40,188 nucleotides of DNA from assembly GCA_013375485.1 (NCBI GenBank), contig JABXKB010000003.1:1-40188 (forward strand). The letters are read 5' to 3'. The notes under the pieces are model-generated. The model made no database searches and was not told the DNA's origin. It worked only from the letters and a program-made list of their open reading frames with translations. A program made the translations under genes and the position numbers. This document shows positions 1 through 40,188 of this stretch, piece by piece. This stretch comes from Promethearchaeota archaeon (GTDB lineage: Archaea; Asgardarchaeota; Lokiarchaeia; Sigyniarchaeales; SOKP01). Numbering within the stretch: position 1 is the first letter of the stretch; every line of letters starts with the position of its first letter.

Positions 1-56
1 AAAAAATAAATATTCTCTTTTCTTTCATCCAAAAATAAAGTATGAATTGAATTTTT

Positions 57-1097
57 ATGAAAAATCCTTTCGATAATTTTTATCACGTTCCAAATTCAAA
101 AGAATTATTAGATATTGCTTTTAAAAGGAGTATGAAAAGTTCTGCCCAAGTTTCAAAAAATGCTCCAATATTAATCAAGGCAAAGAAAAAAGAATCTAAG
201 CGTATTAAAGTAGCTATTGAAGTTCTCATAAACAGAATTCTAAAAATCATAAAAATGGTTCCAATTATTGACGACCTTCCAGATTTTTACAAGGAACTGG
301 CATCTATATTAGTCAATATTGATGAATTGAAATTAACGTTAGGCAAATTAAATGGAATTTTACCCGTTCTTAATAAAATTGAAAGAGAACATCTTTCCAA
401 ATTAAAGAAAATAGAAGCCCCAAAAGAAGGAGACCAGTTACGAAGAGCTGCTTTTGGAAGAATATCTTCTATTATAAATAAACAAAAAAATAACCTTGAA
501 TATTTAAATGAGATTAGAGGACGTTTGAGAGAAATTCCTTCAATCAATTATACAATGCCGTGCGTTGTTGTTGCAGGATATCCAAATGTAGGAAAAAGCA
601 GTATTGTAAAAAATATCTCTACAAATAAAAAGCTTGAAATTAAAGAATATCCATTTACAACTAAAAAATTGAGTATGGGACATTTAGAAATTAAAAGAAA
701 ATTTGATTCAATTAAAATCCAGTGTTTAGATACACCGGGTATTTTAGACCGCCCCATGATAAAGAGGAATAATATAGAATTACAAGCTATTTTAGCTTTA
801 AGATTGATATCGGATTTAATTATATTTGTCCTCGATCCTACGCCTGCGTGCGGCTATTCGGTTGATTCTCAATTAGAATTATACCAAGAAATTAAAAATA
901 ATTTTTCTAAAGAACGACAAATAGAAATTATTCTTGTATTTAATAAAATGGATTTAGCTAAAGATTCAGAAATTCAGTATTTAAAAGAAAAATTAAATCT
1001 TACGGATAATGAATTTTATTTAACAAATGCCCTTACAGGAGAGAATATGGGCAAATTAATAAACGATTTAAAAGAAAGATATGAGGGGGATGAATAA
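57..1097 (+). CDS. NOG1-family ribosome-assembly GTPase
   Basis: This 346-residue protein is a TRAFAC-class GTPase of the OBG/NOG1 group, whose members act in large-subunit ribosome assembly. The first 165 or so residues are helical and charged, as in the NOG1 N-terminal bundle. The G domain follows: P-loop GYPNVGKSS at about 174-182, a DTPG motif near residue 225 and NKMD near residue 296. The length fits the short archaeal NOG1 form, which lacks the long eukaryotic C-terminal extension. The ATG at 57 is the first start after an AT-rich leader and no strong ribosome binding site precedes it. The methanofuran gene follows after only about 14 bases, so the two are probably co-transcribed although their roles differ. 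The GTPase call is firm. The NOG1 assignment within the OBG group is likely. Confidence 0.88.
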   Translation: MKNPFDNFYHVPNSKELLDIAFKRSMKSSAQVSKNAPILIKAKKKESKRIKVAIEVLINRILKIIKMVPIIDDLPDFYKELASILVNIDELKLTLGKLNGILPVLNKIEREHLSKLKKIEAPKEGDQLRRAAFGRISSIINKQKNNLEYLNEIRGRLREIPSINYTMPCVVVAGYPNVGKSSIVKNISTNKKLEIKEYPFTTKKLSMGHLEIKRKFDSIKIQCLDTPGILDRPMIKRNNIELQAILALRLISDLIIFVLDPTPACGYSVDSQLELYQEIKNNFSKERQIEIILVFNKMDLAKDSEIQYLKEKLNLTDNEFYLTNALTGENMGKLINDLKERYEGDE

Positions 1098-1111
1098 TAT
1101 TCATTTTAGGA

Positions 1112-2167
1112 TTGGATATTGGTGGTGCCAACACAAAAGCAGCTTTACTCAATTTCGAACATAATAAAATTATCGATACTTATTCATATATAGAATACTT
1201 TCCATTCTGGGAAAAAACTATTACAGAAATCCCTAGTTTATTAAGAAGAGTGGTAGAAAATCTCGTTGAAAAAAATAATATTAAACTTGAAGATATCAAT
1301 TATATTGCTGTTACCATTACTGCTGAACTTTCTGATGCTTTTCAAACTAAAAGAGAAGGAATCTTAATAATTTTAAATGCTCTTGATAAAATTTTTGATA
1401 TAAATAAATTAAAATTCATAACAAATAGAAGTAAATTTATTGATTATAAAACCGCTAAGTCTGATTACTTTTTAATATTTGCTGCCAACTGGTCATCAAC
1501 AGCTTTATTTTTGGGTCAATTTATTCCTACATGTATTCTAATTGATGCAGGATCAACTACAATTGATATAATTCCAATAGTGGAATCAAATCCAGTACCA
1601 AAAGGAAAAGATGATATTTCACGGTTAATGAATCATGAGTTAATCTACACAGGAGGTTTAAGAGCTACAATTCCATCCATAACCCATCATGTTCCATATA
1701 AAGGCAAAAATGTTCGAGTTTCTTTTGAAAAGTTTGCTTTAATTTCAGACATTCATATGATTTTAAACAATATTTCAGAGGAAGAATATATTAATGATAC
1801 TGCTGATAATCGTTCAAAATCACTAGAAAATTGTTACGCTCGGCTTTCTAGAGTAATATGTATGGATATTGAAACAATCTCAAAGGAAGATTTAAAGATA
1901 ATAGCAATTTATATTTATGAAAAGCAACTGGATATTATTACTCGAGAAATAAAGCTATTCATGAATAATCTAATAAATAGATTCAAAGAATTTGAAAACA
2001 ACCCTAAGTTCGTAATAACTGGCTTATCAGCAGATTTCTTGATTAGAAATTCTTTACAAAAATTTGGTTATTATAATATAGTTTCTTACGAGGAAATTAC
2101 TCAGATTCCAAACATTATCAATTCATCTGCTTTCGCAATAGCAGGTGCATTCTATTATCAATTATAA
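1112..2167 (+). CDS. mfnF: MfnF-like methanofuran biosynthesis protein (ASKHA fold)
   Basis: This 351-residue protein belongs to the hydantoinase/oxoprolinase-like family annotated as H4MPT-linked C1 transfer pathway protein. Its characterised member MfnF joins the furan and the glutamyl-tyramine parts of methanofuran. The N-terminus has the phosphate-binding strand DIGGANTKAA, and a second glycine-rich motif, LIDAGSTTIDIIP, lies near residue 150. The next gene is an MfnE-like kinase, which acts one step earlier in the same pathway and strongly supports the call. The TTG at 1112 is the only standard start, but it removes the hydrophobic strand (ILGL) that family members carry before DIGG. In-frame ATA (1097) or ATT (1103) codons follow a G-rich stretch at 1084-1090 with normal spacing, so the real start may be one of these. 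Confidence 0.8.
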   Translation: MDIGGANTKAALLNFEHNKIIDTYSYIEYFPFWEKTITEIPSLLRRVVENLVEKNNIKLEDINYIAVTITAELSDAFQTKREGILIILNALDKIFDINKLKFITNRSKFIDYKTAKSDYFLIFAANWSSTALFLGQFIPTCILIDAGSTTIDIIPIVESNPVPKGKDDISRLMNHELIYTGGLRATIPSITHHVPYKGKNVRVSFEKFALISDIHMILNNISEEEYINDTADNRSKSLENCYARLSRVICMDIETISKEDLKIIAIYIYEKQLDIITREIKLFMNNLINRFKEFENNPKFVITGLSADFLIRNSLQKFGYYNIVSYEEITQIPNIINSSAFAIAGAFYYQL

Positions 2168-2182
2168 TATATCTATAGGAAA

Positions 2183-2905
2183 ATGAACCGTACAACTGCA
2201 ATATTTAAAATTGGAGGTAAAATATTAGAAGATTTTGAAAATCTGAATTCTACAATCTCTCAGTTGAAACAAATATCGAAAGAAAAATTGATTCAAAAAA
2301 CAATCTTAATCCCTGGTGGAGGTTCATTTGCAAATTTTATCAGAAAAGTTTACAGTGAATTAAAATTTACTGAAGAAATTGCTCATTTTATGGGTATTAT
2401 CTCTATGAATTATAATGGTCTAGAATTAAGTAAAAAATATCCTGATTTACAAATAATCGAAAGTTTTGATAAATTAAAGGAGATAGGTAATGCAATCTGT
2501 ATTTTCTTGCCTTATGAATATTTAAAAGAAAAAGATAAACTACCACATAGTTGGGATGTCACCTCTGATTCAATAACTTTATTTTTAGCTAAAGAGCTAG
2601 GATTAAGTGAATGTTTTTTAATAAAAGATGTCGATGGTATCTTAAATGATAAAAATGATGTAATTAAAGAAATCTCTGCTTCAAGATTCAAAGAGATGAA
2701 AGAATTAGGAAAGTTGTTTAAAGTAAAATCCAACATTGAAGAATTAAAAGAAAGAACAAATCCGATTGATCCTTTTATAATATCTCTGATTGAAAAACAT
2801 AGAATTTCTTGTACTATTTTAAATGGATCTAAGAACAAGACGAGGATCTTAAACTACTTTAAATCTGATAGTAAAGAAGAAAAGATTTATACTAAAATTA
2901 AATGA
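2183..2905 (+). CDS. mfnE: MfnE-like amino-acid-kinase-family kinase (methanofuran)
   Basis: This 240-residue protein has the amino acid kinase fold: an N-terminal FKIGGKIL strand-loop, the nucleotide-binding loop LIPGGGSFANFIR near residues 45-58, and the segment SWDVTSDSITLFLAKELG followed by FLIKDVDGI, typical of the acetylglutamate/UMP/fosfomycin kinase superfamily. Archaeal homologues next to mfnF are MfnE, which phosphorylates aminomethyl-furan methyl phosphate to the diphosphate used by MfnF. The gene begins 15 bases after mfnF and is probably in the same transcript as NOG1 and mfnF. Methanofuran suggests a tetrahydromethanopterin-type C1 pathway in this cell. An isopentenyl phosphate kinase-like or other small-molecule kinase is the alternative if the neighbour is ignored. 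Confidence 0.75.
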   Translation: MNRTTAIFKIGGKILEDFENLNSTISQLKQISKEKLIQKTILIPGGGSFANFIRKVYSELKFTEEIAHFMGIISMNYNGLELSKKYPDLQIIESFDKLKEIGNAICIFLPYEYLKEKDKLPHSWDVTSDSITLFLAKELGLSECFLIKDVDGILNDKNDVIKEISASRFKEMKELGKLFKVKSNIEELKERTNPIDPFIISLIEKHRISCTILNGSKNKTRILNYFKSDSKEEKIYTKIK

Positions 2906-3045
2906 TAAGCTTTTGAACTAAACTTAGTTGTATTTAACGATATTTTTGTTAAAAGCCATAATTAAAATTAAAGTTTTAATTAAATTGAACTTAAATTATA
3001 ATTAATATAATATTTAAATTCAATAAGATAAAGAGTGAAATCAAC

Positions 3046-3546
3046 ATGGACATTGAAGAAATGAAAAAGAATGCTGATTTTTTAATAAACAATATGAAAG
3101 GAATGGATATTCCTGGATTTACAACTGTAAACATTAGATATAGAAATATGGTTAATTTTGCAAAAGTCTATGGTATAACTGATCCCAGATATGTCGGTTC
3201 AGAGGAACAAGGCGTAATAGCATGTCATGCGTTTGCAAATTATTTTACGATCAAAGCCATTTATAAATTGCTGTTGGGGTTTAAGCTTAATCAAGATGGA
3301 AAAGAACGTGGAATAATGCTTGATCCAGGCAAACTTTTACATGCTGGAAATCGATATAACTGGGAAGGATGTGTTGATGTTAAACCAGGGGATAAATTGA
3401 CTGTTACTGGAAAATGCACCGACGTAAAGTTAGTAGAGAAAAACATGATGTTGTTTGCTGATTTTTTAGTACATGTTAAAAATCAAAATGAAGAACCAGT
3501 TTGTAATATTACAATTTCTGCTGGTTTTCGTAAAGGAGGTTATTAA
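3046..3546 (+). CDS. FAS1/MaoC-like hotdog dehydratase, subunit 1
   Basis: This 166-residue protein resembles the N-terminal hotdog half (FAS1-type dehydratase) of MaoC-family enoyl-CoA hydratases. The segment FTTVNIRYRNMVNFAKVYGITDPRYVG and the strand with LLHAGNRYNWEGCVDVKPGD, including the recurring 'heterocyclic-glycine-amplitude' region of such domains, support the fold. It lies two bases upstream of a second hotdog protein with the catalytic motif, so the pair probably forms a two-subunit (R)-specific hydratase acting on acyl-CoA substrates. The upstream gap at 2906-3045 is AT-rich with TATA-like runs and probably holds the promoter. The acyl chain and physiological pathway cannot be read from sequence. 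Confidence 0.7.
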   Translation: MDIEEMKKNADFLINNMKGMDIPGFTTVNIRYRNMVNFAKVYGITDPRYVGSEEQGVIACHAFANYFTIKAIYKLLLGFKLNQDGKERGIMLDPGKLLHAGNRYNWEGCVDVKPGDKLTVTGKCTDVKLVEKNMMLFADFLVHVKNQNEEPVCNITISAGFRKGGY

Positions 3547-3547
3547 A

Positions 3548-4096
3548 ATGGTTAAAATCTCTGATTTAAAAGTTGGACAAGTATTAAAAAATGAATTTGA
3601 AGGTATTACGAGAGAATTATTAAAACAATATGCAAAAGCATCAGGAGATACGAATCCTATTCATACAAATGATACAGTTGCTGAAAGAGCAGGACTTAAA
3701 GGTGTTATTGGGCATGGATTACTAAGTTTTGGTTTTATATCAAAATTATTTGAAGATTTTCTCGAACATGGGAAATATGGAACCATTATTGATATAGGAG
3801 TACAGATGAGAGGTATGGTAAGGTGCGGCGATCTTCTTATCACTGAAGCAACAGTTAATAAAATTGAAGACAAAAGAGTGTATTTTGATGTAATACAAAC
3901 TACAATAACAAATGTAGATATAAAAGATAATAATGGAAATCTAGTTAAGCAATTTGAAGCTGGTGAAAGAGGATACATCTCTGAAAAAGATATTGAAAGA
4001 GGTTTAGTAAAGACCAAGGAAGTTTCGGAAGGAATTCTAACTTACCGAGAAAGAATAGCAACCCCAGGGCAAGCTATAATTGAAATTTTTGATTAG
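3548..4096 (+). CDS. MaoC-like (R)-specific enoyl-CoA hydratase, subunit 2
   Basis: This 182-residue protein is a MaoC-type hotdog hydratase. Near residue 35 it carries the catalytic motif ASGDTNPIHTND (Asp and His of the hydratase dyad) and then GVIGHGLLSFGF, the typical loop-helix that follows. A longer reading frame opens at 3473 inside the previous gene. I place the start at the ATG at 3548 because GGAGGT at 3535-3540 lies 7 bases before it and the protein then begins MVKISDLKVGQVL, a normal family N-terminus. It sits one base after the stop of the FAS1-like gene, consistent with translational coupling and a heteromeric enzyme. Confidence 0.85.
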   Translation: MVKISDLKVGQVLKNEFEGITRELLKQYAKASGDTNPIHTNDTVAERAGLKGVIGHGLLSFGFISKLFEDFLEHGKYGTIIDIGVQMRGMVRCGDLLITEATVNKIEDKRVYFDVIQTTITNVDIKDNNGNLVKQFEAGERGYISEKDIERGLVKTKEVSEGILTYRERIATPGQAIIEIFD

Positions 4097-4200
4097 AAAC
4101 AATAAGAGGCTTAATTATTTTTTTTCATTTTTTTGTATGGAATAATCCCCCAATAAAATAATAAATCCAGTTATTAAGATAAGAAGTATAAAAACTCAGG

Positions 4201-5121
4201 TTATTCAATCTTATTTTTACTTTGAGATGCTTCCCATCTGTAAAATGAATGATCGAGCACATTTATGAACTGATCAATATCAGATTCAATGATAAACCTT
4301 GATCCTTGAAAAGTTCCTTGAATTGACTTTTCTCCCGCAAGATCATATAGTAATTCTTCAATTAGATGTGGTTCTATTTGTAAAAATTGAGCAGCTTCAT
4401 TGATATCTATTTCTTTTCTTAAGCGGATCATCCCAAATAATCTTTTTTTATATTTAGTTTCAGGTTCCATAACTTCTGTTATTGGTCTTTTTTCAATAGC
4501 TTTTTTCAGAACTAAGCTATCTCTATTTAATTCACCTTCAAGTTCGTTCTTAGAAATCATTTCTTCAATTAAGCTATTTAGATCTATCAAAAATTGTTTT
4601 TTTAGATGTAAATTCTTCATAATTTGGTTTAAAGTAATTTGACTATATATCGAAGGAAGTTTCATTATATAATCCCGAACTTCATTTTTTTTAAAAATTA
4701 GTTGAGGTATTATATATTTTTTCACACGAAATAGACTAAAATTCAAAAGAAAAAAACCAGTTAATGCAAATATCAATATATAAGCTCCAATATCCATCCA
4801 ATATCCAGGTGAAATGAATAATATGATGCTGAATAAGATTACTATGCACCCGCAGAATCCAAAACCTAAAGACATTGTTACTCTCAATTTAATTAAGAAA
4901 ATGATTGAAATTGATATTAGGATTAATCCTTCATAAGTGCCATACATATATACTAAATAACCTAAAATCTTATACGAAAAATGTTCGTCAGAGTAAGTAG
5001 TGAATGGAAAAACGCTGGATAATAAAGCAATTATAAAAAAAGTAAAATATATACTCAATTTAATATTAAAATCTTTTTTTGGATTCTTCATAAAAACACT
5101 CTGTTGAACAGTTAATTGCAT
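4201..5121 (-). CDS. Membrane protein with C-terminal winged-helix-like region
   Basis: I do not recognise a named family. The 306-residue protein has about four hydrophobic helices between residues 24 and 130, then a cytosolic-looking part of about 170 residues. That part seems to hold two winged-helix-like segments: one near residues 145-205 (YSQITLNQIMKNLHLKKQF, ending in a short strand pair), and one near 240-285 (IDINEAAQFLQIEPHLIEEL, then GTFQGSRFII). The second resembles the winged helix found in PCI-type proteins. The frame opens at 5121; an internal ATG at 5091 (MKNPKKDF) is an alternative start. It points away from the hydratase pair and is convergent with it. A membrane-anchored regulator or scaffold is possible but not shown. 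Confidence 0.6.
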   Translation of the reverse strand: MQLTVQQSVFMKNPKKDFNIKLSIYFTFFIIALLSSVFPFTTYSDEHFSYKILGYLVYMYGTYEGLILISISIIFLIKLRVTMSLGFGFCGCIVILFSIILFISPGYWMDIGAYILIFALTGFFLLNFSLFRVKKYIIPQLIFKKNEVRDYIMKLPSIYSQITLNQIMKNLHLKKQFLIDLNSLIEEMISKNELEGELNRDSLVLKKAIEKRPITEVMEPETKYKKRLFGMIRLRKEIDINEAAQFLQIEPHLIEELLYDLAGEKSIQGTFQGSRFIIESDIDQFINVLDHSFYRWEASQSKNKIE

Positions 5122-5275
5122 TAATGTTATTTTTTAAAATTTAAAAGAATTTACTTTTAGTTACGTTTTAAAAAGTATGGATGTATCTTTCGAGAAAGAC
5201 AATTTAAAAAGAAATATAAAGAAACCCTAAAGCAAACATAATTCTATTTTTATTTTATTTCTCTATTTTTGCAAA

Positions 5276-6247
5276 TTATTTAGATTTATTAATTTCCTCA
5301 ATTTTAAGTTTAATCTCCCTTATTCCATTCTTGTCATTTAATTTTTTTGCTGCATTGAGGATAAGATCATAGTATTTTAAAGCTGCTTCTAAATCAATCT
5401 CTCTTATGATAGCATCACCCCGTCTAATAATAAGAACTCTTAAAGCATCACTACGATTAACTTTTATAGCTGCTGAGTATGCTTTTGTAAAATAATTTCT
5501 AGCATTATCCATATCTTTTTTAAGAAAATAAACGAAAGCTTCAGCAAAATAAGCAAATTGTAAATTAAAAATGAATCCAATCTCCTCTCTTAATTGTGTT
5601 GATCTTTTAAAATATTCTAAACCTTTGTCTAGATCCTCCTTAATAAAAGCATAGATATAAGCAATATGACGAAAAAAATAGGATTGTTCAAGTTTAAAAT
5701 CTTCTTCTTCAGCTATTTTTAATCCTTTTTCATAATAATCAAGAGCTGTTTGATGGTCATTCTCTTCGGCATCTTTTTTATTCTCATGGTAAAGTCCTAA
5801 ATGAAAATAAGATTTAGATAAACCTAACTTGTTATTTATTTTAGTTCTTATAGAAAGCGCTTTATTATAATAAGTTAATGCTTCCTTAAAATCTCCATTG
5901 AGAATTCCTATCCGATAAATGCAATTTCCATGTAAGTCAAGAGCATCTGCTTGAATATCTTTCGTATTTGACATCTCTGCTAGTATTTGAGCTTCTTTAA
6001 GCATATTTATTTCAGTATTGTAATTAAAATCTTTAAGAAATTTATGGTCCATCCTAATTTTGGCAAATTGTATTAAGATTCTAGCTTTATCTTCATTTTT
6101 TAATTCATGTGTATCAAATAGTGGTTTGATTGAATCAAATAATAACATTGCCTTATCAAACTTGCCTTTATAACGATACGCTTCAGAAATTTTACATACA
6201 ATATCTGTAAGTTCAGTAAAATAAGTTTCAAGTAAATTTTTTGTCAA
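5276..6247 (-). CDS. Tetratricopeptide (TPR) repeat protein
   Basis: This 323-residue soluble protein is made of TPR-type helix pairs through most of its length. Clear units contain FKEALTYYNKALSIRTKI, HQTALDYYEKGLKIAEEE, LDKGLEYFKRSTQLREEI and MDNARNYFTKAYSAAIKV, spaced about 40 residues apart. No catalytic motif is visible, so it is probably a scaffold. The start is a TTG (MTKNLLETYF) and no ATG lies near it. It is divergent from the HEAT-repeat gene; the 220-base gap between them (6248-6467) holds A+T-rich tracts including TTATAAATAG at about 6296 and presumably both promoters. Confidence 0.75.
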   Translation of the reverse strand: MTKNLLETYFTELTDIVCKISEAYRYKGKFDKAMLLFDSIKPLFDTHELKNEDKARILIQFAKIRMDHKFLKDFNYNTEINMLKEAQILAEMSNTKDIQADALDLHGNCIYRIGILNGDFKEALTYYNKALSIRTKINNKLGLSKSYFHLGLYHENKKDAEENDHQTALDYYEKGLKIAEEEDFKLEQSYFFRHIAYIYAFIKEDLDKGLEYFKRSTQLREEIGFIFNLQFAYFAEAFVYFLKKDMDNARNYFTKAYSAAIKVNRSDALRVLIIRRGDAIIREIDLEAALKYYDLILNAAKKLNDKNGIREIKLKIEEINKSK

Positions 6248-6467
6248 GAAAAGAAACCATTTAAAGTAATTTTAAAGAGACTAAGGAAGCAATTTTATAA
6301 ATAGATTTATTTATTGAACTTTAGTAATAGTTTATACTATATTTGAACTATTCAAAACAAATTTTTTTTTCTTCTACACATAATTATTTTATAACATATT
6401 TATACTAGTTTAGATAGAAGAGATAATTGAAGGATTAATTTATAAAAATACAATTTTACTCACCACA

Positions 6468-9410
6468 TTGACAACCCAAGAACCTTTAGACTCCCAAGAA
6501 CCATTAGATACCGAAAAAATTGAGAGCTTAATTTTAAAGGGGTATAATGAAAAAGCGTCTGAAGAAATATTTAGTATAATTGAAAGATATGAAAACCATT
6601 TAGATAAAGAACTGATATATCGAAGTCTTAGCTTATTAAATTTAATTTGTGATAAATCTCCACAAATTTCAGAGAGTGTAATAAAAATTATTAATCCTTT
6701 TGTTAATGATTCTGATTCTTGGATTAGGTTAGTATCATTAGAAATATCGTATCAAATAAGTCTATTTAGGCCTAATTTATTAATTGAATTGTTAAGTAAA
6801 ATTAGAGAACGTTTATATGACCATGATCCTTCTGTAAGAAGATTAACTGTGAAAATTATAGGTAATTTAATTTTATCTCTACACCTTGATTTAGATGAAT
6901 TGCGCGAGATTATTGAAGAATATAATGAAAAATTAATGGATAATGATTGGAAAGTAAAATTAAATGTAATTAAAACAATTCAGAAAATCTTAAATCAGGA
7001 TTATACAAAAATTCGTAATTTAGAACCTCTCTTATCAATGGTGATAATAAATCTTAGAGATGAAGATGATGATGTTGCAAGAGCTGCCGCGGAACTCTTA
7101 AAAATTCATGGTACTTATTTCCTCACGAAAGAAAAGATATTCTATCTTCTTTTAAATCTCCTTTATAACGAGGAAAATAGAGTTAAAGAACTCATAATTT
7201 GGTTATTTGGAGCGATTGGCAAAGAAAAGTCCCCCGAAATAATATCAATAATTCCAAAATTAATTAATTTGCTGAAAGAAAAAGATTACCGTATTCAATT
7301 AAAAGTTGTAGAGACTCTTGTAAACATTGCTGAAAATAACTTTGATCAAATCTGGGCAAATCTATTGCATTCTATTCTTGAAGCAAATGATTCAAATTAT
7401 AGAAATTCACTAATTAATGCAATATTCCATCTAAGTCGCCAAAATATTACTGAAATATTTCCATATTTATTTGAAGAATTAGAAAATCCTTCTGAAAATA
7501 TTAGAGAGAGCATTGCCTTAGTATTTAAACGGTTGTTTGAAGAATATCAGATCGAAATAGAAAATGAAATTACCAAAATTTTATATCAATTGGAATCACG
7601 TTTTTGGCGAGAAAGAAAGAAAACTATAATCTTATTACAGAATATATGTTTCATTTTAGAAAGTAAAAAGATCGCTATTTGGATTACCATTGAATTGAAC
7701 AAAACTTTAAAAATTGAAAAAGATCCCGAAGTTAAAGATGAGATTATTTATATATTAAATAATATACATGCAAATTTTACAGATATCGATGAATCTATTA
7801 TTAGGATTGATAATGAGTTATCATTATTTCATAAGAGAATTCTTGAATTTCAAAAGATCCCTGCCCAATTTAGAGAAAAATTGAATTCCTATATTCAGAA
7901 TTTTAAATTTAATGATACCGAACTTCAACTGAATGAAAAATATAATAAAATCTTAAAAAAAATCAAGAAATTTAATCATAGACTTAATCAGTTTGACTAT
8001 AAAAGGTTAGCTTTTGATTTAATTGAAGAGTGGGAAGAAACTCGAGTACAAATCATTGAAGAATTAAGCATTATTAAAGGTTTCATTTCAGAAATTTGTG
8101 AAGAGAAAAAAAATGAATTTGTTTCGAATCTAAAAGAAAAAATCAAAATTATAAGTAATCGTGTAGATGTTTTAAAAGCTGAGTTTGATTATGTGAAAGA
8201 AAACAAATTCAATATAAGACTAAATGAAAAGGTATCGGATATTGCTCCTACCAACATTGATGATGATATACTTAGCTATATAACTCAAATAAGAAAAAAA
8301 TTATTCAATTTGGATAATAACATTAGAGATTTATTAATTGATAACGTAGAATTTAACGAAGTATTTAAGATTCTTTTACAGAAATGGGTTGCTATAAAAA
8401 TTGAAATTCAAGAATATTTGAATGATTTAGATCACCAAATTAAATTAATGAAAGATAAATTATTTGAAACTAAAATTCCCGCTTCCGTTAGTGAGATTAG
8501 CGATGAACTAGACTTTCAACTCTTTCAAGGACATATTCAATCTATTATCACAGAAAGAATTGAAGGGATGAAAAGATTCAATGATGACTTTGACAAACTA
8601 AGTGATAAAATCGATTTCTTAATAAAAAAAAATGAATTCTCAGATACAAAAAGGTTAATAGAATTGAATACTACACAAATTCAAGCCTTTATTGAAGAAA
8701 CTGAGAAACAGATTGATGTAATTTTAGGTAGAGAAAAAATTTTTGAAGATAATAATATATTTAACTTGTACATAAGACCCTTTCTCAACAAATTCAACGC
8801 CTCAAAAGAATTGTTGATAAAAAAATTAAAAAACTTTGGTAGAAAATCAAATAATAAGCTTTATCTGAATCAGATTAAATATTATCTTAAAGTTATTAAT
8901 CCTATTAAGTTAGATCTACTGGCTAATTATATTAATAAAGATGTTGAACTAATAAAAGACTTAGTTCTTAAATTTATAAGTAAGAATAAACTAAATGCAA
9001 AAATTATTAATGAGAGACTTTATTATCAACAAATTGAATCTGAAATTCCCGATTCTAAAGAAATACTCTTTTTCAAGAACATTAAGACGATAGGTAATGA
9101 TATTTATCTGAACTTTAAATTAACAAATCCTTCAAATTTTGATTTTAAAGATTTGCAAATATCTCTGAAAGTACCTTCTTATCTAAATTTCCAACGAAAA
9201 GAAAGTTTTCCAAAATTCTTACAAATAACCGCATTAAAACCAGGAAATAATTTTAAGTTCCACTATGTATTAAAAGTAGATAAACAGAAAGAGCTTAAAA
9301 AAAATTTATTTGATCCAACGGCTGATGAAATTAAACTGGACTTACATTATAGAGACCAGTTTGATATTGCTCGGAAGACAACAAAACACATAGATCTCTT
9401 CATTTCATAA
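6468..9410 (+). CDS. HEAT repeat, coiled-coil, winged-helix and Ig-like domain protein
   Basis: This 980-residue protein has four regions. Residues 25-440 are HEAT-type helical repeats (for example DSDSWIRLVSLEISYQI, DHDPSVRRLTVKIIGNL, DEDDDVARAAAELLKIH). Residues 440-790 are long, charged, coiled-coil helices. Residues 800-860 look like a winged helix (INPIKLDLLANYINKDVEL). Residues 870-980 are a beta-rich domain with NDIYLNFKLTNPSNFDFKDL and alternating strands, like an Ig-type appendage. The order of helical trunk, linker and C-terminal Ig-like ear is reminiscent of adaptin or coatomer subunits, but no direct homology is claimed. The start is TTG (MTTQEPLDSQEPLD), with a short doubled EPLD motif. 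The function is unknown; a cytosolic scaffold is the likeliest role. Confidence 0.7.
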   Translation: MTTQEPLDSQEPLDTEKIESLILKGYNEKASEEIFSIIERYENHLDKELIYRSLSLLNLICDKSPQISESVIKIINPFVNDSDSWIRLVSLEISYQISLFRPNLLIELLSKIRERLYDHDPSVRRLTVKIIGNLILSLHLDLDELREIIEEYNEKLMDNDWKVKLNVIKTIQKILNQDYTKIRNLEPLLSMVIINLRDEDDDVARAAAELLKIHGTYFLTKEKIFYLLLNLLYNEENRVKELIIWLFGAIGKEKSPEIISIIPKLINLLKEKDYRIQLKVVETLVNIAENNFDQIWANLLHSILEANDSNYRNSLINAIFHLSRQNITEIFPYLFEELENPSENIRESIALVFKRLFEEYQIEIENEITKILYQLESRFWRERKKTIILLQNICFILESKKIAIWITIELNKTLKIEKDPEVKDEIIYILNNIHANFTDIDESIIRIDNELSLFHKRILEFQKIPAQFREKLNSYIQNFKFNDTELQLNEKYNKILKKIKKFNHRLNQFDYKRLAFDLIEEWEETRVQIIEELSIIKGFISEICEEKKNEFVSNLKEKIKIISNRVDVLKAEFDYVKENKFNIRLNEKVSDIAPTNIDDDILSYITQIRKKLFNLDNNIRDLLIDNVEFNEVFKILLQKWVAIKIEIQEYLNDLDHQIKLMKDKLFETKIPASVSEISDELDFQLFQGHIQSIITERIEGMKRFNDDFDKLSDKIDFLIKKNEFSDTKRLIELNTTQIQAFIEETEKQIDVILGREKIFEDNNIFNLYIRPFLNKFNASKELLIKKLKNFGRKSNNKLYLNQIKYYLKVINPIKLDLLANYINKDVELIKDLVLKFISKNKLNAKIINERLYYQQIESEIPDSKEILFFKNIKTIGNDIYLNFKLTNPSNFDFKDLQISLKVPSYLNFQRKESFPKFLQITALKPGNNFKFHYVLKVDKQKELKKNLFDPTADEIKLDLHYRDQFDIARKTTKHIDLFIS

Positions 9411-9596
9411 TTCCTTACAATTTTTTGAAATGTTATAGTAAATTTTCTACCTATAGAATTTTATATAAAAATTCCTTATAAAATGATCTTGTTTATCTAA
9501 AAATTTAATAAATTATATGGAAAAAATTAATATATTCAACTATTCTTTATAATTCTACTAAGATTAACCTATCAAAATTACAGTTTGAGGTGAAAA

Positions 9597-10631
9597 ATGC
9601 AAGAGTTAGAGAGTTATCGATTGACATTGCAAACTAAGTTGTTCGGATGAAATTGTAAACTTTCAAGTGATAAGCTAGAGAAACTACTGGCTAATGCGGG
9701 CTTAAAGGGTGATATTGAAGATTCCGCCATTATCCCGGTACCGAATTCAAATATAGTTATGGTTAAAAATATTGACATATTCACACCAATTCTAGATGAA
9801 CCAGAAATTGTGGGAGAAATTGCCGCTGCTAATGTTACTAACGATATTTTCGCTTTAAATGTCCCAGAAATATCAGGTATGCTTGTTTTCTTAGGATTAA
9901 AGAAAAATATGCCTATGTACATAGCAGAAGGGATATTAAAGGGAATAAAAAACTTCATGGAGAAAAAGATTCACTCCAAAGTTCTTGGAGGTCATACCAT
10001 TTACTCGGAATGGCCACTTATTGGAGGGGAAGCAAGCGGATTTGTGGTAAGGGACAAGCTTATCAAAAAAGATTTCGTAAAAGAAGGTGATAAATTAATC
10101 CTAACTAAACCAATTGGAAACCAAGCAATAATGGCAGCATACAGATTACAAAAAAACAATCCTGACCTATTAGAAAATTTTTCTATGAATGAAATTGATG
10201 ATTCTATAGATTTAGCTATAAAATTAATGATAATGCCTCTTCAAGAGATAGTAAAAACTATCCATTCATACAAAGATGTATCATTTATTCACTCAATGAC
10301 GGATGTTAGTGGTTTTGGTCTGGCTGGGCATTTAAAGGAAATGCTTCAAAATTCGAAATTTTCAGCTACTATTGAAAAAATTCCTAGTATTAAACTGACA
10401 AGTGAATTAGCTTATAAGTTTGGCTATAAATATGATAACTGCGAGATGCCTGAAACTGCTGGGGGGATGCTACTCTCTGTAGATCATCAATACGTAGAAG
10501 AATTTTCACAAAGACTTAGTAATGAATACAACGTGAAAAATTGGATTATAGGTACAATCGATAACATAAATAAACCTAAATATGTTCGTGTTTCTAAAAA
10601 CGCCGAATATATTGAAATAACAAAAATTTAA
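9597..10631 (+). CDS. selD: Selenophosphate synthetase, selenoprotein (Sec at residue 18), copy 1
   Basis: SelD makes selenophosphate from selenide and ATP, the selenium donor for selenocysteine synthesis. The gene runs through an in-frame TGA at 9648-9650. Decoded as Sec, the N-terminus reads G-U-N-C-K-L, matching the GCGCK active site of E. coli SelD (Cys17, Lys20). Downstream are FTPILDEPEIVGEIAAANVTND (metal and ATP-binding Asp and Asn), GGHTIYSEWPL, TKPIG, TDVSGFGLAGH and AGGMLL, so the whole enzyme of 344 residues is present. The ATG at 9597 has GAGGTGA 4 bases upstream. Normal decoding would give a 17-residue peptide. A SECIS-like element starts directly after the stop codon. The enzyme makes the substrate for its own Sec residue, so expression may depend on selenium supply. 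Confidence 0.95.
9648..9650 (+). other. In-frame TGA read as selenocysteine (selD copy 1)
   Basis: TGA is codon 18 of the frame starting at 9597. The frame is conserved as SelD on both sides of it, and the position corresponds to the catalytic Cys17 of E. coli SelD, where many SelD proteins carry selenocysteine. The second selD copy has TGA at exactly the same codon. Confidence 0.95.
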
Positions 10632-10703
10632 CGATGTCAATGAAATAAGCAAAAACACATCATTGTGGGAGCTTATTGAGAATTCTGTTGTCCAACAGCG
10701 TCG
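10632..10703 (+). promoter_or_regulatory. SECIS-like element after selD copy 1
   Basis: This 72-nt structured segment begins at the first base after the stop codon. An outer helix pairs CGATG (10632-10636) with CGTCG (10699-10703). Inside lies ATGA (10640-10643), then a perfect 7-bp stem AATAAGC (10644-10650)/GCTTATT (10671-10677), a 5-base A bulge, a 4-bp CACA/TGTG hairpin, and GA (10678-10679) opposite the ATGA. This order of ATGA, stem, A-rich bulge, upper hairpin and GA is that of eukaryotic SECIS elements with their kink-turn core. A further hairpin CTGTTG/CAACAG (10685-10698) precedes the closing strand. The same plan with different bases follows selD copy 2. Confidence 0.85.
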
Positions 10704-10748
10704 AATATAATTGGTTGTTTTTACTTCTTATTTTTAATTTTATTAGAT

Positions 10749-10775
10749 TTATTTATCGATAAAATAGATAAATAA
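10749..10775. repeat. 9-bp inverted repeat upstream of selD copy 2
   Basis: TTATTTATC (10749-10757) and GATAAATAA (10767-10775) are perfect inverted copies with a 9-base spacer. The site lies in the 160-base gap between the first SECIS-like element and the second selD, just upstream of a TATA-like TTTTTATAAATATT at 10785-10798. It could be an operator for copy 2 or a hairpin ending the copy 1 transcript. Low complexity makes chance occurrence possible. Confidence 0.4.
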
Positions 10776-10784
10776 TATCGAAAA

Positions 10785-10798
10785 TTTTTATAAATATT
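10785..10798 (+). promoter_or_regulatory. selD: Possible TATA box for selD copy 2
   Basis: TTTTTATAAATATT fits an archaeal TATA element. It lies about 70 bases upstream of the copy 2 start at 10864, leaving room for a short leader. Having its own candidate promoter suggests that copy 2 can be transcribed separately from copy 1. The surrounding sequence is AT-rich, so this is only a suggestion. Confidence 0.35.
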
Positions 10799-10863
10799 TA
10801 GAATTTGATTTATTAACTAACTATAAATCAAAATTTAATAAAAATCATAAAAAGTTGAGGTGT

Positions 10864-11892
10864 ATGAGCAAAAATTTAAAATATCGATTGACTACAGACG
10901 TAAAGATACATGGATGAAGCTGTAAACTTGGACAAAACGACTTAAATGATTTATTAACTAAAGTAGGTCTGGCAGGAGACATTGAAGATGCTGCTATTAT
11001 ACCTATTCCCAATAGTGAATTGGTTCTTATCAAAAGTATTGATATTTTCACTCCTATTATTGATGAACCTGAAATAACTGGTGAAATTGCTGCCTGTAAT
11101 GTGACAAATGATATATTTGCTATGAATGTACCTGAGATATCGGGAATGCTTGTCTTCTTGGCAATTAGTACAAGAACTCCGATGGAAGTTGCTGAAGGGA
11201 TTCTAAAAGGAATAAAAAACTTTATGGAAAAGAAACTAAATTCCCGAGTGGTTGGTGGGCACACCATTTACAGTGAATGGCCATTAATCGGCGGAGAGGC
11301 TTCTGGATATGTCCATAAAGATGCAATTATTCAAAAGCAAGGAGTAAAGAAAGGAGATAAACTAGTTTTAACCAAACCGATAGGATTACAAGCGATTATG
11401 GCATCATATAGGATTCTTAAGGATTTTCCAGAAATACTAGAACATTATTCTAAAGTAGAACTCCAAAAATCTATCGATCTTGCCGTAAAAGTAATGACAA
11501 CTTCTAATCAAGATGTTGTAAAAACGATCCATGCATACAATGATTTTTCATTTGTTCATGCATTAACTGATATTACAGGATTTGGTTTAGCTGGTCATAC
11601 TGCTGAAATGCTTCAGAATTCTGATTTATCTGCAATAATTGATAATATTCCATCAATAAAGTTATCTAAAGAGATATCTAATGAGTTAGGATATGCTTTT
11701 GATGATTGTTATTGTCATGAAACAGCTGGAGGTATGCTACTTGCCGTAGATCCTGCTAAAGCAGAAGATTTTACGACCACACTTACGAGTAATAAGGTTT
11801 CTAACTGGATTGTTGGATCAATAGATAAAGTTCAACCAGGGCTAGTTAGAATCGCAGATAATGCTCAAAATGTTGAAATTACAAAATTATAA
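10864..11892 (+). CDS. selD: Selenophosphate synthetase, selenoprotein (Sec at residue 18), copy 2
   Basis: This second complete SelD of 342 residues follows the first in the same orientation. TGA at 10915-10917 is again codon 18 and gives G-U-S-C-K-L. The body is closely similar to copy 1 over its whole length, sharing for example TNDIFA(M/L)NVPEISGMLVF, GGHTIYSEWPLIGGEASG and the GFGLAGH loop, so the pair arose by gene duplication. Differences are spread evenly and both active sites are intact, so neither is obviously decaying. The ATG at 10864 has TTGAGGTG just upstream. The glycine-rich C-terminal motif is HETAGGMLL rather than the usual QTSGG in both copies' style. A SECIS-like element follows the stop codon at once, and the cinA-like gene converges from the other side. 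Confidence 0.94.
10915..10917 (+). other. In-frame TGA read as selenocysteine (selD copy 2)
   Basis: TGA is codon 18 of the frame opening at 10864, the same codon position as in copy 1, with Cys and Lys of the active site two and three codons later. Confidence 0.94.
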
Positions 11893-11964
11893 TGATGTTA
11901 ATGATATAAGCTTAAACATTATAAATGAATGCTTATGGAAAATTCCACCTGCGAGGTGGCATCA
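11893..11964 (+). promoter_or_regulatory. SECIS-like element after selD copy 2
   Basis: This element has the same 72-nt length and plan as the first and again starts directly after the stop. The outer helix is TGATG (11893-11897)/CATCA (11960-11964). The core is ATGA (11901-11904), stem TATAAGC (11905-11911)/GCTTATG (11931-11937), a 5-base TTAAA bulge, a CATT/AATG upper hairpin with a 3-base loop, a 3-base AAT linker, and GA (11938-11939). The extra hairpin is CCACC (11945-11949)/GGTGG (11955-11959). Against copy 1, the outer helix, upper hairpin and extra hairpin differ in bases but keep pairing, which is good evidence for an RNA structure. Confidence 0.85.
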
Positions 11965-11973
11965 AACTTAGAA

Positions 11974-12768
11974 TTATTCTCTTTCTTTTATTTTACCTTT
12001 TAGTTTTGTAACAATTTCTCTTATTTCATTTAGTGCTTTATCTATCAATTCTTCTCCATTCTCTATATTAAAAGCAGTAATCGAAACCTCTACCTCGACA
12101 GATAATCCGATCTTAGGATGCGTCTTAATCCACAACTGAGGATATTTTTTCTCTAACTCATTTGTATATGCTGCAATCTGACTTTCTCCTATGCCTGAAA
12201 AAAGAAATCCTTTTTCGATGAACTTTCCCCTTTTTTCTTCTAAAATTGGTGTAATCAAATTTCTAAACATCGCTTTCATCTCAGTAGGTACTCCAGGAAG
12301 TATGAAAATCGTTGAATCTCCTTCATTAATCTTGACCCCTGGAGCTGTACCTACTGTATTGGGTAAAACAACAGATCCTTTAGGAAGATAAGCCATTTTT
12401 TCTCTTTCTTTTGTCATTCCTTCAAGTTTTAAAAGACCCATTTGATGAGCGTGTTCATAAGCTTTTTTTATTGATTTATAAGCATGTTGATTTAACTCCA
12501 AATTCCTATTCAAACCATTAGCTATCCCTTGTAAAGTCATATCATCGAAAGTTGGACCGATTCCTCCTGATGTTATAACAATATCTGGAGAACGTTTTAA
12601 TATATCCCTAATTGTAGAAGATAGTATTTCTAAATCATCTCCTATTGTTGTTATTCTCTCTACTCTATGCCCATATTTTGTAATTCTTTTTGCCATCCAA
12701 TGCGAATTTGTATCTTGAGTCTTTCCAATAAGGATTTCATTTCCTATCATTAACAGTTCAGTATTCAA
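11974..12768 (-). CDS. CinA N-terminal-like / MoaB-type nucleotide-binding protein
   Basis: This 264-residue protein has the MoCF (molybdopterin-binding-like) domain of the CinA family. It begins MNTELLMIGNEILIGKTQDTNS and has the loop ITSGGIGPTFDDMTLQGIA near residues 62-80, then VLPNTVGTAPG and FILPGVPTEM, all typical of the CinA N-terminal domain. The C-terminal NMN amidase domain of bacterial CinA is missing, as in archaeal homologues. Family members are linked to nucleotide pyrophosphatase or repair activities; the substrate here is unknown. The start is TTG at 12768 with GAGGT upstream at normal spacing. Its 3' end stops only 9 bases from the second SECIS-like element, so read-through would make antisense RNA to it. 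Confidence 0.82.
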   Translation of the reverse strand: MNTELLMIGNEILIGKTQDTNSHWMAKRITKYGHRVERITTIGDDLEILSSTIRDILKRSPDIVITSGGIGPTFDDMTLQGIANGLNRNLELNQHAYKSIKKAYEHAHQMGLLKLEGMTKEREKMAYLPKGSVVLPNTVGTAPGVKINEGDSTIFILPGVPTEMKAMFRNLITPILEEKRGKFIEKGFLFSGIGESQIAAYTNELEKKYPQLWIKTHPKIGLSVEVEVSITAFNIENGEELIDKALNEIREIVTKLKGKIKERE

Positions 12769-12861
12769 GGTAAAACCTCAAAATATTAATTGAAATTTAA
12801 CTATAAAGTATTAATTTAATAATTTCATTAAATCTTTCTTTAAAGTATAATTTGATAAAAT

Positions 12862-12888
12862 TAGGAAATAATCGATTTAAATTTCCTA
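12862..12888. repeat. 8-bp inverted repeat upstream of 12916 gene
   Basis: TAGGAAAT (12862-12869) and ATTTCCTA (12881-12888) are perfect inverted copies separated by 11 bases, ending 27 bases before the start codon at 12916. The position suits an operator or leader hairpin for the following two-gene operon. No known regulator motif is recognised. Confidence 0.4.
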
Positions 12889-12915
12889 TTAACTTAGAAT
12901 TTTTAACATCGAATA

Positions 12916-13488
12916 ATGATGACAATCGAAATTGATGATGCTGGGACCGGAGATTTGGTAGGAGATGTATTCATAGGGTTATTAAGAAAAGAATCTGGAG
13001 AACTAGTTTTTAAATCATTACCGGTTCAGCTTTTTCAAGGTGAAAACTGGAAAAACAAAAAACCGTATGAAGTTGTCGTTAAAGTTGTACGAGAGGGACT
13101 GATGGAACTAAATTTCCAGAAGGATAATGAGTTAATTCAGTTATGTCGTGGAAATATTTTTGATAATTTAAGAAATTATTTTTTAGAAGAAGGAATTAAT
13201 TATGAAGATGCCATAGTTGAGGGGAGATTACAGGACGCTGTTGAAGCAAAATTAATTGAGCACCTTCGTAATGATTTAGGTGTTAGATCAAAAAGTTTAA
13301 CTACGAAGAGTGGAGCCAAACGGTTTTTTATTTTGTTAAATTGGGTTTCTTACAATTTTTTTAAAAGGGAAAAGTATGTAAAATCAGGCTTTAAAAAATG
13401 GAACACTGTTTGGCGAGATCGAGCTATTGAAAAATATAATAAAATTCAAAAATCAAAAAAAAAAATCGCTATTGAAAAAGGGATATGA
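12916..13488 (+). CDS. Conserved protein with possible RNase H-like fold
   Basis: This 190-residue protein is not recognised with certainty. Its N-terminus MMTIEIDDAGTGDLVGDVFIG resembles the first strand of RNase H-fold proteins such as RNase HII (which reads GIDEAGRG), with acidic residues at the strand end. The middle is mixed alpha/beta, and the C-terminal third is basic and helical with WNTVWRDRAIEKYNKIQKSK, which could contact nucleic acid. ATG occurs twice in a row at 12916 and 12919 and either may be used. The stop overlaps the next start by four bases (ATGA), so it is translationally coupled to the PIG-L deacetylase. The RNase H idea is inference only. Confidence 0.55.
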   Translation: MMTIEIDDAGTGDLVGDVFIGLLRKESGELVFKSLPVQLFQGENWKNKKPYEVVVKVVREGLMELNFQKDNELIQLCRGNIFDNLRNYFLEEGINYEDAIVEGRLQDAVEAKLIEHLRNDLGVRSKSLTTKSGAKRFFILLNWVSYNFFKREKYVKSGFKKWNTVWRDRAIEKYNKIQKSKKKIAIEKGI

Positions 13489-14168
13489 AAATAGTTGTTT
13501 TTGCTCCTCATCCTGATGACGAAATTTTTGGATGTGGTGGAAGTATTTTAAAATGGATGGATGAGGGATATGATATTCATATTGTTTATGTCACTGATAA
13601 TCGAGTATTATTATCCTGGGGAAGAGCACATGGACAATTGTTAGAAGAAGACGCTAAGGATTATATTAATTTAAATGAAGATGAAGTTGGGAAAATAGGT
13701 ATAGAAGAAGCGCTTCAGGTTGCAAAGTCTTTTGGTTTTCCAAGAGAGAATATCCATTTATTTAAATTCCATGATCAAGACGCTAAAAATCAAATCACTG
13801 AGGGGGTTAAACTAGCTATAAATATTATAAAAGATGCTAATCGAATTATCTTACCAAGTGATAATAACAATCATTCCGATCATCAAGCGACTCATACTAT
13901 GGTCAAACAAGCTGTTAAAGAACTTCACTTACAAAAAGTAGAATTTTATGTTTATGCTTTATATAACATATTAAAAGCACCAAAGGAAAAACACCTCAAA
14001 ATAAAAATAGTAGAATACCAAAATCAATTATATGAGTTAATGAAAGGATATAAAACCCAATTATGTTTAAAAGATACTCAAATAGGTTGGCAATTATTAA
14101 AAAAAAAGAGAACAGAAAGATTTGGAATCTTCACGTATGAAGATATGAACAAATTTGAGAATTTTTAA
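13485..14168 (+). CDS. PIG-L/LmbE family N-acetylglucosamine deacetylase-like hydrolase
   Basis: This 227-residue protein is a zinc-dependent deacetylase of the PIG-L/LmbE family, acting on N-acetylglucosaminyl compounds. The signature VVFAPHPDDEIFGCGGSI is at the N-terminus (His, Asp and Asp for zinc and catalysis), and the second zinc His lies in PSDNNNHSDHQATH near residue 130. The length fits the family. It overlaps the preceding gene by ATGA, so the two are an operon. Substrates in archaea may be lipid-linked sugars or thiol cofactor precursors; nothing here decides between them. Its end overlaps the convergent zinc-ribbon gene by four bases. Confidence 0.87.
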   Translation: MKIVVFAPHPDDEIFGCGGSILKWMDEGYDIHIVYVTDNRVLLSWGRAHGQLLEEDAKDYINLNEDEVGKIGIEEALQVAKSFGFPRENIHLFKFHDQDAKNQITEGVKLAINIIKDANRIILPSDNNNHSDHQATHTMVKQAVKELHLQKVEFYVYALYNILKAPKEKHLKIKIVEYQNQLYELMKGYKTQLCLKDTQIGWQLLKKKRTERFGIFTYEDMNKFENF

Positions 14169-14854
14169 TTGAGATCCGTTCCACAATTTTTACATATTTT
14201 ATCATTTAGAGCATTTTTATCATAACCACAAGCAAAACAAATTAAATATTTTCCATTTTTAGGTTGCTCAAAATCCATCCCTGTTACCGGTTGCGTGTCT
14301 CCTTCTGAGGCTTCCTGTTTTTTTGGTTTAAACTTTTCACTTTCTTCAGCTTTAGCACGTTGTTTTTCTACAAAATCTACATCGTGTGGTGTTATTATTT
14401 TGAACTCTTCTGAAGGCTTAATTTCTTTAAATCCTTTTGGTAAATTTTTTAAATCAGAATCTTCGATAATATCAGGTTGACTATCAATGGTTGAGTTTAT
14501 AGCTGAACTTTTATCCAGTTCTTCCTCTTGTGAAGGAAATTTCTCATTTTTGAAAATTGGAGGTGAAATTTCTTCTTCTGAAACTTCTTTGGGAGTTTCT
14601 AAATCTTCTGTATATATTTCTTCTTTAAATTGACTTGCTTTTAAGTTTTTTATATGCGCAAAAATACCCTTTGTCCTATTAATAATCATGTTTTTGAAAG
14701 ATGCGTTGATCTTCGGAGATTTTGAAAAATTTAGAGCCATTTCAGATATATCTACCCATTGTTGGATCGCAGCCTTAATATCACCTTTTTTTTCAAATCT
14801 TTGTGCTATTGCAATTTTCTTTCCCAGCTCTTTATTAAATTGTGTGATATTCAT
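14165..14854 (-). CDS. MIT-like helical domain plus C-terminal zinc ribbon
   Basis: This protein of about 229 residues has three parts. The first 80 residues are helical, with the pattern KKIAIAQRFEKKGDIKAAIQ, then WVDISEMAL and FAHIKNLK, similar in spacing to MIT-type three-helix hairpins that recruit ESCRT partners. The middle is acidic, rich in Glu, Ser and Pro, and probably disordered. The C-terminus is a zinc ribbon, CFACGYDKNALNDKICKNCG. I place the start at the ATG at 14854; a TTG at 14887 would add 11 residues. The MIT comparison is made by eye. A PCI or TPR-like helix bundle is the alternative. It is convergent with the PIG-L gene and divergent from the large TPR protein. Confidence 0.6.
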   Translation of the reverse strand: MNITQFNKELGKKIAIAQRFEKKGDIKAAIQQWVDISEMALNFSKSPKINASFKNMIINRTKGIFAHIKNLKASQFKEEIYTEDLETPKEVSEEEISPPIFKNEKFPSQEEELDKSSAINSTIDSQPDIIEDSDLKNLPKGFKEIKPSEEFKIITPHDVDFVEKQRAKAEESEKFKPKKQEASEGDTQPVTGMDFEQPKNGKYLICFACGYDKNALNDKICKNCGTDLN

Positions 14855-15021
14855 AATAGAATCTTTTATTTCTTCTTTAAAATACAATGTTTACAAATAA
14901 ATTCTGATTATTAAATCTTTATTCTAATCTTGATATAAAATTTAATATTTATAATCACTACTAGTTATATAAGAATATTTACTGCCTCTAAGAACATTAA
15001 TTACTTAAGAGCGATAAGTAT

Positions 15022-16911
15022 ATGTCAATTAACCCATTTTCTTCAAATGAGATAAAAACCTTAAGGGAATTTATTGAAAAAAATGGGTGGAAGATAGAGA
15101 AACATATTGAAAATTATTTTCGATATAGTTTAAAAAAGAACAAGTTAGTTCTTTTCACTATCAAATTTCCTATAACGTTACCAATAAGAATTAATATCCC
15201 CTTTGAAGTTGTGAGCTTCCAAATTTCAATAGCCTTCCAATTTTGGAATTTAAATAAGGATATATATACCAATATTCTTTATTTTATGAAAACATTAAGA
15301 AATTTAGCCATATCTTTAACTCTAGAACATAATTTCCCTCTTGACGGAAAAAAAGAACAACTTAATAACTTATTAAACTTAGTAATTCCAGAACTTATCC
15401 ATAATGAAAATGAGAGCTCATGGCTAAATCGTATAAGGATTTCACTTATGAATAAGGGAGATAAATTAAAAGACTATTCGAACCAAGAATTAAAAAAATT
15501 TCAAGAAGCTCTTCAAGACTTAGGATTAAAACCTACTTTCAAAATACCTTGGGAGCTGAGGTATGGGATTCCTAAGATTAGAACCTCTGAAACTATATTT
15601 TTCTCAGATGATGGTAATCTTGATGAATTTTTTATTTTAGAGAAGGGTTATTTTACTTATATCAAAGATATTGAATATGATAAACTTCATATTAGGGGAT
15701 TATTTGATAGTTATACTTCATATATTTTAAATGATTTATTTAGTAGTAATCCAGAATTTAAATTAGAATTACTTTTAGAAAATTGGATTAAATTTACACG
15801 CTTAATATTAAATTCTGTAAAAGAAATTATTGAAGCTAGAAATATTAACCAAACCGAATTGATAAAATTTCGCTCCAATAAAGAACTTTTATATAATAAT
15901 CCAAACTTCATTGAAGACCATAATAATTTTCCCTTCTCTGCATTAAGTTATGAAAGTTCGATTTCAAAGGAGTTATTTGCTATTCATAATGATTTATTTA
16001 ATAAGCCTCCATCTAATTTTGAAGTAATAGAATCCATAAATCAATATGTTGAAGCTGAAGAATTAGTCAAAAACTATAGATTTGAAGAAGCTGCTCATCT
16101 TCTAAATGAAGCTTTAATTGTGTTTAACAAGAATCAACAAAAAAAAATAGTTGTATCAATTTTACTTAAATTAAGAAAAATAGCGAAACTTTTAAATCAC
16201 AAAGATACAGCTCTTAATTATCTACAAAATGCACTAGGTGTCGCTAAATCGGGTGAGATTCCAATAGATTATATTATAAGAATTCACTATAAACTAGGTG
16301 TCACATATTATAACAGAAAGGAATTTGAAGAGGCTTTAAATCATTTTAGAGTTATTAATAATTTTTTAGAAAATGAAGAAATATCATTTGAAAAAGAAAA
16401 ATTCATAGGGGCAGCATATCTCTATATTGGACTAATATTACTGGAACATGAAAAAATTGATGATTCTAAAATCTATTTCAAGAACGCTTTTCAAATCGGA
16501 AATAAAAATTTACAAGTAAAATTAAATTATTGCCTTCTTCGTGCTATTTATTATAAAAAACACGGAAATTTGGTATTAACTCAGAAATTTTTGAAAGCTG
16601 GTTTAGATACAGTTGGATTAAATTTTGAAAACAAAGAGATTCTCAAACTTCAAATAAATTTAATTCTTGAATTGTCAGAATTCTATATTCATTACCGAAA
16701 AGATGCTAAAAAGGCTCATTCCCTATTAAAGAATCTTGAGAATCACATAACACTAAGAAAAATTAGTAATATGAAGAGAGCAATACGTTGGAATCTGTTG
16801 ATGAGTGATTTATATAATACTTTTAGTGAAAATCGTGATAAATCTCAGTTTTATCTAAAACAGAGTAAGAAGTTAAAAACCCAACTTCACACAATAGGAG
16901 TAAGTGATTAG
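15022..16911 (+). CDS. Large protein with C-terminal TPR repeats
   Basis: This 629-residue protein has an N-terminal region of about 330 residues with no family I recognise, mixing strands and helices (FSSNEIKTLREFIEKNGWKI, then IKFPITLPIRINIPFEVVSF). From about residue 340 it is TPR-like, with units such as FEEAAHLLNEALIVFNK, KDTALNYLQNALGVAKSG, FEEALNHFRVINNFLENE and IDDSKIYFKNAFQIGNK. Archaeal genomes often hold such TPR proteins as partners in complexes or as signalling scaffolds. The ATG at 15022 has no strong ribosome binding site. The gene ends 16 bases before the convergent S30e gene. Confidence 0.65.
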   Translation: MSINPFSSNEIKTLREFIEKNGWKIEKHIENYFRYSLKKNKLVLFTIKFPITLPIRINIPFEVVSFQISIAFQFWNLNKDIYTNILYFMKTLRNLAISLTLEHNFPLDGKKEQLNNLLNLVIPELIHNENESSWLNRIRISLMNKGDKLKDYSNQELKKFQEALQDLGLKPTFKIPWELRYGIPKIRTSETIFFSDDGNLDEFFILEKGYFTYIKDIEYDKLHIRGLFDSYTSYILNDLFSSNPEFKLELLLENWIKFTRLILNSVKEIIEARNINQTELIKFRSNKELLYNNPNFIEDHNNFPFSALSYESSISKELFAIHNDLFNKPPSNFEVIESINQYVEAEELVKNYRFEEAAHLLNEALIVFNKNQQKKIVVSILLKLRKIAKLLNHKDTALNYLQNALGVAKSGEIPIDYIIRIHYKLGVTYYNRKEFEEALNHFRVINNFLENEEISFEKEKFIGAAYLYIGLILLEHEKIDDSKIYFKNAFQIGNKNLQVKLNYCLLRAIYYKKHGNLVLTQKFLKAGLDTVGLNFENKEILKLQINLILELSEFYIHYRKDAKKAHSLLKNLENHITLRKISNMKRAIRWNLLMSDLYNTFSENRDKSQFYLKQSKKLKTQLHTIGVSD

Positions 16912-16926
16912 AATAAAAGATCTTTC

Positions 16927-17133
16927 TTATCTTCTTTTAAATTGAGCTCTTTTAGCTCCAAGACTATCTTTTTGACCTCCAAAGCCACCTTTTACTATCC
17001 TTTGTACAAATAATTCTCGGAATCGCATTCTTGGAGATTTTTTTTTAGTAGCATTTACTCCAGTTCGTTCAATTTTTGGAGTTTGCATTTTTACTTTTCC
17101 TGCTTTTGTTAAGGAACCATGAGAACCAGGCAT
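16927..17133 (-). CDS. rps30e: Ribosomal protein S30e
   Basis: This 68-residue basic protein matches ribosomal protein S30e of the small subunit. The N-terminus GSHGSLTKAGKVKMQTPKIE closely resembles the mature eukaryotic S30e start (HGSLARAGKVRGQTPKV). The remainder is basic (KKKSPRMRFRELFVQRIV), ending KRAQFKRR. In most eukaryotes it is made as a ubiquitin-like fusion; here it stands alone. S30e is found in eukaryotes and only some archaea, including Asgard lineages, and so helps to place the organism. It has its own short AT-rich promoter region at about 17140-17200. Confidence 0.92.
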   Translation of the reverse strand: MPGSHGSLTKAGKVKMQTPKIERTGVNATKKKSPRMRFRELFVQRIVKGGFGGQKDSLGAKRAQFKRR

Positions 17134-17309
17134 TTTTTTATAAACCTATATTATAATTTGTTTTGTATAATAATATAAAAAATTTATAACTCTTAAATTT
17201 TGCCATCTTTACTACTTCTCTTAAAAATTGGGCTCCTATTTTTTATTAAAGTTATTTATTTTATTTTTAATTATACTAAATTCTATATTAAGAGTAATGA
17301 GATTAATCT

Positions 17310-17468
17310 ATGTTTGATGAAAAAACTAACAATAATAATTTAGAAAAATTGAATAGAAATGAGGAAAAGATATTATATAGCGTTGATAAAATTGTATGCT
17401 TTGCATGTGGAGAAAAAATAGATAAAGAAACCACAGTATGTCCCTATTGCAAGACAACTATCAAGTGA
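17310..17468 (+). CDS. Small zinc-ribbon protein, 52 residues
   Basis: The frame ATG 17310 to TGA 17466-17468 encodes 52 residues. A polar, Asn-rich N-terminus is followed by CFACGEKIDKETTVCPYC, a four-cysteine zinc ribbon, then a short basic end. It is too short for usual gene callers but has an intact cysteine pattern like that of the next gene. The two are on the same strand 79 bases apart. Function is unknown; stand-alone ribbons often serve in protein-protein contacts. Confidence 0.65.
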   Translation: MFDEKTNNNNLEKLNRNEEKILYSVDKIVCFACGEKIDKETTVCPYCKTTIK

Positions 17469-17547
17469 TTTATTCATTCGTAGATCTTAAAGTTAAAGAA
17501 AAATTATGATTTATACAAATTAAATCATTTTAAAAGTAGGTCTTACT

Positions 17548-18042
17548 ATGAATTTTAGCGGTACAAGCACAAAAAAAAGAAGACCCTTAGGTATATGGCT
17601 TCTAATCTTTATTTTAATTACAGCGCTATCTTTTATATTATCCCTATTAATCAACCCAATTTGGTGGGTCATGCTCCCCATATCTTTAATATTATTAGTT
17701 GTATTAAAAATGATGTCCCATTATTTCTGGTTAGAAAAGAAAACTTGCCCTCGTTGCAATGCTCCTACAACTAAATATAGTGATTTTTGTAGAAACTGTG
17801 GTTATAAACTATGGTTTAAGTGTATTTCATGTGGAAAATATATACAATCTAGAACTCAATTTTGCGAGAAATGCAACATTGAACTTGATCATACTATGGA
17901 AGAAAAAGAAATTTTTAATCATGAAGTATTAAAAGAAGGCTCTCCTTTACCCAAAATGAATAATTATTGTCCTAATTGTGGTTCTAAATTAAATAACAAG
18001 GAAAATATTAAATTTTGTGAAGAATGTGGAGAAAAACTATAA
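17548..18042 (+). CDS. Two-helix membrane protein with zinc ribbons
   Basis: This 164-residue protein has two transmembrane helices near residues 17-34 and 36-56, followed by a cytosolic tail with three zinc-ribbon cysteine sets: CPRCNAPTTKYSDFCRNCG, CISCGKYIQSRTQFCEKC and CPNCGSKLNNKENIKFCEEC. Double zinc ribbon proteins of this form are common in archaea and are probably membrane-tethered adaptors. There is no catalytic motif. A weak ribosome binding site (GTAGGT) lies 7 bases before the ATG. It shares its strand with the 52-residue ribbon protein, with a separate AT-rich leader between them. Confidence 0.72.
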   Translation: MNFSGTSTKKRRPLGIWLLIFILITALSFILSLLINPIWWVMLPISLILLVVLKMMSHYFWLEKKTCPRCNAPTTKYSDFCRNCGYKLWFKCISCGKYIQSRTQFCEKCNIELDHTMEEKEIFNHEVLKEGSPLPKMNNYCPNCGSKLNNKENIKFCEECGEKL

Positions 18043-18049
18043 TAAATAA

Positions 18050-18634
18050 CTAACTATTTAATCCATTCTTTCTCTTTGATTTAAATACAAATGATAGGAT
18101 AATCCATAAAACTACATAAATGAGAAAATTTCTAATATAAATTGGTAATTCTTCACTATAATAAGCCAATTTAAGAAAATACACAGAGATTAACCAAGAT
18201 ATATTAATTGTGATTATAGAAAAAGCAAATTTTTGTGAAAGAGTTTCCCTTTTTTTCCATATCAAGTAAATATCTATAAATATTGGAGTTATATGTATGT
18301 AATCATAATAAAGGTATAAGAAAAAGAATTCGTAAAAAACAATTATTCCTAAAGGGACAATTGAATATATTAAAAAATTGTTGATGTATGGATTATCACG
18401 GAAAATAAGACATGCTAGTGAAAGTGAGAAATACCATTGACTTATTGTGAAAAATACCAAGTTTGTTCCTGGATCTCCATGTTGTTTTATACCATAAAGA
18501 AACCTGTCTAATGGTTGCCATGAAAAAGGGAATAAAAATTGAAATGCCAAGGAAATTATCGTAGCAATCAAAATCTGAATTAAAGTAATAGTTATTAGGC
18601 TTAAGTCATTTAATATGAATTTCGATTTAGCCAT
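18050..18634 (-). CDS. Multi-pass membrane protein of unknown function
   Basis: This 194-residue hydrophobic protein has about five or six transmembrane helices: residues 14-34, 60-78, 85-110, 112-125, 138-158 and 168-188. A charged KKRETLS loop sits near residue 128, and the C-terminus is basic (KSKRKNGLNS). I recognise no transporter or enzyme signature. It converges on the zinc-ribbon membrane protein, with 7 bases between the two ends, and is divergent from the tRNA gene. Confidence 0.6.
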   Translation of the reverse strand: MAKSKFILNDLSLITITLIQILIATIISLAFQFLFPFSWQPLDRFLYGIKQHGDPGTNLVFFTISQWYFSLSLACLIFRDNPYINNFLIYSIVPLGIIVFYEFFFLYLYYDYIHITPIFIDIYLIWKKRETLSQKFAFSIITINISWLISVYFLKLAYYSEELPIYIRNFLIYVVLWIILSFVFKSKRKNGLNS

Positions 18635-18703
18635 TAAAATTTCAAGTCTTTAAATTAATATTACTTTTACTAATTTATCAAACTTAGGTGGTATGAATAG
18701 AAA

Positions 18704-18714
18704 AAAATATAAAT
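18704..18714 (+). promoter_or_regulatory. Possible TATA box for the tRNA-Trp gene
   Basis: AAAATATAAAT lies about 39 bases before the first tRNA base, a plausible distance for an archaeal box A with a short 5' leader. Flanks are AT-rich, so the exact element is uncertain. Confidence 0.35.
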
Positions 18715-18785
18715 TTCATAAATTCTTTAATAAATTAACTTTTCAAAGGGGACTTGGTGTAGCCCGGTGGCACAGCAGGCTCCAG

Positions 18786-18814
18786 ATCCTATAAGCAAAA
18801 GCTGTTCTGTGGAC
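18786..18814 (+). other. tRNA-Trp intron 1 (anticodon loop, 37/38)
   Basis: Exon bases TCCA (18781-18784) pair with intron bases TGGA (18810-18813). They are flanked by GAT and CAC bulges, as in the bulge-helix-bulge motif cut by the archaeal splicing endonuclease. The intron is 29 nt long and the junction is ambiguous by one base because A occurs at both ends. Position 37/38 is the canonical intron site, and tRNA-Trp often carries it in archaea. Confidence 0.85.
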
Positions 18815-18835
18815 ACCTGTCGGTCGGGGGTTCAA

Positions 18836-18866
18836 CTGGGATTCGCAAATCGCGGTTCTTGGACAC
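18836..18866 (+). other. tRNA-Trp intron 2 (T loop, near 59/60)
   Basis: The T loop TTCAA is followed by an insertion of about 31 nt before the 3' strand of the T stem. TTCAA (18831-18835) can pair with TTGGA (18859-18863) with one G-U pair, with CTG and CAC as flanking bulges, a relaxed bulge-helix-bulge. Removal gives a loop such as TTCAAAT. The exact cut sites are uncertain by one or two bases. Confidence 0.7.
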
Positions 18867-18909
18867 ATCCCTCAGTCCCCACTTTTTCAACTAACTTAGA
18901 AAGATATTT

Positions 18910-18931
18910 TCGTGAAAGCTCGATTTCACGA
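18910..18931. repeat. Perfect 8-bp hairpin downstream of tRNA-Trp
   Basis: TCGTGAAA (18910-18917) and TTTCACGA (18924-18931) form a perfect stem around a six-base GCTCGA loop. It lies between the tRNA and the 3' end of the convergent thioredoxin-like gene. It may help end transcription from either side, but no long T run follows it directly. Confidence 0.45.
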
Positions 18932-18974
18932 TCAGTTTAATTTTCAAAGTGGATAATTTTTTTAAGATAAGCTT

Positions 18975-19226
18975 TTAAATTCCGACAATCTTTTTAATAT
19001 CTTCAGGTTTCGGAATTCCAATGAATTTATGCTTCTCATCTACAATTATGGAAGGAACTACTTTTATCTCATATTTATTGATTTTTTCTTGTGTGTCTTC
19101 TTGAATTGGATTTTGCAGATTATATTCGACAAATTCACTTTTTTCGCTTATTGTATTCTTCAATATTTCAATTGCAGATTTGCATAAGACGCATCCTGCT
19201 GTAAATATTTCAAATTTATGTCCCAT
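18975..19226 (-). CDS. Thioredoxin-like small redox protein
   Basis: This 83-residue protein has a glutaredoxin/thioredoxin fold. It starts MGHKFEIFTAGCVLCKSAIE with a CVLC redox motif at about residues 12-15. The cis-proline loop EIKVVPSIIVDEKHKFIG, near residues 53-70, includes the VPS signature of the thioredoxin superfamily. The size matches small archaeal thioredoxins and thioredoxin-like carriers. It probably shuttles electrons or reduces protein disulphides in the cytosol. No TGA codon replaces the cysteines. The partner reductase is not in this window. Confidence 0.82.
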   Translation of the reverse strand: MGHKFEIFTAGCVLCKSAIEILKNTISEKSEFVEYNLQNPIQEDTQEKINKYEIKVVPSIIVDEKHKFIGIPKPEDIKKIVGI

Positions 19227-19298
19227 TTTTTAGAATTATCTCCACTTATTTATGACGATTACTATTATAAACTAATATTTTTTCTAATAAATTTTCTT

Positions 19299-19385
19299 TT
19301 AATTCAAACTATGTGCTTTTTTTTTTAAAATAGTTAGAAATTCATGGTTCTCTCTATTTTCACTAATTTTCTTAATTCCTTTTTG
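19299..19385 (-). pseudogene. Remnant of a duplicated acyltransferase 3' end
   Basis: Read on the minus strand, this gives QKGIKKISENRENHEFLTI, then LKKKAHSLN and a stop. The intact acyltransferase (20101-20886) ends QKPVLINEKIENHEFLTI, then about 34 residues including the catalytic HDIVDG, then EKAYGLN and a stop. The remnant therefore matches both sides of an internal deletion. Nucleotide similarity continues past the stop (TTATTAGAAAAAATAT in both). Upstream the frame closes at a stop codon (19386-19388). It cannot encode an enzyme and appears to be a decayed tandem copy. Confidence 0.75.
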
Positions 19386-19551
19386 TTAATTCTGTTAATA
19401 TCGTTCTTCTCTAATCGTCTTTTCATATCATTATTCTGTAAACTTAATTATTTTATTGTCATAATCAAAAACAATCTTTATATCAGTAGGTAGCTTTCCC
19501 ATTTCGATTATGCTAGGTTTAAAAACAATGAAAAACTTGAGGTAATTACAA

Positions 19552-19932
19552 ATGGTAATTACTGAAATTGAAAAGATCATTGACGAATTGGTGGAACTCG
19601 AGTGGTATAAAGTAGCTGCTGTTACCGTTATGTCGAGTGTAGGAAATATAATTTATCAAGTAGGAGGCAATTGGGATCTATCCAGCGAATCAAAAAATGT
19701 TTTGGGCACACTCAATAGCAGTACGTCCCTCATTTTAATGGGAGTGGAATTTATGGTTATATATAATACTCCTGAAGCCATAATAGGAACCAACAATACC
19801 GGGAAAGGGCATGTTATTTTAGCACCATTTAATGGAGGAATACTTGTATGTTATATCTTGCCTAATGCAGATCCACACAATTCGCTAACGAACATCCAGA
19901 ATACAGCATTGAAATTGAATGGGAAGGTTTAA
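19552..19932 (+). CDS. Roadblock/LC7-like small protein
   Basis: This 126-residue protein fits the roadblock/LC7 fold: an N-terminal helix (ITEIEKIIDELVEL), then strands VAAVTVMSSVGNIIYQVG, a middle helix region, and GTNNTGKGHVILAPFNGGILVCYIL followed by a final helix. Roadblock proteins regulate Ras-like GTPases and are numerous in Asgard archaea. There is no enzymatic motif. The start is well set: GAGGT lies 8-9 bases upstream of the ATG. It sits between an acyltransferase remnant and the intact acyltransferase, both on the other strand, so it may have been inserted between two tandem copies. A profilin-like or heterodisulfide-accessory protein is an alternative. Confidence 0.55.
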   Translation: MVITEIEKIIDELVELEWYKVAAVTVMSSVGNIIYQVGGNWDLSSESKNVLGTLNSSTSLILMGVEFMVIYNTPEAIIGTNNTGKGHVILAPFNGGILVCYILPNADPHNSLTNIQNTALKLNGKV

Positions 19933-19991
19933 TTAATAAAATTTGTATGGATGATAAGGATTTAGGGTTCTTACATATTGTTCATACGTGT

Positions 19992-20008
19992 GAATTAAGG
20001 CTTAATTC
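19992..20008. terminator. Palindrome between convergent genes
   Basis: GAATTAAG (19992-19999) and CTTAATTC (20001-20008) are exact inverted copies around a single G. They lie between the ends of the roadblock gene and the acyltransferase gene, which converge here. It could form a short hairpin at either transcript end. A dimer protein site is possible but less likely in this position. Confidence 0.35.
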
Positions 20009-20100
20009 TTCAGATTATCGAATATAAACTAAAAAGGAACTAAATCTGATTTTACAATCATTTTAAATAAAGTAATGTATATTTTTTCTAATAATTTTTT

Positions 20101-20886
20101 TTAATTCAAACCATATGCTTTTTCTATTAATTCAGTAAATCTCGAAATGAATCGTGCTGCGGGAGCGCCATCTACAATATCATGATCAAAACTTATGGTA
20201 ATAGTTAGAAATTCATGGTTTTCTATTTTTTCATTAATTAATACTGGTTTTTGACCAATTCCTCCGACGGTTACGACTAATGTATGGTATGCAATAGGGA
20301 TTCCCCATCCTATATTATTGCTGAACATCCCAATTGAAGTTATAGAAACCGTACCTGCCATCCTTTTTCTTAAATCTGGATTTCTCTTATATTTCCTCCA
20401 AAAGATATTTCTGATGAATTTTGGGACTCTTGAATACAATTTCATTTTTTTCATCAAATCAGTGATTCCAATGTCTTGCATTTGTGCCACTCTTATCTCT
20501 TTATGAATCTCTTTAAGAGATTTTTTGTTTGCAGCACGGACGACATACGTCCAAGGCATTTTTTTCCCTTCGATATCTCTTTCAATCATAGTATTAACGT
20601 CTACGTCTTCAAAAGTAATTAACTTCTTCTTTCCTTTTCTATAAGCTTGGACATTTTTATTTTCATCAACAGCTTTAGCAAGACAGCTAATGACAAAGCT
20701 AGTAAAAGATAATTTTTCACCTGTTTTTTCCATATATTCTCTGATTTTGTTTCGAGCTTTTGTAATATCTAGTTCAACTAACCCATGAATGCTATGTTGT
20801 TTTTTTGCTTGTGAAATCAAATCAACAGCAGCTATTCTAACTCGAGGAAAGGATTGGATTTTAAAATCGTGCGTATTTTTTCCCAT
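20101..20886 (-). CDS. 2-oxoacid dehydrogenase-type acyltransferase catalytic domain (stand-alone)
   Basis: This 261-residue protein is the E2-type catalytic domain with the chloramphenicol acetyltransferase fold, transferring acyl groups between dihydrolipoyl carriers and CoA. The catalytic HxxxDG motif is present as ISFDHDIVDGAPAARF near residue 235, with GTVSITSIGMFSNNIGWGIPI before it. It lacks the N-terminal lipoyl and subunit-binding domains of complete E2 proteins, and no E1 or E3 gene is nearby. It may act on small acyl substrates instead of as a complex core. A degraded copy of its 3' end lies at 19299-19385. Confidence 0.85.
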   Translation of the reverse strand: MGKNTHDFKIQSFPRVRIAAVDLISQAKKQHSIHGLVELDITKARNKIREYMEKTGEKLSFTSFVISCLAKAVDENKNVQAYRKGKKKLITFEDVDVNTMIERDIEGKKMPWTYVVRAANKKSLKEIHKEIRVAQMQDIGITDLMKKMKLYSRVPKFIRNIFWRKYKRNPDLRKRMAGTVSITSIGMFSNNIGWGIPIAYHTLVVTVGGIGQKPVLINEKIENHEFLTITISFDHDIVDGAPAARFISRFTELIEKAYGLN

Positions 20887-21086
20887 AATTAATCTTACTC
20901 ATAAGGTTTATTAATATTTTACTAACAAGTTTTTTTAAAATTACCTTTTGAAAGTAAGTTAATTCCTTTAAATCATTCATTTTTGTAATTAAAAATCAAA
21001 TTTTGCTTATCAAACTTAAGAATTCAGTTAAATAGAGTGGAACTTCTTCGTCTTATTGAGGTATAATCAATTTGAGGTGATTTTGT

Positions 21087-21278
21087 ATTAAAATAGATTG
21101 GAATTTGTTTAAGAAAACTTATCCATATGTTTGTGATAAATGTGGATATTTTCATTATGAGCAACGGACTTTTTGTGAAGGATGTGGGAGTAAGAATACA
21201 GTTAGGAAAATCTCCAAAAAAGATTGGAAAAAACCTAAACTTATGGATCAAATAGAGATAAAAAGTTCTCCAGTTTGA
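21087..21278 (+). CDS. Small zinc-ribbon protein, 63 residues, probable ATT start
   Basis: A short frame has a four-cysteine ribbon: CDKCGYFHYEQRTFCEGC near residues 18-35, then a basic C-terminus (KISKKDWKKPKL). There is no ATG before the cysteines. GAGGTGA at 21074-21080 stands six bases before an in-frame ATT at 21087, giving a protein that starts IKIDWNLFKKTYPYVCDKCG. A TTG at 21105 is the only standard option and would have poor spacing. The preceding TGA (21078-21080) is part of the ribosome binding site. The gene lies divergently from the acyltransferase. Confidence 0.6.
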   Translation: MKIDWNLFKKTYPYVCDKCGYFHYEQRTFCEGCGSKNTVRKISKKDWKKPKLMDQIEIKSSPV

Positions 21279-21418
21279 AATCCCTAATCAATAAATATAT
21301 AAAATTTTTTTTACCATTTATTAATCTTCCATTCAATTAATCAATATTTAGTGATAAAAAAAATAAAGCAATCTGTCAAATATTAATATTAAGAGTAAAA
21401 AAATATTACTTTTAAGCT

Positions 21419-21796
21419 ATGTATAAAATTGAAAAAATAGGAAAAAATCACCTTTATATAAAAGCACTTGGAACTTTTCCTCCTTCCATTGCTGAAAACT
21501 TTATTAAAGATTTTGAAGAAAGAACAAAAGAATTTAAAAATTTTTCCGTAATTGTTGATGGCTTAGATATTATCTTACTCAATCTTAAATCTTTTGAAAT
21601 CATATTAGAATTCCTTAAAAGAAATAATGAGAGACTAATTCGCTCAGCTTATATTATCGCAAAAAATCCTGTGTTGAATAAAGAAGCCCAAATATTATTC
21701 GAAAGGGCTGAGTCTCCTAAAAGAAAAATCGTAAAAAACCTTGAAGAAGCAAAAGAATGGCTTGGAATCAGGGCTGTGATCGTAGAAAAAGATTAG
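21419..21796 (+). CDS. STAS-like (SpoIIAA-type) small protein
   Basis: This 125-residue protein has alternating strands and helices: YKIEKIGKNHLYIKALGTF, then FSVIVDGLDIILLNLKSFE, then SAYIIAKNPVLNKEAQILF. The pattern is like STAS/SpoIIAA-type domains, which bind protein partners or nucleotides, but no conserved phospho-serine site is clear. The start is the ATG at 21419, immediately after an AT-rich leader without a good ribosome binding site. It converges on the restriction-modification gene. The assignment is tentative. Confidence 0.5.
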   Translation: MYKIEKIGKNHLYIKALGTFPPSIAENFIKDFEERTKEFKNFSVIVDGLDIILLNLKSFEIILEFLKRNNERLIRSAYIIAKNPVLNKEAQILFERAESPKRKIVKNLEEAKEWLGIRAVIVEKD

Positions 21797-21900
21797 TTCT
21801 TATACTTTTAATGTCTATTTTTGATGCAAAACATTTTTTTATATGAATCTATAATTCTAGGATCATAACCAATCTTAATACACTTTATTTGAAAATTATA

Positions 21901-24900
21901 TTAAATTTCTTCATATAATTTTTGAGATGTATTAAAAAGGTAATTTTTAATTAATTTTTGCTCTTTTTCATTGATTTCATATAAATTGTATATTATCTTA
22001 TTTAATTCATTTAATTGTTGACTGATATTTCTATTATTTCTTTCAAATTCTATGATTTTAATAACTAACTTTTCAACTTTTTCGACTAAAGCAAGTTTAT
22101 CACTTTTTAGAGACCCTCTTCTTTGGATTATAGGTAAATTTTTCAGAAATGTTGAACCAATCTCAATTTCTACTTCTTTTTTCTTTCCTACAATATCAAT
22201 ATAATATTTCATTAATTCTGAATTAAGAATACCAATTAAATATTTCAAAGAAAAAGCTGTTGCTTTCATTTTGGTGATGAAATAAGTATTATCTACCCAA
22301 GTATTATCATCTACATATGTAAAATTGAAAAATAATCTTGGAATTCGATAACCTATATAAATTACTTCATCATATTTATCAATATTTTTATCACTGTTTT
22401 TCTTAATTTCAAATAGATCTGATTTTGATATATCATTTGACAAAAAATATTTATTTAATTTCTTGTTATTCCAAGCATTTTCTCTATTATGTATAACTAT
22501 AACATATTTATTTAATAAGGGCTTTACAATGAAACTTTTAACTTCACCCATCTTACGATAGCTTCGTAAAAATTCCTCAGGTAAGGCGCTAGGTTTATTC
22601 TCAAATATTAAAATAGGCTTATGTTTTTTTCTAAATGAATTTGTATATTGATTGCAATTATAATCATCTCCTAATTTGGTCTTAATTCTTTTGATTTTTA
22701 AAAAAAGTTCATTATGTGTTTTTGATACAAACGCCCAATTTTCATTAGCATTCCACTCTTTTATGTTAAAATTTCCTAGATCTTCTAAATATTCAATCAT
22801 TTTTGGAGTATTGATTGAATGAGTAAGATTTTCCCTGAAGGTATAAGCTTCGAATTCTTTATTTAAATCAGTCGGTTTCTCTTTAGTATAATTAAGAATT
22901 GAGTTATGAATATCAACTCCTTTAAAGATGAGATTTTCTCGAAAATCGATTATCTTTATAAGATTTACTTTATCTTTGAGAAAAGATTTTAAATAATTTG
23001 CATATGCTGATTCTAACCAATAACGTGATGTTATAAAAATAAAATCTCCTCCCTCTTTTAATAATTCAAAACAACGAACAATAAAATCATAATAAATATC
23101 ACCTTGTCCATGATGATATTTCTTTAAAATTCCTAGCTTTCCAATTAATTTTTGTTCAAATTTCGGAGCAGAAGTTACTCTAAAGTAAGGGGGATTTCCA
23201 ATTATGATATCAAATCCGTCATTTCTTTCGAAAACCTCTGAAAATTCCATTATCCAGTGGAAAAAGTTAAGATCTGAAATATCAGATGATTTTATGTTTA
23301 TTTTTTCTTTACTTAAATCATTTTTTATTGCTTCATTCAATTTATTATTAAAATCATTTGTAATAACATCAACTTTATCTTTAAGTTTTTTTTGTTCAGA
23401 AGGATCTTTAATTGTATAATAATCTCTTATAAATTTATTCCGTTCCATGAATATTTCAGTTAAATCTGCTTTTTTAATCCAAGTGCTTATATCCTCAATA
23501 TCTATTTTAATCGTTTCAGTATTGGTGTATCCAATTAAAGAATTTCCTTTTCTTATATTAAAATCAATATTAGGTAATGGTTCTGGTTCTTGTTTTTGAA
23601 TTATCCATAACCATAATCTTAATTTACATATATCAACAGCCGCCTCTTTGATATCAACTCCATATAAATTATCCTGTATGATTTCCTTTTTGATTATATA
23701 ATCATTTTTCAGAATATCTAATTTTTCCATAATTTTTTTTCTTATTTGAAAAAGTAAATTACCACAACTCAAAAGAAATGCTCCTGAACCCACAGCAGGG
23801 TCACAAATCTTTATTTTTTTAATAATTTTAACAAAAAACTTCTTCAAAATTATCTTCTGGATATCATAGATATCTTCAAATTTCTCAATATATTTCCATT
23901 GTAAATCCTTTTTTTCTTTTAAAAATTCAATTAATCTTTTTTTTATATAATTTTTAATAACCTCTTCAGACATGAATTCAGTTATAACTTGTGGAGTATA
24001 GTATACACCACTTTGTTTTCTATCATCTATTGTTTTTTCTAAAACATGACCTAAAATTTCAGGATCAATTGTATTATCTATCTTAAAATTATTTTGAATA
24101 TCTTCATATTCTTTTTTAAAATGAAAAGTCCTTAAGAATTGAATGGCCTTAATAAATGATTCTCTTCGAATTCTTAGACCCTTTCTATCAATAGGTTTAA
24201 TTCTGAACAAGTCACCATTTAAAAAAGGGATATTATAATAAGATTTTGGAATATTTTCTCTTTCTTTTAATGGTGTATTCAGACTTTCAAAATACAATTG
24301 ATTGATTCGACTATAGAAATTTTCAGGTTCTGTATTTTTCAAATCATTAAGAGTATCATTCCTTATTATTCCGTATTCTGTTAATATTCTTATAAAAATT
24401 AAACGAGTGAAATTTATTCTAATAAAATCCTCTTTTTCCTTTTTTGTCGAAGCATTCAGTACATTATTAATAAGACATTCTTCTTTGACTATAATTTTCC
24501 TTTCATTCTCTTTATCAATATATTCTCCTCCATGAATTAAAGCAACATACCAATTGTAAAATTTTTCTGTTATATCAATTGCTTCCTCTTGAGGTTTCTC
24601 TTGAATTTTTTCACCATTATAGACATTCTCTATTAATTCCAATGCTTCTTTCACAGTTAGATCTTGCTCAATAACTCTGATTTCATCTAACATCTTTTTT
24701 GTTGTGATAAAAACCCATTCCTTACCATTAGATACTAAGGCACTGTTTTGATAACCAATATTTATGTCTGAAATCCAGATTTTTGCTTGGTTTATTCCAT
24801 GATCCTTTTTAATTCTAAGATCTTCATTAAATGGTTCCCATTCAATAAGTAAATTTTTAGTATTTTTAACATCTTGAGAAGGGATAAATCCATCTGGTTT

Positions 24901-25164
24901 TTTTAAATTCCCTAAACTAGTTTTTTTATGAATTTCAGAATGAAAATCAACTTTTGGAAGAAATTTTCTAAGGTAGGGTTCAATTTTGCTTCTTGTATAT
25001 GCTTCTGGGTCACTTTCAATAATTAAATAATTTGATTTTATTGGTTTTCCAATTTTGATTTTTTGATGATGTTCTTTTTTTACTCCTTCCAAAATAGCAT
25101 TTTGGAAAATACTAAATATTTCTTCTTTTGAAATAGTATTATAATTAATTGTCTCGCTCGCCAT
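21901..25164 (-). CDS. Single-chain type IIG-like restriction-modification enzyme (N6-adenine)
   Basis: This 1087-residue protein joins a nuclease-like N-terminus, an adenine methyltransferase and a recognition region. Residues 85-115 contain KKPDGFIPS and LLIEWEP, a PD-(D/E)xK-like pair. The methyltransferase has DPAVGSGAFLLSCGNLL (AdoMet motif I) near residue 454, and the catalytic NPPYFRV near 655. The C-terminal 400 residues fit target recognition (EcoRI57I/Eco57I type). Helix-rich linker segments separate the parts. No separate restriction or specificity gene flanks it, so it could act alone as a defence enzyme. The start is ATG at 25164. A BREX-type PglX is an alternative, but no BREX partners are visible. 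Confidence 0.8.
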   Translation of the reverse strand: MASETINYNTISKEEIFSIFQNAILEGVKKEHHQKIKIGKPIKSNYLIIESDPEAYTRSKIEPYLRKFLPKVDFHSEIHKKTSLGNLKKPDGFIPSQDVKNTKNLLIEWEPFNEDLRIKKDHGINQAKIWISDINIGYQNSALVSNGKEWVFITTKKMLDEIRVIEQDLTVKEALELIENVYNGEKIQEKPQEEAIDITEKFYNWYVALIHGGEYIDKENERKIIVKEECLINNVLNASTKKEKEDFIRINFTRLIFIRILTEYGIIRNDTLNDLKNTEPENFYSRINQLYFESLNTPLKERENIPKSYYNIPFLNGDLFRIKPIDRKGLRIRRESFIKAIQFLRTFHFKKEYEDIQNNFKIDNTIDPEILGHVLEKTIDDRKQSGVYYTPQVITEFMSEEVIKNYIKKRLIEFLKEKKDLQWKYIEKFEDIYDIQKIILKKFFVKIIKKIKICDPAVGSGAFLLSCGNLLFQIRKKIMEKLDILKNDYIIKKEIIQDNLYGVDIKEAAVDICKLRLWLWIIQKQEPEPLPNIDFNIRKGNSLIGYTNTETIKIDIEDISTWIKKADLTEIFMERNKFIRDYYTIKDPSEQKKLKDKVDVITNDFNNKLNEAIKNDLSKEKINIKSSDISDLNFFHWIMEFSEVFERNDGFDIIIGNPPYFRVTSAPKFEQKLIGKLGILKKYHHGQGDIYYDFIVRCFELLKEGGDFIFITSRYWLESAYANYLKSFLKDKVNLIKIIDFRENLIFKGVDIHNSILNYTKEKPTDLNKEFEAYTFRENLTHSINTPKMIEYLEDLGNFNIKEWNANENWAFVSKTHNELFLKIKRIKTKLGDDYNCNQYTNSFRKKHKPILIFENKPSALPEEFLRSYRKMGEVKSFIVKPLLNKYVIVIHNRENAWNNKKLNKYFLSNDISKSDLFEIKKNSDKNIDKYDEVIYIGYRIPRLFFNFTYVDDNTWVDNTYFITKMKATAFSLKYLIGILNSELMKYYIDIVGKKKEVEIEIGSTFLKNLPIIQRRGSLKSDKLALVEKVEKLVIKIIEFERNNRNISQQLNELNKIIYNLYEINEKEQKLIKNYLFNTSQKLYEEI

Positions 25165-25332
25165 TGGAAATATTAAATTTAACTAATTTTTTTTAGAAAA
25201 AAAAATTTCAAATAATTTAACTGGTTAATTATGCCTAAATAACACGTAAAAAATTATGTAATATCTAGATGACATAATTGTTAACTTTTTTTAGTGTGAA
25301 GAAGTAAAATATTGGTAGACTTGGTGGGGATT

Positions 25333-25719
25333 ATGGAAAAAGAACGATTAAACAAGAATTTCTTGCATGAATTCAAGGAATTTGATTTTTCAAGAATACA
25401 GGAATCTAAAATATATTTAGTTGGATCTATAAAGTTTAAAGATTATTTTATTAAAATTGAATCTATTTTACAAATATTTTATAATAAAATAGTCTCAATT
25501 TGTTCTGTTGATGGGCTCTTAAATAAAAAAAGATTTTCTACTAAAGAATGGGATAAATTACAAGAAGTAGCTTTAAAAAAATTACAGTATCAAGAAGCTA
25601 TTTTAGTTTTAGATGTTAATGATTATATTGGAGACCATTCAAAAGAGGAGATTGAATTTTTTAAAAGAAAAATGAAAAGGCCAATTTATTATTTATCTAA
25701 TTTAAAAAAATCTAAATAG
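25333..25719 (+). CDS. Deoxyribosyltransferase-like / DUF4406-like small protein
   Basis: This 128-residue protein starts with a strand IYLVGSIKFKDYFIKIE and ends AILVLDVNDYIGDHSKEEIE, then KRPIYYLSN. The YIG(D)xSxxEIxxxK-(K/R)P-IYY pattern resembles nucleoside 2-deoxyribosyltransferase-fold proteins. No catalytic set is certain. I choose the ATG at 25333, preceded by GGTGGGG, over the TTG at 25312. It is divergent from the restriction-modification gene, with a 168-base shared promoter region, and may be functionally linked to it, although only position suggests this. Confidence 0.55.
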   Translation: MEKERLNKNFLHEFKEFDFSRIQESKIYLVGSIKFKDYFIKIESILQIFYNKIVSICSVDGLLNKKRFSTKEWDKLQEVALKKLQYQEAILVLDVNDYIGDHSKEEIEFFKRKMKRPIYYLSNLKKSK

Positions 25720-25874
25720 CCTAATTTCTAATTTTTTTACTCGATTTTTGTCGGTTAGTTGAGGTAAATTATTAAATTGTTTAACTCGCCATATTTTAAA
25801 TTAATGATTGAATTTAAGTGGTAGATATATCAAATTGTATATACAAATCAAAAATTTAAAGGTTCAATATCAAA

Positions 25875-26846
25875 ATGGAAATGTTCCAAATGTTTTGGGA
25901 CGATCATAATAAATTATTTTTGGAATTCAAAAAAAATGAAGAAGAACAACTCTTATTTCTTCCTGAAAAAATAAAACGATTAACATTACAATTTGAAATT
26001 TCAAAACAAGAAATATTTCATAAACAACCACCCTATCTAATTGCTATTAAAAGAATATATCATTCTTCAGAATCTTTATCATTCTCAATTGAAATGGATG
26101 AGCTGATTAATATTGATGAGTTGCAAATTAAAATAATACGAGTATCAATTTTTCTATACTCTGGTCAACGATTTGAATATTATTTTGAAGAAAGTTACAA
26201 AATATCTGATATTTGGATTAACGAAGATTGTTATATTGGGTTTGAATTTGAAGATTTACAATCAAAAAGAAATTTTGAAGGTAAAATCACAAAGGAAAAA
26301 ATATTTCAGGAAATAAAGACTAATATCCATGAGAATAAAGAAAAAAGAACTTTGATTTATGAAAAAAGTAAAATTGAAAGATCATCAGAAGAAAATTCTC
26401 TCTCATACTTAATAAGTGAAGGTAATAAAACGTTAAAAAGAATTGAGCAAGCATTGCAGAACTTATCTTTCTCATTTCAAAATATGCCTCAAACAAATAT
26501 TCAATATTTACCTTCAGTTCCAATTAGAGGGGGATCTGGTCCAGGAATAGAGAGAATTAAAGGACCTACAAAACCAGCCTTGATACAAGGACAGATGTCA
26601 TCTAATAAATTAATGGTAATTAAAGAAATGAAATCAATTTTTAATGAAAATATGGGCAATAATTCTGAATTTAACATTAAAGATATACTAAAACCATTAT
26701 CGAATGAAGAATTAAAAGCAATGATACTCGATGATGAGGAATTAATGAAAAAGGAAGAAGAAGCGATAAAAAATCAAATTAAAAGATTGAAAAAGCAACA
26801 AGATAATGAAATTCTTTTAGAAAATTTAAAACAGCCTAAAAAATAA
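25875..26846 (+). CDS. Unknown protein, acidic N-domain and helical C-terminus
   Basis: No known family is recognised in this 323-residue protein. Residues 1-145 look like a beta-rich domain (LFLEFKKNEEEQLLFLP, IIRVSIFLYSGQRFEYYF). Residues 150-200 are helical and charged. A Pro/Gly-rich linker (VPIRGGSGPGIERIKGPTK) lies near residue 220. The end is helical with KDILKPLSNEELKAMILDDE, a short motif that could be a binding peptide, and a final Lys-rich coiled coil. The layout suggests a multi-partner adaptor. The ATG at 25875 follows a TATA-like region at about 25830-25850. Not obviously in an operon with its neighbours. Confidence 0.5.
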   Translation: MEMFQMFWDDHNKLFLEFKKNEEEQLLFLPEKIKRLTLQFEISKQEIFHKQPPYLIAIKRIYHSSESLSFSIEMDELINIDELQIKIIRVSIFLYSGQRFEYYFEESYKISDIWINEDCYIGFEFEDLQSKRNFEGKITKEKIFQEIKTNIHENKEKRTLIYEKSKIERSSEENSLSYLISEGNKTLKRIEQALQNLSFSFQNMPQTNIQYLPSVPIRGGSGPGIERIKGPTKPALIQGQMSSNKLMVIKEMKSIFNENMGNNSEFNIKDILKPLSNEELKAMILDDEELMKKEEEAIKNQIKRLKKQQDNEILLENLKQPKK

Positions 26847-26991
26847 ATAAAATTTTATTTAATCGTTAAGATTATATCTCCTATCAAATTTTTAAGAATT
26901 GAAATCAATTACTTAATGAACAATCTTTAATTACCTTCTAATATTCGTATATTCAAAAATCATCTCGCAATTGAGGTTTTCTAAAATTTTA

Positions 26992-27762
26992 TTGAATTAC
27001 TTTATAGGAACAGCAGGAAGTGGTAAAAGTACTCTTACAGGAGAGATTAAAGAGTATGTGGTAAACCGAAATCCCGAAATATCGGCAATTACGTTGAATT
27101 TAGACCCTGGAGTAAGAGTTATGCCTTACACGCCCGATATTGACATCAGAGATTATATAATCCTTGAGGAAATAATGGAGAAATATACACTTGGTCCAAA
27201 TGGAGGTCTTATCCTAGCTTCAGATTTAATGGTTAATTTTTTAGATGATTTAAAGGATGAAATTGATGAATATAATCCTGATTGGATATTTGTAGATACA
27301 GCGGGTCAACTGGAGCTTTTTGCGTTTAGAGAAACTGGTCCTTTAATAGCTAGTACTTTAGGTTTTGGAGATATTCAAAGATCTGTTAGTTTTTTATTTG
27401 ATTCCAACTTTGTACTTCGTCCTAATGGATTTATTTCAACATTACTTCTTGCTGCTTCCGTGCAATTTAGATTTCAAAAAATACCTCTAATAAATATACT
27501 GTCAAAAGTTGATCTTATTGATGAAGATCAAATTGATATGATTATAAATTGGAGTCAGGATTTTCAGGCTTTAGAGGATTCCACGAGTGAAAGAGAAAAG
27601 GGATTAATTAGAGAGCTATCAATGTTAATTTCAGAAGTTTTTATTCAGATGGGGTCTACAAGCGAATTAATTCCTTGCTCAACTAGAGAAGAAAGCGGTT
27701 TAGATCTCCTTTTTGGACATTTACAAAGAGTTTTTGATTCTGATAATTCCAAATTCTATTAA
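26992..27762 (+). CDS. GPN-loop GTPase
   Basis: This protein of about 256 residues is a GPN-loop GTPase, related to eukaryotic Gpn1-3, which aid RNA polymerase assembly. It has the P-loop GTAGSGKST near its start, the LDPGVRVMPYTPDIDIRD switch region, the hallmark GPN loop LGPNGGLILAS, DTAGQLELF (G3) and SKVDLID (G4). The start is unclear. A TTG at 26971 gives extra residues; TTG at 26992 begins MNYFIGTAG, nearer the family. GAGGT at 26973-26977 fits best with an in-frame ATT at 26986. It is followed after 24 bases by the pyrophosphorylase gene on the same strand. Confidence 0.88.
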   Translation: MNYFIGTAGSGKSTLTGEIKEYVVNRNPEISAITLNLDPGVRVMPYTPDIDIRDYIILEEIMEKYTLGPNGGLILASDLMVNFLDDLKDEIDEYNPDWIFVDTAGQLELFAFRETGPLIASTLGFGDIQRSVSFLFDSNFVLRPNGFISTLLLAASVQFRFQKIPLINILSKVDLIDEDQIDMIINWSQDFQALEDSTSEREKGLIRELSMLISEVFIQMGSTSELIPCSTREESGLDLLFGHLQRVFDSDNSKFY

Positions 27763-27786
27763 TATATCACTTTTGGTTAAAAAAAA

Positions 27787-28884
27787 TTGAAAATAATAGG
27801 ACCAATCGCTGGAATAGGGAGTAGATTAAAGCCCTTTACTTTAAGTAAGCCAAAAGCATTTTTAACAGTTGCAGGAAAAACTGTTTTAGATCATATTCTA
27901 CTTAAATTCACTAATACATTTGATTCAGATACAGAATTAATTTTAATAGTTGGTTATAAGAAAAGACAAATAATGGAATATATTCAAAAACATTATGATG
28001 AAAAGTTTAAACTAACATTTATTGAACAAATTCCGCGAGGATACGAGGAAGGCATTCCATATTATTGGGGCTTAGGAGAAGCAATCTATTTAGCACATAC
28101 GAGATTTAAAGAATCTCAATCGAAAAACCTAGAAGATGATAAAAGAGAAGGTTCTCTTATTTTCTTAGGTGATATGATTCCTTTTGATGAATATTCATAT
28201 TTAATGTATAAATATTGGGAATCCGATGTAGACGGAATAATAACAGTTATGAAAGTACCGAAGGAGAATGCAAGTTCTTATGGTGTTGTTATTGTTGATG
28301 ATGATAATTTGATTCAAAAATTGGTTGAAAAACCAAAAGAATTTGTGTCAGATCTAGCTATTGCTGGGCTATACTCATTTTCAAATACTGTAACTTGCGC
28401 TCTTTTCAAAAATCTTAAGAAATATTTGGATCAGAGAACAGAAACTTCTAAAGAAATCTATTTAACACAAAGTTTACAGGATTTAGTGGACCAAGGTTAT
28501 AAAATAGCAGCTGTTGAATTAAAACAAGGAATTATGGACTTTGGACGACCTTCAGAGCTTTTAATGGGAAATAAATATCTTTTAGAACAAAATTTTATCA
28601 GATCAGAAGATTTTCAGAATTTTAATATTACAGTCGAAAAATCATTCATAAAAAATCCTGTCTATATTGGTAAAAATACAAAAATAATTAATTCTGTTAT
28701 TGGGCCATTTATTTCTATGGGTGCTGATTCATATATTGAGAATTGTATTTTAGAAAACAGCGTTATTGAATCAAGAACTCATCTTAATAATCTAATATCA
28801 AAAAATTCAATTATAGGTAGCAATGTAAAGGTTGAAAATATTAGTAAAGATAATTTGATTATTGGGGATAAAAGCACATATTAA
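27787..28884 (+). CDS. NDP-sugar pyrophosphorylase with left-handed beta-helix tail
   Basis: This 365-residue protein begins MKIIGPIAGIGSRLKPFTLSKPKAFLTVAG, the nucleotide-binding start of glucose-1-phosphate nucleotidyltransferases (G-x-G-x-R-x-x-P-x-T-x-x-x-P-K). Residues 1-260 form the Rossmann-like catalytic domain, with LIFLGDM and GLYSFSNTV as later landmarks. From residue 280 to the end there are hexapeptide turns (VYIGKNTKIINSVIG, IENCILENSVIE, NSIIGSNVKVEN), a left-handed beta-helix. It activates a sugar 1-phosphate to a nucleotide sugar for glycan synthesis. The sugar cannot be told. The start is TTG. Confidence 0.87.
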   Translation: MKIIGPIAGIGSRLKPFTLSKPKAFLTVAGKTVLDHILLKFTNTFDSDTELILIVGYKKRQIMEYIQKHYDEKFKLTFIEQIPRGYEEGIPYYWGLGEAIYLAHTRFKESQSKNLEDDKREGSLIFLGDMIPFDEYSYLMYKYWESDVDGIITVMKVPKENASSYGVVIVDDDNLIQKLVEKPKEFVSDLAIAGLYSFSNTVTCALFKNLKKYLDQRTETSKEIYLTQSLQDLVDQGYKIAAVELKQGIMDFGRPSELLMGNKYLLEQNFIRSEDFQNFNITVEKSFIKNPVYIGKNTKIINSVIGPFISMGADSYIENCILENSVIESRTHLNNLISKNSIIGSNVKVENISKDNLIIGDKSTY

Positions 28885-29049
28885 ATGATTTTTTTATTAT
28901 GTTAGGATTTATGTTAGAAATTAAAAAAATGAGTTATAACTTCTATATAATATAGTTAAATATTAATTATAGAAATATTAAAATACTACATAGTAATTAC
29001 AAGAAATTGAATAAGTTAAAAATAATAAATACTCTTTTAATGATTTATA

Positions 29050-30435
29050 ATGCCATACCATATTGCTTTTGATATTTCACATAAACCTAGGGGCAGAATT
29101 GATGAAAATATTACTGAACTTCGAGATTATTTAAATTCCAATGATTTCATATGCTATAATTTTTTGGAAGTACCAATTACAGAAGAATCCTTAATGCTAT
29201 ATGATATTCTTGTTTTTGTATGTCCTGATTTTGCTAGAATCTCTTCCCTTGAAATTACCGCGATAGTAAATTGGATTAAGAATTCAGGTGGAGGTTTACT
29301 GTTATTATCTCATGCTGGTGGAGACAGAGGACGTGGGAGTAATCTATCTGAAATCTCGGATCAATTTGGAATTGCTTTTGAAAATGATCAGGTTTTAGAT
29401 GAGAGAATAAACTTAGGACTAGAGAATATTCCTTTAATTTCTTCGTTTAATATACCACATCCTATTACTGCAGGGATAGGGTCACTATGTTATAGATCAG
29501 GATCATCTCTTTCTATTATTGGAAGTGGTGCTTTTTCAATAGCAGATTCAAATGAAACATCAGAACCATTCTCTTGTCCTCTAATCTGTGTTGCAGAACC
29601 AGAAAAAGGAAGAGTTTGCTGTATTGGAAGCTATGAAATGTTTAGAGATAAAGTAGGCGGAGGATTTCAATGCAACGACAACCCACAATTAGCCCTAAAT
29701 ATTTTTCAATGGCTTCTTTCTGATCATCGTATAGAATTAAGAACGAATGTTGATATGCCCACACCTGCTACTCAAACTCCACCTATTTCTTCCAAAACAT
29801 CACTAGAACAAGACACTATACCTCCTACAATCCCTACAGAAAAAACTTCACTAGATATTGATTTTTCAATGAAAATTTCTAAGAAAAGTGAATTAGTAGA
29901 GTTATTAAAAATTTTTCAAAATCAAATTAATACAATAAAATCTACGATTGACAAATTAATAGAAAAAGCAATGGGAACAAATAATGATAATATTGATTTT
30001 GAAAATTCAGAAACTAATCAAAACTCTGATTCTTCTCAAAATTTTCCATCAATAGAACAGGAGGATAAAGATCTTGCCCAAAAATCGGAAAAAATTGAAA
30101 AACATATTTTTGAAGATTTAGAAGATACTACATTGACCGCTTTACCACCGAAACCAGAAAGCTTAAAAAAGGATGAGATCGATTCAGAAGGGGCTTTAAA
30201 ACCACCTCCTAAGCTTAAAACGAAGGATAAAACTAAAAATCAATTGAAAAATGAAAAAGAAGGTCTTAAAACAAAATTAACTTCTGTTCAAGACTTATTG
30301 AAATTTATTGATAAAAAACACACTTCAGGAAAAATGAATGATGAGGAATACGTTAAACGCACAAAAAAACTTCAAAGTGATATAAAGAAGACAAAGAAAA
30401 GAATGGATATCATCAATAAACTTTTAGAGAAGTGA
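29050..30435 (+). CDS. IFT52-like GIFT/DUF4350 domain with coiled-coil tail
   Basis: This 461-residue protein has an N-terminal alpha/beta domain (1-235) of the DUF4350/GIFT type found in eukaryotic IFT52 and bacterial GldG. Landmarks are IAFDISHKPRGRIDENITEL at the first strand, WIKNSGGGLLLLSHAGGDRG, QFGIAFENDQVLDE, and near the end GRVCCIGSYEMFRD followed by NIFQWLLSDHRIEL. These match the layout and several residues of IFT52 as I recall it. A Pro/Thr linker follows (236-270), then helices, a disordered acidic stretch, and a basic coiled coil (395-461). Archaea lack intraflagellar transport, so the role is unknown. Confidence 0.7.
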   Translation: MPYHIAFDISHKPRGRIDENITELRDYLNSNDFICYNFLEVPITEESLMLYDILVFVCPDFARISSLEITAIVNWIKNSGGGLLLLSHAGGDRGRGSNLSEISDQFGIAFENDQVLDERINLGLENIPLISSFNIPHPITAGIGSLCYRSGSSLSIIGSGAFSIADSNETSEPFSCPLICVAEPEKGRVCCIGSYEMFRDKVGGGFQCNDNPQLALNIFQWLLSDHRIELRTNVDMPTPATQTPPISSKTSLEQDTIPPTIPTEKTSLDIDFSMKISKKSELVELLKIFQNQINTIKSTIDKLIEKAMGTNNDNIDFENSETNQNSDSSQNFPSIEQEDKDLAQKSEKIEKHIFEDLEDTTLTALPPKPESLKKDEIDSEGALKPPPKLKTKDKTKNQLKNEKEGLKTKLTSVQDLLKFIDKKHTSGKMNDEEYVKRTKKLQSDIKKTKKRMDIINKLLEK

Positions 30436-30526
30436 AATATATAAGGTCGAATTCTTTTTCATTATAATCTAATTTGTAATTAAACTGATCGTAATGATTC
30501 ACAATTGATGCATATTTAAAAAATAT

Positions 30527-30946
30527 TTATTTAATCACATCAGTAATAAAGCAAGTTTCCACGATCTTTACTCCTTTTATCTGAGAAATCTTTTCTTCGA
30601 TTAAGGGGTTAAATTGTTCTATAGAAGGTATCTCAACTTTCATAAATACTCCACAATCACCTGAAAGTCTCCAAATATTAGTAATTTCCTCAATTTCTAA
30701 TAATTCTTTTAAAATTCTCTTAATCTCTTTGAAATCGGGTTCAACTTTTACAGTAGCTCTCGTACGTGGTTTAGTATCAATATTAAAATCAATTGTAAAC
30801 TTTTTAATAATTCCTTCCTCTTTCAATTTTTTAACTCTTCTTCTTATAGTTGCTTCAGTTTTCCCAACGTTTTGAGAAATATCATTAAATGATATCCTAC
30901 TATTTTCTTTTAATAGTTCTAATATTTTGAGATCAACAATATCCAT
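30527..30946 (-). CDS. Lrp/AsnC family transcription regulator
   Basis: This 139-residue protein is a feast/famine-type regulator. Residues 1-50 form a helix-turn-helix (DLKILELLKENSRISFNDIS, then KTEATIRRRVKKLKEEGII). Residues 65-135 form the RAM ligand-binding domain (TRATVKVEPDFKEIKRILKE, then LSGDCGVFMKVEI with the DGVF-like turn). Such proteins form octamers or dimers and bind amino acids or related metabolites. Its targets are unknown; it is not in an operon. It opens into the 378-base gap at 30947-31324, which holds a direct repeat. Confidence 0.88.
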   Translation of the reverse strand: MDIVDLKILELLKENSRISFNDISQNVGKTEATIRRRVKKLKEEGIIKKFTIDFNIDTKPRTRATVKVEPDFKEIKRILKELLEIEEITNIWRLSGDCGVFMKVEIPSIEQFNPLIEEKISQIKGVKIVETCFITDVIK

Positions 30947-31108
30947 GAAATCACAAATTGATTATTTTTATTCTTTTTAAAAATAATATTTCTTAATTAT
31001 TAAATATTCATAATCATTTATCAAATTTTTTTTAATTAAAACTACAATTTTATTCTTTTTTTGCAAAATTTTATATAGAATATTATAACCTATGTCTAAA
31101 AATCAGAA

Positions 31109-31162
31109 TAGAGATTTATCAATATATTAATATTCTAGAGATTTATCAATATATTAATATTC
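31109..31162. repeat. Perfect 27-bp direct tandem duplication
   Basis: Two adjacent identical 27-bp copies (31109-31135 and 31136-31162) each begin TAGAGATTTATC and end TTAATATTC. Each carries an internal AT palindrome. Location is in the promoter region between the Lrp gene and the surface protein's 3' end, which makes it a possible regulator site, or a recent replication slip. The rest of 30947-31324 is AT-rich with no gene seen. Confidence 0.8.
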
Positions 31163-31324
31163 AATTATAATTTTTCTTTCTTCAATAATTATAAAAAATT
31201 ATTCATTAAATCATTAAAGAGGATTAGGTCTTGTTATCAATATATACAAATTTTGAATTTCTTATATAAATTTGAAAAAGAAAAAGAAAAAAACCTTAAA
31301 ACATCTGAGTATAACGATAATTCA

Positions 31325-33346
31325 TTACTTTCTCTTGAAGATTACTTGTAATATAACACCAACAACTCCAAGTCCAGTTAGAACTCCTCCTGCTATTACG
31401 AATCCTAAGAATATATTATCCCCTAAGGTATAATGGTCTACTGGTAGATCTGCTTCATTTTGGCTGGAAGGTACTACGTAATCTTCTCTAATTCTTATCA
31501 ACCACTCAAGAATTGTATCCATTTCAGTATCAGATATTTCTAAATTGTTTTGCAAGTAATTGTATGTACTGGTATCTTTCATTGCTTTAAACCATAAAGA
31601 AATTCCTTTAAAATGTGTAATTGAATAGTCTTCATCTTCATTCCATAGATATTCTGATTTAGAGACATCAATATTACTCTTAATAGGAATACCTATTTCC
31701 CATTCACTTACTAAATCTAATCCTAATACAGGACCTAGAACCAATCCATCTTCGAAGATTCTTGCATCTGACCATTGTGTGTAAAATTCATTTTGAGCAT
31801 AATTTCTCATAGAACTACCTGTTAAAATCGCAGTGATATTCGGAATGACATTATATCTCATTGTAATAAACAACCAATCAGTTAGCATATCAAATTGTGT
31901 TAAATCCAAATTGAATGTTGAAAGAATATCATTTTGAGTGTCAGTATCTCCCTGATAAGCGTCTATCCAATCTAATATTCCATCTCTATGAATAAAGGAT
32001 GAAATTGTCGAAGTATTAAAGAGATTGATTGCACTACTTAGAGTTATATTTGTTTTTTCAGGAATCCCTACTTCAAAACCTTTAAGTCCATGTCTTAAAT
32101 TAATACCTTCCTCAAATGTGGTTGCATTAGCCCACTGATCTAATAAAAGGTCTATAGTAAATTCAGTCGGCGTCATACCAAATCCCACTGGAAAAGGTAA
32201 ACTAAATATGACAGGAACAAGCGTATCCTTTACTGTAGTAATTAACCAATCCATCAAAACATCATAAGATTTATTTGTTAATGCAAAAGCAAATTTTAAA
32301 TCATATTCTGTTGAATTATCTCCTCCAGAAGCATTAAACCATTTTTTAATACCAGTTATGTTGACAAATGATGAAGGATTCATTGGATCCCAAAGATCTA
32401 TTGTAGCATCAGTCGTAATATTTGATGGTTCATCTCGACCAACTTCTAAACCATAGATACGTTGAGTAAAATCATCACCTATTAAGTCTAATGATATTCC
32501 ACTGGGTTTCATTGTACCATTACTCCACTGACTATAGAAGACATCCAAGGCATATTCTTCAAGAGTGGTGTATCCTTTGGAAGTATAATTGTTTTTCACA
32601 ATAATTTCCCATAAATATGATTTAATGTAAGCTGAAAAATTTTGAAGTTGGTTAGATTCCCAACTGCAATCATATACCATCTGAATTAATGTTCTATTGT
32701 CACCATTATCTTCAAAAGCGTCAGAATAAAAATCTAGCCAATTTAACAACCCAATCCCTAATTCGACACTCGAAAATATCCCGGGATAATTAGTATTATT
32801 ATAACTGTACCCATTTAATAATCGATGGGTTGTATTAGCTGAAAAAGTAAGATTAATTGCACCAGAATTCATAAATTCTGAAACTCCTTTAATATCAGCA
32901 GAGAAATTACTTTCAAAATCAACATCATTAAAGAATACACTTTCTGCGTAAGCGGTGGAAGTTGAATTATTCTCTATTACATTTTTTATCACATAATATA
33001 TCGCGTTAGCAGCTTCAGAAGCATTTATATACATCGGTAATACTTCTAATGTCTTGTTTTTAATGTATAATAATGTTTTAGGAATACCTATTGGATATAC
33101 TATTTCAGTTTGAATCTCAGGAATAAGAGAGTCAAAAAGTGCAGGAATAACCTCTGGAATTCCTAGACCTAAATATGATTCTTCAATATCAGATACAGCT
33201 TCCTCTTCTATTGCTTCCAATACAACAGAAACATTAGAAGAAACCTCATCAGTGAGATAGGCATCAATAAATAGTCCAGTTGGTATAAGACCCAAACCCA
33301 AAACTAATAAAATAACCGATAGATTTAGTTTTGATTTATTTAACAT
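31325..33346 (-). CDS. Surface protein with terminal membrane anchors and internal repeats
   Basis: This 673-residue protein has one hydrophobic helix near each end (residues 8-28 and 644-670) and a long external part rich in N-glycosylation sequons (about 20 N-x-S/T sites). The external part seems to contain four related units of about 115-125 residues, with landmarks GIGLLNWLDFY (about 197), GIKKWFNAS (332), GILDWIDAY (456) and GISLWFKAM (581). Three units also share a QWS/A segment and a (V/I)GxPxxxNI segment. The two-anchor topology and N-terminal glycine-rich helix recall CD36/LIMP-2, but sequence homology is not claimed. The start is ATG. Confidence 0.7.
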   Translation of the reverse strand: MLNKSKLNLSVILLVLGLGLIPTGLFIDAYLTDEVSSNVSVVLEAIEEEAVSDIEESYLGLGIPEVIPALFDSLIPEIQTEIVYPIGIPKTLLYIKNKTLEVLPMYINASEAANAIYYVIKNVIENNSTSTAYAESVFFNDVDFESNFSADIKGVSEFMNSGAINLTFSANTTHRLLNGYSYNNTNYPGIFSSVELGIGLLNWLDFYSDAFEDNGDNRTLIQMVYDCSWESNQLQNFSAYIKSYLWEIIVKNNYTSKGYTTLEEYALDVFYSQWSNGTMKPSGISLDLIGDDFTQRIYGLEVGRDEPSNITTDATIDLWDPMNPSSFVNITGIKKWFNASGGDNSTEYDLKFAFALTNKSYDVLMDWLITTVKDTLVPVIFSLPFPVGFGMTPTEFTIDLLLDQWANATTFEEGINLRHGLKGFEVGIPEKTNITLSSAINLFNTSTISSFIHRDGILDWIDAYQGDTDTQNDILSTFNLDLTQFDMLTDWLFITMRYNVIPNITAILTGSSMRNYAQNEFYTQWSDARIFEDGLVLGPVLGLDLVSEWEIGIPIKSNIDVSKSEYLWNEDEDYSITHFKGISLWFKAMKDTSTYNYLQNNLEISDTEMDTILEWLIRIREDYVVPSSQNEADLPVDHYTLGDNIFLGFVIAGGVLTGLGVVGVILQVIFKRK

Positions 33347-33537
33347 AATAAATATTTTGAATTGTATAATTAATATAAATATTTCCGTTAAAACTACATT
33401 GAGTCTATTTATTACAACTTTAAATATCGTTTAAATAAACAAGATATGACCCCTAAAAAAAACACATAATTCTTATTATGAAATTTCAATTATTGCAAAA
33501 TAAACCTTTTTAAGGAGTTTATATTAAAAAGGTTAAT

Positions 33538-34098
33538 ATGGAAACACAAACAATTTTGAAATTTTTTGTACCTATAGCAATTTTGTCTAGTATTTTTATT
33601 GGACCTGCCTATAATCTCTTACTATTTTTGAATACACAAATACTTGAATCTCACTGGTCGATTTATATAAATGAAATTGCATTTGCAAATTTAATGACTT
33701 TGAGTTTTGTTTTATTTACGGTGTTATTCATAATTTCAATGAAATTCGTGGAAAAACTGACTAAAGAACCTTTAATGATAGTGGGAATAATAATAATAGC
33801 ATTTAGTAGCGTTTATGCTGGATTAATTTGGGTATGGGAAATTGTTATTTTAACATTCGTTATATCAGGTGCAACCTTGGCGTTCTTAATTCCAGTTATT
33901 ACTAAATATACCTCTGATAAAGTCCAAAAAGAGTATGAAAATAGCCGATATATCTTAATTTTACCGATAGCTTCATTACTTTGGATTTGTATTTCATTAA
34001 CTTTGTTTGCATATATAGGAGAAGCTTCTTGGAGAATACTTTACTTTATATCTGGTGGAATTAATGTTATTGCAGCGATATTAGTTGGTTTTATTTAA
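33538..34098 (+). CDS. Six-helix membrane protein, possibly half of an MFS transporter
   Basis: This 186-residue hydrophobic protein has about six transmembrane helices, near residues 10-30, 45-70, 76-95, 97-118, 137-157 and 163-185. The layout and the turn GEASWRILYFISGGIN, before the last helix, resemble the N-terminal half of major facilitator superfamily carriers, where that position often reads WRWIF. No second half follows. It ends 219 bases before the TrmB gene, with a terminator-like hairpin between. It may be a truncated transporter or a stand-alone small protein. The start has no strong ribosome binding site. Confidence 0.55.
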   Translation: METQTILKFFVPIAILSSIFIGPAYNLLLFLNTQILESHWSIYINEIAFANLMTLSFVLFTVLFIISMKFVEKLTKEPLMIVGIIIIAFSSVYAGLIWVWEIVILTFVISGATLAFLIPVITKYTSDKVQKEYENSRYILILPIASLLWICISLTLFAYIGEASWRILYFISGGINVIAAILVGFI

Positions 34099-34165
34099 TT
34101 TCCCTCATTTATTAAAATAACAGAAGAAATCAATATAACGTTACTTCTATGAAAAGAGAGAGATT

Positions 34166-34206
34166 AAGAGTTATGATCGGAAGTATCTAGATCACTCTTC
34201 TTTTTT
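34166..34206 (+). terminator. Hairpin with T-run after the 33538 gene
   Basis: AAGAG (34166-34170) and TGATC (34174-34178) pair with GATCA (34190-34194) and CTCTT (34195-34199), giving 10 bp with a three-base TTA bulge. CTTTTTT follows at 34200-34206. It would end the membrane-protein transcript before the regulator gene. Confidence 0.45.
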
Positions 34207-34317
34207 CATAAATATAGCTAGAACATTGCTATTACCATAAAGAAATATAATATTAATATTCTTATTTACTCATAAATTCTTTAATTACAGCATAAAAATA
34301 ATAGATGGAGAAATATA

Positions 34318-35118
34318 ATGTCGAATGAAATCCCAGAAAAAGTAAAAGTATCCTTAAGATCCATTGGTCTTACGGATTATGAAATTTCAATATACCTCAC
34401 GTTAATAAGTAAGGGACCTATGGATGCAAGAGAACTTTCTGAAGCATCAGGGGTACCCTACTCACGTATTTATAATATCCTCACACAGCTAGAAAAAGAT
34501 AAATTGTTTATCATTAAGGAAGAAGAATCCAGACCCTCTCGCTACTTTGCCAAATCTCCAGATGAAGCTCTAATAATTGCGAAAAAGCAATATAGTGATA
34601 GTTTCAATGAACATTCAAGCAAAATAATCCATACTTTATCTCCAATTTATCAATCTCATGATACTCCAATTAAAATTGCTCTTTATATTCATCGTGGTAG
34701 GGATGTATGCATTAATAAAGCCTTATCTTTAATTAATTTGGCAAAAACATCTATATATCTTGTTTCTACTAAATATGAATTTTTGGAAGTATTTTATGAT
34801 GATATAAAAAAAGCAAGAGCACGAGGTGTAACTGATTTGAGACTTCTCGTAGAGGCTGAAGCTTTAGAAGATAAAAAGTTCCAACCCTTGATTGAAAAAT
34901 ATGGTTCTCTTTGCGAAATAAGATGGAGAGATCAAATCTTCGGAAGTGCAGTAATTATTGATGAAGGGGAAGATGCCTTTATTGTGCTTTCCGAAAGCTT
35001 CTTTCCAAAAAAAATGTCTTATTTTGGGGTTTTGACAGATCACGTGGCTTTTGGTCCTGCTTCCTTGTATTACTTCGATTATCTTTATAAAACAGCAAAA
35101 GAAGCAAATATAGATTAG
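34318..35118 (+). CDS. TrmB family transcription regulator
   Basis: This 266-residue protein has an N-terminal winged helix (LRSIGLTDYEISIYLTLISK, then SGVPYSRIYNILTQLEKDKL) typical of TrmB regulators, which sense sugars in archaea. A coiled helix follows near residues 85-105. The C-terminal half (115-255) has the phospholipase D-like ligand fold of the family, with SIYLVSTKYEF and VIIDEGEDAFIVLSESF. Its targets are unknown. It could control the upstream six-helix membrane protein or the divergent iron-sulphur genes downstream. The start is ATG with a GGAG motif at about 34306-34309. Confidence 0.87.
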   Translation: MSNEIPEKVKVSLRSIGLTDYEISIYLTLISKGPMDARELSEASGVPYSRIYNILTQLEKDKLFIIKEEESRPSRYFAKSPDEALIIAKKQYSDSFNEHSSKIIHTLSPIYQSHDTPIKIALYIHRGRDVCINKALSLINLAKTSIYLVSTKYEFLEVFYDDIKKARARGVTDLRLLVEAEALEDKKFQPLIEKYGSLCEIRWRDQIFGSAVIIDEGEDAFIVLSESFFPKKMSYFGVLTDHVAFGPASLYYFDYLYKTAKEANID

Positions 35119-35193
35119 ATTTATTTTAAATAATAAAATCTGAACTCTTTTAATTTTTCAATTAAGGTTTTGTAAAAAGAAATATAGAAATGA

Positions 35194-35493
35194 CTACCAC
35201 GTAATACTTATTGCATTTTCTGGACATATATCAACGCATTTTAAACAATGTGTACACAGTGAACCCCATTGAGGATTTATCCTCCATCTCTGAGGATCAT
35301 TAGGATCTTTATAAATTAGATCTAATGCGGAATGCATCATAAAAACGGCGGGATCGCAAACTTTTAGACATTTAGCACAATCTCTGGGGTCTATCTTTCC
35401 ATCTTCACCACAAATAGAATAATCAATGCGTATTTTTGTTCTTTTTTCCTTTTTTGGCTTTTTCAACTTTTTTGTTTGTACTTTACTTCCCAT
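35194..35493 (-). CDS. Small ferredoxin-like iron-sulphur protein
   Basis: This 99-residue protein has a basic N-terminus (KKLKKPKKEKR) and two iron-sulphur motifs: CGEDGKIDPRDCAKCLKVCD and CTHCLKCVDICPENAIS. The second set is a complete 4Fe-4S signature; the first is unusual in its spacing. It is an electron carrier, probably working with the 290-residue protein encoded 12 bases upstream on the same strand. The two may form a single electron-transfer unit. Confidence 0.8.
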   Translation of the reverse strand: MGSKVQTKKLKKPKKEKRTKIRIDYSICGEDGKIDPRDCAKCLKVCDPAVFMMHSALDLIYKDPNDPQRWRINPQWGSLCTHCLKCVDICPENAISITW

Positions 35494-35505
35494 ACTATCA
35501 CCAAT

Positions 35506-36378
35506 CTAATATTTTCCGTTATATCCTGGAAATTCTTCTCTAGGAATTAACTTTAAAGCATCATTTTTACAAGCATGGCGACAAACTCCACAACCAAAAC
35601 ATTTATCAGTATCAACTACCACTCTATTCATTGAGGGAATGTATTTTAAAGCTCCAAGTTGGCACCATGAAATACATGACTTGCAACCTTGACATTTGTC
35701 TTGATCCGAATCGATTATATACTCTGCTTTATACATAATATTAAAATCAAAACTGTTTCTGAGAGTAAAAGCCCCGCATTCAGGATTTTCACACGAACAT
35801 ATAGCACAGATATATGGTACTGGTTGAAACCATACGGAAGCAATATATCCTTTTTTGTTATTTTCTTCTAATTGTTTTACAGCAGCTTCACGGTCTAATC
35901 TGACTGGTCTATCTTTAGGAATGAAACGAGGTAATTTTTCAATGACTTCTGATAATGCTCCAAAATTAATACAAACCGCTTCTTTTACACCTCTTCGTTG
36001 CCAACGGCACATACAATAATTACAAATTATGGGTTCAGCAGCTAATTCAGAGAGAATAATTTTTCCATCTTCAAGGGGTATAACCTGACCAAAGTGGCCA
36101 TCCGCTCTTACACCTTTCCTGCTTTTCTTTTCACTGTGGATCATGTTTTCAAGTATATTTCGAAGTACCCTACCTATTATTGGCATTTTCAATTTATATC
36201 CTAAATCCTTCGAAGAAAATCCCATAACTTTCCTTATATAAACTTGCTCGTAATTCTGCCATTGTTCGGTTAAATAATCTTTAAGATTCATTTCATCGGC
36301 AAGCTGATTGGAATAGTTTTTAGCATTCATATACCATTTCTCGCCGTTGGTTCCGTGGGTAAAACACCATTTACACAA
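35506..36378 (-). CDS. Iron-sulphur protein with C-terminal ferredoxin domain
   Basis: This 290-residue protein has three cysteine regions: CNYCMCRWQRRG near residue 119, CAICSCENPECG near 190, and a ferredoxin domain with CQGCKSCISWCQ and CFGCGVCRHACK (240-275). If the start is TTG at 36378, an additional CKWC lies at residues 2-5. GGGAGAT stands just before this TTG and supports it. Such proteins pass electrons to redox enzymes; the middle cysteine cluster is a feature of DUF-type archaeal iron-sulphur oxidoreductase partners. No catalytic subunit is next to it, so the partner is unknown. Confidence 0.78.
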   Translation of the reverse strand: MCKWCFTHGTNGEKWYMNAKNYSNQLADEMNLKDYLTEQWQNYEQVYIRKVMGFSSKDLGYKLKMPIIGRVLRNILENMIHSEKKSRKGVRADGHFGQVIPLEDGKIILSELAAEPIICNYCMCRWQRRGVKEAVCINFGALSEVIEKLPRFIPKDRPVRLDREAAVKQLEENNKKGYIASVWFQPVPYICAICSCENPECGAFTLRNSFDFNIMYKAEYIIDSDQDKCQGCKSCISWCQLGALKYIPSMNRVVVDTDKCFGCGVCRHACKNDALKLIPREEFPGYNGKY

Positions 36379-36471
36379 TTTTATTATCTCCCAAATTTCC
36401 CGAAAATTTTCATTCTTTGTTTTAGATTAAATGTAAAATTATTTAAAACTTTTAATTTTAAAAATTTGCAA

Positions 36472-37395
36472 TCAATCTTCTGACTTAAAAGTACGTAAAT
36501 GTTCCATCATACCTGACCCAACTTCACCAGTTTCTAAATTTTTCATTATTACCATCTGTTCAAAAAGTTCAGTGTACCCACCTTGAAAATTTCTTACAAA
36601 TCTTATAAATGAATCCTCTTTAATTCTCTCAGCTTTTATTGTAAATGAGTTTCCTTTAACATCGTTAATGTAATATGTAGTTGAAAGAGGACTATTAAAT
36701 TGGTCATTATCATTTATAGTTTTAATCTCTAATGTAAAAAGAGGTGTATTTCCCTCACTATTTGAAATATGCCCAGATAAATCAATTTGATTGCCAAAAT
36801 AATCTTTTCGGAAAGTAGATGACCATTTTTTAAATTGAAAATGTCCTGCATACCATTTATCAAATTGATGCCAATCACGATACCCCCAGCTCTTATCACG
36901 TTGTCCATAGCCATTAATCTTTATATTTGTATTATCCTTCAAAACTAAATTTCCTTTTACTATACCTGATGCTTCAAAATGTTGATGCCATGATGCTGAA
37001 GAGTCGATCCCAAATGTGTACGTAGGAAATCTAGCTTCAAACGTAATGTCGAACTTTAATTTACGTGAATTATATTTAATTTGCCAGATCTTAAATGGTT
37101 CAATTAGATTGTAAGAGAGTTTTTTTTCTGTGAGCATTGTACTAATATTACCCTCGTAATGAAGAAGTGCTGGTTCTTTATAATATACTTCATTTCTTTC
37201 TTTTAGAAATAATAAAAATACAAACTCTCTTCGATTTTCATTAGGTACTATCCCTATTGTAGAAAAACCAGAAATTTCATTTACAAGATCAACCCAATTA
37301 AAATAATAAGATTCTCGCCATTTTTGTTCGCGAGATGGTTCATGAAGAAGCTCATCTGCTTCAGTTAAAGATAAATTCCGGTTGTTTGAATTCAT
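36472..37395 (-). CDS. AttH/CrtC-like lipocalin-type protein
   Basis: This 307-residue protein is beta-rich with the segment INGYGQRDKSWGYRDWHQFD, typical of AttH/CrtC-type double-lipocalin proteins (hydroxyneurosporene synthase family), and GIDSSASWHQHFEASGIVKG before it. Family members bind or modify hydrophobic ligands such as carotenoids or lipids. No catalytic claim is possible. The start is ATG at 37395. It follows the 385-residue unknown gene by five bases, so the two form an operon. Confidence 0.62.
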   Translation of the reverse strand: MNSNNRNLSLTEADELLHEPSREQKWRESYYFNWVDLVNEISGFSTIGIVPNENRREFVFLLFLKERNEVYYKEPALLHYEGNISTMLTEKKLSYNLIEPFKIWQIKYNSRKLKFDITFEARFPTYTFGIDSSASWHQHFEASGIVKGNLVLKDNTNIKINGYGQRDKSWGYRDWHQFDKWYAGHFQFKKWSSTFRKDYFGNQIDLSGHISNSEGNTPLFTLEIKTINDNDQFNSPLSTTYYINDVKGNSFTIKAERIKEDSFIRFVRNFQGGYTELFEQMVIMKNLETGEVGSGMMEHLRTFKSED

Positions 37396-37400
37396 TGTTG

Positions 37401-38558
37401 TTAATCCTCTGGAAATAAATAAAGTGAAGGACCTTCTCTTTTTTTCTTTCCTCTACTTCGAAAAAATCTTGGAATTCCCTGATCAAAATCACCTTCCATA
37501 AATTCTGGAACATACTTGTTCATCGTTCTTTCTGTTAAATCCCAATTTATCCCATCTGTTAAACCTACAAAATTCGTGTATCTTGCATATCCATAACAAT
37601 AAGCATAAGCCCCAGCAATTAATCTCTGTCTTCTATCCCATTTAGAAAACTTCAAAAATAACTCTTTATTTGCCTTTATGGCATAATCGCTAAACTCATC
37701 TAAAACCTTAAAATCAAGTGGGATAACATCTTTTCCTTCTCTAGTAAGCAATGCAACTCCCGTAATATTCTCTGTGAAATCTACTGGTGTAGATTCTAAA
37801 GACACAAATTCATCTAATTCAATTTCAACATCTTGTAAACGGAAAACAAATGCGACGTTTGTATAAGGGGATTTTGCTTCAGTTGCTGACCAAGTAAAAT
37901 GAGGTTTGCCTCCATCATAGAGATGTAATATTTCTCGAAAAACTAGAATTTCATTCTCATCTACTTTATAAGGTCCATGATCACATAATTTCGCTCTCGC
38001 TTCGCACTCATCTATATAGGAAACTAATTCTAGGTTTGCCATCGTTCTTTTAACTTTTATAGCTTGATCTTTAGATACATCTACAATGCGACTTAATGTC
38101 CAATCAATATCTGATTGATCTAATGCAATATTTTTTTTATCCGAATCATTTACAGATAATTTACTATTTGGAAAATAAGAAGATGCTAATCTTTTCCAGA
38201 AATCAAGAATGTACATAGTTTGTTTTCTTTTTTCCTCGCTTTCACTTTTTGGATCTTCATCATTTCTGTAGATTTCTCCCATTCGACCTGCCATATAATA
38301 TAAAGGTATATAAAAGATGCTGAGTGCTTGAATTTCTGATAGTATTTTCCGACTCTCTTTTCCGATTTTTTCTGGAGTAGTTTTTTCTGATACTCTTTTT
38401 AATATATCATAAAGAATGTCGTAACTATTATAAAAAGCTACACAAATATAAGCAGTAACAGGAAATAATTGAGATTCTAGAAGTCCTCTTTTGGAAACTT
38501 GATAATCTATTAATTCAGAGACGTGAGCAATAATTTCATTAGCTTCTTTAACATTCAT
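37401..38558 (-). CDS. Unknown protein, operon partner of the lipocalin-like gene
   Basis: I do not recognise this 385-residue protein. It has a helical N-terminal half (residues 1-190, with AYICVAFYNSYDILYDILKR and LSIFYIPLYYMAGRMGEIY) and a mixed C-terminal half containing RREILHLYDGG-type strands and a YAYCYGYARYTNF helix. No signal peptide or transmembrane helix is evident. The C-terminus is basic (RSRGKKKREG). It lies directly before the lipocalin-like gene and may act on the same ligand. A gap of about 160 bases separates its start from the divergent swivel-domain gene, and may contain promoters for both directions. Confidence 0.5.
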   Translation of the reverse strand: MNVKEANEIIAHVSELIDYQVSKRGLLESQLFPVTAYICVAFYNSYDILYDILKRVSEKTTPEKIGKESRKILSEIQALSIFYIPLYYMAGRMGEIYRNDEDPKSESEEKRKQTMYILDFWKRLASSYFPNSKLSVNDSDKKNIALDQSDIDWTLSRIVDVSKDQAIKVKRTMANLELVSYIDECEARAKLCDHGPYKVDENEILVFREILHLYDGGKPHFTWSATEAKSPYTNVAFVFRLQDVEIELDEFVSLESTPVDFTENITGVALLTREGKDVIPLDFKVLDEFSDYAIKANKELFLKFSKWDRRQRLIAGAYAYCYGYARYTNFVGLTDGINWDLTERTMNKYVPEFMEGDFDQGIPRFFRSRGKKKREGPSLYLFPED

Positions 38559-38720
38559 TTTATTAAAGTATATAATTAATAGTAATTGATTATTTATTTC
38601 AACGTAATTGTATTTATAGTTAATGACTGATTCTCACCGTTTTAATAAAATTTAAGTAATATATAAGAAATTAAAAATAAATTGATAACAATTAATTAGG
38701 ATTTCTTCGGGATACTACTC

Positions 38721-39077
38721 ATGGAAAAAATTGGTATAGGTTTATCTTGTTCATCGAAATCTATAGTTACAGGCGAGCTAGTATACATTCAGACTATTGA
38801 AGACGTCATTAATTTATTTGATAAAGCATCTGGAAAAATATGCATCGTTGAAGATGCGGGAATTACGACGCTTAGTCCAATTCTCTCAGACTTAATTGGA
38901 ACTGTATGTACTAAGGGCTCAGCTGGTTCACATTTGGCTATTATTTCAAGAGAATTTAATTTACCGTGTATCATGGGTATAAAATTTTCAATTAAAGATA
39001 TCTCATCTTTAACTGGAAGGATGGGTAAAATTATGCATGATGGAGAAGATAAAGGTATCTTATATTTACTGGATTAA
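38721..39077 (+). CDS. Stand-alone PEP-utilising swivelling (phosphohistidine) domain protein
   Basis: This 118-residue protein is the mobile phosphohistidine domain of the PEP synthase/PPDK family on its own. The core is TKGSAGSHLAIISREFNLPC, in which His71 is the phosphorylated residue (the usual family form is GGxxSHAAIVARE). In complete enzymes this domain carries the phosphoryl group between the ATP-grasp and substrate sites. The ATP-grasp part is encoded as a separate protein 40 bases downstream on the same strand. The start is ATG at 38721. Confidence 0.8.
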   Translation: MEKIGIGLSCSSKSIVTGELVYIQTIEDVINLFDKASGKICIVEDAGITTLSPILSDLIGTVCTKGSAGSHLAIISREFNLPCIMGIKFSIKDISSLTGRMGKIMHDGEDKGILYLLD

Positions 39078-39117
39078 AAATGTAAACTACACACATTAGA
39101 TTCGATTTGATTAAAAT

Positions 39118-40110
39118 ATGACTTATGTAGAAACTTTAAATGAAGCATATCCCAACCCTAGCCTATATGGAGGGAAAGGTTCCAACCTAATTAAAATGCT
39201 TAAACTTGGTATAAGAGTTCCTCCTGGATTTTTGGTAAATACTATTGCATATAAGAAATTTATTAATGATTCACCTCTAAAAGAAGAAATTTATAGCACA
39301 CTTGGGAATGATTACAAACCAAAAGATGTAATAGCACTCTCTACTAAAATTAAAAACTTCTTTCTAACTTCTAAAATCCCTCATGAAATAATGAAAGAAA
39401 TTAAAAAGAAATTCACAGATATTTATAAGAAAATAGGAAAGGAAAATTCTTTTTCTGTTAGGTCTTCAGCAAATATCGAAGATACAAGCAATTTTTCCTT
39501 TGCTGGACAAGCGGAAAGCTATTTAAACAAAATCACATTGGAAGAAATACTAGAAGCAATTAAAAATTGCTGGATTTCTTTATATTCACCTAATGCATTA
39601 CTTTATCTCCTGCAGATGAGAAAAAATAAAATTAAAATCTCGTTAAATGACTTAAAGATGGCTGTAATAATTCAAAAAATGGTTAAATCCCAAGTTTCAG
39701 GTGTATTATTTACTGCTAATGTATTAAATAACAAAATGGATGAAATGTTAATAAATTCTACTTGGGGTCTTGGCGAGACAATAACCAGTAATTTGATAAT
39801 ACCAGATCTGATCATTTTGAATAAACAAAAGTTCGAAATTATTAGAACTGTTATTGGAGATAAAGAAAAATCATCAGTTTCTAATCCTAAAGGCTCTTCT
39901 ACAATTTTAATTCCAACAGAACAAAATTTAAAAGAAAGTTATTCTTTAAATGAATCGCAACTCTTTAAACTCTATAAACTTGGATTAAAACTTGAAAAAT
40001 GTCTCAATTATCCTCAAGATATTGAGTGGGCAATAGAAGACAACAAAATTTATACTTTACAAAGTAGACCAATCACAACATTAAGAAAAGGAGGAATTTT
40101 AAGAGTCTAA
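39118..40110 (+). CDS. PEP synthase-type ATP-grasp domain protein
   Basis: This 330-residue protein matches the N-terminal nucleotide-binding domain of phosphoenolpyruvate synthase and rifampicin phosphotransferase: YGGKGSNLIKMLKLGIRVPP near residue 18, FSVRSSANIEDTSNFSFAGQ near 118-135, SGVLFTANVLNN, and a C-terminal DIEWAIEDNKIYTLQSRPIT ending the ATP-grasp fold. It lacks the swivelling His domain, which is the previous gene, and the PEP/pyruvate TIM barrel, which is not seen in the 78 bases left in the window. It is complete with a stop at 40110. Confidence 0.83.
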   Translation: MTYVETLNEAYPNPSLYGGKGSNLIKMLKLGIRVPPGFLVNTIAYKKFINDSPLKEEIYSTLGNDYKPKDVIALSTKIKNFFLTSKIPHEIMKEIKKKFTDIYKKIGKENSFSVRSSANIEDTSNFSFAGQAESYLNKITLEEILEAIKNCWISLYSPNALLYLLQMRKNKIKISLNDLKMAVIIQKMVKSQVSGVLFTANVLNNKMDEMLINSTWGLGETITSNLIIPDLIILNKQKFEIIRTVIGDKEKSSVSNPKGSSTILIPTEQNLKESYSLNESQLFKLYKLGLKLEKCLNYPQDIEWAIEDNKIYTLQSRPITTLRKGGILRV

Positions 40111-40188
40111 AAAAAGATAAAAATTATTTATTTTAAGAATGTTCTTTTCCCCAAATAAATAAAAAGTTCTGACAGTTCAAAAAGCGTT

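Follow-up and report, generated by a model that had tools for sequence, protein, structure and literature searches.

Predicted three-way junctions with a canonical kink-turn in the SECIS elements of two tandem selD genes of a Promethearchaeota archaeon

Results

Tandem selD genes and their genomic setting

The window, i.e. the whole stretch of DNA that was analysed (40,188 nucleotides), makes up an entire contig in the draft genome (4.6 Mb) of a Promethearchaeota archaeon, whose nearest named relatives are Lokiarchaeota. The contig bears a tandem of selD genes, both of which have an in-frame TGA codon for selenocysteine (Sec):

9597-10631, + strand: selD1, Sec at codon 18 (TGA 9648-9650), stop TAA 10629-10631; TIGR00476 174.8 bits, cut-off 125
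10864-11892, + strand: selD2, Sec at codon 18 (TGA 10915-10917), stop TAA 11890-11892; TIGR00476 195.8 bits, cut-off 125

TIGR00476 is the NCBIfam selD model, and both genes were translated with TGA read as Sec, which lies in each within the motif GU(N/S)CK. The two copies share 61% identity and, when 52 SelD proteins of the window's family were placed in a tree, formed separate groups with 100/100 support, so that the duplication is old. In this tree copy 1 (selD1) is confined to the genera g1 and g8, and copy 2 is also present in further genera of the family. According to the available text of Huang et al. 2024 (PMC11227280), at least two selD genes occur in 51 Loki- and Thorarchaeia organisms. 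Within the same genome we found a tRNA-Sec (61.1 bits, gathering score 47), a SepSecS gene and, in addition, four hdrA-mvhD pairs that contain in-frame TGA codons. The window also holds a gene for an Eco57I-type restriction-modification methylase of 1087 aa at 21901-25164.

Structure of the two elements

Each selD is followed by a 72-nt element in which, as predicted, a closing helix (P1) would enclose an upper arm (P2), mounted on a short C-stem, together with a separate hairpin (P3):

10632-10703, + strand: SECIS element 1, predicted three-way junction, 72 nt (descriptor, covariance model and structure parse)
10632-10636, + strand: element 1, P1 5' strand, partner 10699-10703 (also alignment-based)
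10637-10638, + strand: element 1, kink-turn C-stem 5' strand UC, partner 10680-10681 GA
10639-10643, + strand: element 1, 3-nt bulge AAU and 5' GA of the tandem G.A
10640-10643, + strand: element 1, ATGA
10644-10677, + strand: element 1, P2 upper arm with 7-bp stem, AAAAA bulge, 4-bp ministem and linker GGA
10644-10650/10671-10677, + strand: element 1, 7-bp stem
10656-10659/10664-10667, + strand: element 1, 4-bp ministem, apical loop of 4 nt
10678-10679, + strand: element 1, 3' GA of the tandem G.A
10680-10681, + strand: element 1, C-stem 3' strand GA
10685-10698, + strand: element 1, P3 hairpin CUGUU-GUCC-AACAG (also alignment-based)
10699-10703, + strand: element 1, P1 3' strand
11893-11964, + strand: SECIS element 2, predicted three-way junction, 72 nt (descriptor, covariance model and structure parse)
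11893-11897, + strand: element 2, P1 5' strand, partner 11960-11964
11898-11899, + strand: element 2, C-stem 5' strand UU, partner 11940-11941 AA
11900-11904, + strand: element 2, 3-nt bulge AAU and 5' GA
11901-11904, + strand: element 2, ATGA
11905-11937, + strand: element 2, P2 upper arm with 7-bp stem, UUAAA bulge, 4-bp ministem and linker AAU
11905-11911/11931-11937, + strand: element 2, 7-bp stem
11917-11920/11924-11927, + strand: element 2, 4-bp ministem, apical loop of 3 nt
11938-11939, + strand: element 2, 3' GA of the tandem G.A
11940-11941, + strand: element 2, C-stem 3' strand AA
11945-11959, + strand: element 2, P3 hairpin CCACC-UGCGA-GGUGG, whose loop holds GCGA, of GNRA type
11960-11964, + strand: element 2, P1 3' strand

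A preliminary description of this DNA had assigned to both elements an ATGA, a 7-bp stem, a 5-base bulge ending in AAA, a 4-bp hairpin, a 3-base linker and GA, starting without spacer at the stop codon; all of these parts were present in both, and the first base of each element directly follows the TAA stop. It had also stated that the bases differ between the elements with pairing kept. In agreement with this, the full structure has 23 pairs, each of them standard in both elements, with 9 of the 23 changed on both sides and 1 on one side; in P3, 4 of 5 pairs differ on both sides. A second hairpin (10685-10698; 11945-11959), lying inside what had been taken for the outer helix, was missing from that description. 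As this helix encloses two hairpins and not one, the architecture was revised to a three-way junction with a canonical kink-turn. T-rich stretches lie 3' of both window elements.

In a canonical kink-turn, an RNA motif bound by L7Ae, a C-stem with 2 bp or more is combined with a bulge that counts exactly 3 nt, with tandem G.A pairs and with a second stem. By this general definition, the C-stem, the 3-nt bulge and the tandem G.A (GA 10642-10643/10678-10679 in element 1 and 11903-11904/11938-11939 in element 2) are found in both window elements, together with the second stem; unlike in the kink-turn by itself, the motif would sit here inside a larger, predicted three-way junction. Pairing resumes beneath the tandem G.A, as UC/GA in element 1, UU/AA in element 2 and UCC/GGA in the Thor elements. 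Among elements with P2, a bulge of exactly 3 nt allowed two C-stem pairs in 91% (selD) and 66% (mvhD), against at most 32% and 39%, respectively, at other bulge lengths from 0 to 7 nt. In the Loki alignment these two C-stem pairs show standard pairing in 96% of cases, and swaps of the CG/UA and UA/AU kind occur.

Chance tests and model searches

On both strands of the window, a strict hairpin descriptor that asks for ATGA, a 7-bp stem, a bulge ending in AAA, a small hairpin and GA matched elements 1 and 2 only. Over 100 dinucleotide shuffles it gave 0.05 matches per window, which argues that the elements did not arise by chance; this fell to 0.010 when P1 and P3 were added and to none with the C-stem as well. 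The preliminary description had proposed a scan of the genome, and in the 4.6-Mb genome a covariance model trained on 62 relatives, both elements among them, likewise returned only the two selD elements at E ≤ 10, having scored 150 of 3260 first-look candidates.

SelD was found in 115 of the 227 genomes of the phylum that were searched. Over these 227 genomes the Loki covariance model gave 81 matches in 54 genomes, all of the window's family and all SelD-positive; there were none in the 112 genomes without SelD, which bears on the use of a junction-bearing model in gene finding. The selD-trained model did not reach the mvhD elements of the window's own genome nor, across the 227 genomes, the selD of other families, the latter being what one would expect from a narrow model that was run with stricter filters. 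The preliminary description had staked its reading on matches to SECIS models and on covariation in further homologues: no Rfam SECIS family matches the window, either at its gathering score or at E ≤ 10, and covariation was found in many homologues. Folding energy was unexceptional for single sequences (z of -0.97, -1.65, -0.39 and -1.36), and we therefore relied on comparison between relatives.

Covariation in Loki and Thor alignments

The selD 3' ends that were used comprise 139 of the 146 listed matches, from 113 of the 115 SelD genomes; seven selD fragments were left out (G150:C283, the second of G142:C43, the first of G148:C52, the second of G149:C48, G147:C22, G084 and G151:C78). Alignment A2 (Loki) holds 62 of the 82 ends of the family, 67 remaining after removal of near-copies and five type I variants being excluded by hand, and alignment A3 (Thor) holds 32 of 35 selD ends, near-copies removed. 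The 22 selD ends of other families entered the descriptor counts and neither alignment.

From plain MAFFT alignments, RNAalifold predicted P1, P2 and P3 unprompted both in the 62 Loki-family ends, with 17 of 19 pairs changed on both sides, and in the 32 Thor selD ends (14 of 21 pairs). When the named structure was imposed, 94.2% of the cells were paired in the Loki set against 85.3% after shuffling and 93.6% against 82.5% in the Thor set, with both-sided changes in 20 of 22 and 15 of 22 pairs, respectively; as the sequences share kinship, these shuffle counts overstate significance. Sliding the partner by 1-3 columns lowered the paired share to 30-48% in the two sets. Both-sided changes occur in every helix of the Loki set, including 5 of 5 counted pairs of P3, and in the Thor set in three pairs of P1, five of P3 and none of the C-stem. 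In Thor the C-stem hardly varies, nor does much of P1, so that complementarity, and not covariation, carries the prediction there. Alternative pairs turn up repeatedly in different genera.

Spread of the junction across selD and mvhD

The mvhD set consists of 65 ends from 40 genomes among the matches listed: the four of the own genome, the rows with at least two TGA and a single row with one TGA, other rows with one or no TGA being left out. P2 was picked on its own score alone, and in the control the flanks were shuffled with P2 kept. P2 was parsed in 128 of 139 selD ends and 61 of 65 mvhD ends, the descriptor giving none in the other 11 and 4. Given P2, both P1 and P3 were found in 120 of 128 selD and 55 of 61 mvhD ends (31.4% and 28.8% with shuffled flanks), and at a stricter cut in 103 of 128 versus 6.2% and 47 of 61 versus 5.1%; they were weak or absent in the further 8 selD and 6 mvhD ends. 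These counts take two mvhD parses that seem misplaced (G094:C69 and G072) as failures, and the single f19 selD junction (G074), doubtful by eye, as a success.

The selD junctions come from families f1, f3, f4, f5, f19, f20, f23, f26 and f28, with one sequence apiece for f5, f23 and the doubtful f19; the single parsed selD end of f7 showed no junction. With the looser descriptor, all four hdrA-mvhD ends of the own genome parse with P1 and P3; a first, stricter descriptor had given three of the four, the fourth being without a parsed P2. At the level of sequence comparison, the predicted three-way plan is thereby shown to be common to the selD of several families of the phylum and to most of the hdrA-mvhD pairs examined, with type I (single-loop) as well as type II (ministem) arms. 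GCRA occurs in the P3 loop region of 78 of 120 selD and 17 of 55 mvhD junctions, and GNRA in 88 of 120 and 29 of 55; the P3 loop of element 1 is GUCC, not GCRA.

It might be argued that these elements are plain two-helix, eukaryote-like SECIS and that P3 is an unrelated 3'-UTR hairpin which came to lie inside the lower stem by chance. Besides its stems, the published model has an internal and an apical loop, a 2022 review (PMC9499178) states, citing Mariotti 2016, that there is only one apical loop in the Lokiarchaeota SECIS, and the Rfam result fits this reading too. We nevertheless hold it to be improbable, since P3 covaries in both the Loki and the Thor alignments, is changed in four of its five pairs between the window copies and recurs 3' of mvhD with different sequences. 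Another explanation, decidedly improbable in our view, would make P1 and P3 a stabiliser of the transcript 3' end or a terminator hairpin that merged with the SECIS and takes no part in recoding. The T-rich tracts downstream of the window elements speak for it, but the whole SECIS arm lies within P1, and P3 takes the same place in the junction in selD and mvhD. Moreover, in 30 of 30 Thor selD junctions the P1 5' strand starts upstream of the stop codon, i.e. in coding sequence, and part of the SECIS is therefore coding.

Discussion

Judged from sequence comparison, each 72-nt element is likely to be the SECIS of the preceding selD, folded as a three-way junction with P2 on a canonical kink-turn and P3 as a separate hairpin. 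P1 would close the junction and enclose both the SECIS arm P2 and the hairpin P3. P2 would correspond to the arm known from eukaryotic SECIS, with a C-stem of 2-3 bp, a 3-nt bulge, tandem G.A, a long upper stem, an A-rich bulge and a ministem, and P3 would be a hairpin of its own, with a loop often of GCRA or GNRA type. The element would probably act in cis so that the ribosome, with the tRNA-Sec and SepSecS of this genome, reads the in-frame UGA as Sec. More tentatively, a kink-turn binder of the L7Ae/L30e kind, the protein Sel_Asgard or both may hold the kinked P2, and P3 may either set the angle of the arms or serve EFSec or the ribosome as a place to dock. The conserved P3 is predicted to be a second, separate target.

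Comparison with known SECIS elements

That Asgard selD carries mainly eukaryote-like type II SECIS is already known, and here the preliminary description agreed with published reports: in the available text of PMC11227280, which covers 409 Asgard genomes, eukaryote-like SECIS are reported for 1224 of 1439 selenoprotein genes, those of selD being mainly type II. The model given there places a core, an upper stem and an apical loop above an internal loop and a lower stem, and its type II limits are a GA_[G/A]A core, an upper stem of 7-15 bp, a ministem of 2-8 bp, a bulge of 4-12 nt and an apical loop of 2-6 nt. Both window elements lie within these limits (upper stem 7 bp, ministem 4 bp, bulge 5+3 nt, apical loop 4 nt in element 1 and 3 nt in element 2), have the GA_[G/A]A core and belong to the 3' UTR of genes that contain Sec. 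They share with the published type II elements the AUGA_GA core, the upper stem, the ministem, the A-rich bulge and the position 3' of selD; in contrast, the published text has an internal loop where we find the C-stem and P3. According to the same source, SECISearch3 detected nothing significant on Asgard genes and sbp2 is absent from Asgard genomes. A second hairpin, a three-way junction or a C-stem is not named in the text of PMC11227280, its figures and supplement aside, and neither hairpin nor junction is mentioned in the consulted passages of a 2026 review (PMC13188914) and of PMC9723677. More broadly, no three-way junction is described for an archaeal SECIS in the titles, abstract openings and passages of the literature searched. 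The three-way junction with P3 and a canonical kink-turn C-stem is therefore new with respect to the published texts searched.

Eukaryotic SECIS consist, as described in the available part of PMC3706390, of two helices with a large internal loop and a non-canonical kink-turn. The preliminary description had attributed the eukaryotic architecture to the elements. This holds for the AUGA...GA core with its tandem G.A, for the unpaired A-rich apical bulge and for the 3' UTR position, which are shared with eukaryotic types I and II, but not for the remainder, since there are three helices here and a paired C-stem with a 3-nt bulge, together with P3, replaces the internal loop. It is possible, although we regard this as tentative and would not favor it, that the ancestral Asgard SECIS was three-armed, that P3 and the C-stem do the recruiting which later became the job of SBP2, and that the eukaryotic internal loop is a remnant of their loss. 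Eukaryotes would then have opened the C-stem and lost P3 later, upon the rise of SBP2. If the junction is ancestral, eukaryotic SECIS would have arisen by simplification of a three-armed RNA.

The methanogen SECIS is built of a single stem that has an internal loop of the GAA/A kind and ends in a terminal loop, according to the parts of PMC11881835 and PMC9622424 consulted. The window elements resemble it in lying at the 3' end of an archaeal selenoprotein gene and in having a kink-turn-like motif, and the archaeal host as well as the 3' location might suggest a methanogen-type (GAA_A) SECIS. However, an internal loop with GAA opposite A is missing from the folds of both elements, which makes this assignment extremely improbable and upholds the statement of the preliminary description that they are not of this type. 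A lokiarchaeal SECIS is reported to be inactive in M. maripaludis in the consulted part of PMC11881835. We also considered P3 as a methanogen GAA_A hairpin into which P2 had been inserted; by eye no constant GAA_A was found at the P1/P3 border, and this idea was rejected.

Candidate binding proteins

A canonical kink-turn predicts the class of its binder, the L7Ae family, which was found in 59 of 59 Asgard genomes examined. PF01248 (L7Ae) is present in two copies in 56 of these genomes and in one copy in 3, with or without Sec. An extra L7Ae paralogue standing in for SBP2 was rejected, as copy number is about equal with and without Sec, and a dedicated extra L7Ae protein is an unlikely SECIS binder. 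An ordinary L7Ae or L30e is a possible binder of the predicted kink-turn; given the similar copy numbers, it is the motif only that ties L7Ae to Sec. The eight weakest second-copy PF01248 scores belong to the eight genomes of the window's family that were searched (E from 4.6e-9 to 1.8e-13), the own copy being G000:C118:6213-6494.

Another candidate is Sel_Asgard (NF045535, in NCBIfam a 'putative selenocysteine system protein'), whose 226-aa gene in the own genome (L261:3941-4621, G000:C101) adjoins SepSecS and tRNA-Sec. This protein, and not one of the L7Ae type, might be the putative SECIS-binding adaptor, recognising P3 or the junction. Besides its gene neighborhood, NF045535 scores over its cut-off in 97 of 115 SelD genomes and in 29 of 112 others, and it may be the hypothetical protein near Sec genes that is named in the available text of PMC11227280. 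Against this role, 29 genomes, eight of them of one family (f18), have NF045535 without a SelD match, no Pfam domain was found in the protein of the own genome, and HMMER comparison with solved structures gave no solved relative (best E 0.033). On balance we regard Sel_Asgard as an unlikely adaptor, though one to be taken seriously. Two long proteins (L292 and L293) with PCI, UFM1-ligase, DDRGK and VPS28 domains gave weak NF045535 matches in their C-terminal part, hinting at kinship of Sel_Asgard with Asgard ESCRT-I/VPS28-like proteins.

Variants of the element

Five selD elements have a single loop (type I) of 11 nt (L039, L044, L059, L065 and L068). Three of the five keep clear P1 and P3, so that the apical form can apparently switch with the junction constant. 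A pseudoknot between GUUAG in the type I loop and CUAAC after the core was seen by eye in G106 and G107; inspection by eye did not show it in the three remaining type I ends of selD, and it was rejected. One mvhD end of the own genome (G000:C361, L153) has the core AUGA...AA and not AUGA...GA, a variant reported for hdrA/frhD in the available text of PMC11227280. In A3, the Thor P1 5' strand reads GAGACCG or close variants of it. Thor SelD has a conserved C-terminus, ETEFP, whose codons also form P1 and the C-stem, and the conservation of these residues may be owed to the RNA.
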